From NCBI GenBank assembly GCA_020853395.1, contig JADYYY010000004.1:1-64000 (forward strand): a stretch of DNA of 64,000 nt, given 5' to 3'. Positions 1-64,000 of the stretch are shown piece by piece. Origin of the DNA: Acidobacteriota bacterium (GTDB lineage: Bacteria > Acidobacteriota > Vicinamibacteria > Vicinamibacterales > SCN-69-37). The position numbers were made by a program, and so were the translations under genes. Under the pieces are notes generated by a model. That model searched no databases. It saw only the letters and a program-made list of their open reading frames with translations, and was not told the origin of the DNA. The number at the start of each line of letters is the position of its first letter. The stretch's first letter is position 1.

Positions 1-2642
1 GCTGGGCGCGCGTCGTCTACTCGCCCGAGCAGCAGCGCTTCCTCGTCGCCTACACGAAGATCCTCGGCGCCACGTCGCATCAGCGCACCGCGCGGTTCCT
101 CAGCTACAACGCCGGCAGCCCGGCGTTTCTCACCGACGAGATCCCCGTGGCGACCTTCCGCGATGCGGGCAACGCCGCCGGCGTGGCCTACTCGCCGGGC
201 GCGGGCGTCTTCCTCGTGAGCTGGTACGTGTGGGCGCCGAACCCGACGCCGCAGTCGTACGTCGCCGCGCTGGCGCCCAACGGCACGATCGTCACGCCGA
301 GCACGCTTCTGACCGACCCGGCCGACGGCCAGTCGGACCCGAACATCGCGTGCAACACGACGGGCCGCTGCCTCATCGTCGGCTACAGTTGGGGCAACAC
401 CAACGGCGGCCGCAACACCATCTGGGGCCGCTTCATCGACGGCGCCGCGGCGGCCGTCGGCGCCAACTCCTTCGTCGTCGACAGCGCCGCCATCGAAGGC
501 GACGGCGCCGCCACGTTCAACCCGGCGACCGGCCAGTTCGTCGTGACCTTCGTGCGCGACTTCAAGACGATCTGGAGCAAGACCGTCGACGTCAACGGCG
601 GGCTCGGCAGCGCGACCCTGCTCAAGCAGAGCACCAACAGCGCGGAGGACGGCGGCGGCTTCGGCCTGCCCAGCCTCGCCTACAACAGCACGTCGCAGAG
701 CTTCCTGCTCACGATGGGCAGTTGGTGGGGCAAGGCCTGTGCGCTGCAGCTCACGTCGAGCGGCACGCCCACCGGCGCGACCGACTGCGTGCCGGGCGGC
801 TTCGAAGCGACGCACTACACCGTGGCGGTGGCCGACCCGGGCCGCGGCCGCTTCGCGATGTTCGACAACCAGGCGTATGCCGTCATCCGGGCGACGATCT
901 ACCAGGTGGGCAGCGGCGCGGGCGGCGGCGGAGGCGGCGGCACGGCGCCGACCATCACGACGCAGCCGCTGAGCCCATCGATCGCCAACGGCGCCACGGC
1001 GACGCTGACGGTCGCGGCCACCGGCACGACCCCGTTGAGCTACCAGTGGTATCTCGGCACCAGCCCGAACACGGGCTCGCCGATCGGCGGGGCCACGGCG
1101 GCCAGCTACACGACGCCCGCGCTGACGAGCACGACCAGCTACTGGGTCCGCGTCAGCAACGCCATCGGCACCGCCAACTCGACCACGGCCACCGTCACGG
1201 TCGCGCCGGCCGGCACGGCGCCGACGATTACGACGCAGCCGCTGAGCCCGTCGATCGCCAACGGCGCCACCGCGACGCTGACGGTCGCGGCCACCGGCAC
1301 GACCCCGCTGAGCTACCAGTGGTATCTCGGCACCAGCCCGAGCACGGCCTCGCCGATCGGCGGCGCGACGGCCGCCAGCTACACGACGCCCGCGCTGACG
1401 AGCACGACCAGCTACTGGGTCCGCGTCAGCAACGCCATCGGCACCGCCAACTCGACCACCGCCACCGTCACGGTCGCGCCCGCCGGGGGCGGCGGGGGCG
1501 GCGGCGGCGCGCCGCCGTCCGGCACGTTGACCCGAGCGTTGGGGCCGACGACCGTCGCGGACGACTCACGGCGGCTCGTGCGATTCGACGCGGCGTTCGA
1601 TTCGATCAACAACGTCTACCTCGTCGTCTGGGGCACACAGTCGAGCGGGCCGGTCAACGGCCAGTTCGTCGGCCAGGACGGCGGGCCGATCGGCGCGAGG
1701 TTCGCGATCTCGACCGGCAGCCAGCAGGCCGGCTGGGCGCGCGTCGTCTACTCGCCCGAGCAGCAGCGCTTCCTCGTCGCCTACACGAAGGTCCTCGGCG
1801 CCACGTCGCATCAGCGCACCGCGCGGTTCCTCAGCTACAACGCCGGCAGCCCGGCGTTCCTCACGAGCGAGATTCCGGTGGCAACGTTCCGCGATCCGGG
1901 CAACTCCGCCGGCATCGCCTATTCGCCCGGCGCGGGCGTCTTCCTCGTCACCTGGCACGTGTGGGCCCCGAACCCGACGCCGCAGTCGTTCGTCGCCGCG
2001 TTGGCGCCCGACGGCACGATCGTCACGCCGAGCACGCTCTTGACCGACACGACCGACGGCCAGTCGGATCCGCACATCGCCTGCAACACGACGGGCCGCT
2101 GCCTGGTCGTGGGCTACAGTTGGGGGAACAACAACGGCGGCCGCAACACCATCTGGGGCCGCTTCGTCGACGGCGCCGCGGCGGCCGTCGGCGCGAACTC
2201 CTTCGTCGTCGACAGCGCCCCGATCGAGGGCGAAGCCGCCGTGGTGTTCAGCCCGCCGACGGGCCAGTTCCTCGTGACGTTCATCCGCGACTTCAAGACG
2301 ATCTGGGGCAAGACCGTCGGGCCCACCGGCACGCTCGGGACCGCGACGCTGCTCAAGCAGAGCACCAACAGCGCGGTCGACGGCGGCGGCTTCGGCCTGC
2401 CGAGCGTCGCCTACAACAGCGCGACCCAGACGATGATGTTGACGATGGGCACGTGGTCGGGCCTGGCGTGCGCGCAGCAGTTGAGCGCGAGCGGCGCGCT
2501 CATCGGTGCGACCGATTGCCCGTCGGGCACGAGCGCCGTGGCGACGACCTCGGTGGCCGACCCGAACCTCGGCCGGTTCCTGCTCCTCGACAACATGAAC
2601 TACACTCGGATTCGCTCGACCGTCTACCAGATCGCGCCGTAG
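1..2642 (+). CDS. Secreted Ig-repeat protein with duplicated beta-rich module (5' end outside window)
   Basis: The frame is open from the first full codon at position 3 and stops at 2642, so the start lies upstream. The visible 879 residues are low-charge and rich in Gly, Thr, Ser and Ala. Order: a beta-rich module (1-905), two near-identical Ig-like domains of 91 residues (939-1211 and 1212-1484, with PTITTQPLSPSIANGATATL and the SYWVRVSN strand), a poly-Gly linker near 1486-1512, then a second copy of the first module (about 1520-2640). The paired Cys in CNTTGRC recur in each copy. The composition suggests an exported adhesin-like or substrate-binding protein. I do not recognise a catalytic motif. 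An N-terminal signal cannot be checked because that end is missing. Confidence 0.85.
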   Translation, partial: WARVVYSPEQQRFLVAYTKILGATSHQRTARFLSYNAGSPAFLTDEIPVATFRDAGNAAGVAYSPGAGVFLVSWYVWAPNPTPQSYVAALAPNGTIVTPSTLLTDPADGQSDPNIACNTTGRCLIVGYSWGNTNGGRNTIWGRFIDGAAAAVGANSFVVDSAAIEGDGAATFNPATGQFVVTFVRDFKTIWSKTVDVNGGLGSATLLKQSTNSAEDGGGFGLPSLAYNSTSQSFLLTMGSWWGKACALQLTSSGTPTGATDCVPGGFEATHYTVAVADPGRGRFAMFDNQAYAVIRATIYQVGSGAGGGGGGGTAPTITTQPLSPSIANGATATLTVAATGTTPLSYQWYLGTSPNTGSPIGGATAASYTTPALTSTTSYWVRVSNAIGTANSTTATVTVAPAGTAPTITTQPLSPSIANGATATLTVAATGTTPLSYQWYLGTSPSTASPIGGATAASYTTPALTSTTSYWVRVSNAIGTANSTTATVTVAPAGGGGGGGGAPPSGTLTRALGPTTVADDSRRLVRFDAAFDSINNVYLVVWGTQSSGPVNGQFVGQDGGPIGARFAISTGSQQAGWARVVYSPEQQRFLVAYTKVLGATSHQRTARFLSYNAGSPAFLTSEIPVATFRDPGNSAGIAYSPGAGVFLVTWHVWAPNPTPQSFVAALAPDGTIVTPSTLLTDTTDGQSDPHIACNTTGRCLVVGYSWGNNNGGRNTIWGRFVDGAAAAVGANSFVVDSAPIEGEAAVVFSPPTGQFLVTFIRDFKTIWGKTVGPTGTLGTATLLKQSTNSAVDGGGFGLPSVAYNSATQTMMLTMGTWSGLACAQQLSASGALIGATDCPSGTSAVATTSVADPNLGRFLLLDNMNYTRIRSTVYQIAP
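939..1484 (+). repeat. Two tandem 273-bp Ig-domain repeats
   Basis: Positions 939-1211 and 1212-1484 are direct repeats in phase with the reading frame, 91 codons each, differing by only a few substitutions. They encode Ig-like domains and would be prone to unit gain or loss by recombination. Confidence 0.9.
1732..2639 (+). repeat. Second copy of a long internal duplication (offset 1731 bp)
   Basis: The sequence from position 1 reappears from 1732 with an exact offset of 1731 bp. The first 130 bases are almost identical (A versus G at the codon after TK). Similarity continues to about 905/2636 with more substitutions and small length differences near the end. The first copy is cut by the window edge, so further copies may lie upstream. 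Confidence 0.85.
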
Positions 2643-2696
2643 CGCCGGCGACGTCCGCGTGGGGCGGCGGCCGGACGTCCAGTCCGGCGCCGCCCG

Positions 2697-3458
2697 ATGT
2701 ATGCCGCAATGATCAGCATGACCGAGGAGCAGCAGGCCGGCCCGCCCACCGACGCCGTCCCGGCTGCCTCGAGGAGCGGCGCGTACCTCGAGCGCGGCGA
2801 CTACCATCGGCAACCGTCGCCGTCCTGGGAGTTCTACCCGACCTACCTCGCGAAGCTCCGGATCGTCCGCTCGTATCTCGAGCGCCTGCCGCGCGGGACG
2901 GCCGTGCTGGATGCCGGCTGCGGCGAAGGCGTGCTCGTCGAGGAGTTCCACGATCGGCTCGCGATGCACGGCGTCGATCCGCACTACAGCTCCGCCCACG
3001 TGCAGCAGGCGTCGCTCCTGGCCCTTCCGGTCGACGATGGCCGGTTCGACGTCGCGCTGTGTCTCGACGTGCTCGAGCACCTCACGTTCGAGGAACAGCC
3101 GCGCGCGTTCGGCGAGCTCCATCGCGTCCTGCGTCCGGGCGGCGAGCTGCTCGTCACGGTGCCGAACCTCGCGCACCTCCAGTCGCGCGTGCACTTCCTT
3201 CTGACCGGCCGGCTCATCCGGACCGCGAGCCTCGAGAAGCATCCCGGCGATCGTCCGGTGGCGGAGTTCCTGCGGCTGGCGGCTCGCGCGGGATTCCGTC
3301 TCGTCGAGCGGCGGGGCATCTTCCCCACCGTCCCGGTGCTGACGCGCCTGATTCGTCGTCAGCCCGCGCGGCTACGGTGGCTGCACCGGGCGCTGACCGT
3401 CGCGCTGCCGGTGCCGGGCTGGTGTTTCCTGAACGTGCTGCGATTCGAACGCGTGTAG
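2697..3458 (+). CDS. Class I SAM-dependent methyltransferase
   Basis: The 253-residue protein has the glycine-rich SAM loop VLDAGCGEG at about residues 70-78, the acidic motif and post-motif CLDVLEHL near 120, and HRVLRPGGELLVTVPN near 143-158, all standard for the Rossmann-fold family. It opens a tight plus-strand run of surface-glycan genes ending at 12773, and its stop is 9 bp before the flippase, so a role in capping or methylating a glycan or lipid carrier is likely but inferred. Alternative in-frame ATGs at 2709 and 2718 are possible. No convincing ribosome-binding site decides between them. Confidence 0.85.
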   Translation: MYAAMISMTEEQQAGPPTDAVPAASRSGAYLERGDYHRQPSPSWEFYPTYLAKLRIVRSYLERLPRGTAVLDAGCGEGVLVEEFHDRLAMHGVDPHYSSAHVQQASLLALPVDDGRFDVALCLDVLEHLTFEEQPRAFGELHRVLRPGGELLVTVPNLAHLQSRVHFLLTGRLIRTASLEKHPGDRPVAEFLRLAARAGFRLVERRGIFPTVPVLTRLIRRQPARLRWLHRALTVALPVPGWCFLNVLRFERV

Positions 3459-3467
3459 CGGCTCGCG

Positions 3468-4970
3468 ATGCGCGATCGGCTGAAGCAGCTCTCGACAGGC
3501 GTCGCGATCTACGGCGCCGGCGACGTCGCCATCCAGGTCGTGAACTTCGCGCTGCTCGCCGTGTACGTCAAGGGCGGCTTCCTCACGGCGCTCGACTTCG
3601 GCGGCCTGGCGCTGCTCGGCGCGATCGAAGCCTTCGCCAAGGTGCTGTCTCGATGGGGGCTGGACGGCGCGTTCATGCGCTACTACCACGAGGACGCCGA
3701 GCGGCGGCCCCGGCTGGCGAGCACGATCCTGTGGTTCCTGCTCGCCGCCAACACGCTCGTGTTCGCCGGCGCGTTCGCGGCCGCGCCGTTCGTCGCGGTG
3801 CGCCTCTTCGACGACCCGGCCAAGTACCTGCCCGCCGCGAACCTGATGCTCGCGAACACGTGGCTCATCGCCGCCACGTTCCTGCCGTTCCATTCGATGC
3901 GCATGCAGCGGCAGGCCGTCGCGTACAGCGCCCTGACGTTCGCCAGGAGCGTCGGCACGGTCGTGCTCCGCATCGCGCTCGTGATCTGGCTCGGCCTCGG
4001 CCTCACGGGCGTGTACCTCGCGGATCTCGCCGTCACGCTGCTGCTCCTTCCGGTGCTGTGGCGATGGGGCCGGCCGCTCGTCGCGTTCACGTTCTCGTGG
4101 GACGATCTCAGCCGCGCGCTCCGCTTCGGCCTGCCCCGAGTGCCGCACGGGATGGCCCAGCAGATCCTCGACGGCGGGAACAAGCTCCTGCTCAACCGGT
4201 ACATCACCCAGCCGGAGCTGGGCGTGTTCCAGAACGGCCAAGCGCTCGGCACGGCGATCAAGTTCTTCACCGGCGCGTTCGAGACCGCGTGGGCGCCGTT
4301 CTACTACGCGGCCGCGCGCGAGCCGGACGGGAAGATCACGCTCGCCAAGGTCGCAACCTACGGCGTCGCCGTCCTCGCCCTGCTCGTGGCGGCGATGACG
4401 GCCGTCGCGCACGACGTCGTGCTCGTGGTCCTCACGCCGGACTACCTGCGCGCCGCCGATCTGCTGCCGATCATCGCGCTCGGCATGGCGCTGCAGGGCG
4501 TCTACCTGCTCACGTCCATCGGCCTGAATCTCACGAGCCGCACCGAGTTCTATCCGGTCGCCACCTTCACGGCGGCCGCGGCCGTGCTGGCCGGCGGCGT
4601 CTGGCTGATGCCGCGCCATGGCGCGCTCGGCGCTGCGCTCGCGTTCCTCTTCGCGTCGGCCGTGCAGGCCGGCCTGGCGGGCGCGCTCGCGCACCGGTTC
4701 TATCCGATGCGCTACGAGACGGCGCGCATCGCGCGGGTCGTCGTGGCCGGGCTCGGCGCCGCGCTGCTCGCGCGCTGGGCGGTACCGTCGATGGCACCGC
4801 TCGCAGGGCTCGTCGTGCGCGGCGGCACGGCCGTGATCGCGTATGCGCTGATGCTGTGGTGGAGCGGCTTCCTTCGCCCGTCCGAGCGGGCGTATCTTGT
4901 CGAGCTGGTGACGCGCGTTCGCGGACGCGGGTGGCGCAGATCGCCTGACGGAACCAGTGCGCGGCTCTAG
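3468..4970 (+). CDS. Polysaccharide/oligosaccharide flippase (Wzx/MATE-like membrane protein)
   Basis: The 500-residue protein is almost entirely hydrophobic helices, about 12-14 by eye, with the N-terminal pattern YGAGDVAIQVVNFALLAVYV typical of the MVF/PST flippase superfamily. Such proteins move lipid-linked sugars from the cytoplasmic to the outer face of the inner membrane. The neighbours are a methyltransferase and a GT39-type transferase, and the 3' end overlaps the next gene by 14 bp, which indicates co-translation. Substrate unknown. Confidence 0.85.
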   Translation: MRDRLKQLSTGVAIYGAGDVAIQVVNFALLAVYVKGGFLTALDFGGLALLGAIEAFAKVLSRWGLDGAFMRYYHEDAERRPRLASTILWFLLAANTLVFAGAFAAAPFVAVRLFDDPAKYLPAANLMLANTWLIAATFLPFHSMRMQRQAVAYSALTFARSVGTVVLRIALVIWLGLGLTGVYLADLAVTLLLLPVLWRWGRPLVAFTFSWDDLSRALRFGLPRVPHGMAQQILDGGNKLLLNRYITQPELGVFQNGQALGTAIKFFTGAFETAWAPFYYAAAREPDGKITLAKVATYGVAVLALLVAAMTAVAHDVVLVVLTPDYLRAADLLPIIALGMALQGVYLLTSIGLNLTSRTEFYPVATFTAAAAVLAGGVWLMPRHGALGAALAFLFASAVQAGLAGALAHRFYPMRYETARIARVVVAGLGAALLARWAVPSMAPLAGLVVRGGTAVIAYALMLWWSGFLRPSERAYLVELVTRVRGRGWRRSPDGTSARL

Positions 4971-6714
4971 TCCACCCCCGGCGCCGGGCGCCTCGGCCGC
5001 GGGACGACGCCGCTGGCGGCTGATCCTCGGGGCCGTGCTCGTCCTGTCCGCGCTCGTCCGCTGCCTCGGGCTCGCCTACGGCCTGCCCGCGGTGCACAAC
5101 CCGGACGAAGTCGCGATCATGAACCGGGCGGTCGGCCTGGCGCAGACGCAGTTCAACCCGCGCAACTTCCTGTATCCGAGCCTGTACTTCTACGCGCTGT
5201 TCGCCTGCGAAGCTCTCTGGTTCGTCGCGGGTCGGCTGCTCGGGATGTTCGGCTCGCTCGCGGCGTTCGAGCGCGCGTTCTTCGTGGACCCGACGTCGAT
5301 CTACCTCGTCGGCCGCGGCCTCACGGCCGCCTGCGGCGTCCTGACCGTCTGGGCGACGGCGCACCTCGGCGCCCGCTTGTGGGACGCGCGCGCGGGCCTG
5401 TCGGCGGCCGTGCTGCTCGGCCTCGCACCGCTGGCCGTGACCGACGCGCACTACGTCAAGCACGACGTGCCGGTGACGCTGCTCATCGTGCTCGCCCATC
5501 TCGCGCTGCTGCGCGCCTGGTCGGACCCGGCGCGCTCCCGCCGTTGGATCCTCGTCGGGCTCCTGACCGGCCTCGCGATGTCCACGCACTACTACGCGGT
5601 CTTCGTCACGCTGCCGGTGGCCATCGGCGCCCTTTCGGCGCAGGCCGATCGCGCGTCTGTCGCCGCGAGGGTCCGGCGGCTGCTCCTCGTCGGCGGCGCG
5701 GCCGCCCTGGTCTTCTTCGCCGGCTCCCCCTTCCTCCTACTGGAGCCGATGAGGGCGCTCGACGACATCTCCGCCAACCGGGCCATCGTCATCGATCGGC
5801 TGACCACCTCGACCGGCGCGTTCGGCGCCGCGGAGTACTACCTTGGGTGGCTCGCGCGCGACGCGGCGGGGCGACTGGCGTGCGTGCTGGCCGCCGGCGG
5901 GCTGATCGTGACGCTGCGATCCGGCGCCAGAACGGCGATCGTGGCGCTCGCGTTTTCGCTCGCGTTCATCGCCTTCATCGCCAACACCGTTCCGGCGAGC
6001 CGCTACCTCAACCCGGTCCTCCCCTTCATGCTGCTGCTCGCGGGCGCCGCCGTGTCGTGGACGCTGCGCCATCGCCGCCGGATCTGGCGCGTGGCGGGCG
6101 TCGCGCTGCTCGCCGGCGCCGGCCTGGAGGCCGGCTGGAGCAGCGTCCGTGTCGGGCTGTTCTTCCGCCAGGCGGATACCCGCACGCTGGCGCAACAGTG
6201 GATCGAGCGGACGCTTCCGGAAGGGACGTCGATCCTGGTGCAGCCCTACAGCGTGCAGCTCCGCCAGTCGCGCGGCTCGCTCGAGGAGGCGCTTCGCGCG
6301 CACCTCGGCGACCCGGCGCGTGCCTCCGTCAAGTTCACCCGGCTACTGCGCCTCGATCCGTATCCGTCGCCCGCCTACCGGACGCTCTTTCTCGGGGCCG
6401 GCGGGCTCGACGTCGACAAGATCTACGTCGAGCCGGCGGCCTTCGACCAGGCCGGCAGCCTCGAGCCGCTGCGGCGCCTCGCGGTGACGTGCGTCGTGAT
6501 GAAGCGGTACAATGTCGAGGACGTGTCGATGGTCGCCATCAGCGCGGCCCTGCGTCGGGAAGGGCGGCTGGCCGCGGTGTTTTCGCCGTACCGGCACGAC
6601 GCCAGCCCAGACCGCCGCCAGGCCGTCCCGCCGTTTCTCCACAACAGCAGCACGCGGATCGCCGCCGAGCTCGAGCGACCCGGGCCCATCGTCGAGATCT
6701 GGACGATCGACTGA
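4957..6714 (+). CDS. GT39-type membrane glycosyltransferase 1
   Basis: Starts at GTG 4957 inside the end of the flippase gene. The 585-residue protein has a cytoplasmic basic N-terminus, then many membrane helices. An acidic pair sits in the first outer loop (VHNPDEVAIMNRAV, about residues 46-59), where GT-C enzymes of the PMT/ArnT type place their catalytic Asp. The C-terminal 180 residues are soluble and probably periplasmic. These enzymes use polyprenyl-phosphate sugars as donors. The acceptor is unknown. The stop codon overlaps the next ATG by one base. Confidence 0.8.
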   Translation: MRGSSPPPAPGASAAGRRRWRLILGAVLVLSALVRCLGLAYGLPAVHNPDEVAIMNRAVGLAQTQFNPRNFLYPSLYFYALFACEALWFVAGRLLGMFGSLAAFERAFFVDPTSIYLVGRGLTAACGVLTVWATAHLGARLWDARAGLSAAVLLGLAPLAVTDAHYVKHDVPVTLLIVLAHLALLRAWSDPARSRRWILVGLLTGLAMSTHYYAVFVTLPVAIGALSAQADRASVAARVRRLLLVGGAAALVFFAGSPFLLLEPMRALDDISANRAIVIDRLTTSTGAFGAAEYYLGWLARDAAGRLACVLAAGGLIVTLRSGARTAIVALAFSLAFIAFIANTVPASRYLNPVLPFMLLLAGAAVSWTLRHRRRIWRVAGVALLAGAGLEAGWSSVRVGLFFRQADTRTLAQQWIERTLPEGTSILVQPYSVQLRQSRGSLEEALRAHLGDPARASVKFTRLLRLDPYPSPAYRTLFLGAGGLDVDKIYVEPAAFDQAGSLEPLRRLAVTCVVMKRYNVEDVSMVAISAALRREGRLAAVFSPYRHDASPDRRQAVPPFLHNSSTRIAAELERPGPIVEIWTID

Positions 6715-7931
6715 TGGCCAGGTCCCCACGGCTCCGGGAAGCGGTCGCGCGCCGCCTGCGCGGCGTCCCGTTCTTCACGAGCGCGCTGGCGCGCTATCGG
6801 CGAGGCAGCTACGCCCGCCGGATCAACGCGTTCCTCGAGCGGCGCGACGGCCACGCCGGCCGTCTCCCCATGGGCGTCGTGTACGAAGCGACGATGCGCT
6901 GCAACCTGCACTGCGAGTTCTGCTACGTCGGCACGCTGCTGAACATCGAGGGGGAGTGGCGCCAGGAGCTACCGCTCGACGCGCTCGAGCGCGCGTTCCC
7001 CGATCGGGACGGGCTGCAGGTCAGCCTCACCGGCGGCGAGATCTTCATGCGGAAGGACATCCTGCAGGTGATGGACGTCTTCCGGCAGAAGGGCTACGTC
7101 TGCGGGTATCTCACGACGAACGGCACGATCATCACGCCGGAGCGCGCGCGGGCACTGGCCGATCTGGCGCACGCCGGCTTCCTCAAACACATCAGCGTGT
7201 CGATCGACGGGCCGAACGAGCTGCACGACCGGGCGCGGGGCGTCAACGGGACGTTCGCGCGGACGGCCGAGGGGCTGCGGCGGCTGCAGACGGCGGCGCG
7301 AGAGACCGGCGCGCCGCTTCGCGTCAGCGTGAACACGACCGTCGCGCACGAGACGCTCGACGCGCTCCACGAGATGGTCGGCGTCGCCGAGGAGCTCGGC
7401 GTGGACGCGATCGGCTTGAATCACCTGATGTACAGCACGCCGGAGGAGGTCGACGAGACCGTGCGCCTGCTCGGGATCGGCGATCCGTCGGTGATCTCGA
7501 CGTTCGTCACGCGCGACACGGGCCTGGATCCCGAACGGGTCCGCACGCAGGTGGCCCGGCTCGCGTCGGAGTGCCACCGGCGCGGCATCCGGTTCGACAT
7601 GCGCCCCAAGGTGCGCGGCGACCTGGTGACGCCGTACTACACCCCCGGCGAGGCGCTCGAGGGACGATGCCTGTACCCGTTCCTGTACGCGCGGGTCTCG
7701 TTCAGCGGCAAGGCGTACTTCTGCCCGTTCATCCGGGTCGAAGTCGGCGATCTCACCACGCAATCGCTCGAGGAGGTGTGGACCGGTCCCCGCTACGTTT
7801 CCATGCGCCGGACGCTCGTCGAAAATGGTATCTTTCCGGTCTGCCGCCGCTGCTGCAAGGTCGAGCTCGCGCCGCGGCCGGCCGCGACCGCGCCGGTCGA
7901 CGAGCCGCTCGCGGCGGTGGACGCCTCCTGA
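6714..7931 (+). CDS. Radical SAM enzyme with SPASM-like C-terminal domain
   Basis: ATG 6714 shares its A with the upstream TGA. The 405-residue protein carries the radical SAM cluster CxxxCxxC as CNLHCEFC (Cys 63, 67, 70), followed by LTGGEIFMRKDI and LKHISVSIDG, and a C-terminal Cys-rich block (CLYPFLY, FCPF, CRRCCKV) like the SPASM/twitch auxiliary cluster region. Such enzymes modify peptides or, in some glycan loci, sugars and lipids by radical chemistry. Being embedded in a glycosyltransferase operon with no obvious precursor peptide gene nearby points to a carbohydrate or lipid substrate. That is inference. The frame extends far upstream, but only as an overlap with the GT39 gene. Confidence 0.85.
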   Translation: MARSPRLREAVARRLRGVPFFTSALARYRRGSYARRINAFLERRDGHAGRLPMGVVYEATMRCNLHCEFCYVGTLLNIEGEWRQELPLDALERAFPDRDGLQVSLTGGEIFMRKDILQVMDVFRQKGYVCGYLTTNGTIITPERARALADLAHAGFLKHISVSIDGPNELHDRARGVNGTFARTAEGLRRLQTAARETGAPLRVSVNTTVAHETLDALHEMVGVAEELGVDAIGLNHLMYSTPEEVDETVRLLGIGDPSVISTFVTRDTGLDPERVRTQVARLASECHRRGIRFDMRPKVRGDLVTPYYTPGEALEGRCLYPFLYARVSFSGKAYFCPFIRVEVGDLTTQSLEEVWTGPRYVSMRRTLVENGIFPVCRRCCKVELAPRPAATAPVDEPLAAVDAS

Positions 7932-7941
7932 CAGGATCTTC

Positions 7942-9423
7942 ATGCTCGGTGCCCGAACCCTCTTCGTGAACCCGCCGCTCGTCGGCGGCATCGCGTTCAC
8001 GCGCCAGGGCCGCTGCCAGGAACGGGAAGAAGTGCTCGGCACGACGAAGCCGCCCTACACGCTGGCGCTCGGCGCGGCGCTGCTCCGGGCGCAAGGCTGC
8101 GACGTCCGGGTCGTCGATCTCACCGCGACGCAGCAGACCGTCGACGATCTGGTGCGCCGGCTCGACGCGGAGCGGTTCGAGCCCACGCTCGTGCTCTTTC
8201 CCAGCACCACGCCGACGCTCGAGGCGGACGTGGCCGAGATGGCCAAGATCAAGGCGCGGTACGGCGCACCGCTGTTCTGCTTCGGCCCGCACGCGTCCTG
8301 TACGCCCGCCGAGTCCATGGCGCGGGCGGCCGCCGTCGACGGCATGTTCGTGGGCGAGCCGGAGGATGGCATCATCGCGCTCGCGAGGCTCGACAGCCTC
8401 GACGCGCTCGACACGATCCCCAGCCTCACGTTCCGCCGCGGCCGCGACGTCGTCTCGCACCGCGCCCAGGGCACGTTCGCCGGTTTTCTCACCGCGCCGT
8501 ACCCGGCGTGGGATCTGCTCGACGTCGACTCGTACCGGCTGCCGATCGTGGATCAGCCCTACGTGCTGGTCGAGACGTCGCGCGGCTGCCCCTACTCGTG
8601 CGACTTCTGCGTGGCGCCCATCCATCAAGGCCACAAGTTCCGCGAGAAGAGCGCGAAGGCGCTCGTCGACGAGCTGGAGCACGGCTACCGGACGTTCGGG
8701 CTGAAGTTCTTCTATCTCTGGGGCGATACCGTGACGCTGAACGTGAAGACGTTCAGCGCGTTCTGCGACGAGCTGATCGCCAGGAAGCTCCCCGTTCAGT
8801 GGTTCGGCAACGCGCGGGCCGACAACCTGACCGATCCGGCGTTCGTCGCCCGGCTGCGCCAGGCCGGCTGCTGGATGCTCGCGCTCGGCATCGAGACCGA
8901 GTCCGACGAGACGCGCAAGGACATGATGAAGCGGCTCGAGGGCCAGAAGATCCGGGCCGCCATCCAGAACATGCGGCAGGCGGGGATCCGATCGTTCGGG
9001 TTCTTCATCCTGGGCTATCCGGGCGAAACGCCGGCATCGCTCCAGCGGACGGTCGACTACGCCATCGAGCTCGAGCCCGACTTCGCGAACTTCTACCCCG
9101 CGGTGCCCTATCCCGGCACGGAGCTCTACACCAAGGCCAAGCGCGATGGTCTCCTCGTGAGCGAGGACTGGTCGCGGATGGAGTACTCGTACTACCTGAT
9201 GTCGGGAAACGGCCTGAACGAGCGCGTGGTCATGGATGCGATCAACCGCGCCAGGCGGCGGTTCTACCTCCGTCCCGCGTACCTGTGGCGTCATCTGGGG
9301 GACGTCGTGCGGCTGGCCGTGACCAAGTGGGACATCGCCTGGCACGTCGCGTCGCGCGTGCTGTTCGGCGCGAACGTCGCCAGCCCGCCGCCCGTCGCAC
9401 AGGTCCGCCAACGCGCCGCCTAG
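7942..9423 (+). CDS. B12-binding-domain-type radical SAM protein (BchE-like architecture)
   Basis: Start ATG 7942 is preceded by AGGA at 7933-7936. Of 493 residues, the first 180 form a cobalamin-binding-like Rossmann domain, and the radical SAM cluster follows as CPYSCDFC (Cys 216, 220, 223), with FGNARAD, LALGIETESD and FILGYPGET segments typical of class B radical SAM enzymes. The N-terminal QGRCQEREE stretch resembles a motif seen in BchE-like families. The classical DxHxxG cobalamin ligand motif is not visible, so cobalamin may bind base-off or not at all. Ten bases separate it from the SPASM-type gene, so the two probably act in the same modification route. Confidence 0.82.
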   Translation: MLGARTLFVNPPLVGGIAFTRQGRCQEREEVLGTTKPPYTLALGAALLRAQGCDVRVVDLTATQQTVDDLVRRLDAERFEPTLVLFPSTTPTLEADVAEMAKIKARYGAPLFCFGPHASCTPAESMARAAAVDGMFVGEPEDGIIALARLDSLDALDTIPSLTFRRGRDVVSHRAQGTFAGFLTAPYPAWDLLDVDSYRLPIVDQPYVLVETSRGCPYSCDFCVAPIHQGHKFREKSAKALVDELEHGYRTFGLKFFYLWGDTVTLNVKTFSAFCDELIARKLPVQWFGNARADNLTDPAFVARLRQAGCWMLALGIETESDETRKDMMKRLEGQKIRAAIQNMRQAGIRSFGFFILGYPGETPASLQRTVDYAIELEPDFANFYPAVPYPGTELYTKAKRDGLLVSEDWSRMEYSYYLMSGNGLNERVVMDAINRARRRFYLRPAYLWRHLGDVVRLAVTKWDIAWHVASRVLFGANVASPPPVAQVRQRAA

Positions 9424-9445
9424 GCAGCCCGCCGGCCGAACCGCG

Positions 9446-11062
9446 GTGTCGGACATGACCCGTCGCGCACCGGACGGACCGCCGCGCCGCGCCTGGCGAT
9501 GGCCGCTGCTCATCGTCGCGCTGCTCGCTCTGCGGCTTCCGGCGCTCGTCGAGCCCGCAGGCAGCGACCAGTACCTCTATCAGTACGTCGGCGAACGGAT
9601 CCTCGCAGGCGCCGTGCCGTACGTCGACGCCTGGGACCAGAAGCCTCCCGGCATTTTCTTCGTATACGCATTGGTCCGCCTCGCGTGGCCCAGGCCATCG
9701 GCGACGGCCGTGGCCGACCTCGCGGCGGCAGCGTTGCTCGCCGTGGGCCTCGTCGCGCTCGGCCGCCGCACGGCAGCTCCCGCGATCGGGTGGATCGCCG
9801 CTGCCCTCGCGCTGCTCTGGGGGCATCCGGCAATCTCGCGGCTCGGTGGCGTGTACGTGCGCGGCCAGTGCGAGAGCTTCATCGCGCCCGCGGTGGTGTT
9901 CGCCCTGGTCTTCGCCGCGGCGCGGCCACGAACGTGGCGGACCGCCGCGAGTGCCGGGGCGTTGGTCGCCGCCGCGTTCTGGCTCAAGTACAACGCGCTC
10001 GCCTACGCGCTGCCCGTGACGGCCGCGCTGCTCTGGCCCACGCGTGGCGACACGCGCGAGATCCGCGCCGCGCTGGCGTGGCTGGCCGCCGGCTTCGCCG
10101 CGGTCTCGACGGTGGTGCTCGTCTACTTCGCGGCGCACGGCGCGCTCGAACCGCTGCGCATGGCCACGCTCGACTACAACCTGCAGTACTCCGGCGAGAC
10201 GTACAGCGGCCCGCTCTCGGTGATGCGGTACATGCTCGGAATCCCGCTCGAGCGCGGGCGAGCCGACATGCTCTGGTATCTCGGCCTCGCCGGTGCGATG
10301 GCGCTCATCGCCCTCAGGCGCGAACGGGCACATGCCCGTGCCATCCTGGCATGCGCCTGGATCGCTGCCGCCGTGCTGTCGATCGCCACGAACGGCGCGC
10401 GCAACCTCCCGCAGTACTTCGTGCAGGCCGTGCCGGCCCTGGCCTTCGCGGGGGCGAACGGCTTCTCCGCGCTGTGGGCCGTCCGGCGCGTCGGCCCGGC
10501 GCTCGTCGTGCTCCTGCTCGCGGTTGGCGTCTGGCGCGTCGGCGTCGAAGCGCCGTCGTTCGTCGGCGCGCGGTGGGCAACGCTCCCCCAGCTCGCCGAC
10601 AACCTCGCCTGGGACATCCAGTACATTCGCGGTACGATGCCGCGCGAGACGTACTTGCAGCGGTTCACGGGCGCCCAGAAGTACGACGCGCTGGAGATCG
10701 ATCGGCTGACGTCGCGCGTGGCCGCCACGACCACGTCGCCGGATCGCATTCTGGTCTTCGGCTTCGCGCCCGCCGTGTACGTGAACGCCGGGCGCTCGAG
10801 CGCGTCCCGCTTCTTCTGGAGCCGCCCGGTCGTCGTGGAGTTCGCGGCCGATCGGCCCGGCTACGGATCGGCCGGCCTGCTGCGCGACCTTCAGGCCACG
10901 CCGCCGGCCCTCGTCGTGCTGCAGAAGAAGGACTGGGGACCGATGGATCCGGATTCGGCCGCCTTCTTCCTCTCGTCGCCGCTTCTCTCGCCCTGGCTCT
11001 CGACCCACTACTCGCTCGACGCCGAGACGCCGCTCTTCAGCGTCTGGCGGCGCAACGACTGA
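9446..11062 (+). CDS. GT39-type membrane glycosyltransferase 2
   Basis: The 538-residue polytopic protein has the N-terminal outer-loop signature SDQYLYQYVGERILAGAVPY followed by DAWDQKPPG, a pattern common in bacterial GT39 relatives of dolichyl-phosphate-mannose transferases. GTG 9446 and ATG 9455 are both possible starts. The gene lies 22 bp after the second radical SAM gene and one base before the next GT39-type gene. Predicted to transfer a sugar from a polyprenyl-phosphate donor on the periplasmic side. Specificity not deducible. Confidence 0.82.
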   Translation: MSDMTRRAPDGPPRRAWRWPLLIVALLALRLPALVEPAGSDQYLYQYVGERILAGAVPYVDAWDQKPPGIFFVYALVRLAWPRPSATAVADLAAAALLAVGLVALGRRTAAPAIGWIAAALALLWGHPAISRLGGVYVRGQCESFIAPAVVFALVFAAARPRTWRTAASAGALVAAAFWLKYNALAYALPVTAALLWPTRGDTREIRAALAWLAAGFAAVSTVVLVYFAAHGALEPLRMATLDYNLQYSGETYSGPLSVMRYMLGIPLERGRADMLWYLGLAGAMALIALRRERAHARAILACAWIAAAVLSIATNGARNLPQYFVQAVPALAFAGANGFSALWAVRRVGPALVVLLLAVGVWRVGVEAPSFVGARWATLPQLADNLAWDIQYIRGTMPRETYLQRFTGAQKYDALEIDRLTSRVAATTTSPDRILVFGFAPAVYVNAGRSSASRFFWSRPVVVEFAADRPGYGSAGLLRDLQATPPALVVLQKKDWGPMDPDSAAFFLSSPLLSPWLSTHYSLDAETPLFSVWRRND

Positions 11063-11063
11063 C

Positions 11064-12773
11064 ATGGCGCGCTCGCGGTGGTGGTGGATCGGCGTGGTCG
11101 CGGTGCTCGTCCTCGCAGCCGTCTTGCGCACGAGCTGGCTGAGAGCCGACCCTCCGCCGGCGGCGGCGGTCGGCATCGTGTGGCACGACGAGGGAGCCTG
11201 GACGCACAACGCCCGTAACCGCGTGCTCTGGGGCGTCTGGCGAACCGACAACTGGAATCCCGTCTTCGTCGCCCCGGTGTTCACCGCGTTGGAGTACGGC
11301 GCCTTCAGCGCCTTCGGCGTGGGCCTCTGGCAGGCGCGCACCGTGCCGGTGGCCTCGGGGCTCGTGGCGATTGGCTGCCTGATGATCGGCGTCGGCCTGC
11401 TGCGTGGCCGGCGGGCCGCGCTCGCCGGCGGCGCCCTGCTCGCCACGAACTACGTCTTCGTCATGTGGAACCGCGCCGCGATGATGGAGACGACGATGAC
11501 GGCGTGCCTGGTCGCGGCGTGGGCCGCCGCGGCGGCGGCCGAACGCCGTGCCGGATGGGCCGCGGTCGCCGGCGCCTGTGCCGCCCTCGCCTGGTTCACG
11601 AAGGCCGCGGCCGCGTTCTTCGTCGCCGCGCTGCTCCTGAACGCCGCGCTGATGCTGCTGCCCTCACCGCGGCTCGCCTCCAGCCCGGCCGCGCGACGTG
11701 CGGCGTGGTGGACGCTCGCCGGCCTCGCGCTGACCTTCGCCGTCATCGGGCTGCTGTTCGTGCTGCCGCACTGGACCGAGTACCGCTTCTACAACTGGCA
11801 GATGAGCGTCACGCGCAAGCCCGAGTACTCGGTCCGGGCGCTGGTGGATCGCGCGTCGTGGCTGCCGCTCGCGCACGACGTCTTCAGCCGGTCGCTGCCA
11901 ATCGTGCTCGCCGGCCTCGCGGGTCTCGTCGGCCTCGTCGTCCGCTGGCCGCGCGCGACGCCGGCCGAGCGCCTTCTCGTGCTCTGGGTCGTCGTCGGCC
12001 TCGCGGAGCTCGTGGTACACGACTCCGGCAATGCGCGGCGGTACGTGATGTTCGTGCCGGCGTTCGCCGCGCTCGCCGCGCTCTGGCTGTTCGACGCGAC
12101 AGCCGGCGACTCGCGCGACCGGTGGCTGAGCGGACGCGCGGCGTGGCTCGTGGCACCGATCGGAGCGCTCGCCGCCTACATCGCCTTCGGCAGCCTGCTG
12201 CGGCCGTGGCTCCAGACGTCGGTGGAGGCGGGCGATTACCGCGTGGCCGTGCGGCTGTCAGCGGCGCTCGCGCTCGCGGCCACCGCCGCAGCAGCGCTCC
12301 GATGGACCCGGTTCTCGAGCTGGATCGCGCGCCCGCGCGTGCCCGTCGCCGCTGCGACGACGGTCGTCGCGATCGCGATGGTGTCGGACCTCATCACGTT
12401 CGTCCGCTTCGCGCAGGCCGCGCACACCACAAACTACGACGCGTCCGTCTCGCTCGGCCGGCTCCTGCCGGCGGGCACGCTCGTGCAGGGCAAGCTCGCG
12501 AACGGCATGGCGCTCGAGAACCGGATCAAACCGATCTTCATCGGCAACGGCTTCGGCAACTACGAGGATCGGCTGCAGCGCGACGACATCAGGTTCGTGC
12601 TGACGTACGACCTGCCCAGCGTCGGCTACGAGAGCTCCGATGGCTCGGGGCTCATCGATAGGCTCCTCGCGCACTACCCGGACCGCGCGGTCGTCGCCAC
12701 CTTCGACGTGGACGAGACGCCGGCACCGGATCGGGCCGTGCTGGTCGACAAGTTCGGCCGGCGCGGCCGATGA
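11064..12773 (+). CDS. GT39-type membrane glycosyltransferase 3
   Basis: The 569-residue protein has about a dozen hydrophobic segments and the outer-loop acidic motif VWHDEGAWTHNARN (about residues 39-52), equivalent to the catalytic-loop Asp-Glu of GT39 family GT-C enzymes. The C-terminal 100 residues are soluble. It closes the first plus-strand run of the glycan locus and ends 10 bp before the convergent GT2 gene, which could supply polyprenyl-phosphate-sugar donors for this and the two other GT39-type proteins. Confidence 0.82.
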   Translation: MARSRWWWIGVVAVLVLAAVLRTSWLRADPPPAAAVGIVWHDEGAWTHNARNRVLWGVWRTDNWNPVFVAPVFTALEYGAFSAFGVGLWQARTVPVASGLVAIGCLMIGVGLLRGRRAALAGGALLATNYVFVMWNRAAMMETTMTACLVAAWAAAAAAERRAGWAAVAGACAALAWFTKAAAAFFVAALLLNAALMLLPSPRLASSPAARRAAWWTLAGLALTFAVIGLLFVLPHWTEYRFYNWQMSVTRKPEYSVRALVDRASWLPLAHDVFSRSLPIVLAGLAGLVGLVVRWPRATPAERLLVLWVVVGLAELVVHDSGNARRYVMFVPAFAALAALWLFDATAGDSRDRWLSGRAAWLVAPIGALAAYIAFGSLLRPWLQTSVEAGDYRVAVRLSAALALAATAAAALRWTRFSSWIARPRVPVAAATTVVAIAMVSDLITFVRFAQAAHTTNYDASVSLGRLLPAGTLVQGKLANGMALENRIKPIFIGNGFGNYEDRLQRDDIRFVLTYDLPSVGYESSDGSGLIDRLLAHYPDRAVVATFDVDETPAPDRAVLVDKFGRRGR

Positions 12774-12783
12774 CCGGCGCGCC

Positions 12784-13581
12784 TCAGCGCTGCGCCTCGC
12801 GCGTCATCGCGTCCACTTCGGCGGGCGTGAACCTGCGGTACTCGCGTGCGGGGCGCGGCGCCGACCAGCTCAGCCGGTAGAGATCGCGAAGCTGCACGAG
12901 GTAGCCGGACGCTTCGCGCATGCTCATCTTGCTCTCCCCGAGCTCGCGATCGTCGAATCGGTACGGAATCTCGACGAGCCGCCGCACTTTGCCGCGCACG
13001 ATCAGCTCGAGGCAGATCTTGAAGCCTCCCGCCTTGATCGTGATCTGCTTGGCGATGTCGGCCCGAATGAGGAAGAAGCCGGACGCCGCGTCGCGGATGG
13101 GCGACAGCGGCCTAGCGAGCAGGCAGCCGAAACGCGACAGCACGCGGCGCTTGAACGGCCAGTTCGGCGTGCTGCCGCCGGGAATGTAGCGGCTGGCCAC
13201 GAGCACGTCCGCCTGCGACTGGCGAAAAGCGGCCAGCATGCGCGGCACGAGCGCCGGCGGATGGCTGAAGTCCGCGTCCATGACGCCGAGCGTCGCCGCC
13301 GACGCGGCCTGGAAGCCGGCGACGACCGCAGAGCCCAGGCCGAGCTTGCCGGCGCGGTGCACGACGCGCATGCGCCGCGTCGCGGCGAGCCGATCCGCCA
13401 GCTCGCCCGTGCCGTCCGGCGAGTTGTCGTCGACGACGACGAGCTCCAGCGCGATGCCGGCGCGCGACGTGACGTCGAAGAGCGCCGTCGTCAGCTCCTC
13501 GAGCCGATCGTGCTCGTTGTAGGTCGGCACCACCAGGCTCAGATCGGGCAGGGACGTCTCGGACGCGGACACGGGCAGCAC
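12784..13581 (-). CDS. GT2 polyprenyl-phosphate sugar (DPM1-like) synthase
   Basis: The 265-residue protein starts its GT-A fold with LSLVVPTYNE, then VVVDDNSPDGTGELAD and the metal-binding MDADFSHPP, the typical set of dolichol/polyprenol-phosphate mannosyltransferases. It lacks long C-terminal membrane helices, like the short DPM1 type. GTG 13581 overlaps the upstream gene's TAG by one base. A -10-like TATAGT at 13585-13580 would instead produce a nearly leaderless message starting at GTG 13572 (fourth codon). It probably makes the lipid-linked donor used by the GT39-type enzymes on the other strand. Confidence 0.85.
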   Translation of the reverse strand: MLPVSASETSLPDLSLVVPTYNEHDRLEELTTALFDVTSRAGIALELVVVDDNSPDGTGELADRLAATRRMRVVHRAGKLGLGSAVVAGFQAASAATLGVMDADFSHPPALVPRMLAAFRQSQADVLVASRYIPGGSTPNWPFKRRVLSRFGCLLARPLSPIRDAASGFFLIRADIAKQITIKAGGFKICLELIVRGKVRRLVEIPYRFDDRELGESKMSMREASGYLVQLRDLYRLSWSAPRPAREYRRFTPAEVDAMTREAQR

Positions 13582-15119
13582 TATAGTTCAGCGCGCCTGG
13601 CCTCTGCTCGCAGCCGCCGGGCGATCGCGAGGATTGCCGCCAGGAACGCCGCGGCAATCGCCGCGACCGCGCCTCGCGGGATCGCGCCAAGGTAGTAGAG
13701 GTACATCCACCAGAAGTCGAGGCTGAACGCGAACTGCCTCGAAAACGATCGGTCCTCGTCGTCGCGCGGTCCGACGACAGGCGGTGGCGTCTCGCGTCCG
13801 GTCAGGTAGCGGACGTTGGCCGGCACCGCGCGGACGGCCGCCCGCGCACCGAGGACGAGCGACGACGCGCGCCAGTCCCACTGCCGTTCTTCGGTCGTGA
13901 ACGGCGTCGCGCGGCGCGCGGCGTCCTCGCTGACCTTCGCGTAGTCCACGACCACGCCAGGCAACTGGACGACGGCGCCGACGCCGATGACCGCGATGAG
14001 CGCGCCAGCTCGCGCGACGGCCGGCATCCGCTCGAGCCACACGGCCCAGCCGACTGCCAGGTAGGGCAGCACGACGACGAGATACCGCGAGCCGTACGAG
14101 CGGCCCGCCAGCCAGTTGCCCAGCGTCGCGTAGAAGAGGAGAAACGCGATCGGAAACGACGCGAGCCACAGCGCCGTCGCGGAATCGTGGCGCGCGAGCT
14201 TCGCGATGCCGATGGCGCCGAGGACGACGACGGGCGAGTACAGCAGGATCGACGCGCCGGGGCTGAACAGCAGGCCGGCGAGGCCCGAGACGATCGAGCT
14301 GCCGAAGCCGGGAACCGGATCGCGCAGCAGGCCGGGATCGAAGGGATTGCCGAAGCGCCAGGCGTTCAGCGCCATCCAGGCGGCAAGCCCGCAGGCTGCG
14401 GCAGCAGTGAAGACCGCCAGCCGCTGAAACCGGGCGGGCGCCTTGCGATCGGCCAGCAGGAGCCATGCGCCGATGGGCGCGGCCGCCAGCGCCATCTCGT
14501 GGCGGGTCAACAGGCTGGCGGCGAGCCACGCGCCGCTCGCGGCCGCCGCTCTGACCGATCCGGTTCGCACCGCGGTGTGCGCCTGGATGACCGCGGCGAG
14601 GAGCGTCGCGCAGGCCAGCGGCTGGTTGAATCCGAACCGCGCGTAGGGCCACACGAGCGTGCCGAACGCGAGGGTGAGCGCCGCGCCGATCGCGGCGTCG
14701 ATCCGTCCGGTGACCAGCACGGCGAGCCAGAACGTGCCGGCCACGATCGCCGCGCCGACGAGCGTCTGGCTCATCGCCACGGCCGCCTTCGGGATCGTGT
14801 CCGGCTTGCCGATTCTGAACCCCGCCTGCGTGACGGCGCGCCCGGCAAGGTAGAACGGCACGTTGAACAGCGATTGGCCGATCCCGAACGGCGAGTAGTA
14901 CCGGCCGTCGCTCCCCCGTTCCGCCTCGTTGCCGAGCAGGTTGCCCGACAGCGCGACGGTGCCGTGCTCGATCAGTTGCTCGGTCACGTCGAACGTCACC
15001 GAGGCATCGGTGGTGGTCAAGCTGCCGCCGGCGGTGAACGCGTAGACGATCCAGGCGAGCAGGAACAGGCGGACGGCAATCGCGCGCGCGCGCGGTGAAC
15101 GGGTCGGCGCACTCGGCAT
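13581..15119 (-). CDS. Polytopic membrane protein of unknown function in glycan locus
   Basis: The 512-residue protein has around ten hydrophobic helices and an early outer loop TTTDASVTFDVTEQLIEHG, reminiscent of GT-C-type enzymes but without a motif I can assign. The frame extends to GTG 15149, but the predicted minus-strand -10 (15153-15148) would place the transcript start near 15141, so ATG 15119 is preferred. The last codon overlaps the GT2 start. A membrane glycosyltransferase or glycan-handling protein is the best guess. Confidence 0.7.
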   Translation of the reverse strand: MPSAPTRSPRARAIAVRLFLLAWIVYAFTAGGSLTTTDASVTFDVTEQLIEHGTVALSGNLLGNEAERGSDGRYYSPFGIGQSLFNVPFYLAGRAVTQAGFRIGKPDTIPKAAVAMSQTLVGAAIVAGTFWLAVLVTGRIDAAIGAALTLAFGTLVWPYARFGFNQPLACATLLAAVIQAHTAVRTGSVRAAAASGAWLAASLLTRHEMALAAAPIGAWLLLADRKAPARFQRLAVFTAAAACGLAAWMALNAWRFGNPFDPGLLRDPVPGFGSSIVSGLAGLLFSPGASILLYSPVVVLGAIGIAKLARHDSATALWLASFPIAFLLFYATLGNWLAGRSYGSRYLVVVLPYLAVGWAVWLERMPAVARAGALIAVIGVGAVVQLPGVVVDYAKVSEDAARRATPFTTEERQWDWRASSLVLGARAAVRAVPANVRYLTGRETPPPVVGPRDDEDRSFSRQFAFSLDFWWMYLYYLGAIPRGAVAAIAAAFLAAILAIARRLRAEARRAEL

Positions 15120-15147
15120 GGGGCGGGCGGGAGCCCCCGCCAGACGC

Positions 15148-15155
15148 ACTATAAT
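15148..15155. promoter_or_regulatory. Overlapping divergent -10 elements
   Basis: The octamer ACTATAAT contains TATAAT on the plus strand (15150-15155) and TATAGT on the minus strand (15153-15148). It sits between two divergent genes. Predicted start sites are near 15162 (plus) and 15141 (minus). RNA polymerase could occupy only one orientation at a time. Confidence 0.5.
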
Positions 15156-15166
15156 TCATGCGCCGC

Positions 15167-16003
15167 ATGCGGGAAATTCGCGATGATTTGATCAAGGCGC
15201 ACGCCGACCGGCGGTTCCGTTCCGAATACGACTACGCGCTCTTCGAGTACTTCCGGAGCGCCAAGGTGATGGCCTTCCTCGAACGCGCAGGCGTGAACAT
15301 CGCGGGCCGCGTGCTCGACGCCGGCTGCGGCGGCGGCGGCATGCCGCTGTCGCTCGCCGAGCACGCGGCGCTCGTCGTCGGCATCGATCCGGCGCCGCGG
15401 TTCGTGAACGCGGGCGTGACGCTCGGACGCGAGCGCGGGCTCGCGAACCTGGTGTTCGTCCAGGCGGACGGCATGCACCTGCCGTTTCCCGATCACTCGT
15501 TCGATCTCGTGCTGTCGCACGCCGTCATCGAGCACGTGGCCGATGCCGCCCGTTATCTCGGCGAGTGCCGGCGCGTGCTCGCCGCCGGCGGCCGCTGTTT
15601 CCTGTCGACCGCGCCGTACCTGTCCTTCGCCGGCGCGCACCTGCCCAGGCTGCGCCTGCCGATTCCGCTGCACCTGCTGATCGGACGCGCCGCGGCGTTC
15701 CGGGTGTTCCGCTCGATCGCGCGCCGCGCGCCCGGGCTGCTCAAGGAGCCCGCCCACGAGAACTCGTTCATCCGCGACGCCAGGCAGGGCATCGCCAAGG
15801 AGGACGACCTGCTCGAGCGGGTCCGGGTGCGCCGGTTGCGCGCGCAGATTGCCGCCGCGGGCCTGAGGGTCGTCCGCGAGGAACTGCACGTGACGTCGAC
15901 GGTGCGCAAGCTGCCGCCCGTCGTGGGCCAGTGGCTGAAGAACAGCCGCATCACCCAGGACGCGCTGATCAGTAATATCGAGTACGTGCTGGCCGCCGCC
16001 TGA
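15167..16003 (+). CDS. Class I SAM-dependent methyltransferase 2
   Basis: About 278 residues with the SAM-binding motif VLDAGCGGGG, the acidic GIDPAPRFV, and SFDLVLSHAVIEHVADAARY followed by CRRVLAAGGRCFLSTAP, typical of the UbiE/type 11 group. An ATG at 15158 is also in frame, but the -10 at 15150-15155 would start transcription near 15162, so ATG 15167 is preferred. It begins the second plus-strand run of the glycan locus. Substrate unknown, probably a glycan or lipid intermediate. Confidence 0.83.
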   Translation: MREIRDDLIKAHADRRFRSEYDYALFEYFRSAKVMAFLERAGVNIAGRVLDAGCGGGGMPLSLAEHAALVVGIDPAPRFVNAGVTLGRERGLANLVFVQADGMHLPFPDHSFDLVLSHAVIEHVADAARYLGECRRVLAAGGRCFLSTAPYLSFAGAHLPRLRLPIPLHLLIGRAAAFRVFRSIARRAPGLLKEPAHENSFIRDARQGIAKEDDLLERVRVRRLRAQIAAAGLRVVREELHVTSTVRKLPPVVGQWLKNSRITQDALISNIEYVLAAA

Positions 16004-16034
16004 GCGGCGCGTCAGGGAAGGCTCCCCGGGAGAC

Positions 16035-17078
16035 ATGCCAGAGATCGGCCGTTATCGCCAGGAAGACCGCCGTCAGGTGGAATCGCTGTACCGGCGTGTC
16101 TTCGGCCCCGACGCCGCGGAGGCGAACCGCCTCCGCTGGGACTGGCAGTACCGGTACAACCCGCACGTCCCGCCGGAAGGCCCCCTCATCTGGCTCGCCC
16201 GCGAGGGCACGACCGTCGTCGGGCAGTACGCGACGATGCCGGTGCGGCTGTGGCTCGGCAACCGCGAGATCGACGCGTCCTGGGGCATGGACGTGATGGT
16301 CGCGCCCGAACGGCAGCGGCAGGGCCTCGGCGACACGCTGTTTCGCACGTGGGATCGCCACACGGGCGCATCGCTGGGTCTCGGGCTCTCCGAGGCCTCG
16401 TCGAACCTCTTCCGCAAGATGTCGTGGCCGGACGTCGGGCCCGTGCCCTGCCTGGTCAAACCGCTGAGCCGCCGCGCGCTGCGGCAGCCCGGCTGGCCGA
16501 CGGGGCTCAACCGGCTCGTGTCGTACGTGACGTACCCCTGGGTCAGGCTCGTGGCGCGGTCGCGGCCGCTCGAAGGCGAGGTCCAGCTCATCCGCCACTT
16601 CGACGACGCCTTCACGGAGTTCTGGGAGCGCGTGCGGCAGCACTTCACGTTCGCCGTGCGGCGCGATGCGGCCTATCTCAACTGGAAGTACATCCAGGCC
16701 CCGCACGTGCGGTATTCGATCGCCGCGCTCGTGCGCGACGGCCGGCCCGCCGGCTACGTGGTGTACCGGCACGTGCGCGAGCCGCGCGGCCGCGTCACGC
16801 TGCTCGTCGATTTCCTCACGGCGCCCGACGACGTCACCGGGTTCCTGACGCTGCTGCGGTGGGTCGACCGCGAAGCGCGCAACGCCGACTCCGACAAGAT
16901 CCGCACGTTCGCGCTCGACGAGCGGTTCCGCAAGCTGCTCCGCCGATCCGGCTACTACCCGGTCAAGTCCACGATGGAGTTCGTCGCGAAGGTGAACGCC
17001 GACGACGTGCCGCCAGATTTCTACCGGCACACGGACAGTTGGCACGTCACGCTCGGCGACTCCGATCAGGACCGCTGA
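16035..17078 (+). CDS. GNAT-family N-acetyltransferase
   Basis: The 347-residue protein has the acetyl-CoA pyrophosphate-binding loop VAPERQRQGLGDTLF at about residues 92-106, preceded by the beta-strand ASWGMDVMV, and a second domain of about 150 residues rich in aromatic residues. This two-lobed length resembles GNAT proteins found in polysaccharide loci. The TGA overlaps the next ATG by one base, so it is probably co-translated with the deacetylase-like protein. Acylation of a sugar amine after deacetylation is an attractive but unproven pairing. Confidence 0.8.
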   Translation: MPEIGRYRQEDRRQVESLYRRVFGPDAAEANRLRWDWQYRYNPHVPPEGPLIWLAREGTTVVGQYATMPVRLWLGNREIDASWGMDVMVAPERQRQGLGDTLFRTWDRHTGASLGLGLSEASSNLFRKMSWPDVGPVPCLVKPLSRRALRQPGWPTGLNRLVSYVTYPWVRLVARSRPLEGEVQLIRHFDDAFTEFWERVRQHFTFAVRRDAAYLNWKYIQAPHVRYSIAALVRDGRPAGYVVYRHVREPRGRVTLLVDFLTAPDDVTGFLTLLRWVDREARNADSDKIRTFALDERFRKLLRRSGYYPVKSTMEFVAKVNADDVPPDFYRHTDSWHVTLGDSDQDR

Positions 17079-18076
17079 TGGCCGGCCCGGGCCCCGCGCT
17101 CCTCGTCGCGATCGACACCGAGGGCGACAACCAGTGGGATCGCCAGGCGCGGCGGCATCAGACGTTCGAGAACATCTACGCGCTGCCGCGGTTGCACGCG
17201 TTCCTCACGGGGCTCGGCGTCAGGCCGACGTACGTCGTCACGTATCCGGTCGCGCGCGATCACCGGTCGGCGGCCATCCTTCGAGATCTGGCCGCGCGAG
17301 GCGATTGCGAGATCGGCGCGCACCACCACGCGTGGGAGACGCCGCCGTGCGACGCCGGCGACGTGGACCGGCATCCGTACGCGCTGTCGCTGCCGCTCGA
17401 TCGATTCGATGCGCAGCTCCGTGCGCTGACGGACGCGATTGCCGACGCCGTGCACGCGCCGCCCGTCTCGTATCGCTCGGGGCGCTTCGGCTTCGCAGCC
17501 GCGCACGTGTCGTCGCTGGAACGCTGCGGCTACCTCGTCGAATCGAGCGTGACGCCGCTCTTCTACGAGGCGCACAAGCAGGGGCCGGACTTCGTCGGGG
17601 CGCCGCTCGCGCCGTACTACTTGTCCTACGACGACCCGACGCGGCCCGGAACGAGCTCGCTGCTCGAGCTGCCGGTCTCGGCGGCGCTGAACCGGCGCGT
17701 GCCTGCATGGCTCGAGCGATGGTACGGCCGCGCGCCGTGGCCCTACACCACGAAGCGCGTGCTGCGCGTCGCCGGCATCGCGCGCGTGCGATGGCTGCGT
17801 CCGTCCTATAGCTCGGCCGAGGAGATGATCGACCTCGCGCGGCAGCTCGTCGCGCGCCGGGTACCGCTCTTGAACGTGCTCTTTCACTCGAGCGAGGCCA
17901 TCGTCGGGGGCAGTCCCTACAACCGGACGGACGACGAGCTGCGCCGCTATTTCGATCGGCTCGAGCGGTTCATCGGGTTCGCGACGGGTGAGCTGGGCGC
18001 CAGGCCGATGACCTTCGCGGAGTACCGCACGGCATTCGTCAGCGCGCCGTACGAGCGGATGGCCGCCGCCCGATGA
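17078..18076 (+). CDS. Polysaccharide deacetylase (NodB-homology) family protein
   Basis: The 332-residue protein begins almost at once with the family motif 1 acidic segment AIDTEGD, followed by motif 2 CEIGAHHHAWE with the likely metal-binding His residues, SYRSGRFGFA as motif 3, and LNVLFHSSE near the C-terminus. There is no signal peptide, so it would act in the cytoplasm on a lipid-linked precursor, as in WalW-like and PIG-L-independent systems. ATG 17078 overlaps the upstream stop. Its own stop overlaps the GT4 start in an ATGA junction. Confidence 0.8.
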   Translation: MAGPGPALLVAIDTEGDNQWDRQARRHQTFENIYALPRLHAFLTGLGVRPTYVVTYPVARDHRSAAILRDLAARGDCEIGAHHHAWETPPCDAGDVDRHPYALSLPLDRFDAQLRALTDAIADAVHAPPVSYRSGRFGFAAAHVSSLERCGYLVESSVTPLFYEAHKQGPDFVGAPLAPYYLSYDDPTRPGTSSLLELPVSAALNRRVPAWLERWYGRAPWPYTTKRVLRVAGIARVRWLRPSYSSAEEMIDLARQLVARRVPLLNVLFHSSEAIVGGSPYNRTDDELRRYFDRLERFIGFATGELGARPMTFAEYRTAFVSAPYERMAAAR

Positions 18077-19251
18077 CGGCGGCGATGCGGATCTGCCATG
18101 TCTCGCCGCACCTGCCGCCCGACCAGGCGGCCAACGCGATCCTGCCGGCGCACCTCGGCCGCTGGGCCGCGGCGCGAGGAGACGACGTCCGATTCCTGTC
18201 GCTGGAGCCGGCGCAAGGCAGCCTCGCCCCCGCCGAGTTGCCGGGCCGCGTCTGTCGGCTGCCGCTGCGCCGGTCGCGCTCGGCCGCCGTCCGCGCCCTG
18301 CGGCTCGACACGCTCACGCGAACGCGGACGATCGCGCGGGCGCTCGACGCGCACGCGCGCGACGCCGACCTCCTCCACCTCCACAGCAACGGCCTCATCG
18401 TCGAGGTCGCGGCCGCGTGGGCACACCGGCGCGGCCTGCCGGTGGTGCTGACGCTGTACGGCACGGAGATCTGGCACTACCGCCCGCGCTGGCCGATCGA
18501 TCCCTTCACGCGCGCGTACCGGCGGGCGCAGGAAGTCACGTTCTACAGCCAGGGGCTGCTGGATCGCGCGCGAACGCTCGGCCTGGACCGGCAGGGGCTG
18601 TCGGTGATCTACCCGCCCGTCGACGACGCGTTCGTGCCGCTGGACGCGGCGCAGCGCGCCAGCTTGCGCCAGGAGCTGGGGATCGCCGAACCGCGGCTCG
18701 TGCTCAACGTCAAACGCCTGCACGAGCTGGCGGGCCAGCGGTTCCTGATCGACGCCTTCGCCAAGGTCGCGCGCGGCCGCACGGACATCCGCCTCGTCAT
18801 CTGCGGCACGGGCCCGCTCCGCGAGAGCCTGGAGCATCGGGCCGAGCGCGCCGGCGTCGCCCGCCAGGTCACGTTCGCGGGCCTGGTTCCGAACCACGAC
18901 GTGGCCCGGTACGCCGCGGCGGCCGACCTGTTCGTGCTGCCGTCGCTGCTCGAGGCGCTCCCCACCGTCGCCGTCGAAGCGCTCGCCGCCGGCACGCCCG
19001 TGCTCTCGGCCGATCACCCGGGCGGCGTCGAACTGCACGGCCTCTTCGGCGACGACGTCGCGGTCGTTGCGCGAGAGGATACGGACGCGCTCGCGGCCGC
19101 GCTGGCCGACAGGTTGACCTCGCCCCGGCGCGTCCGGCCCTCCACGCTCGACCTGCTCCAGGCCAGGTTCGGCCGGGCCGCGGTCGACGCCGCCTATCTG
19201 GCCGTGTACCGGCGCGTTCTGGCCCAGCGTCCGGCATCTCTGCGACAATAG
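18073..19251 (+). CDS. GT4-family glycosyltransferase
   Basis: The 392-residue GT-B protein has an N-terminal lobe beginning ICHVSPHLPPDQAANAILPA, the sugar-nucleotide-binding segments LVICGTGPLRESLE and VTFAGLVPNHDVARY, and the C-terminal donor-site region LPSLLEALPTVAVEALA (EX7E pattern). Such enzymes add a sugar to a lipid-linked acceptor at the cytoplasmic membrane face. It overlaps the deacetylase gene by 4 bp and is the last gene of the glycan locus. Confidence 0.85.
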   Translation: MTAAMRICHVSPHLPPDQAANAILPAHLGRWAAARGDDVRFLSLEPAQGSLAPAELPGRVCRLPLRRSRSAAVRALRLDTLTRTRTIARALDAHARDADLLHLHSNGLIVEVAAAWAHRRGLPVVLTLYGTEIWHYRPRWPIDPFTRAYRRAQEVTFYSQGLLDRARTLGLDRQGLSVIYPPVDDAFVPLDAAQRASLRQELGIAEPRLVLNVKRLHELAGQRFLIDAFAKVARGRTDIRLVICGTGPLRESLEHRAERAGVARQVTFAGLVPNHDVARYAAAADLFVLPSLLEALPTVAVEALAAGTPVLSADHPGGVELHGLFGDDVAVVAREDTDALAAALADRLTSPRRVRPSTLDLLQARFGRAAVDAAYLAVYRRVLAQRPASLRQ

Positions 19252-19268
19252 CCGCCGAGGCTGCCGTC

Positions 19269-19715
19269 ATGCTGGTCGATCAGATCACCAAGGACATCGC
19301 CGACGCGATGCGACAGAAGGACCAGGCCGCGCTGGGCCCGCTGCGGATGCTCAAAGCGGCGTTGATGAACCGCGAGGTCGAGAAGGGCCGGCCGCTCACC
19401 GACGCCGAGTCGGTGCAGGTCGTCAACTCGCTCGTCAAGCAGCGGCGTGACTCGGTCGAGCAGTTCCGTGCAGGCGGCCGTGAGGAGCTGGCGGCCAAGG
19501 AAGCGGCCGAAATCACGTTCCTCCAGCGCTATCTGCCGCCGGAGGCCGACGAGGCCACCATCGCCCGCGCCATCGACACCGCGATTGCCGAGACCGGCGC
19601 CACCGGGCCGAAGGACATGGGCAAGGTCATGAAAGCCGTCGCCGCCAGCCTGGCCGGCGCGACCGTCGACGGCCGCGCGTTGAGCGAGGCCGTGAAAAAG
19701 AAGCTAGCCGGCTGA
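19269..19715 (+). CDS. yqeY: GatB/YqeY domain protein
   Basis: The 148-residue protein matches the YqeY family along its full length: KDIADAMRQKDQAALGPLRM at the start, EITFLQRYLPP in the middle, and GPKDMGKVMKAV near the end. The domain resembles the tRNA-binding tail of the GatB amidotransferase subunit. Its precise role is unsettled. It follows the GT4 gene by 17 bp and is followed by a strong intrinsic terminator, so it may be transcribed with the glycan locus. Confidence 0.88.
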   Translation: MLVDQITKDIADAMRQKDQAALGPLRMLKAALMNREVEKGRPLTDAESVQVVNSLVKQRRDSVEQFRAGGREELAAKEAAEITFLQRYLPPEADEATIARAIDTAIAETGATGPKDMGKVMKAVAASLAGATVDGRALSEAVKKKLAG

Positions 19716-19793
19716 TCGCCGGCAAACTTTTTCGATGACCTCACGTCTAACGGAATGAAGGCAGCGAAACGCCTCTCATCCATCCTCCGGGCA

Positions 19794-19830
19794 GGGGCCT
19801 CAACTACAGGGGTTGAGGCCCCTTCTTTTT
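19794..19830 (+). terminator. Intrinsic terminator after yqeY
   Basis: A perfect 11-bp stem (19794-19804 with 19812-19822, GGGGCCTCAAC paired to GTTGAGGCCCC), a 7-base loop and the T-rich tail TTCTTTTT (19823-19830). It lies 78 bp after the yqeY stop and ends the plus-strand run before murJ. Confidence 0.9.
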
Positions 19831-19937
19831 CCGGCACGCTCTCGCCCGTCGGCGGCCGCCCCCACCGTCTCTTCCCGTAATCCGTTCGTGATCAGCCTCG
19901 ACATCGGTCTCGACAAGCCCATCCGGACAGGCCGCTC

Positions 19938-21512
19938 GTGAGCTCTCAGCGGCTGGCCAAGTCGGCCGGGATCATCAGCGCCGCGACGTTGTCCAGCCGG
20001 ATGCTGGGCCTCGTTCGCGACGTGGTCCAAGGGTATTTCTTCGCGACGTCGGCGCCGGCGGATGCCTTTGCCGTCGCGACGCGGATTCCCGGGCTGCTGC
20101 GGGATCTGTTCGCGGAGGGCGCCATGAGCGCGGCCTTCGTGCCGACGATCGCGCGGTACCTGCAGACCGGCGGCAAACCCGCGGCGTGGCGGCTCGGCTC
20201 CAACGTCATCAACGGCCTGCTCGTCGTCACCGGCCTGCTGACGGTGGCCGGGATGGTGTTCACCGAGCCGCTCGTCCGGTTCTACGCGAGCGAGTACCAG
20301 GCCACGCCGGGCAAGTTCGAGCTCACCGTCGCGCTCGCCCGCCTGACGATGCCGTTTCTGCTGCTCATCGCGGTGGCGGCCGCAATGATGGGCATGCTGA
20401 ATGCCCTGCGGAAGTTCTTCGTGCCGGCCATGTCGCCGGCCGTCTTCAACGTCGCGTTCATCCTCGCGACGGTCACGCTCGTGCCGCTCTTCGGCCGCAT
20501 CGGCATCGAACCCGTGATGGCGCTCGCCGTCGGCATGATGGCGGGCGGCGTGGCGCAGATCGCCGCCCAGTGGCCGCTGCTGCGGCGGGAAGGCTACCGC
20601 CACGCCTGGACGCTCGATCCGCGCGACCCCGGCCTGCGCGAGGTGCTGATGCTGATGGGGCCGGGTGCCATCGGCGTCGCCGCCGCCCAGATCAACCTGC
20701 TCGTGAACACGTGGCTGGCCACGCGGGTCGAGGGCGCGGCGTCGGCGCTCCAGTACGCGTTCCGGATGATGTACATGCCGACGGGCATCTTCGGCGTCGC
20801 CATCGCGACGGCCGCGATCCCCGACCTCGCCCGCCACGCGGCCAGCGAGGCCTACGCCGACATGCGCGGGACGCTCTCGAGCGGGCTCCGTCTGATGCTG
20901 GTGCTGAGCGTCCCGGCGACCGTCGGGCTCATGGTGCTCTCGACGCCGATCGTCGAGCTGATCTACCAGTGGGGGGCGTTCGGCCCGCAGGACACGGCCA
21001 AGGTGGCGAGCTCCCTGCTCTTCTACGCCCCGGGCATCATCGGCTACTCGATCGTGAAGCTGGCCTCGCCGAGCTTCTACTCGATGCGCGACGCGCGCAC
21101 GCCGGTAATCGTCGCGCTCGCCACGATCGGGATCAACCTCCTGCTGAACCTCTCGCTCTACTCGGTGATGAGCTTCCAGGGGCTCGCGCTCGGCACGGCG
21201 ATCGCGGCCAACCTGAACGCGGCATCGCTGCTCTACCTGCTGTCGCGCCGGCTCGACGGGATCGACGCGCGGCGCGTCGGCGTCTCGTTCGCGAAGATCG
21301 CGCTCGCTTCGGCGCTGATGGGCCTCGTCACCTACTTCGTCGAAGGCTGGCTGCACGCACGGTTCGCCTCGCCGACGCTCGTGGCGCGCGGCATCAGGGT
21401 CGGCGGCGCCATCGCGACGGGCATCGGCACGCTCGCGGCCGCCGCCTGGATCCTGCACATCGACGAGTTCCGTCAGGCCGTCGCCCGCGTTCGCGCGAAG
21501 GCCGGCCTGTAG
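19938..21512 (+). CDS. murJ: Lipid II flippase MurJ
   Basis: The 524-residue polytopic protein has the hallmark SRMLGLVRDVV in helix 1 and RDLFAEGAMSAAFVP in helix 2, both highly conserved in MurJ/MviN. It transports lipid II across the inner membrane for peptidoglycan synthesis. About 14 helices are visible, the usual number. GTG 19938 is the start with the best N-terminal match. Transcription is separate from the upstream genes because of the terminator at 19794-19830. Confidence 0.93.
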   Translation: MSSQRLAKSAGIISAATLSSRMLGLVRDVVQGYFFATSAPADAFAVATRIPGLLRDLFAEGAMSAAFVPTIARYLQTGGKPAAWRLGSNVINGLLVVTGLLTVAGMVFTEPLVRFYASEYQATPGKFELTVALARLTMPFLLLIAVAAAMMGMLNALRKFFVPAMSPAVFNVAFILATVTLVPLFGRIGIEPVMALAVGMMAGGVAQIAAQWPLLRREGYRHAWTLDPRDPGLREVLMLMGPGAIGVAAAQINLLVNTWLATRVEGAASALQYAFRMMYMPTGIFGVAIATAAIPDLARHAASEAYADMRGTLSSGLRLMLVLSVPATVGLMVLSTPIVELIYQWGAFGPQDTAKVASSLLFYAPGIIGYSIVKLASPSFYSMRDARTPVIVALATIGINLLLNLSLYSVMSFQGLALGTAIAANLNAASLLYLLSRRLDGIDARRVGVSFAKIALASALMGLVTYFVEGWLHARFASPTLVARGIRVGGAIATGIGTLAAAAWILHIDEFRQAVARVRAKAGL

Positions 21513-21558
21513 CGACGCCTCGACGAGTCGACCGGCCGGCACGCCCCGCCTCGTCTGG

Positions 21559-21564
21559 TAGCAT
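21559..21564 (+). promoter_or_regulatory. -10-like box of a probable leaderless rhomboid mRNA
   Basis: TAGCAT lies exactly six bases before ATG 21571, so the predicted transcript start coincides with the A of the start codon. No Shine-Dalgarno sequence is present. Confidence 0.4.
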
Positions 21565-21570
21565 CGTCCG

Positions 21571-22308
21571 ATGCCACGTTATGCCCCGTCCGGCGCGGCC
21601 GTCCAGTTCGGTCCCGGCCCGATCACGCCCGCCGTCAGGGTCCTGATCATCGCGAACGTCGTCGTCTTCCTGCTCACGTTCGTCGCGCCCGGACCGACCG
21701 TCGGGTTCCTGGGGCTCACGCCTGAAGACGTGCTCGGGGCGGGCCGCGTGTGGCAGCTCGCGACGTACCTGTTCGTCCACTCGCCCTACGCGCTCTCGCA
21801 CATCCTCTTCAACATGCTCGCGCTCTGGATGTTCGGCGTCGAGCTGGAACGCCGCTGGGGCACGCCCGCGTTCACCAAGTACTACTTCCTCACCGGCGTG
21901 GGCGCGGGCGTGTGCACGCTGCTCGTCTCGCTCTTGCCGTTCGGCTGGGCGGCGCGGACGTACGCGACGACGACGATCGGCGCATCGGGGGCGATCTACG
22001 GTCTGCTCATGGCCTGGGCGATGCTGTTCCCGCACCGGCAGATCCTGTTCATGTTCGTCTTCCCGCTGCGGGCCCGAATCTTCGTCCTCATCATCGGCGC
22101 GCTCGCCTTCTTCTCCGCGATCGGCGCGAGCGGCAGCGGCGTCGCCAACCTGGCCCACCTCGGCGGGCTCCTCGTGGGATGGTTCTATCTCCAGGGTCCC
22201 GACGAGCTGCGCGCGCAACTGCGGTACCGCGTCACGCGGTGGCGGATGGAACGGATGCGGCGCCGGTTCAACATCCACAAGGGCGGGCGGGGACGCTGGG
22301 AGCATTAG
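21571..22308 (+). CDS. Rhomboid-family intramembrane serine protease
   Basis: The 245-residue protein has six or seven membrane helices, the HILFNMLALWMFG segment, the catalytic Ser in GASGAIYG (about residues 139-146) and the catalytic His in NLAHLGGLLVGW. The length and the basic cytoplasmic tail are normal for bacterial rhomboids. It cleaves transmembrane substrates. Its targets here are unknown. Confidence 0.92.
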   Translation: MPRYAPSGAAVQFGPGPITPAVRVLIIANVVVFLLTFVAPGPTVGFLGLTPEDVLGAGRVWQLATYLFVHSPYALSHILFNMLALWMFGVELERRWGTPAFTKYYFLTGVGAGVCTLLVSLLPFGWAARTYATTTIGASGAIYGLLMAWAMLFPHRQILFMFVFPLRARIFVLIIGALAFFSAIGASGSGVANLAHLGGLLVGWFYLQGPDELRAQLRYRVTRWRMERMRRRFNIHKGGRGRWEH

Positions 22309-22312
22309 AGCG

Positions 22313-22401
22313 GTCCCGAGTCCCGGGTCCCGGGTCCAGGGTCCTCCGGGTCCTCCGGGTCCGGAGGTCCTGAGTCCTGAGTCCCGGGTCCTGAGTCCTA
22401 A
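22313..22401. repeat. Degenerate heptamer tandem array (GTCCYGR)
   Basis: Twelve consecutive units begin with GTCC: most are 7 bp (GTCCCGA, GTCCCGG, GTCCTGA and variants), with two 9-bp GTCCTCCGG units and one 8-bp unit. The array fills most of the gap between the rhomboid stop and the next gene. Confidence 0.85.
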
Positions 22402-22444
22402 GCCATACCGAAGTCGCAAGCCGTAAGCCCTGAGCCATGCCGTG

Positions 22445-23413
22445 ATGCCCGATAATCGGCGCACAGCCGTGTTTCTACGCGTGGGCATTGGGCTCTGGGT
22501 GGTCGTTGGGGCGTTGGCGGGCGGGGCGGCGGGGCCGGCGGCCGGGCTGCGTGCGGCGGCCGAGTTGCGCCCGGCGGCCGGAGTGCCTGCGCAGGCGGGC
22601 GATGATCTGTCGGCGCTCCTGACGATGGCCGGGCTGCGGGTCGCGGAGTTCTTCACGCGCGCCGAGCGGCTGGTGTGCCTGGAACGCGTGGTGATGCAGC
22701 CGCTCACCGTCAGCCTCTCGAACAGCGGGCCCGGGCGCGTGGTCGAGTCGGAGCTGCGGGTTTCGTGGGATCCGGGCGCCGGTGGCGCGGCGGTCGAGGC
22801 GACCATGCGCCGGCAGGTCCTGAAGGTCAACGGCCGTGCGCCCCGTCCCGATGACCGGAACCGCTGCACGACGCCGGAGCTCGAGGCGACCGAGACGCAG
22901 CCGCTGTCGATGCTGTTGCCCGCGCGGCGCGACGAGTACGCGTTCTCGCTCGCCGGCACCGCTCGCGTCGAGGGTCGGCTCGCCGCGCTCGTCGACTACC
23001 GCGAGCTCGGCCAGGTTCGCGCGGACGTCAAGACCGTCGACGGCGTCGAGGACTGCGTCAGCTTCGACGTCACCGGCGGCCGGCGGGGCCGGCTCTGGAT
23101 CGACCGCGCATCGGGGGACGTGTTGCGGCTGGATCACCGCCTGCCCGGCATGATCGATCTACGCCTGCCGGCCGCGCTCGTTAGGCGCCCGGGCGCGGCG
23201 CCGTACTTGACGCTCGAGCGCTCCGACACCTCGATCCGCTTCGGCCGCGTCACGTTCCGCGACCCGGATGAGTCGCTCGTGCTGCCGCTCGAATCCTCCG
23301 AGTTCCGTGTGATGCGCAACGGCGGCACACCGCGGCTTCGCACCGTGACGACCTACACGGACTACAAACGGTTCCTCACGGACGGCCGGCTGATCGACGC
23401 CGCGCCCAACTGA
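22445..23413 (+). CDS. Secreted protein of unknown function
   Basis: About 322 residues. The N-terminus has a basic stretch, a hydrophobic core (VGIGLWVVVGALAGGAAG) and small residues, consistent with a signal peptide. The mature part contains two Cys (RLVCLER, RNRCTT) and beta-strand-rich sequence. A GTG at 22442 is an equally possible start. I recognise no domain. Similar stand-alone exported proteins are frequent in Acidobacteriota. It follows the heptamer array and is convergent with the M48 protease. Confidence 0.7.
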   Translation: MPDNRRTAVFLRVGIGLWVVVGALAGGAAGPAAGLRAAAELRPAAGVPAQAGDDLSALLTMAGLRVAEFFTRAERLVCLERVVMQPLTVSLSNSGPGRVVESELRVSWDPGAGGAAVEATMRRQVLKVNGRAPRPDDRNRCTTPELEATETQPLSMLLPARRDEYAFSLAGTARVEGRLAALVDYRELGQVRADVKTVDGVEDCVSFDVTGGRRGRLWIDRASGDVLRLDHRLPGMIDLRLPAALVRRPGAAPYLTLERSDTSIRFGRVTFRDPDESLVLPLESSEFRVMRNGGTPRLRTVTTYTDYKRFLTDGRLIDAAPN

Positions 23414-23494
23414 CGCGTTCGCTCAAATCGAGCTGCGGACGGCTTCGCGCAGCAAGCCATCGGCGTCCGCAATTCGGCCCTCGCACGTCACACG

Positions 23495-24523
23495 TTACAG
23501 GCGCTGCCGCGAGGCAGACGTCTCGCCCCGAGCGCCCACGACGCCGCTGCGCCCGTCGTACCCCATCGCTCGCAGCGCGGCGATCCGCTTCGCCATCGGC
23601 GGGTGCGTCGCCCACAGCTCCGCCCAGCCGCTTTCGCGATCGTCGATCGGCCGTCCGAGCGGATCGGCGATGCACAGGTGAGCCGTGCCGCGCTTGACCG
23701 ATGGCGTCGGCGCCGCGGCGCCGTCGATCTTCTGGAGCGCGGAGGCCAAGGCCAGCGGGTTGCGGGTCAGCTCGGCGCCGGTCGCGTCCGCCAAGTACTC
23801 GCGGCGGCGCGAGACGGCGAGCGCGAGGAGCCGCCCGACCACCGGCGCCAGCACGATCGCGACGATCCAGACGGCGAAGAAAAGAGCGCCCGCGCCGTGG
23901 CCGTCGCGGTTTCGTCCTGACGGACGCCTGACGCCGCCGAACCGCATCCCGCGCGCCGACCAGTCCGCCAGGAGCGCGACCGCTCCGACGAGCGCGGCGA
24001 CGACGGTCATGAGCCGGATGTCCAGGTTGCGGATGTGCGCCATCTCGTGCGACACCACGCCTTGCAGCTCCTCGCGCGAGAGCGCGCGGAGCAGCCCGTC
24101 GGTCACCGCGATCGAGGCGTGCGCGGCATCGCGTCCGGTGGCGAACGCGTTGGGGTCGGCGTCCGGAATGACGAACGCCGCGGGCTTCGGCAGCCCCGCG
24201 GCGATCGCCATCTCCTCGACGACGTTGTCGAGCTGCCGGTACCTCAGCCGCTCGTCATCGTCGGCCGACGCCGACAGCCGATCGGCGAGCGGGACGGCGG
24301 TCGACGACGCGAGCACGGATCGATCGCCGTGCTGCAGGCTCCACCAGGCCTGGGCGCCGCCGATGCCGATGGCCGCGAGCGTCGCCACCGGAACGAACGG
24401 CCCGCCGTTGCCGACGACGAACGTGTCGACGCCCGCACCGGCGAGGCCGAGGACGCCGACGAAGAGCGCCATGACCGCCCAGGTGCGGCGGCGGTTCGCC
24501 GCCTGCTGCTCGAGGATGTTCAT
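23495..24523 (-). CDS. M48-family membrane metalloprotease (HtpX-like)
   Basis: The 342-residue protein has two N-terminal membrane helices, the zinc motif VVSHEMAHIRN (HEMAH), a downstream helix pair (VVAALVGAVALLADW) and the third-ligand region with REYLADATGAELTRNP. It resembles HtpX, which degrades misfolded membrane proteins. It sits 40 bp downstream of lemA on the same strand. LemA and M48 genes are often paired. Confidence 0.9.
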   Translation of the reverse strand: MNILEQQAANRRRTWAVMALFVGVLGLAGAGVDTFVVGNGGPFVPVATLAAIGIGGAQAWWSLQHGDRSVLASSTAVPLADRLSASADDDERLRYRQLDNVVEEMAIAAGLPKPAAFVIPDADPNAFATGRDAAHASIAVTDGLLRALSREELQGVVSHEMAHIRNLDIRLMTVVAALVGAVALLADWSARGMRFGGVRRPSGRNRDGHGAGALFFAVWIVAIVLAPVVGRLLALAVSRRREYLADATGAELTRNPLALASALQKIDGAAAPTPSVKRGTAHLCIADPLGRPIDDRESGWAELWATHPPMAKRIAALRAMGYDGRSGVVGARGETSASRQRL

Positions 24524-24563
24524 CGCGGTGAGACGGCGCGTCGCGACAGCGCCGCGGCTGCGC

Positions 24564-25130
24564 TCAGCTCTTCTTCATCGACAGGTCGACCTGCGGCACG
24601 CTGCGTTCGGCCGCGTCGGTGATCTCGAACAGCTCCGCGGCCCGGAATGCGAACGCGTTGGCGATGACGTTCGTGGGGAACGACTCGCGGACGATGTTGT
24701 AGCGCGTGGCGATGTCGTTGTAGAACTGGCGCGCGAACCCGATCTTGTTCTCCGTGCCGGCCAGCTCTTCCTGCAGCATCTTCACGTTCTCGCTGGCGCG
24801 AAGCTGCGGGTAGCTCTCCGCGAGGGCGAACAGCCGGCCGAGCGCCTGCGTCAGCTCACCCTCTTTCCGGCTCGCGTCGGCCGGGCTCACGGCCGCCATC
24901 GCCTTGGCGCGCGCCTCCATCACCATCGTCAGGGTGTCGCGCTCGAACTCCATGGCGCCGCGGACGGTGTTGACGAGGTTCGGGATCAGATCGTGGCGCC
25001 GCTTCAACTGCACGTCGATCTGCTTCCAGCCGTTGTCCTTCTGATTCCTGAGCCCGATCAGACGGTTGTAGGCCGCCACCACCCACAGCGCGGCGACGAC
25101 GAGGATGCCGAAAAGCACGAGAAGGACCAC
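24564..25130 (-). CDS. lemA: LemA family protein
   Basis: The 188-residue protein has one N-terminal membrane helix (LFGILVVAALWVVAAYNRLI) followed by the conserved LemA helical bundle: LRNQKDNGWKQIDVQLKRRH, DLIPNLVNTVRG, and YNDIATRYNIVRESFPTNVI. Start GTG 25130 is supported by AGGAGG seven bases upstream. It lies between the cupin and M48 genes in a three-gene minus-strand operon. Molecular role unknown, possibly a membrane-quality-control partner of the protease. Confidence 0.92.
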   Translation of the reverse strand: MVLLVLFGILVVAALWVVAAYNRLIGLRNQKDNGWKQIDVQLKRRHDLIPNLVNTVRGAMEFERDTLTMVMEARAKAMAAVSPADASRKEGELTQALGRLFALAESYPQLRASENVKMLQEELAGTENKIGFARQFYNDIATRYNIVRESFPTNVIANAFAFRAAELFEITDAAERSVPQVDLSMKKS

Positions 25131-25161
25131 GGGAACCTCCTGAGCAGCGTCGCAAACAGTA

Positions 25162-25482
25162 TCAGTCGCGGGGCCGCGTCACCGTGAGCACGAACGTGTC
25201 GTCGAGGCTCTCGGCCTGGTGGCTGGCGGCGGCGGGGATCACGAGCACGTCGCCTTCGCGCGCCGTCACGTCCTCGCCCTCCACGGCCACGCGCAGCGCG
25301 CCCTGCAGCACGTACACGATCACGTCCGCGTCGTGCGCGTGCACCGGCACGATCGCGCCCTTCTTGTAGTACGCCTGCGCGAGCGCCGCGTCGCGCCCGG
25401 ACACGACCTTGCGTGCCACCATCTCCGAGACTTTTTCCAGCGGGATGTCGTCCCATCTGGACAGAGTGACGCGCCGAGTCAT
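25162..25482 (-). CDS. Small cupin-domain protein
   Basis: The 106-residue single-domain cupin has motif 1 [20 protein letters not shown] and motif 2 [16 protein letters not shown], giving His ligands for a metal. ATG 25482 lies seven bases after the predicted start site of the minus-strand promoter. It is the first gene of the cupin-lemA-M48 operon. Enzymatic or sensory role unknown. Confidence 0.88.
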
Positions 25483-25495
25483 GACGGAGTCCAGG

Positions 25496-25503
25496 AGTAT
25501 AAT
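25496..25503. promoter_or_regulatory. Overlapping divergent -10 elements
   Basis: AGTATAAT reads TATAAT on the plus strand (25498-25503) and TATACT on the minus strand (25501-25496). Predicted starts are 25510 toward the E1 gene and 25489 toward the cupin-lemA-M48 operon. Confidence 0.5.
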
Positions 25504-25551
25504 CGAGCGGTTGCGCTGGCGTCGGCACGCGCCGGCTGGGGCCTGTCTTTG

Positions 25552-27714
25552 ATGAAGACCAGTACGATCTCGACCGCCCGAGTCGATCCTCGGCCCCCGA
25601 AGCCCACCGCGCCCGCGGGTACGCGACCCTTCGACAGCTTCACGCGGAACGATCTGATCTGGATCTACCGGACGATGCTCTTGTCGCGGCGCATCGACGA
25701 CAAGGAAATCCAGCTCAAGAACCAGAGCCTCATCTACTTCCAGATCAGCGGCGCCGGCCACGAAGCGATCCTCGTCGCGGCCGGCCTCGTCCTGCGGCCG
25801 GGCCACGACTGGTTCTATCCGTACTATCGGGACCGCGCGCTCTGCCTCACGCTCGGCATGACGCCGCTCGAGATGTTCCTCGCGGCGGTCGGCTCGCGCG
25901 ACGACAAGACGAGCGGCGGCCGGCAGATGCCGTCGCACTGGGGCGACCGCGCGCGGCACATCGTGTCGCAGTCGAGCGCCACCGGCACGCAGTGCGTGCA
26001 GGCCATCGGCTGCGCGGAGGCCGCGCACCTCTACGAGCACATCCCCGATATCGCCGACCGCGAGACGAAGTTCCGGCGCGACGAGATCACCTACGTCTCG
26101 GTCGGCGACGGCGCGACGAGCGAAGGCGAGTTCTGGGAGGCGCTCGGCGGCGCGTGCCTCCGCCGGCTGCCGGTGATCTTCCTCGTCGAGGACAACGGCT
26201 ACGCGATCTCCGTGCCCGTCGAAGCGCAGACGCCGGGCGGCAGCATCTCGCACCTCGTCGAGAGCTTCCCGCACCTGAAGGTCGTCCGCTGCGACGGCAC
26301 CGACGTGGCCGACAGCTTTCGCGCGATGGGCGACGCCGCCGCCTGGTGCCGCGAGCGCCGGGGCCCGGCGCTCGTGCACGCCACCGTCATCCGCCCCTAC
26401 TCGCACTCGCACTCCGACGACGAGCGGGCGTACAAGACGGCTGCCGAACGTGCCGAGGAAGCCCGGCGCGACCCGCTCGCGAAGTTCGCGGCGTACCTGA
26501 GAAGCCGGGACGTCCTGACCGACGCGGATCTCGCCGCGATCGCGAGCGACGTGGACCGCGAGGTCGCCGAGGCGGCCGACGCGGCCATCCAGGCGCCGAA
26601 GCCCACGCCCGATACGGTCACCCGCTACGTGTACTCGCCCGACGTGGACCCGACGTCGCCGGCGTTCGAGTCGGTCGCCCGGCCCGAAGGCCATCCCGAC
26701 ACGATGGTCGCCGCCATCAACCGCACGCTCATGGACGAGATGGCCGCCAACCCGGCGATCGTCGTCTTCGGCGAGGACGTCGCCGACGCGACGCGGCACG
26801 ATGCGCTCGAGGAAGTGCAGGGCAAGGGCGGCGTCTTCAAGGTCACGCTCGGGCTCCAGCGGGCCCACGGCCCGGTGCGCGTGTTCAATTCCCAGCTCGC
26901 CGAGGCGGCCATCGTCGGCCGCGCCTGCGGCATGGGCACGCGCGGGCTCAAGCCCATCGTCGAGATCCAGTTCTTCGACTACATCTGGCCGGCGATGATG
27001 CAGCTTCGCGACGAGATCTCGATGCTGCGCTACCGATCGAACAACATGTTCTCGTGCCCGATGGTGGTGCGCGCCGCAATCGGCGGCTACCTCCGGGGAG
27101 GCTCGGTGTACCACAGCCAGTCGGGCGAGAGCATCTTCGCGCACTGCCCGGGCCTGCGCGTCGTCTATCCGTCGACGGCCGAGGATGCGGCGGGGCTGCT
27201 GCGGACGGCGATCCGCAGCGACGACCCGGTGCTCTTCCTGGAGCACAAGCACCTCTATCGCCAGACCTACAACAAGAGCCCGTATCCGGGATCGAACTAC
27301 ATGATCCCCTTCGGCAAGTCGGTCGTCCGGCGCGCCGGCACGGACGTCGTGGTCGTCACCTGGGGCGCCGTGGTGCAGCGCGCGCTCGTGGCCGCCCAGC
27401 AGGCCGAGAAGCACGGCGTGAGCGTGATGGTGATCGACGCGCGAACCATCGCGCCGTTCGACTGGCAGGGGATCGGCGCGGCCGTCCGCCGCACGAACCG
27501 CATCGTCGTCGCCCACGAGGACCAGCTCACGTGCGGCTTCGGCGCGGAGATCGCCGCGCGTGTCGCGGACGAGCACTTCGAGCACCTGGACGCGCCGGTC
27601 CGGCGCGTCGCCGCGCTCGACACGCCGGTCGCCTATCACCCCGACCTCGAGGAAGCGATCCTGCCCGGCGCCGACGACATCCTCGCGGCCGTGCTCGAGA
27701 CCGCACGATACTGA
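25552..27714 (+). CDS. Fused alpha-beta 2-oxoacid dehydrogenase E1 component
   Basis: The 720-residue protein joins both E1 subunits. The N-terminal half is E1 alpha-like with the thiamine diphosphate motif beginning [15 protein letters not shown] and ending [12 protein letters not shown]. The C-terminal half, from about residue 385, is E1 beta-like ([37 protein letters not shown]). It would decarboxylate pyruvate or branched-chain 2-oxoacids and transfer the acyl group to a lipoyl E2. No E2 or E3 gene is nearby, so partners lie elsewhere. ATG 25552 starts 42 bases after the predicted transcript start. Confidence 0.9.
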
Positions 27715-27717
27715 CGG

Positions 27718-28428
27718 TCAGGGCTCTCCGTCCGTGGCGTCCACGTGCGCCAGGGCTTCGAGGGCCGCCGCCCGCGAGATGAGCAGCCGGCGGCCGGTCG
27801 TTCGCAGCACGCCCTGCTGCTGCCAGCGCGAGAGCGTCCGGCTCACCGTGTAGAGCGTGGTGCCGCTGAGCTGTGCCAGCTCCTGGCGCGTCAGCGGAAA
27901 CGGCAGCAGCAGCCCGTCCGAGGTCGGCCGGCCGCTCTGGCGCACCAGCCGGAGCAGCGCGCTCGCGATGCGGGCGCCGACGCGCGCGGTGGCCAGCTCC
28001 TGGACGCGAGTCATCGCGTCCGTCATGTGCGTCGCCATCTCGCGCATGATGTTGACGCGAACCTGCGGCGTGCCGGCGAGCAGGCGCCGCAGCGTCGGCG
28101 TCGGCCAGGCGCGCAGCCGCGTCCGATCGACCGCCACGGCCGTCACCGGATACGACGCGCCGTCGATGGCGACGACCCCGCCGAACGGCTCGCCCGGCCC
28201 GACGAAGCGCACGAGCACCTCGGCGCCCTCCGGCGTGAGCTGCAGGATCTTGAGCATGCCCGAGACGACGAGGAACAGCGCGTCGGCGGGCTCGCCTTGA
28301 CGGGCGACGGCCTCGCCGCGCGCGCAGTCCCTCACGCTCGACGCCTGCAGCCAGGCCGCGCGCTCCGCGTCGGCCACGCCCTCGAACAGCCGGGAGCGGC
28401 CGGCCCCGTCGTCCGGCGACATGGGCAC
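27718..28428 (-). CDS. Crp/Fnr-family transcriptional regulator
   Basis: The 236-residue protein has an N-terminal cyclic-nucleotide-type beta-barrel (about 20-130), a long dimer helix and a C-terminal winged HTH with recognition helix TLYTVSRTLSRW. The Ser-Arg of FNR's E-x-x-S-R is kept but the Glu is replaced by Tyr. The N-terminal half has a single Cys, so it cannot hold an FNR-type 4Fe-4S cluster. A heme- or NO-responsive DNR/NnrR-like mode is possible. GTG 28428 or ATG 28422 start. It is divergent from ric, with a palindromic site between them, and probably controls ric and itself. Confidence 0.88.
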   Translation of the reverse strand: MPMSPDDGAGRSRLFEGVADAERAAWLQASSVRDCARGEAVARQGEPADALFLVVSGMLKILQLTPEGAEVLVRFVGPGEPFGGVVAIDGASYPVTAVAVDRTRLRAWPTPTLRRLLAGTPQVRVNIMREMATHMTDAMTRVQELATARVGARIASALLRLVRQSGRPTSDGLLLPFPLTRQELAQLSGTTLYTVSRTLSRWQQQGVLRTTGRRLLISRAAALEALAHVDATDGEP

Positions 28429-28451
28429 ACAGTACTACGCGCGGCGAAGAG

Positions 28452-28467
28452 TTTGCGATGGCGCAAA
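28452..28467. promoter_or_regulatory. Crp/Fnr-type operator TTTGCG-N4-CGCAAA
   Basis: A perfect 16-bp palindrome lies in the gap between the Crp/Fnr gene and ric. Its centre (28459.5) is exactly 41.5 bp upstream of the start site predicted from the -10 at 28489, the classical class II activator position. Confidence 0.6.
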
Positions 28468-28488
28468 GACCGCGGACGGGCCGCTGGC

Positions 28489-28494
28489 TAGAGT
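28489..28494 (+). promoter_or_regulatory. -10 element of ric
   Basis: TAGAGT matches TATAAT at four of six positions and places the start site at 28501. The 36-base leader carries AAGGAG at 28526-28531, five bases before GTG 28537. No -35 box is evident, as expected for an activator-dependent promoter. Confidence 0.45.
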
Positions 28495-28536
28495 GGGCAG
28501 AACATCGCCGCCGGACAGCCACCCGAAGGAGCGCCC

Positions 28537-29244
28537 GTGGACATCACCGCCGACACCACCCTCATGGAGCTCGTCAACGACGCGCCCGCCACCATTCCCG
28601 TGCTGCAGCGCCACGCGATCCACTTCTGCTGCGGCGGGCGCGTGGCGGTGCGTGAGATCTGCGAGAACGAGCAGCTCGACCTCGATGCATTCCTGGACGA
28701 GCTGCGCGCCGCGGTGGCTGGATTCCAGGAACGCGACGACTGGCACGACGCGCCGATCGACGCGCTCATCGTCCACATCCTCGAGCGCTATCACGCGCAC
28801 CATCGCGAGGACCTGCCGAGGCTCGACGGCATGCTCGACAAGGTCGTCGAGCGGCACGGCGACACGATGGGCGAGACGCTCGGCAAGCTGCAGACGCTCT
28901 TCGGGTTCATGGCCGATGCGCTGAGCCAGCACATGCGCCGCGAGGAGGCGGTGCTCTTCCCGGCGATCGCCGCGGCGGCCGATCGGCCTGAAGCGGCCGC
29001 GGCGTTTCCGATCAGGGAAGCGATCGACGCGATGGAGCGGGAGCATCGGCGCGTCGAATGGGCGATGGAGCAGATCCGGGTCGTCACCGATCGGTTCACG
29101 CCGCCGGACGGGGCCTGCGCCACGTTTCGCGGGCTCTATCACGGGCTCGGCGAGTTCGATCGGCTGCTGGACCTTCACGTCCACCTGGAGGACGACATCC
29201 TGTTCCGCCGCGCGCTCGGCCTCACGCCCGCGCCGCGCCGCTGA
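28537..29244 (+). CDS. ric: Iron-sulfur cluster repair di-iron protein Ric/ScdA
   Basis: The 235-residue protein has the N-terminal ScdA domain with HAIHFCCGGRVAV (about residues 26-38), then a hemerythrin-like four-helix domain with His/Glu ligands in HHREDLPRL, HMRREEAVLFPAI, EHRRVEWAM and HVHLEDDILF. Ric proteins restore iron-sulfur clusters damaged by nitric oxide or peroxide. GTG 28537 is supported by AAGGAG five bases upstream. The adjacent Crp/Fnr gene and operator suggest stress-induced expression. Confidence 0.92.
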   Translation: MDITADTTLMELVNDAPATIPVLQRHAIHFCCGGRVAVREICENEQLDLDAFLDELRAAVAGFQERDDWHDAPIDALIVHILERYHAHHREDLPRLDGMLDKVVERHGDTMGETLGKLQTLFGFMADALSQHMRREEAVLFPAIAAAADRPEAAAAFPIREAIDAMEREHRRVEWAMEQIRVVTDRFTPPDGACATFRGLYHGLGEFDRLLDLHVHLEDDILFRRALGLTPAPRR

Positions 29245-29273
29245 CGCGGCAGAACCCGCCGTTCGAAAGGTAT

Positions 29274-29618
29274 CTACGCCTTCGGCTCCCTGAGCATGAT
29301 CAGGAGCATGCGCGTGGCGTCGAGCGCTTCCAGCGCGTGAGGCACGTTGGCGGGCATCCGCACGATCGTGCCGGGAGTGGCGGCCACCGGGCGGCCGCCG
29401 ATCGTGAGCTGCATCGCGCCCTCGAGCACGAGCACCAGCGCGTCGAACGGCGCGGTGTGCTCGCTGAGCTCCTGCCCCGCATCGAACGAGAACAGCGTGA
29501 CGTTGCCGCCGGCGGTCTTCGCGAGCACGCGGCTCGCGATGCCCTGGGCGGTCGGGCTCACGAGATCGTGGAGCGGCAGGGCCTCGGCGGCGGGAATCGT
29601 GGGAGACGGAGCGGCCAT
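29274..29618 (-). CDS. Cupin-domain protein in the Ric/CRP-FNR neighbourhood
   Basis: The 114-residue cupin has motif 1 ELSEHTAPFDALVLVLEGAM and motif 2 GTIVRMPANVPHALEA. The frame runs open much further upstream, but AGGAGG at 29629-29624 sits five bases before ATG 29618, which fixes the start. The predicted leader is 37 bases, nearly the same as that of ric. Small cupins like this often accompany stress or redox regulators. Ligand unknown. Confidence 0.88.
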   Translation of the reverse strand: MAAPSPTIPAAEALPLHDLVSPTAQGIASRVLAKTAGGNVTLFSFDAGQELSEHTAPFDALVLVLEGAMQLTIGGRPVAATPGTIVRMPANVPHALEALDATRMLLIMLREPKA

Positions 29619-29661
29619 GCGATCCTCCTGGAGCTGCGCCGGAACGTTCGGCGCGGATCCG

Positions 29662-29667
29662 ATGCTA
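29662..29667 (-). promoter_or_regulatory. -10 element of the cupin gene
   Basis: TAGCAT on the minus strand gives a start site at 29655. The palindrome at 29688-29705 is then centred at -41.5, the same geometry as at ric. Confidence 0.45.
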
Positions 29668-29687
29668 CAGGGCGGCACGTGGCAACA

Positions 29688-29705
29688 CGTTGCGCGAGCG
29701 CAACG
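29688..29705. promoter_or_regulatory. Second Crp/Fnr-type operator CGTTGCG-N4-CGCAACG
   Basis: A perfect 18-bp palindrome sharing TTGCG-N4-CGCAA with the ric operator. It lies between the divergent cupin and methyltransferase genes. It is equidistant (41.5 bp) from the predicted cupin transcript start and from the methyltransferase ATG at 29738. Confidence 0.6.
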
Positions 29706-29737
29706 CCGTCGAGCGCGCGCTGCCGCATGATGACCAC

Positions 29738-30427
29738 ATGATTTGCGATCCTCTCGCCGGATCTTCGTGGAGCCGGCCCGAAACCGTCTCGGGCTTCCGC
29801 GCGTCGCCGCCGAACGAAACGCTGATGGGCTTCGCCGCGGCGGAGCTGCGGCGGACGCCTGACGGCGCCGCGATCGACATCGGTTGCGGCGCCGCGCGCA
29901 ATGCCGTGCCGCTCGCCGAGCTGGGCTGGCAGGTACTCGGCCTGGACTGGTCGCGGCCGATGCTCGAGGCGGCCGCCGATCGCGTCGCCGAGCACGGCGT
30001 GGCGGATCGGGTGCGGCTCGCCCTGTCGCCGATGGACGCGCTCGAGGCGCCCGACGCATCGTTCGATCTGATCGTCGCGCACGGCATCTGGAACCTCGCC
30101 CGGTCGAGCGGCGAGTTCCGGCGTGCCGTGGCGGAAGCCGCACGCGTGGCGCGCCCGTCCGCCGGGCTGTTCGTGTTCACGTTCTCGCGCAACACGCTGC
30201 CGCCCGACGCGCCGCCGGTGCCGGGCGAGCCCTTCGTCTTCACCCAGTTCTCCGGCGCGCCGCAGTGCTTCCTCACGCGCGAGCAGTTGCTGGACGAGCT
30301 CGGCCGGGCCGGATTCGCGCTCGACCCCGGCGTGCCGTTCGCCGAGCACAACCTGCCACGGCCCGGTGCGATGCCGACCGGGCGCGTGCCGGTGATCTAC
30401 GAAGCCGCCTTTCGCTTCACGCGCTGA
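29738..30427 (+). CDS. Class I SAM-dependent methyltransferase 3
   Basis: The 229-residue protein has AIDIGCGAARNAVPLAE (SAM loop), VLGLDWSRPMLE (acidic motif) and SFDLIVAHGIWNLAR (post-motif). It resembles small UbiE/TehB-like methyltransferases. An in-frame TTG at 29690 lies inside the operator and is rejected as a start. ATG 29738 is six bases after a CATGAT -10-like box, so the message may be leaderless. Shared control with ric and the cupin suggests a stress-related substrate, but this is inference. Confidence 0.83.
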   Translation: MICDPLAGSSWSRPETVSGFRASPPNETLMGFAAAELRRTPDGAAIDIGCGAARNAVPLAELGWQVLGLDWSRPMLEAAADRVAEHGVADRVRLALSPMDALEAPDASFDLIVAHGIWNLARSSGEFRRAVAEAARVARPSAGLFVFTFSRNTLPPDAPPVPGEPFVFTQFSGAPQCFLTREQLLDELGRAGFALDPGVPFAEHNLPRPGAMPTGRVPVIYEAAFRFTR

Positions 30428-30477
30428 CCCCGTCGTCCGGCCGGCACGGTCGGACGCGAATCGCGTCTCGCGCGGTC

Positions 30478-32136
30478 TCAATACCGGTAGTTGGCCGCGA
30501 TCGGATACCGCCGTCCGGTACCGAACGCCTTCGAGGAGATCTTGATGCCCGGCGCGGCCTGCCGGCGCTTGTACTCGCTGCCGTCGATCCGGCGGATCAC
30601 GTCCGTGACGACCGCGCGGTCGAACCCCCGCCGGACGATGGCCTCGGCGTCGAGGTGCTGTTCGACGTAGGCCGCGATGATCGGATCGAGCACGTCGTAC
30701 GGGGGCAGGCTGTCGGTGTCCTTCTGGTCGGGTCGCAGCTCGGCGCTCGGCGGCTTGGTGATGGTCGACTGCGGGATGACGGCACCGCGGCGGTTGATGT
30801 GGTCCGCCAGCCGGTACACGAGCAGCTTCGGCACGTCGCTGATCACCGCCAGCCCGCCCGCCATGTCGCCGTACAGCGTGCAGTAGCCGACCGCCAGCTC
30901 GGACTTGTTGCCGGTCGAGAGCAGGAGCCAGCCGCGCTGGTTGGAGAACGCCATCAGCACGGCGCCGCGCACCCGCGCCTGCAGGTTCTCCTCGGTCGGC
31001 CCCGTGCAGCCGCCGGGCAGCACGGGTGCCAGCACGTTCAGGTACGCCTGGAAGATCGGGTCGATCGGCACCTCCATGAACTCGATGCCCAGCGCAGCGG
31101 CCAGCTCGGCAGCGTCGCGCCGGCTGTGATCGGACGAGTAGCGGGACGGCATCGCCACGCCGAGCACGCGCTCGGGCCCGAGCGCCTCGGCGGCGAGGCA
31201 GGCCGTCACGGCCGAGTCGATGCCGCCGGAGAGGCCGACGATCGCGCCCGAGAAGCCGCACTTCCTCGCGTAGTCGCCGAGGCCGAGGCGGAGCGCACGG
31301 TAGGCCGCCTCTGGCTCCGACGCCGACACGGTCCGCAGGACCGGCGTGGCCGCGGCCGCCGGCTGCCCCACCGGCACGTCGATCGTGACGATGTCTTCCT
31401 CGAACTCGGCCGCGCGCAGCAGCTCGGCGCCGTCGGGTCCGAACCCGATCGACCGGCCGTCGAACACGAGATCGTCGTTGCCGCCGACCTGGTTGACGTA
31501 GAACGAGAAGCGTCCGTGCTCCACGGCGTCACGCTCGATCAGCCGCCGGCGCTCGCCCGCCTTGTCGAGCGTGAACGGGCTCGCCGAGATGTTGACCAGC
31601 ACGTCGGCGCCGCCCGTGACCAGCTCGCGGACCGGGTCGCGATGGTACAGGCGCCTCGGCAGCACGTCGCGGTCGTTCCACACGTCCTCGCAGATCGTGA
31701 GCCCCAGCTTCCATGGGCCGGCGTCGACCGGCGACACGTCCCTGGCCGGCTCGAAGTAGCGGTCCTCGTCGAAGACGTCGTAGGTCGGCAGCAGCGACTT
31801 GTAGCGGCGGGCGACGACGCGGCCGGACTGGCAGAGGGCCACCGCGTTCCTCAGCGGCTTGCCTTCCGCGGACGTGTTGCGATCGACGAACCCGATCAGG
31901 ATGCCGAGCCGGCCCGTCGACAGGCGCGCCACGCGGTCGAGCAGGTCCAGGTTGGCGTCGACGAACCGTGGGTGCCACAGCAGGTCGCGCGGCGGGTAGC
32001 CGGTGGTGGCCAGCTCGGAGAACACGACGAGATCCGACCCATCGGCCTCGGCGCGCGCGATGGCCGACCGCATGCGCTCGAAGTTCGCGTCGAACGCCCC
32101 GACCGTGAAGTTCAACTGCGCGATCGTCAGCCGCAT
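30478..32136 (-). CDS. nadE: Glutamine-dependent NAD+ synthetase
   Basis: The 552-residue protein has an N-terminal nitrilase-type glutaminase domain with the catalytic Glu (FSELATTGYPP), Lys (RYKSLLPTYDVFDEDRYF) and Cys (GLTICEDVWND). The C-terminal ammonia-dependent synthetase has the ATP loop GLSGGIDSAVT and STGNKSELAVGYCTLYGDMA. It converts deamido-NAD to NAD+ using glutamine. The frame extends 17 codons upstream, but ATG 32136 matches the family N-terminus MRLTIAQLN. A minus-strand -10 TATCAT at 32159-32154 gives an 11-base leader. Confidence 0.95.
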   Translation of the reverse strand: MRLTIAQLNFTVGAFDANFERMRSAIARAEADGSDLVVFSELATTGYPPRDLLWHPRFVDANLDLLDRVARLSTGRLGILIGFVDRNTSAEGKPLRNAVALCQSGRVVARRYKSLLPTYDVFDEDRYFEPARDVSPVDAGPWKLGLTICEDVWNDRDVLPRRLYHRDPVRELVTGGADVLVNISASPFTLDKAGERRRLIERDAVEHGRFSFYVNQVGGNDDLVFDGRSIGFGPDGAELLRAAEFEEDIVTIDVPVGQPAAAATPVLRTVSASEPEAAYRALRLGLGDYARKCGFSGAIVGLSGGIDSAVTACLAAEALGPERVLGVAMPSRYSSDHSRRDAAELAAALGIEFMEVPIDPIFQAYLNVLAPVLPGGCTGPTEENLQARVRGAVLMAFSNQRGWLLLSTGNKSELAVGYCTLYGDMAGGLAVISDVPKLLVYRLADHINRRGAVIPQSTITKPPSAELRPDQKDTDSLPPYDVLDPIIAAYVEQHLDAEAIVRRGFDRAVVTDVIRRIDGSEYKRRQAAPGIKISSKAFGTGRRYPIAANYRY

Positions 32137-32153
32137 CGTCCGTCGTCCGCGCG

Positions 32154-32159
32154 ATGATA
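32154..32159 (-). promoter_or_regulatory. -10 element of nadE
   Basis: TATCAT on the minus strand, predicted start 32147, eleven bases before the nadE ATG. No clear -35 was found. Confidence 0.4.
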
Positions 32160-32364
32160 GCCGATGGCGCGGACGGGCGGCGCCCACGCGCGCACGAGCC
32201 GCGGAGATCGTCGGCGGGTCGCGTACAGGCGGCGTCGAGATCGATCGTGATGCGCGGCGAGCCCACGAACGTGCCGGCGAAACCGCCGCCCAGGACGAGC
32301 GTCCCGAAGTCAGTCAGGCCCGGGCGCCGAAACCGGGCACGGGCGGGCTGCCGCGGACGTTCGC

Positions 32365-32370
32365 TATACT
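32365..32370 (+). promoter_or_regulatory. -10 box of a probable leaderless typA mRNA
   Basis: TATACT ends exactly six bases before ATG 32377, so the predicted transcript start is the A of the start codon. GAGCGG between them could not act as a ribosome-binding site. Confidence 0.5.
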
Positions 32371-32376
32371 GAGCGG

Positions 32377-34215
<1,839 letters not shown>

Positions 34216-34236
34216 AGCTTCGACACGTGCCCTCCG

Positions 34237-34258
34237 CGCGCGCCTGAGCAGGCGCGCG
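34237..34258. terminator. GC-rich hairpin between convergent genes
   Basis: CGCGCGCCT (34237-34245) pairs with AGGCGCGCG (34250-34258) around a GAGC loop. There is no T-run. It could terminate transcription from both sides in a high-GC genome, but weakly supported. Confidence 0.35.
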
Positions 34259-34303
34259 GTGCCGCCGCTTACAGGACGCGCCCTCCTTGGGGCGAGGCGC
34301 TCG

Positions 34304-37300
34304 TCACTTCAGGATCAGGAACGACTCGCGCAGCACCGTACCGAGTTTCTGGCTGTCGCCGTCACAGCCGGCCCCTCCGCTCTGGCCACAACTGACCGAG
34401 ACGGCAGTCTGACCATCAACTCGCAGGTTGTACCCGAACGACCACGAACCTGCTCCGTTGACGACCTCGACCTCGACGAGATTCAGACCGGGTTGGAGCA
34501 GCGTCGCCAACTCGAAGCTTCGGGAGCCCGTCTCTTCTGCGAGAAGCTGCCCGTTGACTCTCAAGGTCTGCATTTCGTCCACGTTGAAGAACTCAAGCTT
34601 CGTGTGACCGCCCGCATGGATGACGCGCGGCACGCGGAAGACCTTGGACGAGCCCGACTCCTGCAGATAGACTCGGCCGTCCGCTGCTACCTCGAGGTGG
34701 CAATTGTTCTCGCAGAAGCCGGACGTGTTCAGCTTGGCGAGAATCGAACCGCTGCGCGCGTCCAGAATCGCAACCTTCTGCTTCAGTCCGTCGGCCCGAT
34801 CAAGGACCAGCATGTAGATCGTATCGCCTTGGCTCCCGATTGAGTCACCGTTGAACTGGAGGCTCCCCTGCGTCCACACCGTGCCGTTCACCAGGTTGAC
34901 TCCGGTAAGGGTTCCAGGTGTTCCGAAAAGGTCGGGACGGGACAGTCCGATGAGTCGATCGCCATGGACAGTGTAGATGGAGAAGCTCACGCCGGCCACC
35001 GTCGCGAGCGCGGTCGTCTGGCAGTTCGCGTCGGTCCTGTAGATGGTCGTCCCGTCGGTGGTGAAGATTCCTTCTGTCGAACTGAACCGCACGAAGTCCG
35101 GCAGAGAGCTCGAACAGGCGGGCGCCAAGGTTTCGCGATCGTAGCGGGTGAGGCTCAGGCCGTTGACGAGATAGGGGTGGCCACCCGCGCCTCGATACCA
35201 CGTGCCGACGGTGCCGGGTAGGAGCAGCGACGGCGACCCGTTCCGATCGAACACCGTTGCCCCGAACTCGGCTCCGGGGAACGCTGGCGCGGTGGTCACG
35301 AACACGTTCCCGGTCGTTTCGTCCACCAGCAGACGGCCGGTGAACCGATCGCCGACGGCCGCCTGTGGCCAGTTGCCGAACATGGCGCCGGACCGATACC
35401 CGCCGACGTGAATGCGCGAGGTCTGCAGGAATACGTCGTCGTCGGCCCCCGGCGTGATGATCAGCGGCGCCTGGAAGTCGCCCCCAAACCCCGACGCCCC
35501 CTCAGTTTCTCCCTCGGTCGCCTCCCAGTTCACGGACCCGTAGGGACTCAGCGACAGAAGCGTGAAGAGACGGCAGGCAGAGTCACCGCAGGGACTAGCG
35601 ATCTTCAGGGTCAGGAGATTGCCGTGTCGGTCACTGACCAAGCCGACCAAGCCCCTCCCAGCCACTTGGGGTACCAGGTTGCCGTCGAAGGCGACGATTG
35701 ACGGCTTCGATGCTACGGCCGGCTGGAACGTCTGAACGCTGATGTCGAACGGCACCGACCTCGACCCGTCCGGGTTTACGGCGACCAGGCTGTAGACGCC
35801 GGGGGTTCCAAAGGTCACCGCGAGCTTCATCGAAGCCGTCGCCACTGACTGAACCTGCCCTGGCGCCTGTAGTGTCGCGAGGAGACTGCCGTCCAGATAG
35901 ACCTCGACGCTGGAGCATGCCGTGGCCACGCTTGGTTCTGGGCAACTGAAGCCGGTGCCGGAGAGCCGGATCAACTGGTCCGTCAGCCCCGCGTAGACGG
36001 TCAGCGGCTCGACAGCCGTGATGGTCGGCCCCGTCGGTTGGGGCCCCGCCTGCTGGCGCAGTTTGTAGACGCTTCCGTTCGTCGTGGCGAAGTACACGGC
36101 GCCGTCGGCGATGACCGGCTGGCCGGTCACCGGAAACGGCGTGGCAAAAGTCCAATCGACAGTGCCATCAACTTGCCTGAGAACGTACAGTCCAGCGTTC
36201 GCGCCGACGAACACCCGACCTGAGGCGTCCACGGATGGATCGGTGGTGAAGATGCCGGGGCGGGCCACCTGCATGCTCCAGACATCGGTGCCTCTGGCGG
36301 CCAGAATCCGATCGTCCTGAAACGCGTACCCGGTGCGGACCGTGGAAGTGCCGTCCGGAAACAGGCTCGCTCGGCCCGTGGTGTACTCCCCGCAGCACGA
36401 GTCGCTCGCCAACGTCAGATCCGGATTCCAACTCGAAAATCCGCCAATGAAGATGACGCCGGTGAACTGCTGGAACCCGCCCCAGAGATGGGCGGTGTCG
36501 TCGATCATCAGCTCCGTACCACTGGCGGTACCACGTGCCAATTCGACGCCGGTCGTTCGGTCGAGTTTCAGGTTCCCAACGCCAGGACAGGCGCCGTAGA
36601 CGTGACCGTCAGCGCCGATGGCCGGCGCACCTGCCCACCGCGTGGTGCACACCGTCGACGTCCAGGAATGCGAACCGAGCGCATAGGCCACGGCTCCCGA
36701 TCGGTGATTGACGAAGAAGAACACGCCACCTTGATCGTCGACGATGACATCGCTCGGCTGGCCGTCTTGCTGGTCTCCATGCTCCAACACGATCGGAGCC
36801 GACAGATCCTTGTTGAATCGCAGTAGATCCCACCCACCGCCCGGGCTGTAGGTCCCGAAATAGACGAACCCGTTGACGTCGTCGATGGCCGCGGACGTCA
36901 CGACCGGCTGGGCCTTCCCGGAGACGGCCGCTACAGGCGCTTGCGCGAACACCTGGCCGTCGCTCCCGAGCGCGTAGAACTTGTCGCTTGCGAAATACAG
37001 TCGACCTTCCGCCGAGACGGAGAGCCCTCCGACCACGGGTTCCGCTGTCGGAAACACCCAGTGGGGGCTCGTGGGCCGCGTGGCCGGCCCAGCGGACCCG
37101 CTGCGACTCGTGCGGCGGGCGTCGTGGCCGTTCATCGGCCAGACACGCGCTCCCGGGTCGGCAGCCGTCACCTCAATCCGCGCCGTGGCGGTGTCTTCTC
37201 CGCCGTGTCCATCGGTCACGCGCAACGTGATGTCGTAGGTTCCCGCGCGGAAGCCCCAGGTGAAGGTGGCGGCGCCGCTCGCCAGAAGGCACGGCGGCGT

Positions 37301-38635
37301 ACCGCCCGGCGTGCAGGGCGTATCAGCGGTCCACGTGCGCGATGCGATCGAATCGCCGTCAGGATCTGACGACTGGTCGGTGAAGGTGACGCGCGCCTCA
37401 CCAGTCGTCCGATCCGTGATCACGTTCAGCGTCTGACCATTTGCCACGGTCGCAGTTTCATGACTGGCGACGAAATGAGCAATGGGCGCCAGATTCTCAA
37501 CCGGTTCGGGCGGCGGAGTGCCGACGACATCAACAGTAACCGTAGCCTGATTGCTCTGCCCGGCTATTGTCGTGTAGATGTACTCAAACTGCGTTCGGCC
37601 GATATTTTGACTGCTTGCATGTACCCTGAATCCGCCATCTCCCGTGTTTTGAATGAAGGACGGTGCGTTGAGGAATGAGACTGAACTCGCCGGTAGCGGA
37701 ACCCTATCATTCAGAAGAAGTGTTCCGGTCGGAGCTACAAATGTCTGATCTGCCCCCACGGAGTAGGTGTCGTCTACTGCGGCGCGTCTTGTTCCGGCCA
37801 GCAGGTGAAACAACAACCTTCGCCATGGCTCGTCCTTCGCAAGGTAAGTCTCAAGAAAGTGGCAATGAATACTCCCAGGAAGCGTAGTCGCTTCGCAAGT
37901 CGGAGCGCTCGTTGTTGGATCAAGCGCGTTGAACACAACGTGGTGAATAGGATCCGCGTTGAGCGTGGTGTACTCCACCGGGTTGCCGGACCGGCCGGCA
38001 ACTCGACTCGAGGGAGTCGCAAGGCCAACGACTTCCATCTTCGCGGCTAACCCAGGCCCCGTTCGCACGATTGCGTCGTACACCTCGTTGGCAAAAAAGT
38101 TGCCTTGCGAGTGACCGACGACTACGACTCGGAGTCCAGCAACCATCATGGTGAGTGCTTGCTGAACCATCGTGTCAAGATCAATTTGCTGTTGATCTGT
38201 TCTGGCGCCCTCGAGTTCCACCCAGTTTTTGGCGAGTTCATCTGCAAAGAACTTCGTCGCCCTGACGCCGAGGTCCACGTAATTGCCTGAGACATAGTCC
38301 ACGCCCAGCCTCACCAGCAACCTGAAATCAGCGGGATCAATTACTGGGTACCCCTCCTCGCGCAGTTTCTGCTTCACGGACTCGTCGAGATCAGCAACGA
38401 GATCAGCCGTCGTGTTGTGGCCAGGAAGAACTACCACCTCACAGCCCAGGACTTCTGCGAGTTGCTTCCTCAGTTGACGGCGATTGGTATCGAGGTCGTG
38501 CCAGTTCGTCATGATGCCGTTGATCAAGAGAACACCTGCCCTCGGTGGACCGCAGGGCTCGGCAACTGCAAGGCGTACGGCGCCGAGGAGCAGCGAGGCC
38601 ATAACGAGCAAGGTGCGCCTAGTGCTGGCTGTCAC
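34304..38635 (-). CDS. Giant exported alpha/beta-hydrolase, PKD and beta-propeller protein
   Basis: About 1443 residues. Signal peptide: basic start, then LLVMASLLLGAVRLAVA with likely cleavage before EPCG. Residues about 30-280 form an alpha/beta-hydrolase-like domain with the nucleophile motif GHSQG near 174-178 and a possible catalytic His in SIHCHFLE. A cadherin-like Ig region (about 285-370), a PKD-type domain (about 385-490, RVTFTDQSSDPDGDSI), a PQQ-type propeller (about 500-870), a TIG-like domain (about 885-990), a second propeller-like region and a C-terminal beta domain follow. GTG 38635 has GGAGG four bases upstream. TTG 38662 overlaps the upstream stop and is an alternative. GC is visibly lower than in neighbours. 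Confidence 0.75.
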   Translation of the reverse strand: MTASTRRTLLVMASLLLGAVRLAVAEPCGPPRAGVLLINGIMTNWHDLDTNRRQLRKQLAEVLGCEVVVLPGHNTTADLVADLDESVKQKLREEGYPVIDPADFRLLVRLGVDYVSGNYVDLGVRATKFFADELAKNWVELEGARTDQQQIDLDTMVQQALTMMVAGLRVVVVGHSQGNFFANEVYDAIVRTGPGLAAKMEVVGLATPSSRVAGRSGNPVEYTTLNADPIHHVVFNALDPTTSAPTCEATTLPGSIHCHFLETYLAKDEPWRRLLFHLLAGTRRAAVDDTYSVGADQTFVAPTGTLLLNDRVPLPASSVSFLNAPSFIQNTGDGGFRVHASSQNIGRTQFEYIYTTIAGQSNQATVTVDVVGTPPPEPVENLAPIAHFVASHETATVANGQTLNVITDRTTGEARVTFTDQSSDPDGDSIASRTWTADTPCTPGGTPPCLLASGAATFTWGFRAGTYDITLRVTDGHGGEDTATARIEVTAADPGARVWPMNGHDARRTSRSGSAGPATRPTSPHWVFPTAEPVVGGLSVSAEGRLYFASDKFYALGSDGQVFAQAPVAAVSGKAQPVVTSAAIDDVNGFVYFGTYSPGGGWDLLRFNKDLSAPIVLEHGDQQDGQPSDVIVDDQGGVFFFVNHRSGAVAYALGSHSWTSTVCTTRWAGAPAIGADGHVYGACPGVGNLKLDRTTGVELARGTASGTELMIDDTAHLWGGFQQFTGVIFIGGFSSWNPDLTLASDSCCGEYTTGRASLFPDGTSTVRTGYAFQDDRILAARGTDVWSMQVARPGIFTTDPSVDASGRVFVGANAGLYVLRQVDGTVDWTFATPFPVTGQPVIADGAVYFATTNGSVYKLRQQAGPQPTGPTITAVEPLTVYAGLTDQLIRLSGTGFSCPEPSVATACSSVEVYLDGSLLATLQAPGQVQSVATASMKLAVTFGTPGVYSLVAVNPDGSRSVPFDISVQTFQPAVASKPSIVAFDGNLVPQVAGRGLVGLVSDRHGNLLTLKIASPCGDSACRLFTLLSLSPYGSVNWEATEGETEGASGFGGDFQAPLIITPGADDDVFLQTSRIHVGGYRSGAMFGNWPQAAVGDRFTGRLLVDETTGNVFVTTAPAFPGAEFGATVFDRNGSPSLLLPGTVGTWYRGAGGHPYLVNGLSLTRYDRETLAPACSSSLPDFVRFSSTEGIFTTDGTTIYRTDANCQTTALATVAGVSFSIYTVHGDRLIGLSRPDLFGTPGTLTGVNLVNGTVWTQGSLQFNGDSIGSQGDTIYMLVLDRADGLKQKVAILDARSGSILAKLNTSGFCENNCHLEVAADGRVYLQESGSSKVFRVPRVIHAGGHTKLEFFNVDEMQTLRVNGQLLAEETGSRSFELATLLQPGLNLVEVEVVNGAGSWSFGYNLRVDGQTAVSVSCGQSGGAGCDGDSQKLGTVLRESFLILK

Positions 38636-38658
38636 ACGTCCTCCGCGCTGTGCCGAGT

Positions 38659-39486
38659 TCAATAGGTTCGGCAGGTTGAGAATCTCGGTGGGATGGTGTC
38701 GGTAGTATCAGGTGCTGGCGGCGGATACCTGTTCGCCGTCATATAAGCCGAATTACGAGCCTCTGTGTTCAGAAGGCGCGCGAGAACTAGTTCACGCGGG
38801 ACTCTGAAATCCCTCGTGCCGAATCGATCGATCAGACACTCCTCAGCGTCCATGACAGCTAGCCAATGGAGAGCGGTCCGTTGTGGCTGTCCCGCTTCGA
38901 CGACTAGGGACTGCAGAGACTGTACGAACTGCGTGAGACCGTTCTGCTGAGTGCGATCTGGGTAGTTGATGATGATGAATCGCTGAATATCATCTCGAAC
39001 ACCGTCTTCGTCCGAATCAATCCCCTCGAGCGTCTGCTTTCCAGCCTCCCCAGGATCCGGCGGGAGCTTCACGGGGTCGACCGTGACCGTCATCACCGGC
39101 GACAACGTCCTGGCCAGGACCCCTTTGAACGGCGCGGAGACTCTGTAGTACAGCTGCCCCACTCCAGCCTGGTTGAGCGACACGCTGCGGCTGAAGATCT
39201 TGTCGCCGGCGACGGCGTCGCCGTTCGTTCCCGTGTCGTTCATGACCCCCACCGTGCTCAGGGTCTTGCCGCCGGCATCGGTCTGGAGAAGGTTCAGACC
39301 AGTCGGTTGTAGCGACGGGTCCGTGATCTTCGCCGTGAACACGACCGTGGTCGGCGTGTTGATGACGATGTACGCGGGGTTGACGCTCACCGCATCGATC
39401 TGGGGAGCGGCGGCCTGAAGCCACGCCACGGCCCCGGCCGCGAGGACGACCCCGACGAGACCTGCCGAAACGAGAGCTTTCTTCAT
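38659..39486 (-). CDS. Exported protein with choice-of-anchor-X-like domain and Asp-rich calcium-type motif
   Basis: The 275-residue protein starts at ATG 39486 (MKKALVSAGLVGVVLAAGAV, a clear signal peptide). Residues about 30-125 form a beta-sandwich resembling the choice-of-anchor X domain (PTTVVFTAKITDP, NDTGTNGDAVAGDKIFSRSV). A calcium-binding type Asp-rich motif, DSDEDGVRDD, follows near 150. The C-terminal 110 residues are of unknown type. It precedes the giant hydrolase-propeller gene with at most a small overlap or gap, so they are probably co-transcribed. Confidence 0.75.
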   Translation of the reverse strand: MKKALVSAGLVGVVLAAGAVAWLQAAAPQIDAVSVNPAYIVINTPTTVVFTAKITDPSLQPTGLNLLQTDAGGKTLSTVGVMNDTGTNGDAVAGDKIFSRSVSLNQAGVGQLYYRVSAPFKGVLARTLSPVMTVTVDPVKLPPDPGEAGKQTLEGIDSDEDGVRDDIQRFIIINYPDRTQQNGLTQFVQSLQSLVVEAGQPQRTALHWLAVMDAEECLIDRFGTRDFRVPRELVLARLLNTEARNSAYMTANRYPPPAPDTTDTIPPRFSTCRTY

Positions 39487-39499
39487 AAGTTTGATGTGG

Positions 39500-40129
39500 T
39501 CAGTCCAGAGGCTGGCTTGCGGCTCCCCTGCGGCGTCGCGCCAGGAGTGCTGAGGCACCGCCAAGGACCAACAGTAGAGAACTCGGTTCGGGCACCGGAG
39601 TCGGCGTCGGTGCGTCGAACGGGGTGATCGTGGCGTCGTCGATGAAGAAGGACCCGCCAGCCGGATCCCCGGTGATGACGACCGATGCGATGCCCAGGAG
39701 CGACGAGAGTTGCAGCAGCTCATTGGGCGCGCTGCCAGGCTCGCCAGACTCCAGGCCGTTGGCCGAGAAGGCGGAAGTCACCGAGCCCAGCGGGTTGTTG
39801 GCGCTGTCGAACGCGACCAGCGTCAACTGCGCGATGTAGTTGAAGTAGCCGCCGAAGGCCGCAATGGGCGTGTTGAACGCGATCGTGAGGGGACCTCCGT
39901 CGTCCAACACGGCATTCACGCCGGACTTGGGCGGAAAGTCCTGCTCGTTGAGGGAGCTGCCCGCGGTCAGGACGGTGGCGTTGGAGAACGTCAGTCCTGG
40001 GAACTGCGTCGTCACGGCGTCGAACTCGCCCAGGCCCTCGAAGTCCAGGACCAACGGCGTTGCCTGAACTGGCGACGGGAGGGTGAGCGCGATGACCAGT
40101 ACAGCCAGCCAACGCATGAAGGTGGGCAT
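39500..40129 (-). CDS. PEP-CTERM sorting-domain protein
   Basis: The 209-residue protein has a signal peptide (MRWLAVLVIALTLPSPVQA) and a classic C-terminal sorting tripartite signal: VPEPSS, a hydrophobic helix LLLVLGGASALLA and the basic tail RRRRG. The middle is a beta-rich extracellular domain with LVLDFEGLGEFD and FFIDDATI. PEP-CTERM tails are processed by exosortase and usually accompany exopolysaccharide production. No exosortase gene is in the window. A start at 40153 is possible. It is 13 bp upstream of the choice-of-anchor gene. Confidence 0.88.
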   Translation of the reverse strand: MPTFMRWLAVLVIALTLPSPVQATPLVLDFEGLGEFDAVTTQFPGLTFSNATVLTAGSSLNEQDFPPKSGVNAVLDDGGPLTIAFNTPIAAFGGYFNYIAQLTLVAFDSANNPLGSVTSAFSANGLESGEPGSAPNELLQLSSLLGIASVVITGDPAGGSFFIDDATITPFDAPTPTPVPEPSSLLLVLGGASALLARRRRGAASQPLD

Positions 40130-40147
40130 GAGAGCGCCCCGTTGAAG

Positions 40148-40194
40148 GAACATATATCTCTTGTTTGTGCACGACGAGTACCACATATATGTTC
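40148..40194. repeat. Inverted repeat upstream of PEP-CTERM gene
   Basis: GAACATATAT (40148-40157) and ATATATGTTC (40185-40194) are perfect 10-bp inverted repeats with a 27-bp spacer, in an AT-rich pocket 19 bp before the ATG. It could be a regulator site or an mRNA stem-loop. Confidence 0.6.
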
Positions 40195-40826
40195 TAGACG
40201 CAAGGGTGCGCCCAACGCGTACCAAGGCGCGCAGTCTTCGCCGGCACGGACTTGTCCCATTCGCCAGGGAGACTGCCCGCCTTGCGTGGGTGCGTTTCCC
40301 TCTCGAGCGGCTGGCGCTGTGTCGCCGTCAGAGTGAGCGGATGGCGGCAAGCTGTCCGGGACCGGGAGAAGTCGCGGCGTGTGAATCAAACCGAGCAGGC
40401 CCAGGGCCTCCAGCACCGTGAGCCCGATGGTCGGCAGGCTGTCAGCGTCGAGGTCGGGCGAGCGTGACCCTTCGATCTCGTGACGTACGAAACCGGCGGC
40501 GGACACGTACGAGTTTCGCTGCCACACGACAAGAGACCGACGGGCGGTTCACTCGACTCGATCTCGCGTCCGTACGACATCCGCAGCGCGTCCACCCAAC
40601 GCCCGCGCGCGTGCGTGCGAGGCTGGGAGCCTGTCCACGTGCCTTGATCCGGCGTTCAGGTGACCGCGGCGGCGTTGCCACCCATCCGCGATTCGGCATC
40701 GGGGCAGTCGATCATCGCCATCGCGAACCCGCGCACCGCAACGTCTTGACGCCGTGACACTTCACCGGCGCTGCCGAGGGCGCTGATGAGGCGAAGGAAA
40801 GGCGGGCGTCGGTCGCCGATTCGCGC

Positions 40827-40989
40827 GATCGGGTCACGCGATCCGATGATCGGGATCCCGATCGCCATGCTGCCGCTCCAGTTGCGCGCGATCCGATCGC
40901 GATCGCCGCTGATCGGTGGCCCGTTGCCGGCGATCTGGCGCGCGCGGCGGCCGATCCGGCGACAGAATCGGGCGATCGAGACGGCGATC
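40827..40989. repeat. Phased GATC cluster
   Basis: Thirteen GATC sites in 163 bp (at 40827, 40840, 40848, 40854, 40860, 40890, 40895, 40901, 40911, 40932, 40953, 40974, 40986). Seven of them fall on a 21-bp lattice (40827, 40848, 40890, 40911, 40932, 40953, 40974). Includes one GCGATCGC octamer at 40899. Confidence 0.75.
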
Positions 40990-41219
40990 CGCGTGGTGCA
41001 CATGGCTGGCTTACGGCTTGGATGCGTTTCAACACTCCCGCGGCGAGGGTGGCGCCGGACGGGGCCGCCCCGCGTGGCGTGCAGGCGACGCCTGTGATCA
41101 CGCGCGTGGTACCAAGCACCACGTGGGGCTGTCCGACGACAGGACCCGCGCTCGACGCTCGGCATTGACTATCGGCAGCGGCTGAAGGAGGCTGTGGAGA
41201 GCCCCAGCGAGAGGATGCG

Positions 41220-41675
41220 ATGACGGCAACCGACACCACGAAGGCGCGAGCGGCCCTGATCGACGGGCTGAACGAAGATCTGGCGAGGGAGTACCAGGCG
41301 ATCATCGCCTACATCGTGTACTCGCAGATGCTCAAGGGCGCGGCGTACATGGCCATCGCCGAGGAGCTCCAGAAACACGCCTCGGAGGAGCTGAGTCACG
41401 CGCTCAAGGTGGCCAAACACATCGACTACCTCGGCGGCACGCCGGTGGCCAAGCCGAAGCCGGTGAAGGTCACCGAGAAGGCTGAAGAGATGCTCCGCGC
41501 CGACCTCGAGAACGAGACGGAGACCGTGCGGGAGTACCGTAAGCGGCTTCAACAGGCCGAAGCGTTGGGCGAGTTCGGCATCGCCGAGGACCTCCGCGAG
41601 ATCCTGCGCCAGGAGATGGAGCATCAGATCGATCTCGCCACCGCGCTGGGCATCGACGTGCCTCACCTGTCGTAG
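41220..41675 (+). CDS. Ferritin-like (bacterioferritin-type) four-helix protein
   Basis: The 151-residue all-helical protein has iron-ligand patterns of the ferritin-like superfamily: NEDLAREYQAIIAYIVYSQ (Glu in helix A), EELQKHASEELSHA (ExxH), NETETVREYRKRL and LRQEMEHQIDLATAL (ExxH). It resembles short bacterioferritin/DPS-like proteins that store iron or handle peroxide. GAGAGG just upstream of ATG 41220 is a plausible ribosome-binding site. It stands alone, convergent with the flavin-fold gene. Confidence 0.88.
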   Translation: MTATDTTKARAALIDGLNEDLAREYQAIIAYIVYSQMLKGAAYMAIAEELQKHASEELSHALKVAKHIDYLGGTPVAKPKPVKVTEKAEEMLRADLENETETVREYRKRLQQAEALGEFGIAEDLREILRQEMEHQIDLATALGIDVPHLS

Positions 41676-41701
41676 GCGCGGACGCCGCGGGGTCGGCGCG
41701 A

Positions 41702-42217
41702 TCACGTCGGGCGGGGCGGAGTCACGTGGTGCATCTGCCCGACGTCGGGCGTGTTCCCGGTCAGCCAACCCTTCACGAGCTCGAACAGCACCACCGGCTG
41801 CGGCTCGTTCATCTCGAGAAACGCGGCGGCGTGAATCGTGACCCCGATGAGCACCATGCGCGGGTCGTCCTTCGTGCCGTCGCGAGGGTCGCCCTCCTTC
41901 GGGAACCATGCGGCCCATTCCGGCGCGTACAGCTCGTGAATCTTCGCGCGGTCTCGCGTCAGCGCCGCGAGGCCCGACACCGAGATCCACTCGCGCGTCC
42001 GATCCTTGTAGTACGCGAGGTTCACGTGCGGGTCCGCCAGGAGGTCGCGCACCTTCGGCGTGCCGTCGAGCGTGACGAACCAGAGATCCGCGCCGGCCGC
42101 ACGCTTCTGCGTGGCCATCGCCCGCGACTGCAGGTGACCATCGAGCCGCCGCGTCGTCATCATGGCGATCTCGATGTCGTCGATGTGTTCGTAGAGCTTG
42201 TTCAGGTCACCGGACAT
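41702..42217 (-). CDS. Pyridoxamine 5'-phosphate oxidase-fold (general stress protein 26-like)
   Basis: The 171-residue protein has the split-barrel flavin-binding fold: IEIAMMTTRRLDGHLQSRAM, ADLWFVTLDGTPKVRDLLAD, VNLAYYKDRTREWISVSG, and the YAPEWAAWFPKEGDPRDGTK loop typical of the GSP26 group. These bind FMN, FAD or F420. The function is mostly unknown. ATG 42217 matches the family start. The in-frame ATG at 42247 adds an unconserved extension. Confidence 0.87.
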   Translation of the reverse strand: MSGDLNKLYEHIDDIEIAMMTTRRLDGHLQSRAMATQKRAAGADLWFVTLDGTPKVRDLLADPHVNLAYYKDRTREWISVSGLAALTRDRAKIHELYAPEWAAWFPKEGDPRDGTKDDPRMVLIGVTIHAAAFLEMNEPQPVVLFELVKGWLTGNTPDVGQMHHVTPPRPT

Positions 42218-42606
42218 AGCTCGGGCTGGGTGCAGATCGTGCGCCAACGTCAGCCAAGCGGGAGTCGCGCGTCATCGCCGTGCGGTACGCCTCGAGGGTC
42301 CGTTCGGATTCAGGGCCGTGCCGCGATTGCGTCGGCGTCGACGTACCGCTGAAGGCAGTCGGCGGTGGATCGGTGCTCGGGTGCGATCGTACGCGGCCGC
42401 ACGGCACGGCCGCGCGTCCGGTCAGCCGCAGAGCGTGCGATGGTCGAAGGGCAGATCGAATGTGCCGCTGACGCCCGTCGCTGGGCTTCCGGGATAGGGT
42501 GGCAGCGTGCCGTCCACCGTGCCGGCGATGCGCGACGCGGACACGCTCGTGACCGCGTGACACGTCCGCGCGCTCTCGATCCGGCTTCGACCGAGATAGC
42601 GCGTTT
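42218..42606. other. Intergenic region with possible gene remnant
   Basis: A minus-strand frame 42422-42610 could encode 62 residues. Its GTG start overlaps the upstream TGA in a GTGA junction, and the end (SGTFDLPF then Cys) resembles the C-terminus of an exported beta-rich protein, so it may be a fragment. The hairpin CGCGGCC/GGCCGCG (42392-42414) lies downstream. Nothing else convincing is visible. Confidence 0.35.
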
Positions 42607-43272
42607 TCACCGTCCAGGAGGATTCGTCTGCGGGCCCATCGTCGCGCGGGCGGCCGCGATCTTCGCCGCGACGTCCGCGTAGCGGTCCGTCATCCCGCGA
42701 AACGCACCGAATCCACCCTGTGCCAAGGGGACAAGTCGGTCACCTGCACGTTCGAAGATGGCGCCGTTGAACAACCGATAGACACCTGGCACGGGCTTGG
42801 CGCCGTCCGAGGTCGCCGGTTGGAGGAACATCACGTACGTCGTGTTGACGATCGGCATCTCCAGGCCGGCCAGTCCTGAATGAATCCGCACGCCATTGCG
42901 TTCGACCTCGCCCGCGTTCACGCGAAGGACGACCGTGGCTCTTGCCCCGGCGGCTACCTGCACCGGCGTCAGCGACCCGGCAAGAACCCGCATCGGGATG
43001 ATCTCGAAGTCCGTCAGAACGTCGGTGTCGGATTCATCGATATAGGTCCGTGCGTTGCTCAGTATGCCCTCCACGACTGCGGTCGACCGCCGTGTCATGT
43101 CGTCGAGCGACATCGGCATGGTCTCAATCAGCCTCACCAACATGAGGGGTTGACCAGGACGTGGAGGCGACGATTCGATCTGGCGTGAGATCGTTGGTCG
43201 CGAACTGCTTTGACCGACGACGGGCCACGCAAGCGACAGGCACAGCAGTAGGCTGAGAGTTGCGCATCTCAT
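42607..43272 (-). CDS. Exported protein of unknown function (intact paralog of a decayed tandem family)
   Basis: The 221-residue protein has a signal peptide (LSLLLCLSLAWPVVGQ) and a beta-rich mature part with VVEGILSNARTYIDESDTDV, RATVVLRVNAGEVERNG, TTYVMFLQP and PGVYRLFNGAIFE. I do not recognise the family. Two degraded relatives lie immediately upstream (43285-44015), which shows a former tandem array. It is probably transcribed toward the 42422-42610 fragment. Confidence 0.65.
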   Translation of the reverse strand: MRCATLSLLLCLSLAWPVVGQSSSRPTISRQIESSPPRPGQPLMLVRLIETMPMSLDDMTRRSTAVVEGILSNARTYIDESDTDVLTDFEIIPMRVLAGSLTPVQVAAGARATVVLRVNAGEVERNGVRIHSGLAGLEMPIVNTTYVMFLQPATSDGAKPVPGVYRLFNGAIFERAGDRLVPLAQGGFGAFRGMTDRYADVAAKIAAARATMGPQTNPPGR

Positions 43273-43284
43273 GTCAGACCTCGG

Positions 43285-43735
43285 AACTACTGTTTGGCGC
43301 GCCCCGCGATTCGCCGAACGAGCGCGCCGTGGTCTTTCGGAAACTGCCTGTAGACTGCAGACGCATCGCCGACTCCTGGCGTGACGGCTGGCCCGGACAC
43401 GTTGAACAGACCAAGGTTTACGACACGGTAGACGCCTGGCTCTCGACGATCGACGACTTCTCTCTTCAGAAACAGGATGTAGTGCGATCGGTCGTTTGCG
43501 GCCAGTTGGATGTGCGGATTGATTTCCTTCACCGTGATCCCGTCGACGACGACCTCGCCACCGCTATTCTGAGCATGAAAGGCACGATGTCTCCTGGAGG
43601 CCCTTCCCTCTTCAGGTCACCGGCCAGGATCTCGAGCGGCACGATGTTGTAGTCAGTGACGACGTCCGTTCCGTCGGCCGTGACGCGCGAGTCGATGATC
43701 GACAGCCGGGCTTCGACCACGACGTCCGCGTAGCG
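43285..43735 (-). pseudogene. Frameshifted paralog remnant (third copy)
   Basis: Reading on the minus strand, the VEARLSIIDSRVTADGTDVV part matches the middle of the 42607-43272 protein. After GDIV (about 43590) the frame must shift to continue with HAQNSGGEVVVDGITVKEIN, SHYILFLKRE and EPGVYRVVNLGLFNVSG, ending at a stop at 43285-43289. There is no signal peptide or start of its own. Confidence 0.6.
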
Positions 43736-44015
43736 GTCCGTCATCCCGCGAAACGCACCGAAGCCGTTGAACGCCAGCGCAGACAAACGCCCATCGGTCC
43801 GTTCGAAAATCGCGCCGTTGAAGAGACGAAAGACGCCTGGAATTGGCTTCCCGGCGCCAGGTGCGACAACCTGCTGGACGAACATCAGGTAGAGCGTATT
43901 GAAAGCCGGCATTCGTGCACCGCTCAGGACGGATCGAATCAGCACGCCGTTGCGCTCGACCTCACCGGCATAGACGCGAAGAACGAGTCTGGCTCGTGTC
44001 CCGGCCGTCGTTCAG
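43735..44015 (-). pseudogene. Truncated paralog remnant (second copy) fused to the third
   Basis: This stretch encodes TAGTRARLVLRVYAGEVERN, TLYLMFVQQ and GVFRLFNGAIFERTDG, the C-terminal half of the 42607-43272 family. The N-terminal half and the signal peptide are absent. It runs straight into the middle of the third copy in one frame, which points to a deletion by recombination between repeats. A 43-bp stretch (43720-43762) is identical to 42669-42711. Confidence 0.6.
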
Positions 44016-44085
44016 GCGCGGAACCTCGGCAGATCGCCCAGCGCCGTTTCGCTCGCCGGCCCGAATCGGACAGAATCGGTCTATC

Positions 44086-45219
44086 GTGCCCAGTTGGCTC
44101 AAGCCGCTCGTCTGGCCGCTCGCGTTTCTCGGGCTGGCAGCGCTCCTCTACAGCACCAGGATCCAGCGCGAGATGGTGGACTTCGAGGTCTATCGCACGG
44201 CGGCCGAGCGCGCGTTGACCGGCGAGCCGCTGTACCGCGCGAGCGACGGCCACTACCAGTTCAAGTACCTGCCGGCCTTCGCCCTCGCGATGGCGCCCTT
44301 CGCCGTGGTCGACCACGAAGCCGCCAAGGTCATCTGGTTCGCGCTCTCCGCCGGGCTGCTGTCCGCGTTCCTGCGCTGGTCCGTGCGCGCCCTCCCCGAG
44401 CGCCGCCGGTCCGAGAAGGTCCTCCTCTGGCTCACCGTGCTGTTCATGGCCAAGTTCTACGCCCACGAGCTGATGCTCGGCCAGACGAACATCCTGCTCG
44501 GCACGCTGCTCGTCGGCGCGCTGCTGGCCGTGCAGATCGACGCGCCGCGGGCGGCCGGCGTGCTGATGGGGCTGGCGGCGTTCGTCAAGCCGTACGCGCT
44601 CCTCCTGCTGCCCTGGCTCGCGTTCACCTATGGTGCCGCCTCCGTTCTCGCCGCCGTCGTCGTCCTCGTCGCGGGCCTGCTGCTGCCGGCGCTGTTCTAC
44701 GGCTGGGGCGGCAACATCCAGCTCCTCGCCGACTGGTTCCAGGCCGTGACGGGGACGACCGAGAACAACCTGCTCGGCGCCGACAACGTCTCGCTCGCCG
44801 CGATGTGGGCCAAGTGGCTCGGCATCGGCCAGATTGCCACGGCGCTCACGACCGTGACGATCGGCGTCGTGCTCGGGCTCGTGGCCGTCGTGTGGGTCCG
44901 GCGCCGGCAAATCACGAACCCCGACTACCTCGAGTTCGCGATGCTCATGCTCGTGGTGCCGCTGCTCTCGCCCCAGGGCTGGGACTACGTGCTCTTGCTC
45001 GGCACGCCCGCGGTCGTCTGCCTGCTGGACCGCTGGGAGGAGGTCGGCCCCGAATGGCGCATCGCCACGGCCGCATCGCTCGCGCTGATGGGCCTCACGA
45101 TCTTCGACCTGATGGGCCGCGCGCTCTACGCGCGGTTCATGGCGCTGTCGATCGTCAGCGTCGCGGCGATCGGCGTGGCCGTCGCCCTCACGCACCTGCG
45201 ATGGCGGGAGTTGGGATGA
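44086..45219 (+). CDS. GT87-type (DUF2029) membrane mannosyltransferase-like protein
   Basis: The 377-residue protein has about nine hydrophobic helices, an early outer-loop acidic motif MVDFEVYRTAAERALTGEPL followed by YQFKYLPAFAL, and the later GQTNILLGTLLVGAL, typical of the polyprenyl-phosphate-mannose-dependent GT87 family. The frame is open further upstream, but that part overlaps the decayed paralogs, so GTG 44086 is chosen. Stand-alone; donor and acceptor unknown. Confidence 0.82.
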   Translation: MPSWLKPLVWPLAFLGLAALLYSTRIQREMVDFEVYRTAAERALTGEPLYRASDGHYQFKYLPAFALAMAPFAVVDHEAAKVIWFALSAGLLSAFLRWSVRALPERRRSEKVLLWLTVLFMAKFYAHELMLGQTNILLGTLLVGALLAVQIDAPRAAGVLMGLAAFVKPYALLLLPWLAFTYGAASVLAAVVVLVAGLLLPALFYGWGGNIQLLADWFQAVTGTTENNLLGADNVSLAAMWAKWLGIGQIATALTTVTIGVVLGLVAVVWVRRRQITNPDYLEFAMLMLVVPLLSPQGWDYVLLLGTPAVVCLLDRWEEVGPEWRIATAASLALMGLTIFDLMGRALYARFMALSIVSVAAIGVAVALTHLRWRELG

Positions 45220-45240
45220 GCGCGGTCCGAATCCCGAGAC

Positions 45241-46146
45241 TCACGATCGCTGCAGCCGCGTCAGCACCACGCCGCCGACGACCAGCGCGGCGCCCACGAT
45301 CTTGAGGACCGTGAGCGGCTCGCCGAGCCAGACGGCGGCCACGAGCATCGCCACGAGCGGGATCGCGTTCGAGTACATCGCCGTGTACGACGGCCCGAGG
45401 CGCTGCACGCCTGCGTACCACACGAGATAGCAGAAGCAGAACGCGCCGAGCGACGCGAAGAGCAACGCACCCCAGACCGCCCCGCTCAGCGCGCCCCACT
45501 GGACGTCCGCGAAGTCCGGCAGGGAGATGAGCGCGTACGGCACCGTGCCGATCGCCATCGACACGCCGGTGACGAAGAGCGGTGAGTGGCGTGCCATCAG
45601 GCGGATGCCCCCGATCGTGTAGGCCGCCCAGCAGACGACGCCGGCCCCGATCATGAGATCGCCGGCGAGCGTGCTCGATCCGAGCGACGCGCCGTGGCCG
45701 ACGACGAAGTAGATGCCGACGGCCGAGAGCGCGGCGCCCAGCCAGTGCACGAGGCCGACGCGCTCGTGCCCCATGATCGCCGAGGCCAGCGCGACGACCG
45801 CCGGCGTGGTGCCGAAGATCAGCGCGCCGTTCGACGCCGTCGTCCTCGCCAGCCCGCCGACGAAGAACAGTTGATACAGGCAGTGGCCGGAGAAGCCGAG
45901 CCACACGAGGTCGCGGCGATCCTGCGCCGTGACCTTGTGCGGCGTGTAGAAGATGGCGGCGAGCCCGGTCGTCGCGCCGCCAGGCGTGCGACGCCGCGCG
46001 AGCGCGATCATCGCCAGGTAGACCGATGACGCGATCGCCAGCCGAAGCGTGGCGAACACGGGCGGAGGAATTTCGAGGAACGCGCGCTTGAGGACGCTGT
46101 AGTTGACGCCCCAAATCACGACCATCAGGACGAGGAGCGCGGTCAT
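45241..46146 (-). CDS. EamA/DMT-family transporter
   Basis: The 301-residue protein has ten helices in two EamA repeats: LLVLMVVIWGVNYSVLKRAF at the start of the first and GAGVVCWAAYTIGGIRLMAR in the second. This is the usual length for drug/metabolite transporter superfamily exporters. Substrate not predictable. The region between it and atpF holds REP-like repeats. Confidence 0.9.
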   Translation of the reverse strand: MTALLVLMVVIWGVNYSVLKRAFLEIPPPVFATLRLAIASSVYLAMIALARRRTPGGATTGLAAIFYTPHKVTAQDRRDLVWLGFSGHCLYQLFFVGGLARTTASNGALIFGTTPAVVALASAIMGHERVGLVHWLGAALSAVGIYFVVGHGASLGSSTLAGDLMIGAGVVCWAAYTIGGIRLMARHSPLFVTGVSMAIGTVPYALISLPDFADVQWGALSGAVWGALLFASLGAFCFCYLVWYAGVQRLGPSYTAMYSNAIPLVAMLVAAVWLGEPLTVLKIVGAALVVGGVVLTRLQRS

Positions 46147-46151
46147 TTCAG

Positions 46152-46300
46152 ATCCGAGGGGCTTCGCCCCGCGGACACCCCCACGGCGTCGCTTGCGGGG
46201 ACCCCACAGGCCCCGCGCCGCGCCGCCGGGTCGCTCGCCGCCACTCGTTCATCGCGGATCCGAGGGCTGCGCCCCGTGGGCACTCTTGCGGCGAGCCTGT
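46152..46300. repeat. REP-like imperfect palindromes
   Basis: Two related copies, GATCCGAGGGGCTTCGCCCC (from 46151) and GATCCGAGGGCTGCGCCCC (from 46257), each form a short stem-loop (GGGGC-TTC-GCCCC; GGGC-TGC-GCCC) and are followed by similar GGACAC or GGGCAC tails. A third, more diverged copy lies near 46873-46910, inside the atp operon. Confidence 0.6.
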
Positions 46301-46304
46301 GACG

Positions 46305-46808
46305 TCAGTGGCGGGTGCCACCGATCTGCTTGATGGTGTCTTCGATGAGCGCGCGGTTGTCCTCGGGCGTCACCGCGCGATGGAGGATCTTGGACGCGAT
46401 CTCCACGGACAGCTCCACCGCCTCGCGGCGGACCTGTTCGATCGCGCGCGACGTCTCGAGCTGGATTTCGCGTTCGGCCTTGGTGAGGATGCCGGCTGCC
46501 TCGGCGGCCGCCTTCTGCCGCATCTCTTCGCCGAGCCGTTCGGCCGCGGTGCGGCTGCGGGCCACGATCGATTCGCCTTCGATCCTCGCGTCGGCGAGCA
46601 GCTTCGCGGCGTCCTGCCGGACGCGCTCGAGCTCCTGGCGGGCCCGTTCGGCGTCCTCGACCGACTTCGCGATGAGCTGATGCCGCCGGTCCAGCGCGGC
46701 GAGCAGCGGCCGCCAGGCGAACTTCGCCAAGAGCGCCACGAGGACCAGGAACGTCAGGATGGTCCAGATGAACAGGCCGGGATCCGGCTGTACCAGCGGG
46801 TTGTTCAC
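46305..46808 (-). CDS. atpF: F0 ATP synthase subunit b
   Basis: The 167-residue protein has one N-terminal membrane helix (FIWTILTFLVLVALLAKFAW) and a long charged coiled coil with AERARQELERVRQDAAKLLA, as in subunit b, the stator stalk that links F0 to F1. It is the last gene of the F0 operon. A 143-bp repeat-containing gap separates it from atpE. Confidence 0.94.
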   Translation of the reverse strand: MNNPLVQPDPGLFIWTILTFLVLVALLAKFAWRPLLAALDRRHQLIAKSVEDAERARQELERVRQDAAKLLADARIEGESIVARSRTAAERLGEEMRQKAAAEAAGILTKAEREIQLETSRAIEQVRREAVELSVEIASKILHRAVTPEDNRALIEDTIKQIGGTRH

Positions 46809-46951
46809 GTCAGTGGGTCCTCAACGAACGCGTTTCACTTACGGTTTACGGCGTACGGCTCATGGCTCGAGGCTCGGGGGCCGCAGGGCTTCCGCCCGAT
46901 GGACACCGTGCGCCTCACCGCAAGCCGTGAGCCTCAGGCCCTGAGCCGCTG
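46809..46951. other. Repeat-containing spacer inside the F0 operon
   Basis: The spacer between atpE and atpF carries CGCAAGCCGTGAGCC (46919-46933) and CCCTGAGCC (46939-46947), nearly the same as at 22415-22436, plus a diverged REP-like copy. No gene is present. Confidence 0.55.
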
Positions 46952-47221
46952 CTACTTCAACACGATCAGCAGACAAAACACCTCGGCGAGGATCGCGACG
47001 CCTTCGAGCAGGAAGAGCGGCAGGTTCGTTGCGCCGCTGATCTGACCCGCCGCGCTCGGCTGCCGCGCCACGCCCTCGGCAACGCCGGCCGCGAGCCGTC
47101 CGATGCCCAGCCCGGCGCCGATGACCGCGAGCCCAAGACCGAGACCGGCGCCCGCATAGCCCAAGCTCAAGTTCGCAGTCGCCGCCGCGGATTCCTGCGC
47201 GAGTACCAACACATCCAGCAT
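46952..47221 (-). CDS. atpE: F0 ATP synthase subunit c
   Basis: The 89-residue hairpin protein has two helices joined by the conserved ARQP loop. The second helix carries the ion-binding Glu in FLLEGVAILAEVF. The first helix lacks the Gln, and the Glu is followed by Gly rather than Ser, so the Na+-type signature is missing and proton coupling is expected. Forms the rotor ring. Confidence 0.94.
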   Translation of the reverse strand: MLDVLVLAQESAAATANLSLGYAGAGLGLGLAVIGAGLGIGRLAAGVAEGVARQPSAAGQISGATNLPLFLLEGVAILAEVFCLLIVLK

Positions 47222-47248
47222 TCAATCCCCCTGAGGTAAACGAACCGT

Positions 47249-48175
47249 TTAGTGATGCGCGTGAATGGCCATGCCGATGAACACGGCCGACAGCAAGGTG
47301 AAGACGTACGCCTGCACGAGGACGACGATGATCTCGAGCCCCGAGACGCCGACCGACAGCGGCAGCGAGAAGCCCAGGCCGATGCCGATGGCCGGCGTGG
47401 CGCCGAGCGACTCGGCGAAGATGAACACGAACGACATGATCGCGAGAATCGCGATGTGGCCGCCCGTCATGTTCGCGGCGAGTCGCATCGTGAGCGCGAA
47501 CGGCCGCACGAGCATGCCGATGATCTCCATCGGAATCAGCAGGACGTACAGCGGCTTCGGCAACCCGTGCGGCACGAGGTTCGCCCAGTGCTTCACGAAC
47601 CCGTGGACGCGCGTCCCGGCCAGGATGATCGCGAAGAACGTGACCACCGCGAGGCCGGCCGTGACGTTGAAGTTGCCCGTCGCGGTCGAGCTGCCGTGGA
47701 TCAGGCGCTTGACGAACGAGCCTTCGGCCGTGTGCAGCACGTAGTGATCGACGAGCCCGATCACGTCGAAGATGGGAATCAGCCCGATCAGGTTCGCGCC
47801 GAGGATGAACAGGAACATCGTCAGCAAGAACGGCGTCCACGCCTCGGTCCACTTGCCGCCGACGTTCGGCCGGACGACGCCGTCGCGGATGAACTCGACG
47901 ACGAGCTCGAGCACGTTGGCCGCGCCGGTGGGCACGAGACGCTCCTGCCGCACGTAACGGCGCACGATCGCCGTCACGATCAGGAAGAGCGCGGCCGCCA
48001 CCAGCCACAACATGAACACGTGCTTCGTCACCGACATGTCGATGCCGAAGATCGTCGGCAGATGGATGAGCGGGTGCTCGCGAGAGCTGTTGGAGACGTG
48101 GCCGATGATGACCTCACCGGCGTTGAACCCCTCGGCAGCCGTCTGCGGTTCCGGGACGTGGCCCTGCTCGAACAT
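47249..48175 (-). CDS. atpB: F0 ATP synthase subunit a
   Basis: The 308-residue polytopic protein has the essential Arg helix RPFALTMRLAANMTGGHI and the C-terminal LSAVFIGMAIHAHH. Subunit a forms the proton half-channels. The N-terminal soluble extension of about 45 residues is longer than in E. coli. It lies 27 bp upstream of atpE. Confidence 0.94.
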   Translation of the reverse strand: MFEQGHVPEPQTAAEGFNAGEVIIGHVSNSSREHPLIHLPTIFGIDMSVTKHVFMLWLVAAALFLIVTAIVRRYVRQERLVPTGAANVLELVVEFIRDGVVRPNVGGKWTEAWTPFLLTMFLFILGANLIGLIPIFDVIGLVDHYVLHTAEGSFVKRLIHGSSTATGNFNVTAGLAVVTFFAIILAGTRVHGFVKHWANLVPHGLPKPLYVLLIPMEIIGMLVRPFALTMRLAANMTGGHIAILAIMSFVFIFAESLGATPAIGIGLGFSLPLSVGVSGLEIIVVLVQAYVFTLLSAVFIGMAIHAHH

Positions 48176-48205
48176 CGAACTCCTTGGAAGCGGTCGCCTG
48201 CCGCG

Positions 48206-48562
48206 TCAGGCCATGCGCGCCATGAGCCGGCGCAGCATGACGGCCTCGATCGCGTACAGGCCGATGAAGTAGCCGGCGAAGCTCAGGCCGAAGACGGTGC
48301 GATCGACGCCGGCCAGCAGCACGACCGCGACGACGTAGCCGGCGAAGAACACCATCTTCGCGGCGAAGGCCGTCATCATGACGCCGGTCGTCGCGGCCGG
48401 GTTCACCCGTGCCGCACGCTCGACCAGCACCCACGTCACCGCGACCGCCACGAGCGGTCCGAGCATGCCGAAGAACACGGCCGGCGCAACGCCCGGGCTC
48501 GCAGCCCTCGCCGCCGCCCAGATCCCCAGGCACACGACCGTCGTCGCCCACAGCCACTTCAT
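48206..48562 (-). CDS. Small membrane protein of the F0 operon (AtpI-like position)
   Basis: The 118-residue protein has four hydrophobic helices (LWATTVVCLGIWAAA, AVFFGMLGPLVAVAVTWVLV, MTAFAAKMVFFAGYVVAVVL, SFAGYFIGLYAIEAVML). Its position between the AtpZ-like gene and atpB matches the ATP synthase subunit I slot. It starts in a 4-bp ATGA overlap with the upstream gene. Probably assists c-ring or F0 assembly. Confidence 0.75.
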   Translation of the reverse strand: MKWLWATTVVCLGIWAAARAASPGVAPAVFFGMLGPLVAVAVTWVLVERAARVNPAATTGVMMTAFAAKMVFFAGYVVAVVLLAGVDRTVFGLSFAGYFIGLYAIEAVMLRRLMARMA

Positions 48563-48807
48563 CGCGGTTTCCAGACAGCCTTGGCCAACTGATAGAACCC
48601 GATCACGAGCCCTAACGCCAGACCCCCGGCCAAGCCCCACGGCGCGGAGCCACGCCACCGGTCGATGCCGTACCCGATGGCTCCGAAGAGCAGGATGGCG
48701 CCAATGAGCGAGTAGCTCGCGGCGGCGGCCGGCCCGGCCCGTTCCAGGCTTCGCTGGAACATCCGCATGGATCGGGCCAGCGAGCGATTGCGGCGATCTT
48801 CCTTCAT
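48559..48807 (-). CDS. AtpZ/AtpI-family small membrane protein
   Basis: The 82-residue protein has a basic cytoplasmic N-terminus and two helices (ASYSLIGAILLFGAIGYGID and WGLAGGLALGLVIGFYQLAK) with the GYGIDRW turn typical of AtpZ/AtpI proteins. First gene of the F0 operon. The longer open frame upstream runs into the promoter region and is not used. Confidence 0.82.
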   Translation of the reverse strand: MKEDRRNRSLARSMRMFQRSLERAGPAAAASYSLIGAILLFGAIGYGIDRWRGSAPWGLAGGLALGLVIGFYQLAKAVWKPR

Positions 48808-48855
48808 CCAGGCCTCGCCTTCATCAGGCCTCGCGGCGACCGCTAGAGCCGTACA

Positions 48856-48864
48856 CGTATACCA
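48856..48864 (-). promoter_or_regulatory. Extended -10 promoter of the F0 operon
   Basis: Minus-strand TGGTATACG: an extended -10 (TGn) before TATACG. It places the start near 48849, a 42-base leader before the AtpZ-like gene. Confidence 0.35.
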
Positions 48865-48924
48865 CAAAACGCCCTGCCGGCCGCGTCCGCCCCCGCGAAC
48901 CCCACAGCCATCGCGCTTGACCGC

Positions 48925-48930
48925 TATACT
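48925..48930 (+). promoter_or_regulatory. -10 element of the VWA operon
   Basis: TATACT with predicted start 48937. The 20-base leader contains GGAGA (48945-48949) before GTG 48954/ATG 48957. Confidence 0.45.
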
Positions 48931-48956
48931 GCCCGAAGCCCCCACGGAGACCCGTG

Positions 48957-49853
48957 ATGCGTCCAACGACGACGATGACCACCGTCCTGATCCTGGCCGC
49001 GCTGGCCGCGCCGCGGGCCGCGGGTCCGGCCGTCCAGCGTGCGACCGTCGAACGCCACGTGTTCGTGCGCGTCACCGACGGCAAGAATCAGCCGGTGTCC
49101 GGGCTCTCCCCCGCCGACTTCACGATCCGCGAGGACGGCGTCGCGCGGGAAGTTTTGCGCGTGGCGCCCGCCCCGCCGCCGACCCACGTCGCGCTCCTCG
49201 TGGACGACACCGCCGGCGTGCAGCCGGTGCTGACGAACCTGCGGGCGGCCCTCAAGGCGTTCGCGTTCGGGCTCACCGGCCAGCCCTCGCCGCCGGCCAT
49301 CAGCATCATCACCTACGCCGAGCGGCCGACCTCGCTCTTGCCCTACACGAGCAGCGACGCCGCCCTCGAGCGGGCGATTCAGCGCGTCATCCCGCGGCCC
49401 GGCGGCGGCGCCTATCTCTTCGACGCGATCGCCGAGAGCGCCCAGGCCCTGCGCAAGCTCGGCGCGGTGCAGCCCGCGATCGTCGCGTTCGTGATGGACG
49501 GCAGCCCCGTGTTCAGCAACCAGCGGCACACCGACGTCGCCAACGCGCTGCGCGACGCCGGCGCGTCGCTCTGGACGATCCAGTTGCAGCGCACCGGCAC
49601 CGACGACGGCACGGCGGAGCAGGAGCGCGCGCGGGTCGTGAGCGATGTCACCGGCTGGAGCGGCGGGCTCAACGTGCCAATCCTCTCGGGCCAGGCGCTC
49701 GAGTCGGCGTTCGCGACGCTGTCGGCGGCGATGCTCGGGCGGTACGACGTCACCTACGGGCGCCCCGAGTCCCTGATTCCGCCGACGCGGCTCGCCGTCG
49801 AGAGCCGCAACAAGGCGCTGCGCCTCTCGGCGCCGCGATGGCCCGCACCATGA
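48957..49853 (+). CDS. Secreted VWFA-related protein (Acidobacterial type), degenerate metal site
   Basis: The 298-residue protein has a signal peptide (TVLILAALAAPRAAG), the short N-terminal beta domain with LSPADFTIREDGVAREV, and a VWA fold. The metal-ion site is degenerate: DDTAG replaces the canonical DxSxS in ALLVDDTAGV. It matches the VWFA-related family expanded in Acidobacteriota. GTG 48954 is an alternative start. The TGA overlaps the next gene in an ATGA junction. Confidence 0.82.
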   Translation: MRPTTTMTTVLILAALAAPRAAGPAVQRATVERHVFVRVTDGKNQPVSGLSPADFTIREDGVAREVLRVAPAPPPTHVALLVDDTAGVQPVLTNLRAALKAFAFGLTGQPSPPAISIITYAERPTSLLPYTSSDAALERAIQRVIPRPGGGAYLFDAIAESAQALRKLGAVQPAIVAFVMDGSPVFSNQRHTDVANALRDAGASLWTIQLQRTGTDDGTAEQERARVVSDVTGWSGGLNVPILSGQALESAFATLSAAMLGRYDVTYGRPESLIPPTRLAVESRNKALRLSAPRWPAP

Positions 49854-50773
49854 CGGCGCCGCCGCGCGCGCTCGTGTCGACGCTCGTCCTGCTGACGGCC
49901 CTGTGCGCCGAGCCGGATGCGCAGGTCTTCCGGACCGGCATCGACTCGGTGCTGCTGCCCGTGACGGTCACCGACGCGCGCAACCGGCTGATCACCGACC
50001 TCCGCCAGGACGACTTCCAGGTCTTCGAGGACGGCGTCCCGCAGGAGATCTCCGTCTTCTCGCGCGAGCCGCAGCCGATCGCGCTGTCGCTGCTCGTCGA
50101 CTCGAGCGTGAGCATGGACGAGAAGCTCACGGTGGCGCAGCAGGCAGCCGTGGGCTTCGCGCGCACGCTCCGGCCGCACGACGTCGCGCAGATCATCGAC
50201 TTCAGCAGCGACATCCGCATCCGCCAGCCGTTCACGAACGACGCGCAGGCGCTCGAACGCGCGATCCGCTCGATCAGAACCGGCGGATCGACGGCGCTCT
50301 ACACGGCCGTCTACGTCGCGCTGGCAGAGCTGCGCCGGGTGAAAAGCCAATCGCCGGATGACCTGCGGCGGCAGGCGATCATCCTGCTCTCGGACGGCGA
50401 GGACAACACCAGCCTCAAGACGTACGACGACGTGGCCGATGCCGTGAAAGAATCTGGCGTCATGATCTACGCCATCGGTCTGCGGGAGAAGGAGACGACG
50501 CCGGGCGTCCGCCGCTTCAACCAGGGCGATTTCGCGCTGCGGACGTTCGCGCAGATGACCGGCGGCCGGGTCTTCTTCGTCGACGACGTCCGGCAGTTGC
50601 CGGAGGTGTACTTGCAGGTCGCCGACGAGCTGGCCAACCAGTACTTCCTGGGCTACAACACGAAGAACCTGAAACGCGACGGCGCGTGGCGGCAGATCGC
50701 CGTGCGCGTCACGCGTCCCGAGACGGTCGTCCGCGCGCGCGCCGGCTACTTCGGCCCGGGCAGAGCCCAGTGA
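49850..50773 (+). CDS. Secreted VWFA-related protein with intact MIDAS
   Basis: The 307-residue protein repeats the layout of its neighbour: signal peptide (LVSTLVLLTALCAEPDAQ), LITDLRQDDFQVFEDGVPQE, then a VWA domain with the intact metal site DSSVSMDE and IILLSDGEDN. ATG 49838 is also in frame. The ATGA overlap favours 49850. Paired with an upstream VWA that lacks MIDAS residues, it may form a heteromeric adhesive or assembly unit. That is inference. Confidence 0.85.
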   Translation: MTAPPRALVSTLVLLTALCAEPDAQVFRTGIDSVLLPVTVTDARNRLITDLRQDDFQVFEDGVPQEISVFSREPQPIALSLLVDSSVSMDEKLTVAQQAAVGFARTLRPHDVAQIIDFSSDIRIRQPFTNDAQALERAIRSIRTGGSTALYTAVYVALAELRRVKSQSPDDLRRQAIILLSDGEDNTSLKTYDDVADAVKESGVMIYAIGLREKETTPGVRRFNQGDFALRTFAQMTGGRVFFVDDVRQLPEVYLQVADELANQYFLGYNTKNLKRDGAWRQIAVRVTRPETVVRARAGYFGPGRAQ

Positions 50774-52305
50774 CGCCGCGCGGGCGCGTCTTCATCATCG
50801 GCGCCGGCCCTGGCGACCCGCGGCTCGTCACGGCCCGCGGCGTTCAACTGCTCGCCGAAGCGGACGTCGTCGTCTACGATCGCGCGGCGGAGCCGGCGCT
50901 CCGCTGGGCACGGCCGGATGCCGAGCGGATTCTCGCCGGCGCGCCGGCCGAGCGGGAGACGGCGCAGGACGCGCTTTCGATGCTCGTCGCCGAGAAGGCC
51001 CGCGACGGCCACGTCGTCGCCCGGCTGAAGTGGGGCGACCCGTACGTGTTCGACAGCGGCGCCAAAGAAGCGCTCTTCCTCCACGAGCAGCAGGTGCCGT
51101 TCGAGATCGTGCCGGGCGTTCCGGCAGCCGTCGGTACGGCCGCCTACTCCGGCATCCCGCTCACGTACCCGGAAGCCGGGGACACGCTCGTGCTGATCCG
51201 CGGATCGGAAGACGGGCTCGGACGCCTGCCGGACGTGGACTGGCCGGCGCTCGCCGAATTGCAGGGGACGTGGGCGTGCCTGGCGGCCGGCTCGCTCGTT
51301 CCCGCGATGCTGCAGGCGCTCGTCGATCACGGCGCCCCGGCCGACGGCGGGGCCGCGCTCGTGTTCCACGGCACGCAGCCCGCGCAGCAGACCGTGGCCG
51401 GCACGATCGGCGGGCTGCTGGCGGCCACGAGCGTCGAGCCGCCGCCCGGCGCCGCGCTGCTCGTCGTGGGCGAGGTGACGCGGCTGCGCGAGTACCTGCG
51501 GTGGTACGACGAGCGGCCGCTGTTCGGCCGGCGGATCGTGATCACGCGGTCGCAGGAGCAGGCGCGCGAGCTCGTCGACATGCTCGAGTCGCTCGGCGCG
51601 CAGGTCGTGCAGGCGCCGACGTTCAGGCTCGCGCCGCCGGAGGATCCCGAGGCCATCGATCGCGCGCTCTCGTCGGTCGACGACTATCGCTGGCTGATCT
51701 TCCAGTCGGCCAACGCCGTCGCGCGATTCATGACGGCGCTCGCGCGAGGCCCGCGGGACGTGCGCGCGCTCGGCCGCGCGGCCGTCTGCGCCGTCGGCGC
51801 GTCCACCGCCGAGCGGCTGCTGGCGGCCGGCATCAAGCCCGACGTCACGCTGCCGGAATCTGGCGGCGAGAGCATCGCCGACGCGATCGGCACGAACGGC
51901 TCGCTGTCGGCGACGCGCGTGCTGATCGTGCGGCCGGATCATCTGCGCAGCACGCTCGGCGAGGATCTCTCGGCCCGCGGCGCTGCCGTGACCGATCTCG
52001 TGGCGTACCGCACCGAGCCGGCGCCCGCCGATTCGCCGGCCGCGCAGGCGCTCTACGCAATGTTGCTCGACGGCACCGTCGACGCCGTCACGTTCACGAA
52101 CCCGACCGCCGTCCAGCGCTTCGCGTCGCTCATCGGTCACGAGCAGGCGGCCGATCTGCTCAACACGACGACGGTCGTGACGATCGGTCCGGTGACGGCG
52201 CGGGCCGCCATCGAGCTCGGCGTTCGCCAGCCGCTCGTCGCCGATACCTACACCGTCGAGGGCCTGGTCAGGAAGCTCGTGGACGCGCTGACCCGAGCGA
52301 CCTGA
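50770..52305 (+). CDS. cobA-hemD: Fused uroporphyrinogen-III C-methyltransferase and uroporphyrinogen-III synthase
   Basis: The 511-residue protein starts at GTG 50770, overlapping the VWA stop (GTGA). The N-terminal 250 residues are a CobA/SUMT-type methylase (VFIIGAGPGDPRLVTARGVQ, VPFEIVPGVPAAVGTAAYSG), and the C-terminal 255 are HemD-like (RIVITRSQEQARELVDMLES, DAVTFTNPTAVQRF). The usual KGGDP is KWGDP and GIPVTHR is GIPLTYPE, so the methylase half is diverged. It would cyclise hydroxymethylbilane and methylate the product toward siroheme or cobalamin. No other tetrapyrrole gene is nearby. Confidence 0.88.
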   Translation: MTPRGRVFIIGAGPGDPRLVTARGVQLLAEADVVVYDRAAEPALRWARPDAERILAGAPAERETAQDALSMLVAEKARDGHVVARLKWGDPYVFDSGAKEALFLHEQQVPFEIVPGVPAAVGTAAYSGIPLTYPEAGDTLVLIRGSEDGLGRLPDVDWPALAELQGTWACLAAGSLVPAMLQALVDHGAPADGGAALVFHGTQPAQQTVAGTIGGLLAATSVEPPPGAALLVVGEVTRLREYLRWYDERPLFGRRIVITRSQEQARELVDMLESLGAQVVQAPTFRLAPPEDPEAIDRALSSVDDYRWLIFQSANAVARFMTALARGPRDVRALGRAAVCAVGASTAERLLAAGIKPDVTLPESGGESIADAIGTNGSLSATRVLIVRPDHLRSTLGEDLSARGAAVTDLVAYRTEPAPADSPAAQALYAMLLDGTVDAVTFTNPTAVQRFASLIGHEQAADLLNTTTVVTIGPVTARAAIELGVRQPLVADTYTVEGLVRKLVDALTRAT

Positions 52306-52590
52306 CCAGCTCGACGTGCTCGTTCGCGAGACCTCCGTGCTCCGGTTCGCTCAGGCGCGTCGGCCGGAACCCGCGGCGACCGATGATCGACCTCGGCGAG
52401 GCACGTCGCCTTGGAATCCGCCAGGAGAAACGACTCCGCTCCATTGCGGCGAACTGCTGGCACGTCCCGGCGCCCGCTCGTCCGCCTCTCCGCCCGTAGG
52501 ACCGATGGCGCGGGCAGCGGGCGATCTCGTGGCCACGGTTGATCGGTCGGGCAGCGGCCGCGCGATGCATCGTCACGCGCGAAGGACCTG
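52306..52590. other. Intergenic region without recognised gene
   Basis: Short open frames are present on both strands but none has a ribosome-binding site, domain or family-like sequence. I see nothing I can call. Confidence 0.5.
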
Positions 52591-53790
52591 ATGTCGTCCG
52601 CTGATACGCCAGCCGCGCGTCTGTCGACCCGCCTCGCGTTTCTCGTCGCGGGATTCGGTCTGTCGTGCTGGGCGCCCCTCGTGCCGTTCGCGAAGGACCG
52701 TCTGGCCGTCGACGATCGCGTGCTCGGCGCGCTGCTGTTGTGCCTCGGCATCGGTTCCGTGCTCGCGATGCTCGTCACCGGCGTCCTGAGCGCCAGGCTC
52801 GGCAGCCGGCCGATCATCGTCGTCAGCGGGTTCGGGCTGGCGGCGATGCTGCCGGTGCTGGCGCTCGCGGCGACGCCGCTCACGCTCGCCGCGGCGCTCC
52901 TGCTCTTCGGCGCCGCGCTCGGATCGCTCGACGTCGCGATGAACATCCATGCGGTCGACGTGGAACGCGATGCGCCGCGCCCCCTGATGTCAGGATTCCA
53001 CGCGCTGTTCAGCATCGGGGGGTTCGCGGGCGCCGCCGTGATCACGATCCTGCTGTCGTTCGGCACGGGAGCGGTCGAGAGCGCGGCCGCGGCATCCGTG
53101 CTGATGGTGCTCGCCATGGCCGCGGCGCGGCCCCGCCTGCTGCGTGCGACCGGCACCGCAGGCGATGCGCCTCTCTTCGTGCGTCCGCGCGGCATCGTCC
53201 TGCTGCTCGCCGGCCTCGCGGCGGTCACGTTCCTCGTCGAGGGCGCGCTGCTGGACTGGAGCGCGCTGCTCATCACCGGCGCCGGATTCGTGGAGGTGGC
53301 GCGAGGAGGCGTGGGCTACATGCTGTTTGCGATCGCGATGACGGCCGGCCGCCTCGTGGGCGATGCGCTCACAGCGCGCCTCGGCGACGGGCCGACGCTG
53401 CTCTGGGGCAGCGGCCTCGCGATAGCCGGGTTCGTCGTGCTGCTCGCGGTGCCGGTCGTCCCGGTGGCTCTGACGGGGTTCGTCCTGATCGGTCTCGGCG
53501 CGGCCAACATCGTCCCGATACTGTTCAGGCACGCAGGCCGGCAAACGAGCATGCCCGCGGGCCTCGCCATCGCCGCGGTGACGACGACAGGCTATGCCGG
53601 GGTGCTGGTGGGCCCAGCGGCGATGGGATTCGTCGCGGACGCGTACGGGCTCGAGCCGGCGTTCTGGATGCTCGCCGCGCTTCTGTGCGTGGTGCCGCTC
53701 TCTTCCGGATGGATCGTGACGGCTCCCACGAGCCGCTCCCGCGACGGCGAATCACGTCGGCCATCTCGAGAAATCACACGCGAGAGATGA
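52591..53790 (+). CDS. MFS transporter
   Basis: The 399-residue protein has 12 hydrophobic helices in two halves, with the helix 2-3 loop TGVLSARLGSRPIIV (motif A-like) and MTAGRLVGDALTARLGDGPT in the second half. It resembles FucP/YbjJ-like major facilitator proteins. Substrate unknown. Confidence 0.88.
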   Translation: MSSADTPAARLSTRLAFLVAGFGLSCWAPLVPFAKDRLAVDDRVLGALLLCLGIGSVLAMLVTGVLSARLGSRPIIVVSGFGLAAMLPVLALAATPLTLAAALLLFGAALGSLDVAMNIHAVDVERDAPRPLMSGFHALFSIGGFAGAAVITILLSFGTGAVESAAAASVLMVLAMAAARPRLLRATGTAGDAPLFVRPRGIVLLLAGLAAVTFLVEGALLDWSALLITGAGFVEVARGGVGYMLFAIAMTAGRLVGDALTARLGDGPTLLWGSGLAIAGFVVLLAVPVVPVALTGFVLIGLGAANIVPILFRHAGRQTSMPAGLAIAAVTTTGYAGVLVGPAAMGFVADAYGLEPAFWMLAALLCVVPLSSGWIVTAPTSRSRDGESRRPSREITRER

Positions 53791-53811
53791 ACGGTCGCGC
53801 GCGGGTGGCTC

Positions 53812-53850
53812 GGAGCGCAACGTCGCCGACGGGCGACGAACCTGCGCTCC
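53812..53850. terminator. Nested hairpin between convergent genes
   Basis: Outer stem GGAGCGC/GCGCTCC (53812-53818 with 53844-53850) and inner stem CGTCGCC/GGCGACG (53821-53827 with 53832-53838) form one bulged structure between the MFS stop and the end of the minus-strand oxidoreductase. There is no T-run. Confidence 0.45.
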
Positions 53851-53873
53851 AAGTCGTGGTGTGTCGCGCGCCG

Positions 53874-54878
53874 CTACGCGCGCCCTTCGAAGCCCGGCAG
53901 TATCATGTCGCGCATCGTGCGGAGGCCGGGTGGCGCGTTCAGCACCTTGGGGATCGAGTTGACGACCATCGCCACCGTCGCGATGTCGCCGTGCACACCG
54001 CCGGTGATCGTCATCGCGATCGGCGGCACGCCGTCGATCCGGACCGCGTCGTAGGACTTCGGCGCCCCGAGGTAGGCCTCCATGTGCAGCCGGATCACCG
54101 GCTTGCCGTCGCGATACCCCACGCCGTCCTGGACGATGCCGGCAACCTGGCCGGGCTCCACGGTGATGAACGCGCTCGAGACGCGCGTCTCGGCGAGCTT
54201 CGGCCCGATCTCGTCGGTGATGCGGTCGATCTTCCAGCCCATCGCGTCGGCGATCATCGAGATCGATTCGGCGAGGCCGACGTGGCGGACCGTGCCGGTC
54301 TCGACCCGGCTCTCGAACGCGTCTGGCGTGAGCCCGGCCCCGATCTTCTGCTGGAACGGCAGCCGGCGGACCCGCGCGTCCTGCACGCGATCGATCTGGA
54401 TGGCGTCCACGCGATCGCAGACGCTCGTCAACGCGATCGGCAGCGCGTCCATGACGAAGCCGGGGTTGACGCCGGTGCCGAGGACGGCGACCCGCGCTTT
54501 CCGGGCGAGCGCGTCGATGCGCCGGGCCGTGGCCGCGTTGCGCTTCACCGGGTACGCCAGCTCCTCGGTCGTCGAAACGATCGGCACCTTGAGCGCGAGC
54601 ACCGCCTCGAACTCGCCGAGCGCCTTTCTGAGCGAGGACTGCGTGCACAGGATGGCGACGTCGGGCTTGGCCGCGCGGATCGTCTTCGCCACGTCGGACG
54701 TCACCTTGACGCCGACGCGCCGGCCGACGGCGGCCACCTCGCCGAGGTCCCTGCCCACCTTGTCGGGATCGACGTCGACCGCACCGACGATCTTCAGCCA
54801 CTTCCGGCCGACGACCTGGCGCACGATCCCGGCACCGATCGGTCCCACGCCCACGTGCAGCACTTTGATCCGCGCCAT
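53874..54878 (-). CDS. DapB/2,4-diaminopentanoate dehydrogenase-like NAD(P)-dependent oxidoreductase
   Basis: The 334-residue protein starts with an NAD(P)-binding Rossmann motif VLHVGVGPIGAGIVRQV, continues with VDVDPDKVGRDLGEVAAVG and VLGTGVNPGFVMDALP, and has the dihydrodipicolinate-reductase-like C-terminal domain. It resembles 2,4-diaminopentanoate dehydrogenases, which deaminate an ornithine-derived amine. No ornithine catabolic genes lie nearby, so another amine or amino acid may be the substrate. ATG 54878 matches the family start. Confidence 0.83.
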   Translation of the reverse strand: MARIKVLHVGVGPIGAGIVRQVVGRKWLKIVGAVDVDPDKVGRDLGEVAAVGRRVGVKVTSDVAKTIRAAKPDVAILCTQSSLRKALGEFEAVLALKVPIVSTTEELAYPVKRNAATARRIDALARKARVAVLGTGVNPGFVMDALPIALTSVCDRVDAIQIDRVQDARVRRLPFQQKIGAGLTPDAFESRVETGTVRHVGLAESISMIADAMGWKIDRITDEIGPKLAETRVSSAFITVEPGQVAGIVQDGVGYRDGKPVIRLHMEAYLGAPKSYDAVRIDGVPPIAMTITGGVHGDIATVAMVVNSIPKVLNAPPGLRTMRDMILPGFEGRA

Positions 54879-54988
54879 CCGTCCGCCGCCTCCGCCCTCG
54901 TGTGATGCGGCGCACATTCTATGCGAGGCGGTCGAGGCGGTCGCGGTTCGGCGGGCGGCACGCCCCTGAAGTAGGATGTGGGCCGTTC

Positions 54989-56953
54989 ATGGCCGTCCTG
55001 CGCCGGACCGTCGTCGTGGCCGCGCTCGTCGCCGCGTGGCCGGGGCCGGCCGGGAGCCAGCCGGCGGCGCCGCGCTCGCCCCGCAACGCGAGCTACACGC
55101 TCCACGCGACGCTCACGCCAGCCACGCGCAGTATCGAAGGCCGCGGCCGCCTCACGTGGCGGAACGCAGCCGGCGTACCGGCGACCGAGCTTCGCTTCCA
55201 CATGTACTGGAACGCCTGGCGCGATCCGAGCTCGTCGTGGTTCCGCGAACACCGCCTCGTCTCGCGAAAGCCCGCGGCACCCCGCCGCACCGAGGACGCC
55301 GGCCAGATCGACCTCACCGCCTTGACGCTCGTGCAGGGCGAGACGCGCGAGGACCTGCTGCCCGACGCGCGGTACATCGCTCCGGACGACGGGAACGAAC
55401 AGGATCAGACGGTGCTGCAAGTGCCGCTGCCACGTCCGGCGGCTCCCGGCGAAACGCTCGAGCTCGACCTCGCGTGGACCGCGCGGGTGCCGCGCCCGGT
55501 CGCGCGCACGGGCGTCCTCGGGCAGTACTACTTCATCGCGCACTGGTTCCCGAAGATCGGCGTGTTCGAGGATGCCGGATGGAGCTGTCACCAGTTCCAC
55601 GCGGCTACCGAGTTCTACGCCGACTACGGCGCGTACGACGTGAGCCTGACGGTGCCGGGCGGATGGATCGTCGGCGCCACGGGCGTCGAGCGCGCGCGCG
55701 TCGACAACGCCGACGGCACCGCGACGCACCAGTACGTCGAAGCCGACGTCCACGACTTCGCCTGGACGACGAGCCCGCAGTTCGTCGACGTGCGCCGCCA
55801 GATCGAAGAGCCCGGGCGGCCGCCCGTCGACGTCCGCCTCCTGCTCCAACCGGAGCACGCGGATCAGGTCGAGCGCCATTACACGGCGGTGCGCGCCACG
55901 CTCTCGTCGTACGGCCGATGGTTCGGTCCGTACCCCTACGGACACCTCACCGTCGTCGATCCCGTGACGGTGATGAACCCGAACGTGCAGGGAAACGACA
56001 CGGGCGGCATGGAGTACCCGACGCTCATCACGGCGGGCGCTCGATGGGTGTCGCCGTGGACGTCGATGGATCCGGAAGGCGTGATCGTCCACGAGACCGG
56101 CCACCAGTTCTGGCACGGTGTGGTCGGCACGAACGAAGTCGAGCATGCCTGGATGGACGAGGGTGTGACGACCTACGTGACCGCCCGCGTGATCGAGGAC
56201 GCGTTCGCTGGACGGTTCACCGCGGTCGAGCGCTACTTCGGCGGCATGGTCGCCTGGCCGTTCGCCGACGTGCCGTGGTCGCGCGACCTGCACGGCAACC
56301 GGCTAATGAGCTATCGGAGTGGCCCGAGCTGGGACGCGCCGGCGGCGCCGACCTGGCAGTACTGGCCCGGCACGGCCCGCAACGTGACGTATGCGAAGAC
56401 GGCGTTGTGGCTGACGTCGCTCGAACGGCAGATCGGCTGGGACGCCATGCGCCGCGTGCTCTCGACCTACTACGGCCGGTATGCCTATCGGCATCCCGCG
56501 CCGTCTGATTTCTTCGCCGTCGTCGCGGAAGTCAGCGGCCGTGACCTGACGTGGTTCTTCGACGCCGTCCACCGCAGCGCCGCGTCGTTCGACTACGCGG
56601 TCGATCAGGTCACGTCGGAGCCGATCGACGACGGTCTCATTCGGACCACGGTCGTCGCCCGCCGGCTCGCCGACGGCGTGTTCCCCGTCGACGTCCGGAT
56701 CACGTTCGACGACGGATCGTCCGTGCGGGAGCGATGGAACGACGCGGCGCGCTGGCGGGCGATGTCGTTCGTCCGGACCGCCGCGGTCCGCGAGGTGGCG
56801 ATCGATCCCGATCGCGTGCTCACGCTCGATCTGAACTACACCAACAACACGTGGAGCGCCCGCCCCCGCGCACGCGAGGCCGCCGGCGCCTGGGCGCTGC
56901 GCTGGCTCACCTGGGCGCAGACCGTGCTGCTCACGTATGCCTTCTTCGTCTGA
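54989..56953 (+). CDS. Exported M1-family metallopeptidase
   Basis: About 654 residues with a signal peptide (VVVAALVAAWPGPAGSQ), an N-terminal beta domain, the substrate motif GGMEYPTLI in place of GAMEN, and the zinc site HETGHQFWH with the third ligand Glu 18 residues on (NEVEHAWMDEG). The C-terminus ends in a hydrophobic stretch (TWAQTVLLTYAFFV) that may anchor it. It would trim N-terminal residues from peptides outside the cytoplasm. A -10-like TAGGAT lies at 54972-54977. Confidence 0.9.
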   Translation: MAVLRRTVVVAALVAAWPGPAGSQPAAPRSPRNASYTLHATLTPATRSIEGRGRLTWRNAAGVPATELRFHMYWNAWRDPSSSWFREHRLVSRKPAAPRRTEDAGQIDLTALTLVQGETREDLLPDARYIAPDDGNEQDQTVLQVPLPRPAAPGETLELDLAWTARVPRPVARTGVLGQYYFIAHWFPKIGVFEDAGWSCHQFHAATEFYADYGAYDVSLTVPGGWIVGATGVERARVDNADGTATHQYVEADVHDFAWTTSPQFVDVRRQIEEPGRPPVDVRLLLQPEHADQVERHYTAVRATLSSYGRWFGPYPYGHLTVVDPVTVMNPNVQGNDTGGMEYPTLITAGARWVSPWTSMDPEGVIVHETGHQFWHGVVGTNEVEHAWMDEGVTTYVTARVIEDAFAGRFTAVERYFGGMVAWPFADVPWSRDLHGNRLMSYRSGPSWDAPAAPTWQYWPGTARNVTYAKTALWLTSLERQIGWDAMRRVLSTYYGRYAYRHPAPSDFFAVVAEVSGRDLTWFFDAVHRSAASFDYAVDQVTSEPIDDGLIRTTVVARRLADGVFPVDVRITFDDGSSVRERWNDAARWRAMSFVRTAAVREVAIDPDRVLTLDLNYTNNTWSARPRAREAAGAWALRWLTWAQTVLLTYAFFV

Positions 56954-58001
56954 AGCTACGGCGCCAGCGGCCTCGGTGGCCCGCGCGACGGTGATCGGCG
57001 CCTTCCTCGAAGGCTGGCGGCGCGTCGTGCGCGCGCCGGCGCTGACGGCCAGCGTCATGGTGTTGACGTTCCTGACGGCGCTGCCGTTGGCCATCGCGCT
57101 CCGCGCGTCGATGGAACGCCACCTCGGCGCAAGCGCCGAAGCCGAGCGCGCGCTGAGCGGATGGAACGAGACCTGGGCGCTCGAGTTCTCGTCGAGCACG
57201 CCCGGGCTCGGCCGAACGTTCACGCACGACATCCTCGGGTTCGGCGGCACGCTGGCGGCGCTCAGCCGATTCGCCGACGCGGAACCGATCGAGCCGGCGC
57301 TCGCCGGCGCCATTGCGACGTACCTCGTCCTCTGGACCTTCCTGTCGGGCGGCATCCTCGATCGGGTCGCGCGCGCGCGCCCCGTGCGTCCGGCCGCGTT
57401 CTTCGCAGCGGCCGGCGTGTACTTCCTTCGATTCCTCCGGCTGGCGGTGCCGATCGGGCTGGCGTACTGGGCGCTCTTCCGCTGGTTCCGTCCCCTGCTG
57501 TTCAGCTCGGCGTACGACCGGCTGACCAGGGATCTGGCGAACGAGCACCAGGCCGTGATCCTGCGCGGCGCGCTGTACCTGACGTTCGCCGCGGCGCTCG
57601 CGACCGTGAACGTCATCGCCGACTTCGCCAAGGTGCGCATGGTCGTCGAGGATCGGCACAGCGCGATCGGCGCCCTCTCAGCATCCGTCAGGTTCGTGAG
57701 GCGCCGGTTCCGGCGCGTTGCCGCACTCTACCTGCTGAACGTCCTCGCCGCGATGGTCGTCGCCCGGCTCTGGCTGCAGACGGCGCCGTCCGCGTCGGCG
57801 CCGCTCTGGCTCGCGTTCGCCGGCGGCGAGCTCTACCTGCTGTGCCGCGTCTGGACCCGGCTCGCCTTCATGGCGTCGGAGGTGGTCTTCTTCCAGGGCG
57901 AGTTCGCCCACGCGACGTTCACGGCGGCGCCGGCGCCAATCTGGCCGGACTCGCCCGCCGTCGAGGCGATCCACAATCTCCGCAAGCGCGTCGATGGCTG
58001 A
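56937..58001 (+). CDS. Polytopic membrane protein of unknown function
   Basis: The 354-residue protein has six or seven helices (ASVMVLTFLTALPLAIALRA, AIATYLVLWTFLSGGILDRV, LRLAVPIGLAYWALFRW, AALYLLNVLAAMVVARLWL). It resembles DUF4013-like membrane proteins by layout only. It overlaps the M1 peptidase gene by 17 bp and the next small gene by 8 bp, so all three are probably one transcription unit. Confidence 0.72.
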   Translation: MPSSSEATAPAASVARATVIGAFLEGWRRVVRAPALTASVMVLTFLTALPLAIALRASMERHLGASAEAERALSGWNETWALEFSSSTPGLGRTFTHDILGFGGTLAALSRFADAEPIEPALAGAIATYLVLWTFLSGGILDRVARARPVRPAAFFAAAGVYFLRFLRLAVPIGLAYWALFRWFRPLLFSSAYDRLTRDLANEHQAVILRGALYLTFAAALATVNVIADFAKVRMVVEDRHSAIGALSASVRFVRRRFRRVAALYLLNVLAAMVVARLWLQTAPSASAPLWLAFAGGELYLLCRVWTRLAFMASEVVFFQGEFAHATFTAAPAPIWPDSPAVEAIHNLRKRVDG

Positions 58002-58305
58002 CCAGGCTCGCGTCACGATCGCCCGCACGTCGGCCGACGACGTCCAGCAGCGCCAGGTCATCGTCTCGATCGACGATGGGCCGAAGGCCACGCTGCTCTT
58101 CGGCGACACCGTGACCTTCACCGTCGATCCGGGCGAGCACGTGCTCAGGACGAACAACACGCTCGTCTGGAAGAAGACGCCGTTCTCCGTTCAGCCCGGC
58201 GAGTCGGTGGAGTTCGCCGTGGCCAATCGCGCGACGCGCTTCACGCTCGGCTTCCTCTCGCTGCTCGGCGTCGCGCCGCTGTACCTGACGATCGAGCGGA
58301 AGTGA
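57994..58305 (+). CDS. Small beta-sandwich protein of unknown function (PEGA-like)
   Basis: The 103-residue protein has alternating beta-strands (RQVIVSIDDGPKATLLFGD, VTFTVDPGEHVLRTNN) and a C-terminal hydrophobic stretch (LGFLSLLGVAPLYLTIE) that could be a membrane anchor. The pattern resembles PEGA-type domains. It overlaps the upstream gene by 8 bp. The last codons form one arm of a bidirectional terminator. Confidence 0.7.
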   Translation: MADQARVTIARTSADDVQQRQVIVSIDDGPKATLLFGDTVTFTVDPGEHVLRTNNTLVWKKTPFSVQPGESVEFAVANRATRFTLGFLSLLGVAPLYLTIERK

Positions 58306-58329
58306 GCCCGCGACGAGGCGGGCTCACTT
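58300..58329. terminator. Mirror-image bidirectional terminator spanning both stop codons
   Basis: A perfect 11-bp stem (AAGTGAGCCCG with CGGGCTCACTT) and an 8-base loop. Each arm encodes the final Lys codon and TGA stop of one of the two convergent genes. Confidence 0.75.
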
Positions 58330-59136
58330 CTCGCTGGCGAATCGCCCGTCGATCTCGGACGACGGCACGGCCGCGTCGAGGCTCGTGAACGTGCCGCGCT
58401 CGGCGATCTCGCGCGCCGCGGCGATCGTGGCCGCCCAAGCGGTCCGGGCGAGCGCACCGCCGACGCTGATCCGGCGCACGCCGAGCGCCGCCAGCTCGGC
58501 CACGGTCGTGAAGCCGGATCCGACGAGCACGTTGACCGGCAACGGCGAGACCGCGCGGACGATGCGCGAGATGGCCTCGAGGCTGCGGACGCCGGGCGCG
58601 TAGAGACAATCGGCCCCCGCCTCGGCGAAGGCGGTCAGCCGCTCGATCGTCATCTCCAGATCGGGATGGCCGGCGAGAAAGCCCTCCGATCGCGCCGTCA
58701 GCACGACGATGCGGCCGCTCGCGTCGATGGCCGCACGCGCCGCGCGCACCCGCTCGACGGCATGGGCGAGCGCGTAGAGCTGACGCGAGTCGGCCAGCGT
58801 CGAGTCCTCGATGGAAAGGCCGGCGATGCCGGTCGCCGCGGCCGCCGAGACGTGCCTGGCGACCTCGTCGGGATCGTCGGCGAAGCCGGCCTCGAAGTCG
58901 GCGTTCACCGGAATCGCGACGCCCTGCGCCATCGCCGAGAGGTGCGCCAGCACCTCCTCGACGGGCACACCGTGATCCTGGCGGCCCTGCGACCAGGCGA
59001 AGCCCGAGCTCGTCGTTGCCACCGCACGAAACCCGAGCTGCGCGAGCACGCGCGCCGTGCCGAGGTCCCACGGGTTGGGCATGACGAAGCACCCGGACGA
59101 GTGCAGCGCGCGAAACACCGTGCCCTGATCGCTCAT
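58324..59136 (-). CDS. Isocitrate lyase/PEP mutase-superfamily enzyme
   Basis: The 270-residue TIM-barrel protein has FVMPNPWDLGTARVLAQLGF, the metal-binding NADFEAGFADDP and the downstream AGLSIEDST, as in the PEP mutase/isocitrate lyase superfamily. The KKCGH motif of true isocitrate lyases is absent, so it is more likely a C-C or P-C bond lyase or a related hydrolase of unknown substrate. The ribosome-binding region is a triple 9-bp repeat (59142-59168). Confidence 0.88.
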   Translation of the reverse strand: MSDQGTVFRALHSSGCFVMPNPWDLGTARVLAQLGFRAVATTSSGFAWSQGRQDHGVPVEEVLAHLSAMAQGVAIPVNADFEAGFADDPDEVARHVSAAAATGIAGLSIEDSTLADSRQLYALAHAVERVRAARAAIDASGRIVVLTARSEGFLAGHPDLEMTIERLTAFAEAGADCLYAPGVRSLEAISRIVRAVSPLPVNVLVGSGFTTVAELAALGVRRISVGGALARTAWAATIAAAREIAERGTFTSLDAAVPSSEIDGRFASEK

Positions 59137-59141
59137 CGTTC

Positions 59142-59168
59142 TCCTCTGCCTCCTCTGCCTCCTCTGCT
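59142..59168 (-). repeat. Three tandem 9-bp repeats carrying GAGGA Shine-Dalgarno cores
   Basis: Plus-strand TCCTCTGCC, TCCTCTGCC, TCCTCTGCT. On the minus strand each unit gives GGCAGAGGA-like sequence with a GAGGA core. The nearest core lies at the usual distance from ATG 59136. Confidence 0.8.
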
Positions 59169-59291
59169 CGACGTTTCAGACCTGCCGCCTCGGAGTCGAG
59201 GTAGCATCCGTTCACTGCCGCGTGCCATCCGAACGGCCTGCTCAGCAGGCGCGGAACGACTGACGATGACGCGGGCGCGATCCGCGCGAAC

Positions 59292-60782
59292 CTACCGGCT
59301 TGGCGCCGCGGCGCCGGCATACTCCTCGATCAGCGTCCGATAGACGGCGATCGCCTGCTCGTACTGCGCGATCGACACCCGTTCGTCCACGCCGTGCAGG
59401 CGCTCCACGTCGGCCGGCGTCAGCCGCAGCGGCAGGAAGCGGTACGCATCGATCGCGACATCGCGGTAGTGGCGCGCATCGGTCGCCCCTGGCACGAGGT
59501 ACGGCGCGACGACGACCTCCGGCATCGTCGCGCGGATCGCGCGCGCGAGCGCGCGGTAGCCGCCGGAGCCGGTCGACGAGACGGGCGACGGCTCGAATGC
59601 CGGACCGACCGGTGCCACGGCGATCGCCGGATCGGCGACGACCTGCCGCACGTGCTCGAGCACGGCGCCGGTCGTGTCCCCCGGCAGCACGCGGAAGTTC
59701 ACCACGGCGCGCGCCTCCGCGGGCAGCACGTTCGGCGTGACGCCCGCATCGAACATCGTCACCGCCGTCGTCGTCCGGATGGCGGCGTTGGTGGACGGCG
59801 AGGCGGCGAGCCGGCGCAACAGCAGCGGCTCGGCGAGCCACAGGTTGGCGATCGCGGCACGCTGGACGAACGGCAGCCGCGGCCCGATGCGATCGAAGAG
59901 CGCGCGCGTCGGCCCGGCGAGGCGCGGCGGCATCTGGTTCGCTTCGAGACGCGCGATGGCCTCGCTCAACGCGCCGATGGGGCCGTTGGCCGGCGGCATC
60001 GACGAGTGGCCGCCGGGCCCACGCGCGGTCAACTGCACGGTCACCGAGCCTTTCTCGGCGAGGCCGACGAGCGCGACCGGGTCGCGCAGGCCGGGCAGCA
60101 GGCCGTCCGCGATGACGCCTCCCTCGTCGAGCACGACGGCGACGCGCGTGCGCCGCTGGCGCAGCAGGCCGGCGATGCGGGCAGCGCCAGCCGCGCCGCC
60201 GGCTTCCTCGTCATGGCCGAGCGCGACGAGCAACGTACGCGCCGGCCGGAACCCGCGCGCACACAGGCTCTCGAGCGCTTCGAAGATCGCGAAGACCGAC
60301 GCCTTGTCATCGAGGGCGCCGCGTCCCCAGACGAACCCATCCGCGATGGCGCCGCTGAACGGCGGATACGTCCATCGGGCGCCGGCGCCGGTCTCGATGG
60401 GCACGACGTCGACGTGGGCGGACAGGAGCAGCGCGTCCAGCGTGGCATCGCTCCCGGCCCAGGTGAAGAGCGCCGACGCGTCGCCCACCGGCTCGCGCCG
60501 CATCGCCGCGTGCACGAGCGGGTACTCCGCGCGGAGGTACGCGTGCAGTGCGGCGAACGGCTCCGTGTCGGCAGGTGTGCCGGCGGTGGGCGTGATGGTC
60601 GGGATGCGGATCGCCGTTGCCAGCCGCTCGGCCGCGCCGGCCCGGAGCGCGAAGGTTGGCGCCGGCTCGACGGCCGGGTCGTCCGCCGTGAAGACGGCGG
60701 TGCGCACGAGCACGATCGCGGCGACCGCGGCGATCCCGATGAGGGCCAGACGAGCGACCGCGCGCATCGGCCCGCGCGGCAT
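59292..60782 (-). CDS. M20-family peptidase, membrane-anchored
   Basis: The 496-residue protein has an N-terminal anchor (RLALIGIAAVAAIVLVRTAV), metal-site motifs LLSAHVDVVPIE, WGRGALDDKASVFAIFEALE and the Glu pair GHDEEAGG, matching the PM20D1/carboxypeptidase branch of M20. It hydrolyses amide bonds of peptides or N-acyl amino acids outside the cytoplasm. It begins 3 bp after the stop of the metallo-hydrolase gene, so the two are an operon. Confidence 0.9.
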   Translation of the reverse strand: MPRGPMRAVARLALIGIAAVAAIVLVRTAVFTADDPAVEPAPTFALRAGAAERLATAIRIPTITPTAGTPADTEPFAALHAYLRAEYPLVHAAMRREPVGDASALFTWAGSDATLDALLLSAHVDVVPIETGAGARWTYPPFSGAIADGFVWGRGALDDKASVFAIFEALESLCARGFRPARTLLVALGHDEEAGGAAGAARIAGLLRQRRTRVAVVLDEGGVIADGLLPGLRDPVALVGLAEKGSVTVQLTARGPGGHSSMPPANGPIGALSEAIARLEANQMPPRLAGPTRALFDRIGPRLPFVQRAAIANLWLAEPLLLRRLAASPSTNAAIRTTTAVTMFDAGVTPNVLPAEARAVVNFRVLPGDTTGAVLEHVRQVVADPAIAVAPVGPAFEPSPVSSTGSGGYRALARAIRATMPEVVVAPYLVPGATDARHYRDVAIDAYRFLPLRLTPADVERLHGVDERVSIAQYEQAIAVYRTLIEEYAGAAAPSR

Positions 60783-60785
60783 GGT

Positions 60786-61691
60786 TCAACGGACGCGCGT
60801 CGCGGCCGCGGCCGCGGCCGCGGCGCGCTGGCGGACGAGCTCGGCGCGGAACGCCTGCTCGCGTTCCCGCACGAAGCGGCGGTAGCCCGAGGGATCGACG
60901 AACACGGCCCGGCCGCCCGCCTCGAGCCGGGCATACTTCGCCTCCATGTCGAAGTAGCTGCCGTGCGCGCCGAGGAAGATGTCGCCGCGCAGCGAGCGCA
61001 GCACCCGGAACGTCCGGTCGAAGTCGGCGGCGATCTCGGGGTACGCCTCGTTGCCAACGAGCGCGTATCCCGGGTTCACGTTCGGGCTTCCGACGATCAC
61101 GACCTGCCGGCGCCGGCCATCGTCGTCGACGGTCAGCGTCCAGGTCGTGCAGCCCTTGGTGTGGCCGGGCGTCAGGCGCGCCACGAGCGTGGTACCGCCG
61201 AGCGCCACGGTGTCGCCGTCGTGAAGGATGCGATCGACCTTCGCCGGGGCGTAGAGCATCGTGTGGCTCGCGCCGTACTGGAAGTCGGCGCGGCCGCCGG
61301 ATTCGACCACCGCCACGTCGGCGTCCATCACCATGTAGGCCGCGCCGGTCGCCTGCTTGACCGCCATGCTGCCGGCGTCGTGATCCCAATGCGCGTGGCT
61401 GATCAGCAGCACCTCGATGTCGCCGAACGCGAAGCCGAGCCGTTCGACGCTCGCGCGGATCATCGGCACGCTCGCTTCGAGGCTGCTGTTGATCAGGATG
61501 TGCCCGGCCGGCGTCGTGATGAGATAGCTGGCCAGGCCGCGGCTGCCCACGTAGTACAGGTTGCCGGCGATGCGGAACGGCGGGAACGGCTCGGTCCAAT
61601 CGGCTTGCGCCGCCGCGGCCGCGGGCGCCGCCGCCGTCACCATCACCACGGCGATCGATGAAATCACGCGTCGCGTCCATCTCTGAGCCAC
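60786..61691 (-). CDS. Exported metallo-beta-lactamase-fold hydrolase, subclass B3-like
   Basis: The 301-residue protein has a signal peptide (SSIAVVMVTAAAPAAAAAQA), the zinc motif SHAHWDHDAG, the ligand His in TPGHTKGCTTW and GAHGSYFDM near the end, in the order typical of B3 beta-lactamases. Environmental B3 homologs vary in lactam activity, so resistance function is unproven. GTG 61691 has GGAGG six bases upstream, which overrides a longer open frame to 61760. Confidence 0.85.
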   Translation of the reverse strand: MAQRWTRRVISSIAVVMVTAAAPAAAAAQADWTEPFPPFRIAGNLYYVGSRGLASYLITTPAGHILINSSLEASVPMIRASVERLGFAFGDIEVLLISHAHWDHDAGSMAVKQATGAAYMVMDADVAVVESGGRADFQYGASHTMLYAPAKVDRILHDGDTVALGGTTLVARLTPGHTKGCTTWTLTVDDDGRRRQVVIVGSPNVNPGYALVGNEAYPEIAADFDRTFRVLRSLRGDIFLGAHGSYFDMEAKYARLEAGGRAVFVDPSGYRRFVREREQAFRAELVRQRAAAAAAAATRVR

Positions 61692-61711
61692 GTCACGCCT
61701 CCAACGGCGGC

Positions 61712-62161
61712 ATGCTACAACGAACGCGACGAGACGCTCCCCAGCGCCTCTGGTGTGCATCCCCGGCGTCTCGGCCGACGGAGGTCGACGCCGAGACGTA
61801 CTACGCGTCCCTGCGCGGCGTGGTGCTCACGCCGGGACGCGCGCCCGCCTGGGTGCCGGTGAAGACCGCGGAGTGGCTCGCCTTCCGCGAGCGCAGCGCG
61901 GTGAGCGAGGTCGATCGACTGAAGGGCGAGCTGGAACAGCAGCGGACGGCCGTCGATGCCTACCGAGCCGACATGGAGCGCAGCATCGCGCAGGCATCGG
62001 ACGCCGCCACGAAGGCACGGAGGCGAACGAGCGACGCGGCGCTCAAACAGGCCGTCCGCGAGATAGATTACGCGGCGCCGCGCGCGCGCGGCGCCGGCCG
62101 GGTCCGTCTCAGGCAGGCACGGGCGTCGGATCCATGCCGGCCCAAAGGTTCATCGTGTTGA
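61712..62161 (+). CDS. Hypothetical protein with central coiled coil
   Basis: About 149 residues. The middle (VDAETYYASLRGVVLTPG, WLAFRERSAVSEVDRLKGEL) shows strong GC-third-position codon bias and a heptad-like charged helix. No family recognised. The start is uncertain, and the last 50 bp overlap the convergent DinB-like gene, so the 3' end could be frameshifted or extended. Confidence 0.45.
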   Translation: MLQRTRRDAPQRLWCASPASRPTEVDAETYYASLRGVVLTPGRAPAWVPVKTAEWLAFRERSAVSEVDRLKGELEQQRTAVDAYRADMERSIAQASDAATKARRRTSDAALKQAVREIDYAAPRARGAGRVRLRQARASDPCRPKGSSC

Positions 62162-62615
62162 GCTCTTCCCGTCCGCACGCCTTCAAGTACAGGAAGAGCT
62201 GGGTGCGGTACGCCGCACATCCGCACAGCACGTTGTTGACGATGAACGCGCCGCGACTGGAGGTGCGGCCGAACACCGTGACGTTCGTGCGGAAGTCGTC
62301 ATCGGACATGTCGTCGAGCAGCCTCGCGTACTCCTCGGACTGCGCGGCGATGGCGCCGACCGTCGCGTCGAAGTCGCGCGCCGCGGCGGCATTCTGGACG
62401 GCGGTCCAGTGCGCCGGGTCGAACGCGCCGGCCTTCGCGGCCGACAGGAGCTCGGGCCCCATGTAGCTCAGGTACCGCAGCAGCTCCAGCACGCTGCGCT
62501 GCTTGGCCGTGGGCCGGTACTCGAGGTGATGGCGGTCCACCTTGCTCGCCAGGTGGAGCAGGATGCGGACTTCGTTCTGGAGCGATGCGATCAGTTCAGC
62601 TTTGGTCAGGATCAT
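62109..62615 (-). CDS. DinB-like helical protein
   Basis: The 168-residue protein has the DinB/YfiT-type four-helix layout: LIASLQNEVRILLHLASKV with a following HHLEYRPTAKQRSVLELLRY, and HWTAVQNAAAARDFDATVGA. The ligand His typical of DinB hydrolases is only partly kept. ATG 62615 start. Function unknown. Confidence 0.72.
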   Translation of the reverse strand: MILTKAELIASLQNEVRILLHLASKVDRHHLEYRPTAKQRSVLELLRYLSYMGPELLSAAKAGAFDPAHWTAVQNAAAARDFDATVGAIAAQSEEYARLLDDMSDDDFRTNVTVFGRTSSRGAFIVNNVLCGCAAYRTQLFLYLKACGREELNTMNLWAGMDPTPVPA

Positions 62616-62685
62616 CGATGCCCTCGCGACGGAAGAATCGGCGCACGATTCTAATGCATCGCGAGGCGGGCGTGGGTCGATCAGC

Positions 62686-62889
62686 TCACGCCCGATAGCC
62701 GAGCAGCCTGGCCGGCAGGAACAGCACGGCTCGGACGAACGCGAGCAGCGCCTCGACTACGATGCCGAGGAGGCGGAACGGGATCGAGAGCAGCCAGACG
62801 ATCGGCAGCACGAGCAGCGCGAGGACGGCGAACGGCCACGCGATCACGAACAGCAGGCACCACGCGAGAAAGATCAGCATGACCGTCAT
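62686..62889 (-). CDS. Small hydrophobic membrane protein
   Basis: About 67 residues, nearly all hydrophobic, with two or three helices (LIFLAWCLLFVIAWPFAVLA, LLVLPIVWLLSIPFRLLGIV). AAAGGGG lies upstream of ATG 62880. ATGs at 62889 and 62907 and GTG-rich upstream sequence make the start uncertain. Unknown function. Confidence 0.55.
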   Translation of the reverse strand: MTVMLIFLAWCLLFVIAWPFAVLALLVLPIVWLLSIPFRLLGIVVEALLAFVRAVLFLPARLLGYRA

Positions 62890-62985
62890 CCCCTTTCTCA
62901 CACCCATCGCCTCACGCGCGCGCGACACCGGTCCCACGGCTCGCCGAACGTTCGGGCCAGCCGGCGGGCACGACCGCGGCAGGCG

Positions 62986-63534
62986 CTAGTCGGGCGGCAT
63001 CGCGGGCAAGCCGTCGATGCTCGCCGCGTTCTTCCTCCGGCAGTAGTCGCGCAGCCCGCTGTCTCCCTTGCGGCGCGCCCAGTCGACGAGCTGCGAGCGG
63101 TCGTCCACGTAGTCGTACAGCGGCACACCGAATCCGCACGAGGTCGAGACGCGCGTGACCTCCACGTCGACGATCGTCCGGCCCTGGTGCGCCGGCGGAA
63201 ACAGCGGCCGCAGCGTCTGGAAGTCGCCGGCGTCGGGCGTCAGCACGCGGCCTCGGCCGTGCAGGCGCACGATGCGCGGCGCGCCGGTGAACGCGCACAG
63301 CATGAGCACGATTCGTCCGTTCTCCCGCAGGTGCGCGACGGTCTCGGCGCCGCTGCCGTGATGATCCAGGTAGGCGACGCGATGCGGGCCGAGGACTCGC
63401 AGCGCGTCGAGCCCCTTCGGCGACACGTTGACGTGCTGCTCGGCCGACAGCGGCGCCGTCGCCACGAAGAACACGTGCTGCGCTTCGATGAACGCTCGAA
63501 GCGTGTTGTCGATGCCAGGATGAACGTCGCCCAT
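62986..63534 (-). CDS. Pyridoxamine 5'-phosphate oxidase-fold protein
   Basis: The 182-residue protein has the split-barrel FMN-binding pattern: QHVFFVATAPLSAEQHVNVS, KGLDALRVLGPHRVAYLDHH, ENGRIVLMLCAFTGAPRIVR and GRGRVLTP. It resembles uncharacterised flavin-binding proteins. ATG 63534 is preferred to 63555, which lacks spacing for a ribosome-binding site. Confidence 0.82.
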   Translation of the reverse strand: MGDVHPGIDNTLRAFIEAQHVFFVATAPLSAEQHVNVSPKGLDALRVLGPHRVAYLDHHGSGAETVAHLRENGRIVLMLCAFTGAPRIVRLHGRGRVLTPDAGDFQTLRPLFPPAHQGRTIVDVEVTRVSTSCGFGVPLYDYVDDRSQLVDWARRKGDSGLRDYCRRKNAASIDGLPAMPPD

Positions 63535-63652
63535 GACGGCGTTGCTCCGTCCCATTCTATGGCCGACACGCCCACCGCACGCGCCGTGTCACGCGCCGGC
63601 ATGACGACGGTCATGCCCCGAAAGACGCAGTCTCCGCTACAGTGGATCTGTT

Positions 63653-63925
63653 GTGAAAGAGACGTTTCTCCACCCTCGCCGGCCAGAGCGTGTCTGCTGG
63701 GGATGCGAGAAGCTCTGCCCGGCCGACGACCTGGCCTGCGGCAACGGCACCATCCGAACGCCTCATCCGGTCGAGCTCTTCGGCGACGACTGGCTCGACT
63801 GGTCTCGGGAACGGAACGAGACCTCAGCGCCCGGTCTCTGTCCTTCCGGCGCCACCGCATCCCCGCGCCTCGAAGGCACCGATCTGGACGGTGACGCGGC
63901 TCGGGAACGGCTGACCGCTCATTGA
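63653..63925 (+). CDS. DUF3079-type Cys-rich small protein
   Basis: The first 55 residues match the DUF3079 pattern: PERVCWGCEKLCPADDLACG with four Cys and HPVELFGDDWLDW. The remaining 35 residues are antisense to the gene entering from the right edge and look unlike the family, so the true protein may be shorter or its tail has changed. GTG 63653 start, with TACAGT at 63638-63643 as a possible -10. The Cys pattern suggests metal binding. Function unknown. Confidence 0.65.
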   Translation: MKETFLHPRRPERVCWGCEKLCPADDLACGNGTIRTPHPVELFGDDWLDWSRERNETSAPGLCPSGATASPRLEGTDLDGDAARERLTAH

Positions 63926-64000
63926 GTCCGTGCAGGGCTGATCGAGCACGGTCACGGTCGCGACCGCTTGGCCGGCCGCGCGCGCGACGTATCGACGTCC
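63824..64000 (-). CDS. C-terminal part of a COG3650/META-like exported protein (starts outside window)
   Basis: Translating inward from the right edge on the minus strand gives 58 residues ending at a TGA (63826-63824). They contain ATVTVLDQPCTDSMSGQPFP and VTVQIGAFEARGCGG. This matches the C-terminal signature (C-x-D-x-M-S-G-x-P, then G-C-G-G) of small lipoprotein-like exported proteins. The gene enters antiparallel to the DUF3079 gene and overlaps its 3' end. Confidence 0.6.
   Translation of the reverse strand, partial: GRRYVARAAGQAVATVTVLDQPCTDSMSGQPFPSRVTVQIGAFEARGCGGAGRTETGR

Follow-up and report, generated by a model that had tools for sequence, protein, structure and literature searches.

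A gene for a Crp/Fnr-family regulator lies divergent from the iron-sulfur repair gene ric in this acidobacterium, and a perfect palindrome separates the two. The question raised by the locus is what kind of regulator is encoded, and whether the palindrome is the operator through which it would activate ric. The window analysed is the whole stretch of 64,000 nucleotides, and the features on either side of the gap are the following:

27718..28422, minus strand: Crp/Fnr-family regulator, assigned to the NnrR branch, with cNMP_binding and HTH_Crp_2 domains (ATG at 28422; a GTG start at 28428 is possible)
28452..28467, no strand: predicted operator, an NnrR-type box TTTGCG-ATGG-CGCAAA; the same box stands beside orthologous regulators in relatives
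28466..28471, plus strand: degenerate -35 element AAGACC, overlapping the right end of the operator, 17 bp from the -10 element
28489..28494, plus strand: predicted -10 element TAGAGT of the ric promoter, with a spacing conserved in relatives
28537..29244, plus strand: ric / ytfE / dnrN-type iron-sulfur repair di-iron protein, with ScdA_N and Hemerythrin domains

The ric product carries the ScdA_N (DUF542) and Hemerythrin domains of the RIC family (YtfE/ScdA/DnrN), both over their Pfam cut-offs, and the name that the first-pass annotation had given to the divergent gene is thus upheld; the TIGR03652 score of 191.9 bits falls slightly under the cut-off of 204.7. The hexamer AAGGAG is found ahead of ric, at 28526-28531.

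The regulator has the same domain plan as E. coli FNR and CRP, but it has neither the [4Fe-4S] cysteines nor the cAMP cassette, and the Glu of the recognition helix is replaced. Its N-terminal half holds a single Cys, not conserved in the family, as against the four Cys of a [4Fe-4S] FNR, while the phosphate cassette GELG...ERSA of CRP gives way to GGVV...SYPVTA, with no Glu and no Arg-Ser. Hence, the earlier statement that this is not an FNR-type sensor stands, as does the reading of the recognition helix as TLYTVSR (residues 189-195). In a quick tree, in which several inner branches are weak and from which DNR was left out, the regulator groups with the NnrR proteins of Bradyrhizobium and R. 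etli, apart from FNR and CRP (SH-aLRT 93). The acidobacterial group is joined, with a support of 86, by the His-type NnrR clade (itself at 96), but the long-branched clade of Glu-bearing paralogues is nested within the NnrR-like set.

Among named proteins, those closest to the regulator come from Acidobacteriota; Bradyrhizobium and Rhizobium proteins with the helix TLHTVSR belong to its wider family. At the Bradyrhizobium locus (L127), the regulator gene lies beside nnrS-, hemN- and nirK-like genes (named by eye from translations), and the box before it, TTGCGCTATCGCAA, is the same as that found 66 bp upstream of B. diazoefficiens nnrR (PMC6710368). The gene for the R. etli protein lies between nirK and the nnrU gene, in a nirK/nnrS/nnrU cluster. 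The ric-side box, of the form TTTGCG-N4-CGCAAA, equals the NnrR motif derived by Rodionov and colleagues, ctTTGcgnnnncgCAAag (PMC1274295); the TTGCG specificity is therefore not new. Over 96 NnrR-like relatives, conservation is 92% for Y91, 99% for P92 and 100% for W106. Tyr93 is needed in vivo for the function of R. sphaeroides NnrR (PMC8510549), and Y91, which aligns with Tyr92 of the R. etli protein (the R. sphaeroides sequence lay outside the alignment), is probably its counterpart.

Judged by its sequence, then, the regulator is a member of the NnrR branch of Crp/Fnr. With alphaproteobacterial NnrR (Rhodobacter sphaeroides, Bradyrhizobium diazoefficiens, Rhizobium etli) it shares the box ctTTGcgnnnncgCAAag, the helix TL[H/Y/F]TVSR, the Y-P-...W signature, the absence of the FNR cysteines and targets around NO metabolism; unlike those proteins, which have His at CRP position 181, the acidobacterial regulators have Tyr or Phe, and the identity is about 37-43%. 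It also resembles Pseudomonas DNR/DnrD in type, as a Crp/Fnr activator that would likewise respond to NO. DnrD positively controls ric in P. stutzeri (PMC9268430), and DNR binds TTGATnnnnATCAA, not TTGCG (PMC1274295). A literature search returned nothing relevant on the TTGCG box or NnrR in Acidobacteria. The assignment would carry the NnrR box and regulator type well beyond proteobacteria, into a little-cultured soil phylum, adding a new group to those that have a switch of this known kind, whose DNA signal has been described in other bacteria.

The palindrome (TTTGCGATGGCGCAAA) occupies precisely the position first given for it between the divergent genes, with its centre at 28459.5. If TAGAGT is taken as the -10 element, transcription would start at 28501, giving a leader of 36 nt and placing the operator centre at -41.5. 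Class II activation at -41.5 is standard for E. coli FNR and CRP, and the ric promoter has, in addition to this predicted geometry, the poor -35 element of a class II promoter; a scan for the sigma-70 consensus gave no match. The operator centre also lies 38 bp before the regulator's own start codon, from which position a weak autorepression through the ric-side box is possible.

A lone perfect palindrome in a gap of about 110 bp proves little, and one -10-like hexamer picked to fit is weaker proof still; therefore, the geometry was tested on other sequences. Another 10 genomes of the class encode regulators 57-65% identical to this one, and more distant relatives occur further afield; most of these regulators have TTGCGC-N2-GCGCAA in their intergenic region. 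Related genomes supplied 77 unique TTGCG-N4-CGCAA sites, none of them from the genome studied. A TANNNT hexamer lies 22 nt beyond the core in 14 of these sites and 23 nt beyond it in 7, where 0.24 would be expected at each offset. For offset 22 this gives a nominal P of about 1e-20, a value that overstates independence, since the sites share ancestry and were in part collected by way of their regulators. The 16 cases at offset 22, two of them from the genome studied, are nevertheless spread over 10 genomes and four families, and on these comparisons chance is excluded as the source of the spacing between box and -10 element. The class II spacing proposed in the first-pass annotation, with TAGAGT at 28489-28494, is thus found in relatives far above chance expectation.

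Two further observations bear on the promoter. All 23 aligned, oriented class II promoters have G at the second base past the core, in most cases with A and then C behind it; in this alignment the three are the GAC of TTGACA, 17 bp before the -10 element. Moreover, in three relatives (L024, L025, L011) the ATG of ric lies 6-7 nt past the -10 element, which suggests leaderless ric transcripts there and so fits the -10 assignment independently. The same evidence bears on the alternative of an RNA hairpin, a terminator or a chance occurrence. The palindrome could fold into a 6-bp stem closed by a 4-nt loop, but it lies between divergent genes, relatives keep the letters themselves and their fixed distance to the -10 element, and scans of the locus for terminators and Rfam families gave no matches; we regard this explanation as exceedingly improbable. 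Class-wide, the TTGCG box is not commoner than its reversed control, and for this reason box counts alone were not used as evidence, but rather position relative to the -10 element and to genes. It counts against the proposed link that in G001, G002 and G003 the 1.5-kb stretches flanking the orthologous regulator yielded no ric.

A genome-wide search for TTGCG-N4-CGCAA, proposed in the first-pass annotation as a check on the operator, was run on the 4.28-Mb genome. The core TTGCGN4CGCAA occurs in 3 copies versus 12 for the reversed-pattern control, and two of the three fall in the window, 1.2 kb apart: the ric box, and one at 29690, absent from the earlier account, which faces a cupin gene with a class II promoter of its own:

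29274..29618, minus strand: small cupin protein of 114 aa (Cupin_2), predicted second target
29662..29667, minus strand: predicted -10 element TAGCAT of the cupin promoter, with a predicted start at 29655
29690..29703, no strand: predicted second operator, TTGCGCTCGCGCAA read on the minus strand, centre 29696.5

The 22-nt gap from core to -10 element is identical at the ric and cupin promoters, so that the two are built alike. When box and class II -10 element were searched for together, allowing up to 2 mismatches, the 4.28-Mb genome gave the ric box, the 29690 box (which matched in both orientations) and no third class II box; the control gave 10 + 15 matches. The third copy of the core, C19:81511, is on another contig, inside the 5' end of a TolC-like ORF, and was not considered further as an operator. 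A methyltransferase gene on the plus strand also faces the 29690 box; since CATGAT, and no TA...T hexamer, stands at the -10 offset on that side, activation towards it is not claimed.

Among cupin orthologues, a full box lies upstream in G002, and imperfect boxes with one half degenerate in G190 and G003; most distant orthologues have no box, and the support for the cupin gene as a target therefore comes only from G002, G003, G190 and the genome studied (G000). Several other genomes also have a small cupin gene of this kind close to an NO regulator or to ric.

In relatives, class II promoters with the TTGCG box precede ric, a nirK-like gene, an hcp-associated DUF1858/prismane-associated gene and the gene for a membrane protein distantly like haem-copper oxidases. 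The nirK-like gene under the TTGCG box (in G192) scores 175 bits with TIGR02376 against a cut-off of 296. Its Cu-nitrite-reductase-like product (L191:2411-3589) could be NirK in a divergent form or some other multicopper oxidase. In the genome studied, nirK scores 362 bits, over the cut-off, and has a different box, of TATGAC type with one mismatch, about 220 bp before the matched stretch; the class II TTGCG box precedes ric and the cupin gene only. Hence, unlike alphaproteobacterial NnrR, which controls nir and nor genes, the regulator has a local regulon of two promoters in its acidobacterial host and seemingly does not run denitrification here.

The regulator is very probably an acidobacterial NnrR-type class II activator of ric and the cupin gene. 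It would be activated, most likely by nitric oxide, and the activated dimer would bind TTGCG-N4-CGCAA centred at -41.5 in both promoters. There it would contact RNA polymerase in the class II manner and so compensate for the poor -35 element. The predicted promoter geometry is precise enough for NO-response genes to be read from sequence alone.

The signal is the part of this scheme for which another reading deserves weight, namely that the box is bound in class II geometry in response to oxygen limitation, redox state or iron-sulfur damage. In the alignment of 96 NnrR-like relatives no His or Cys is conserved, so that no obvious haem or thiol sensor of NO is apparent (His132 is invariant only within the 11 closest acidobacterial relatives), and Ric and the cupin would serve in general oxidative stress as well. 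However, the nirK-like and DUF1858 genes that are targets in relatives are of the kind that NO regulators control, and the functionally characterised members of the family are NO-responsive (PMC8139620, PMC9500659). A signal other than NO is thus unlikely, and NO is kept as the favoured one; the lack of a conserved His or Cys over the 96 relatives makes simple His- or Cys-ligated models of NO sensing directly testable.

A paralogous Crp/Fnr regulator with the helix TVETCIR (C4:88700-89347) adjoins a second ric (C4:89444-90076) outside the window, in the region G000:C4:86000-92000 (L194). Given this neighbour, and given that G003 has a TTGCG box and a TATGAC-type box in one intergenic region, it could be proposed that the paralogue controls the ric at 28537-29244 through the TTGCG box. 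The paralogue clade, however, has the helix T[IV]ET[CS]IR and is associated with another box, TATGAC-N4-GTCATA, which has a class II spacing of its own, and the genome search, at one mismatch, placed no such box in the window. Control of this ric by the paralogue is accordingly very unlikely, and the NnrR-type regulator remains the preferred activator.

The TATGAC-N4-GTCATA box has 7 genomic copies at up to 1 mismatch, versus 0 for the control. TANNNT stands at the class II spacing in 16/21 unique sites and elsewhere in 2/21, and this -10 spacing is seen in relatives too. At the same stringency the box precedes nirK (C7:174048) and a haem-copper-oxidase-like gene (C7:179469). A literature search found no description of it, which is not proof of absence. 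We lean towards the view that NO metabolism in Acidobacteriota is shared out between a pair of Crp/Fnr paralogues, both of them class II activators and each with a ric gene next to it: the NnrR type, acting on TTGCG-N4-CGCAA before the first ric and the cupin gene, and an apparently undescribed type with the helix T[IV]ET[CS]IR, acting on TATGAC-N4-GTCATA before the second ric, nirK and the haem-copper-oxidase-like gene.

Residue 181 (CRP numbering) has been linked to a base of the box by Rodionov and colleagues (PMC1274295). In our comparison Tyr, Phe or His at this residue go with TTG-CG, and the Glu of the paralogue clade with TATG-AC. The suggestion in the first-pass annotation that the change from Glu to Tyr fits the TTGCG box is therefore right in direction: the loss of Glu tracks the change of box, but Tyr is one of several non-Glu residues, and since rhizobial NnrR has His at residue 181, it is 'not Glu' that matters more than 'Tyr'. 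If the division between paralogues is true, the paired regulators allow the residue-181 rule of operator choice to be tested inside one genome. HcpR, likewise a Crp/Fnr regulator of NO-related genes, offers a parallel in that the changes published for its box also go with residues 180 and 181, although its boxes are TTGACnnnnGTCAA or TGTGA-type. Finally, at four Chloroflexi loci (L069:4647, L074:4802, L080:4744 and L083:4922), the genes for NnrR-like regulators with the helix NLYNVSR are each followed at a short distance by one and the same variant palindrome, TTGCACTTTTGCAA, possibly a further variant of the operator.
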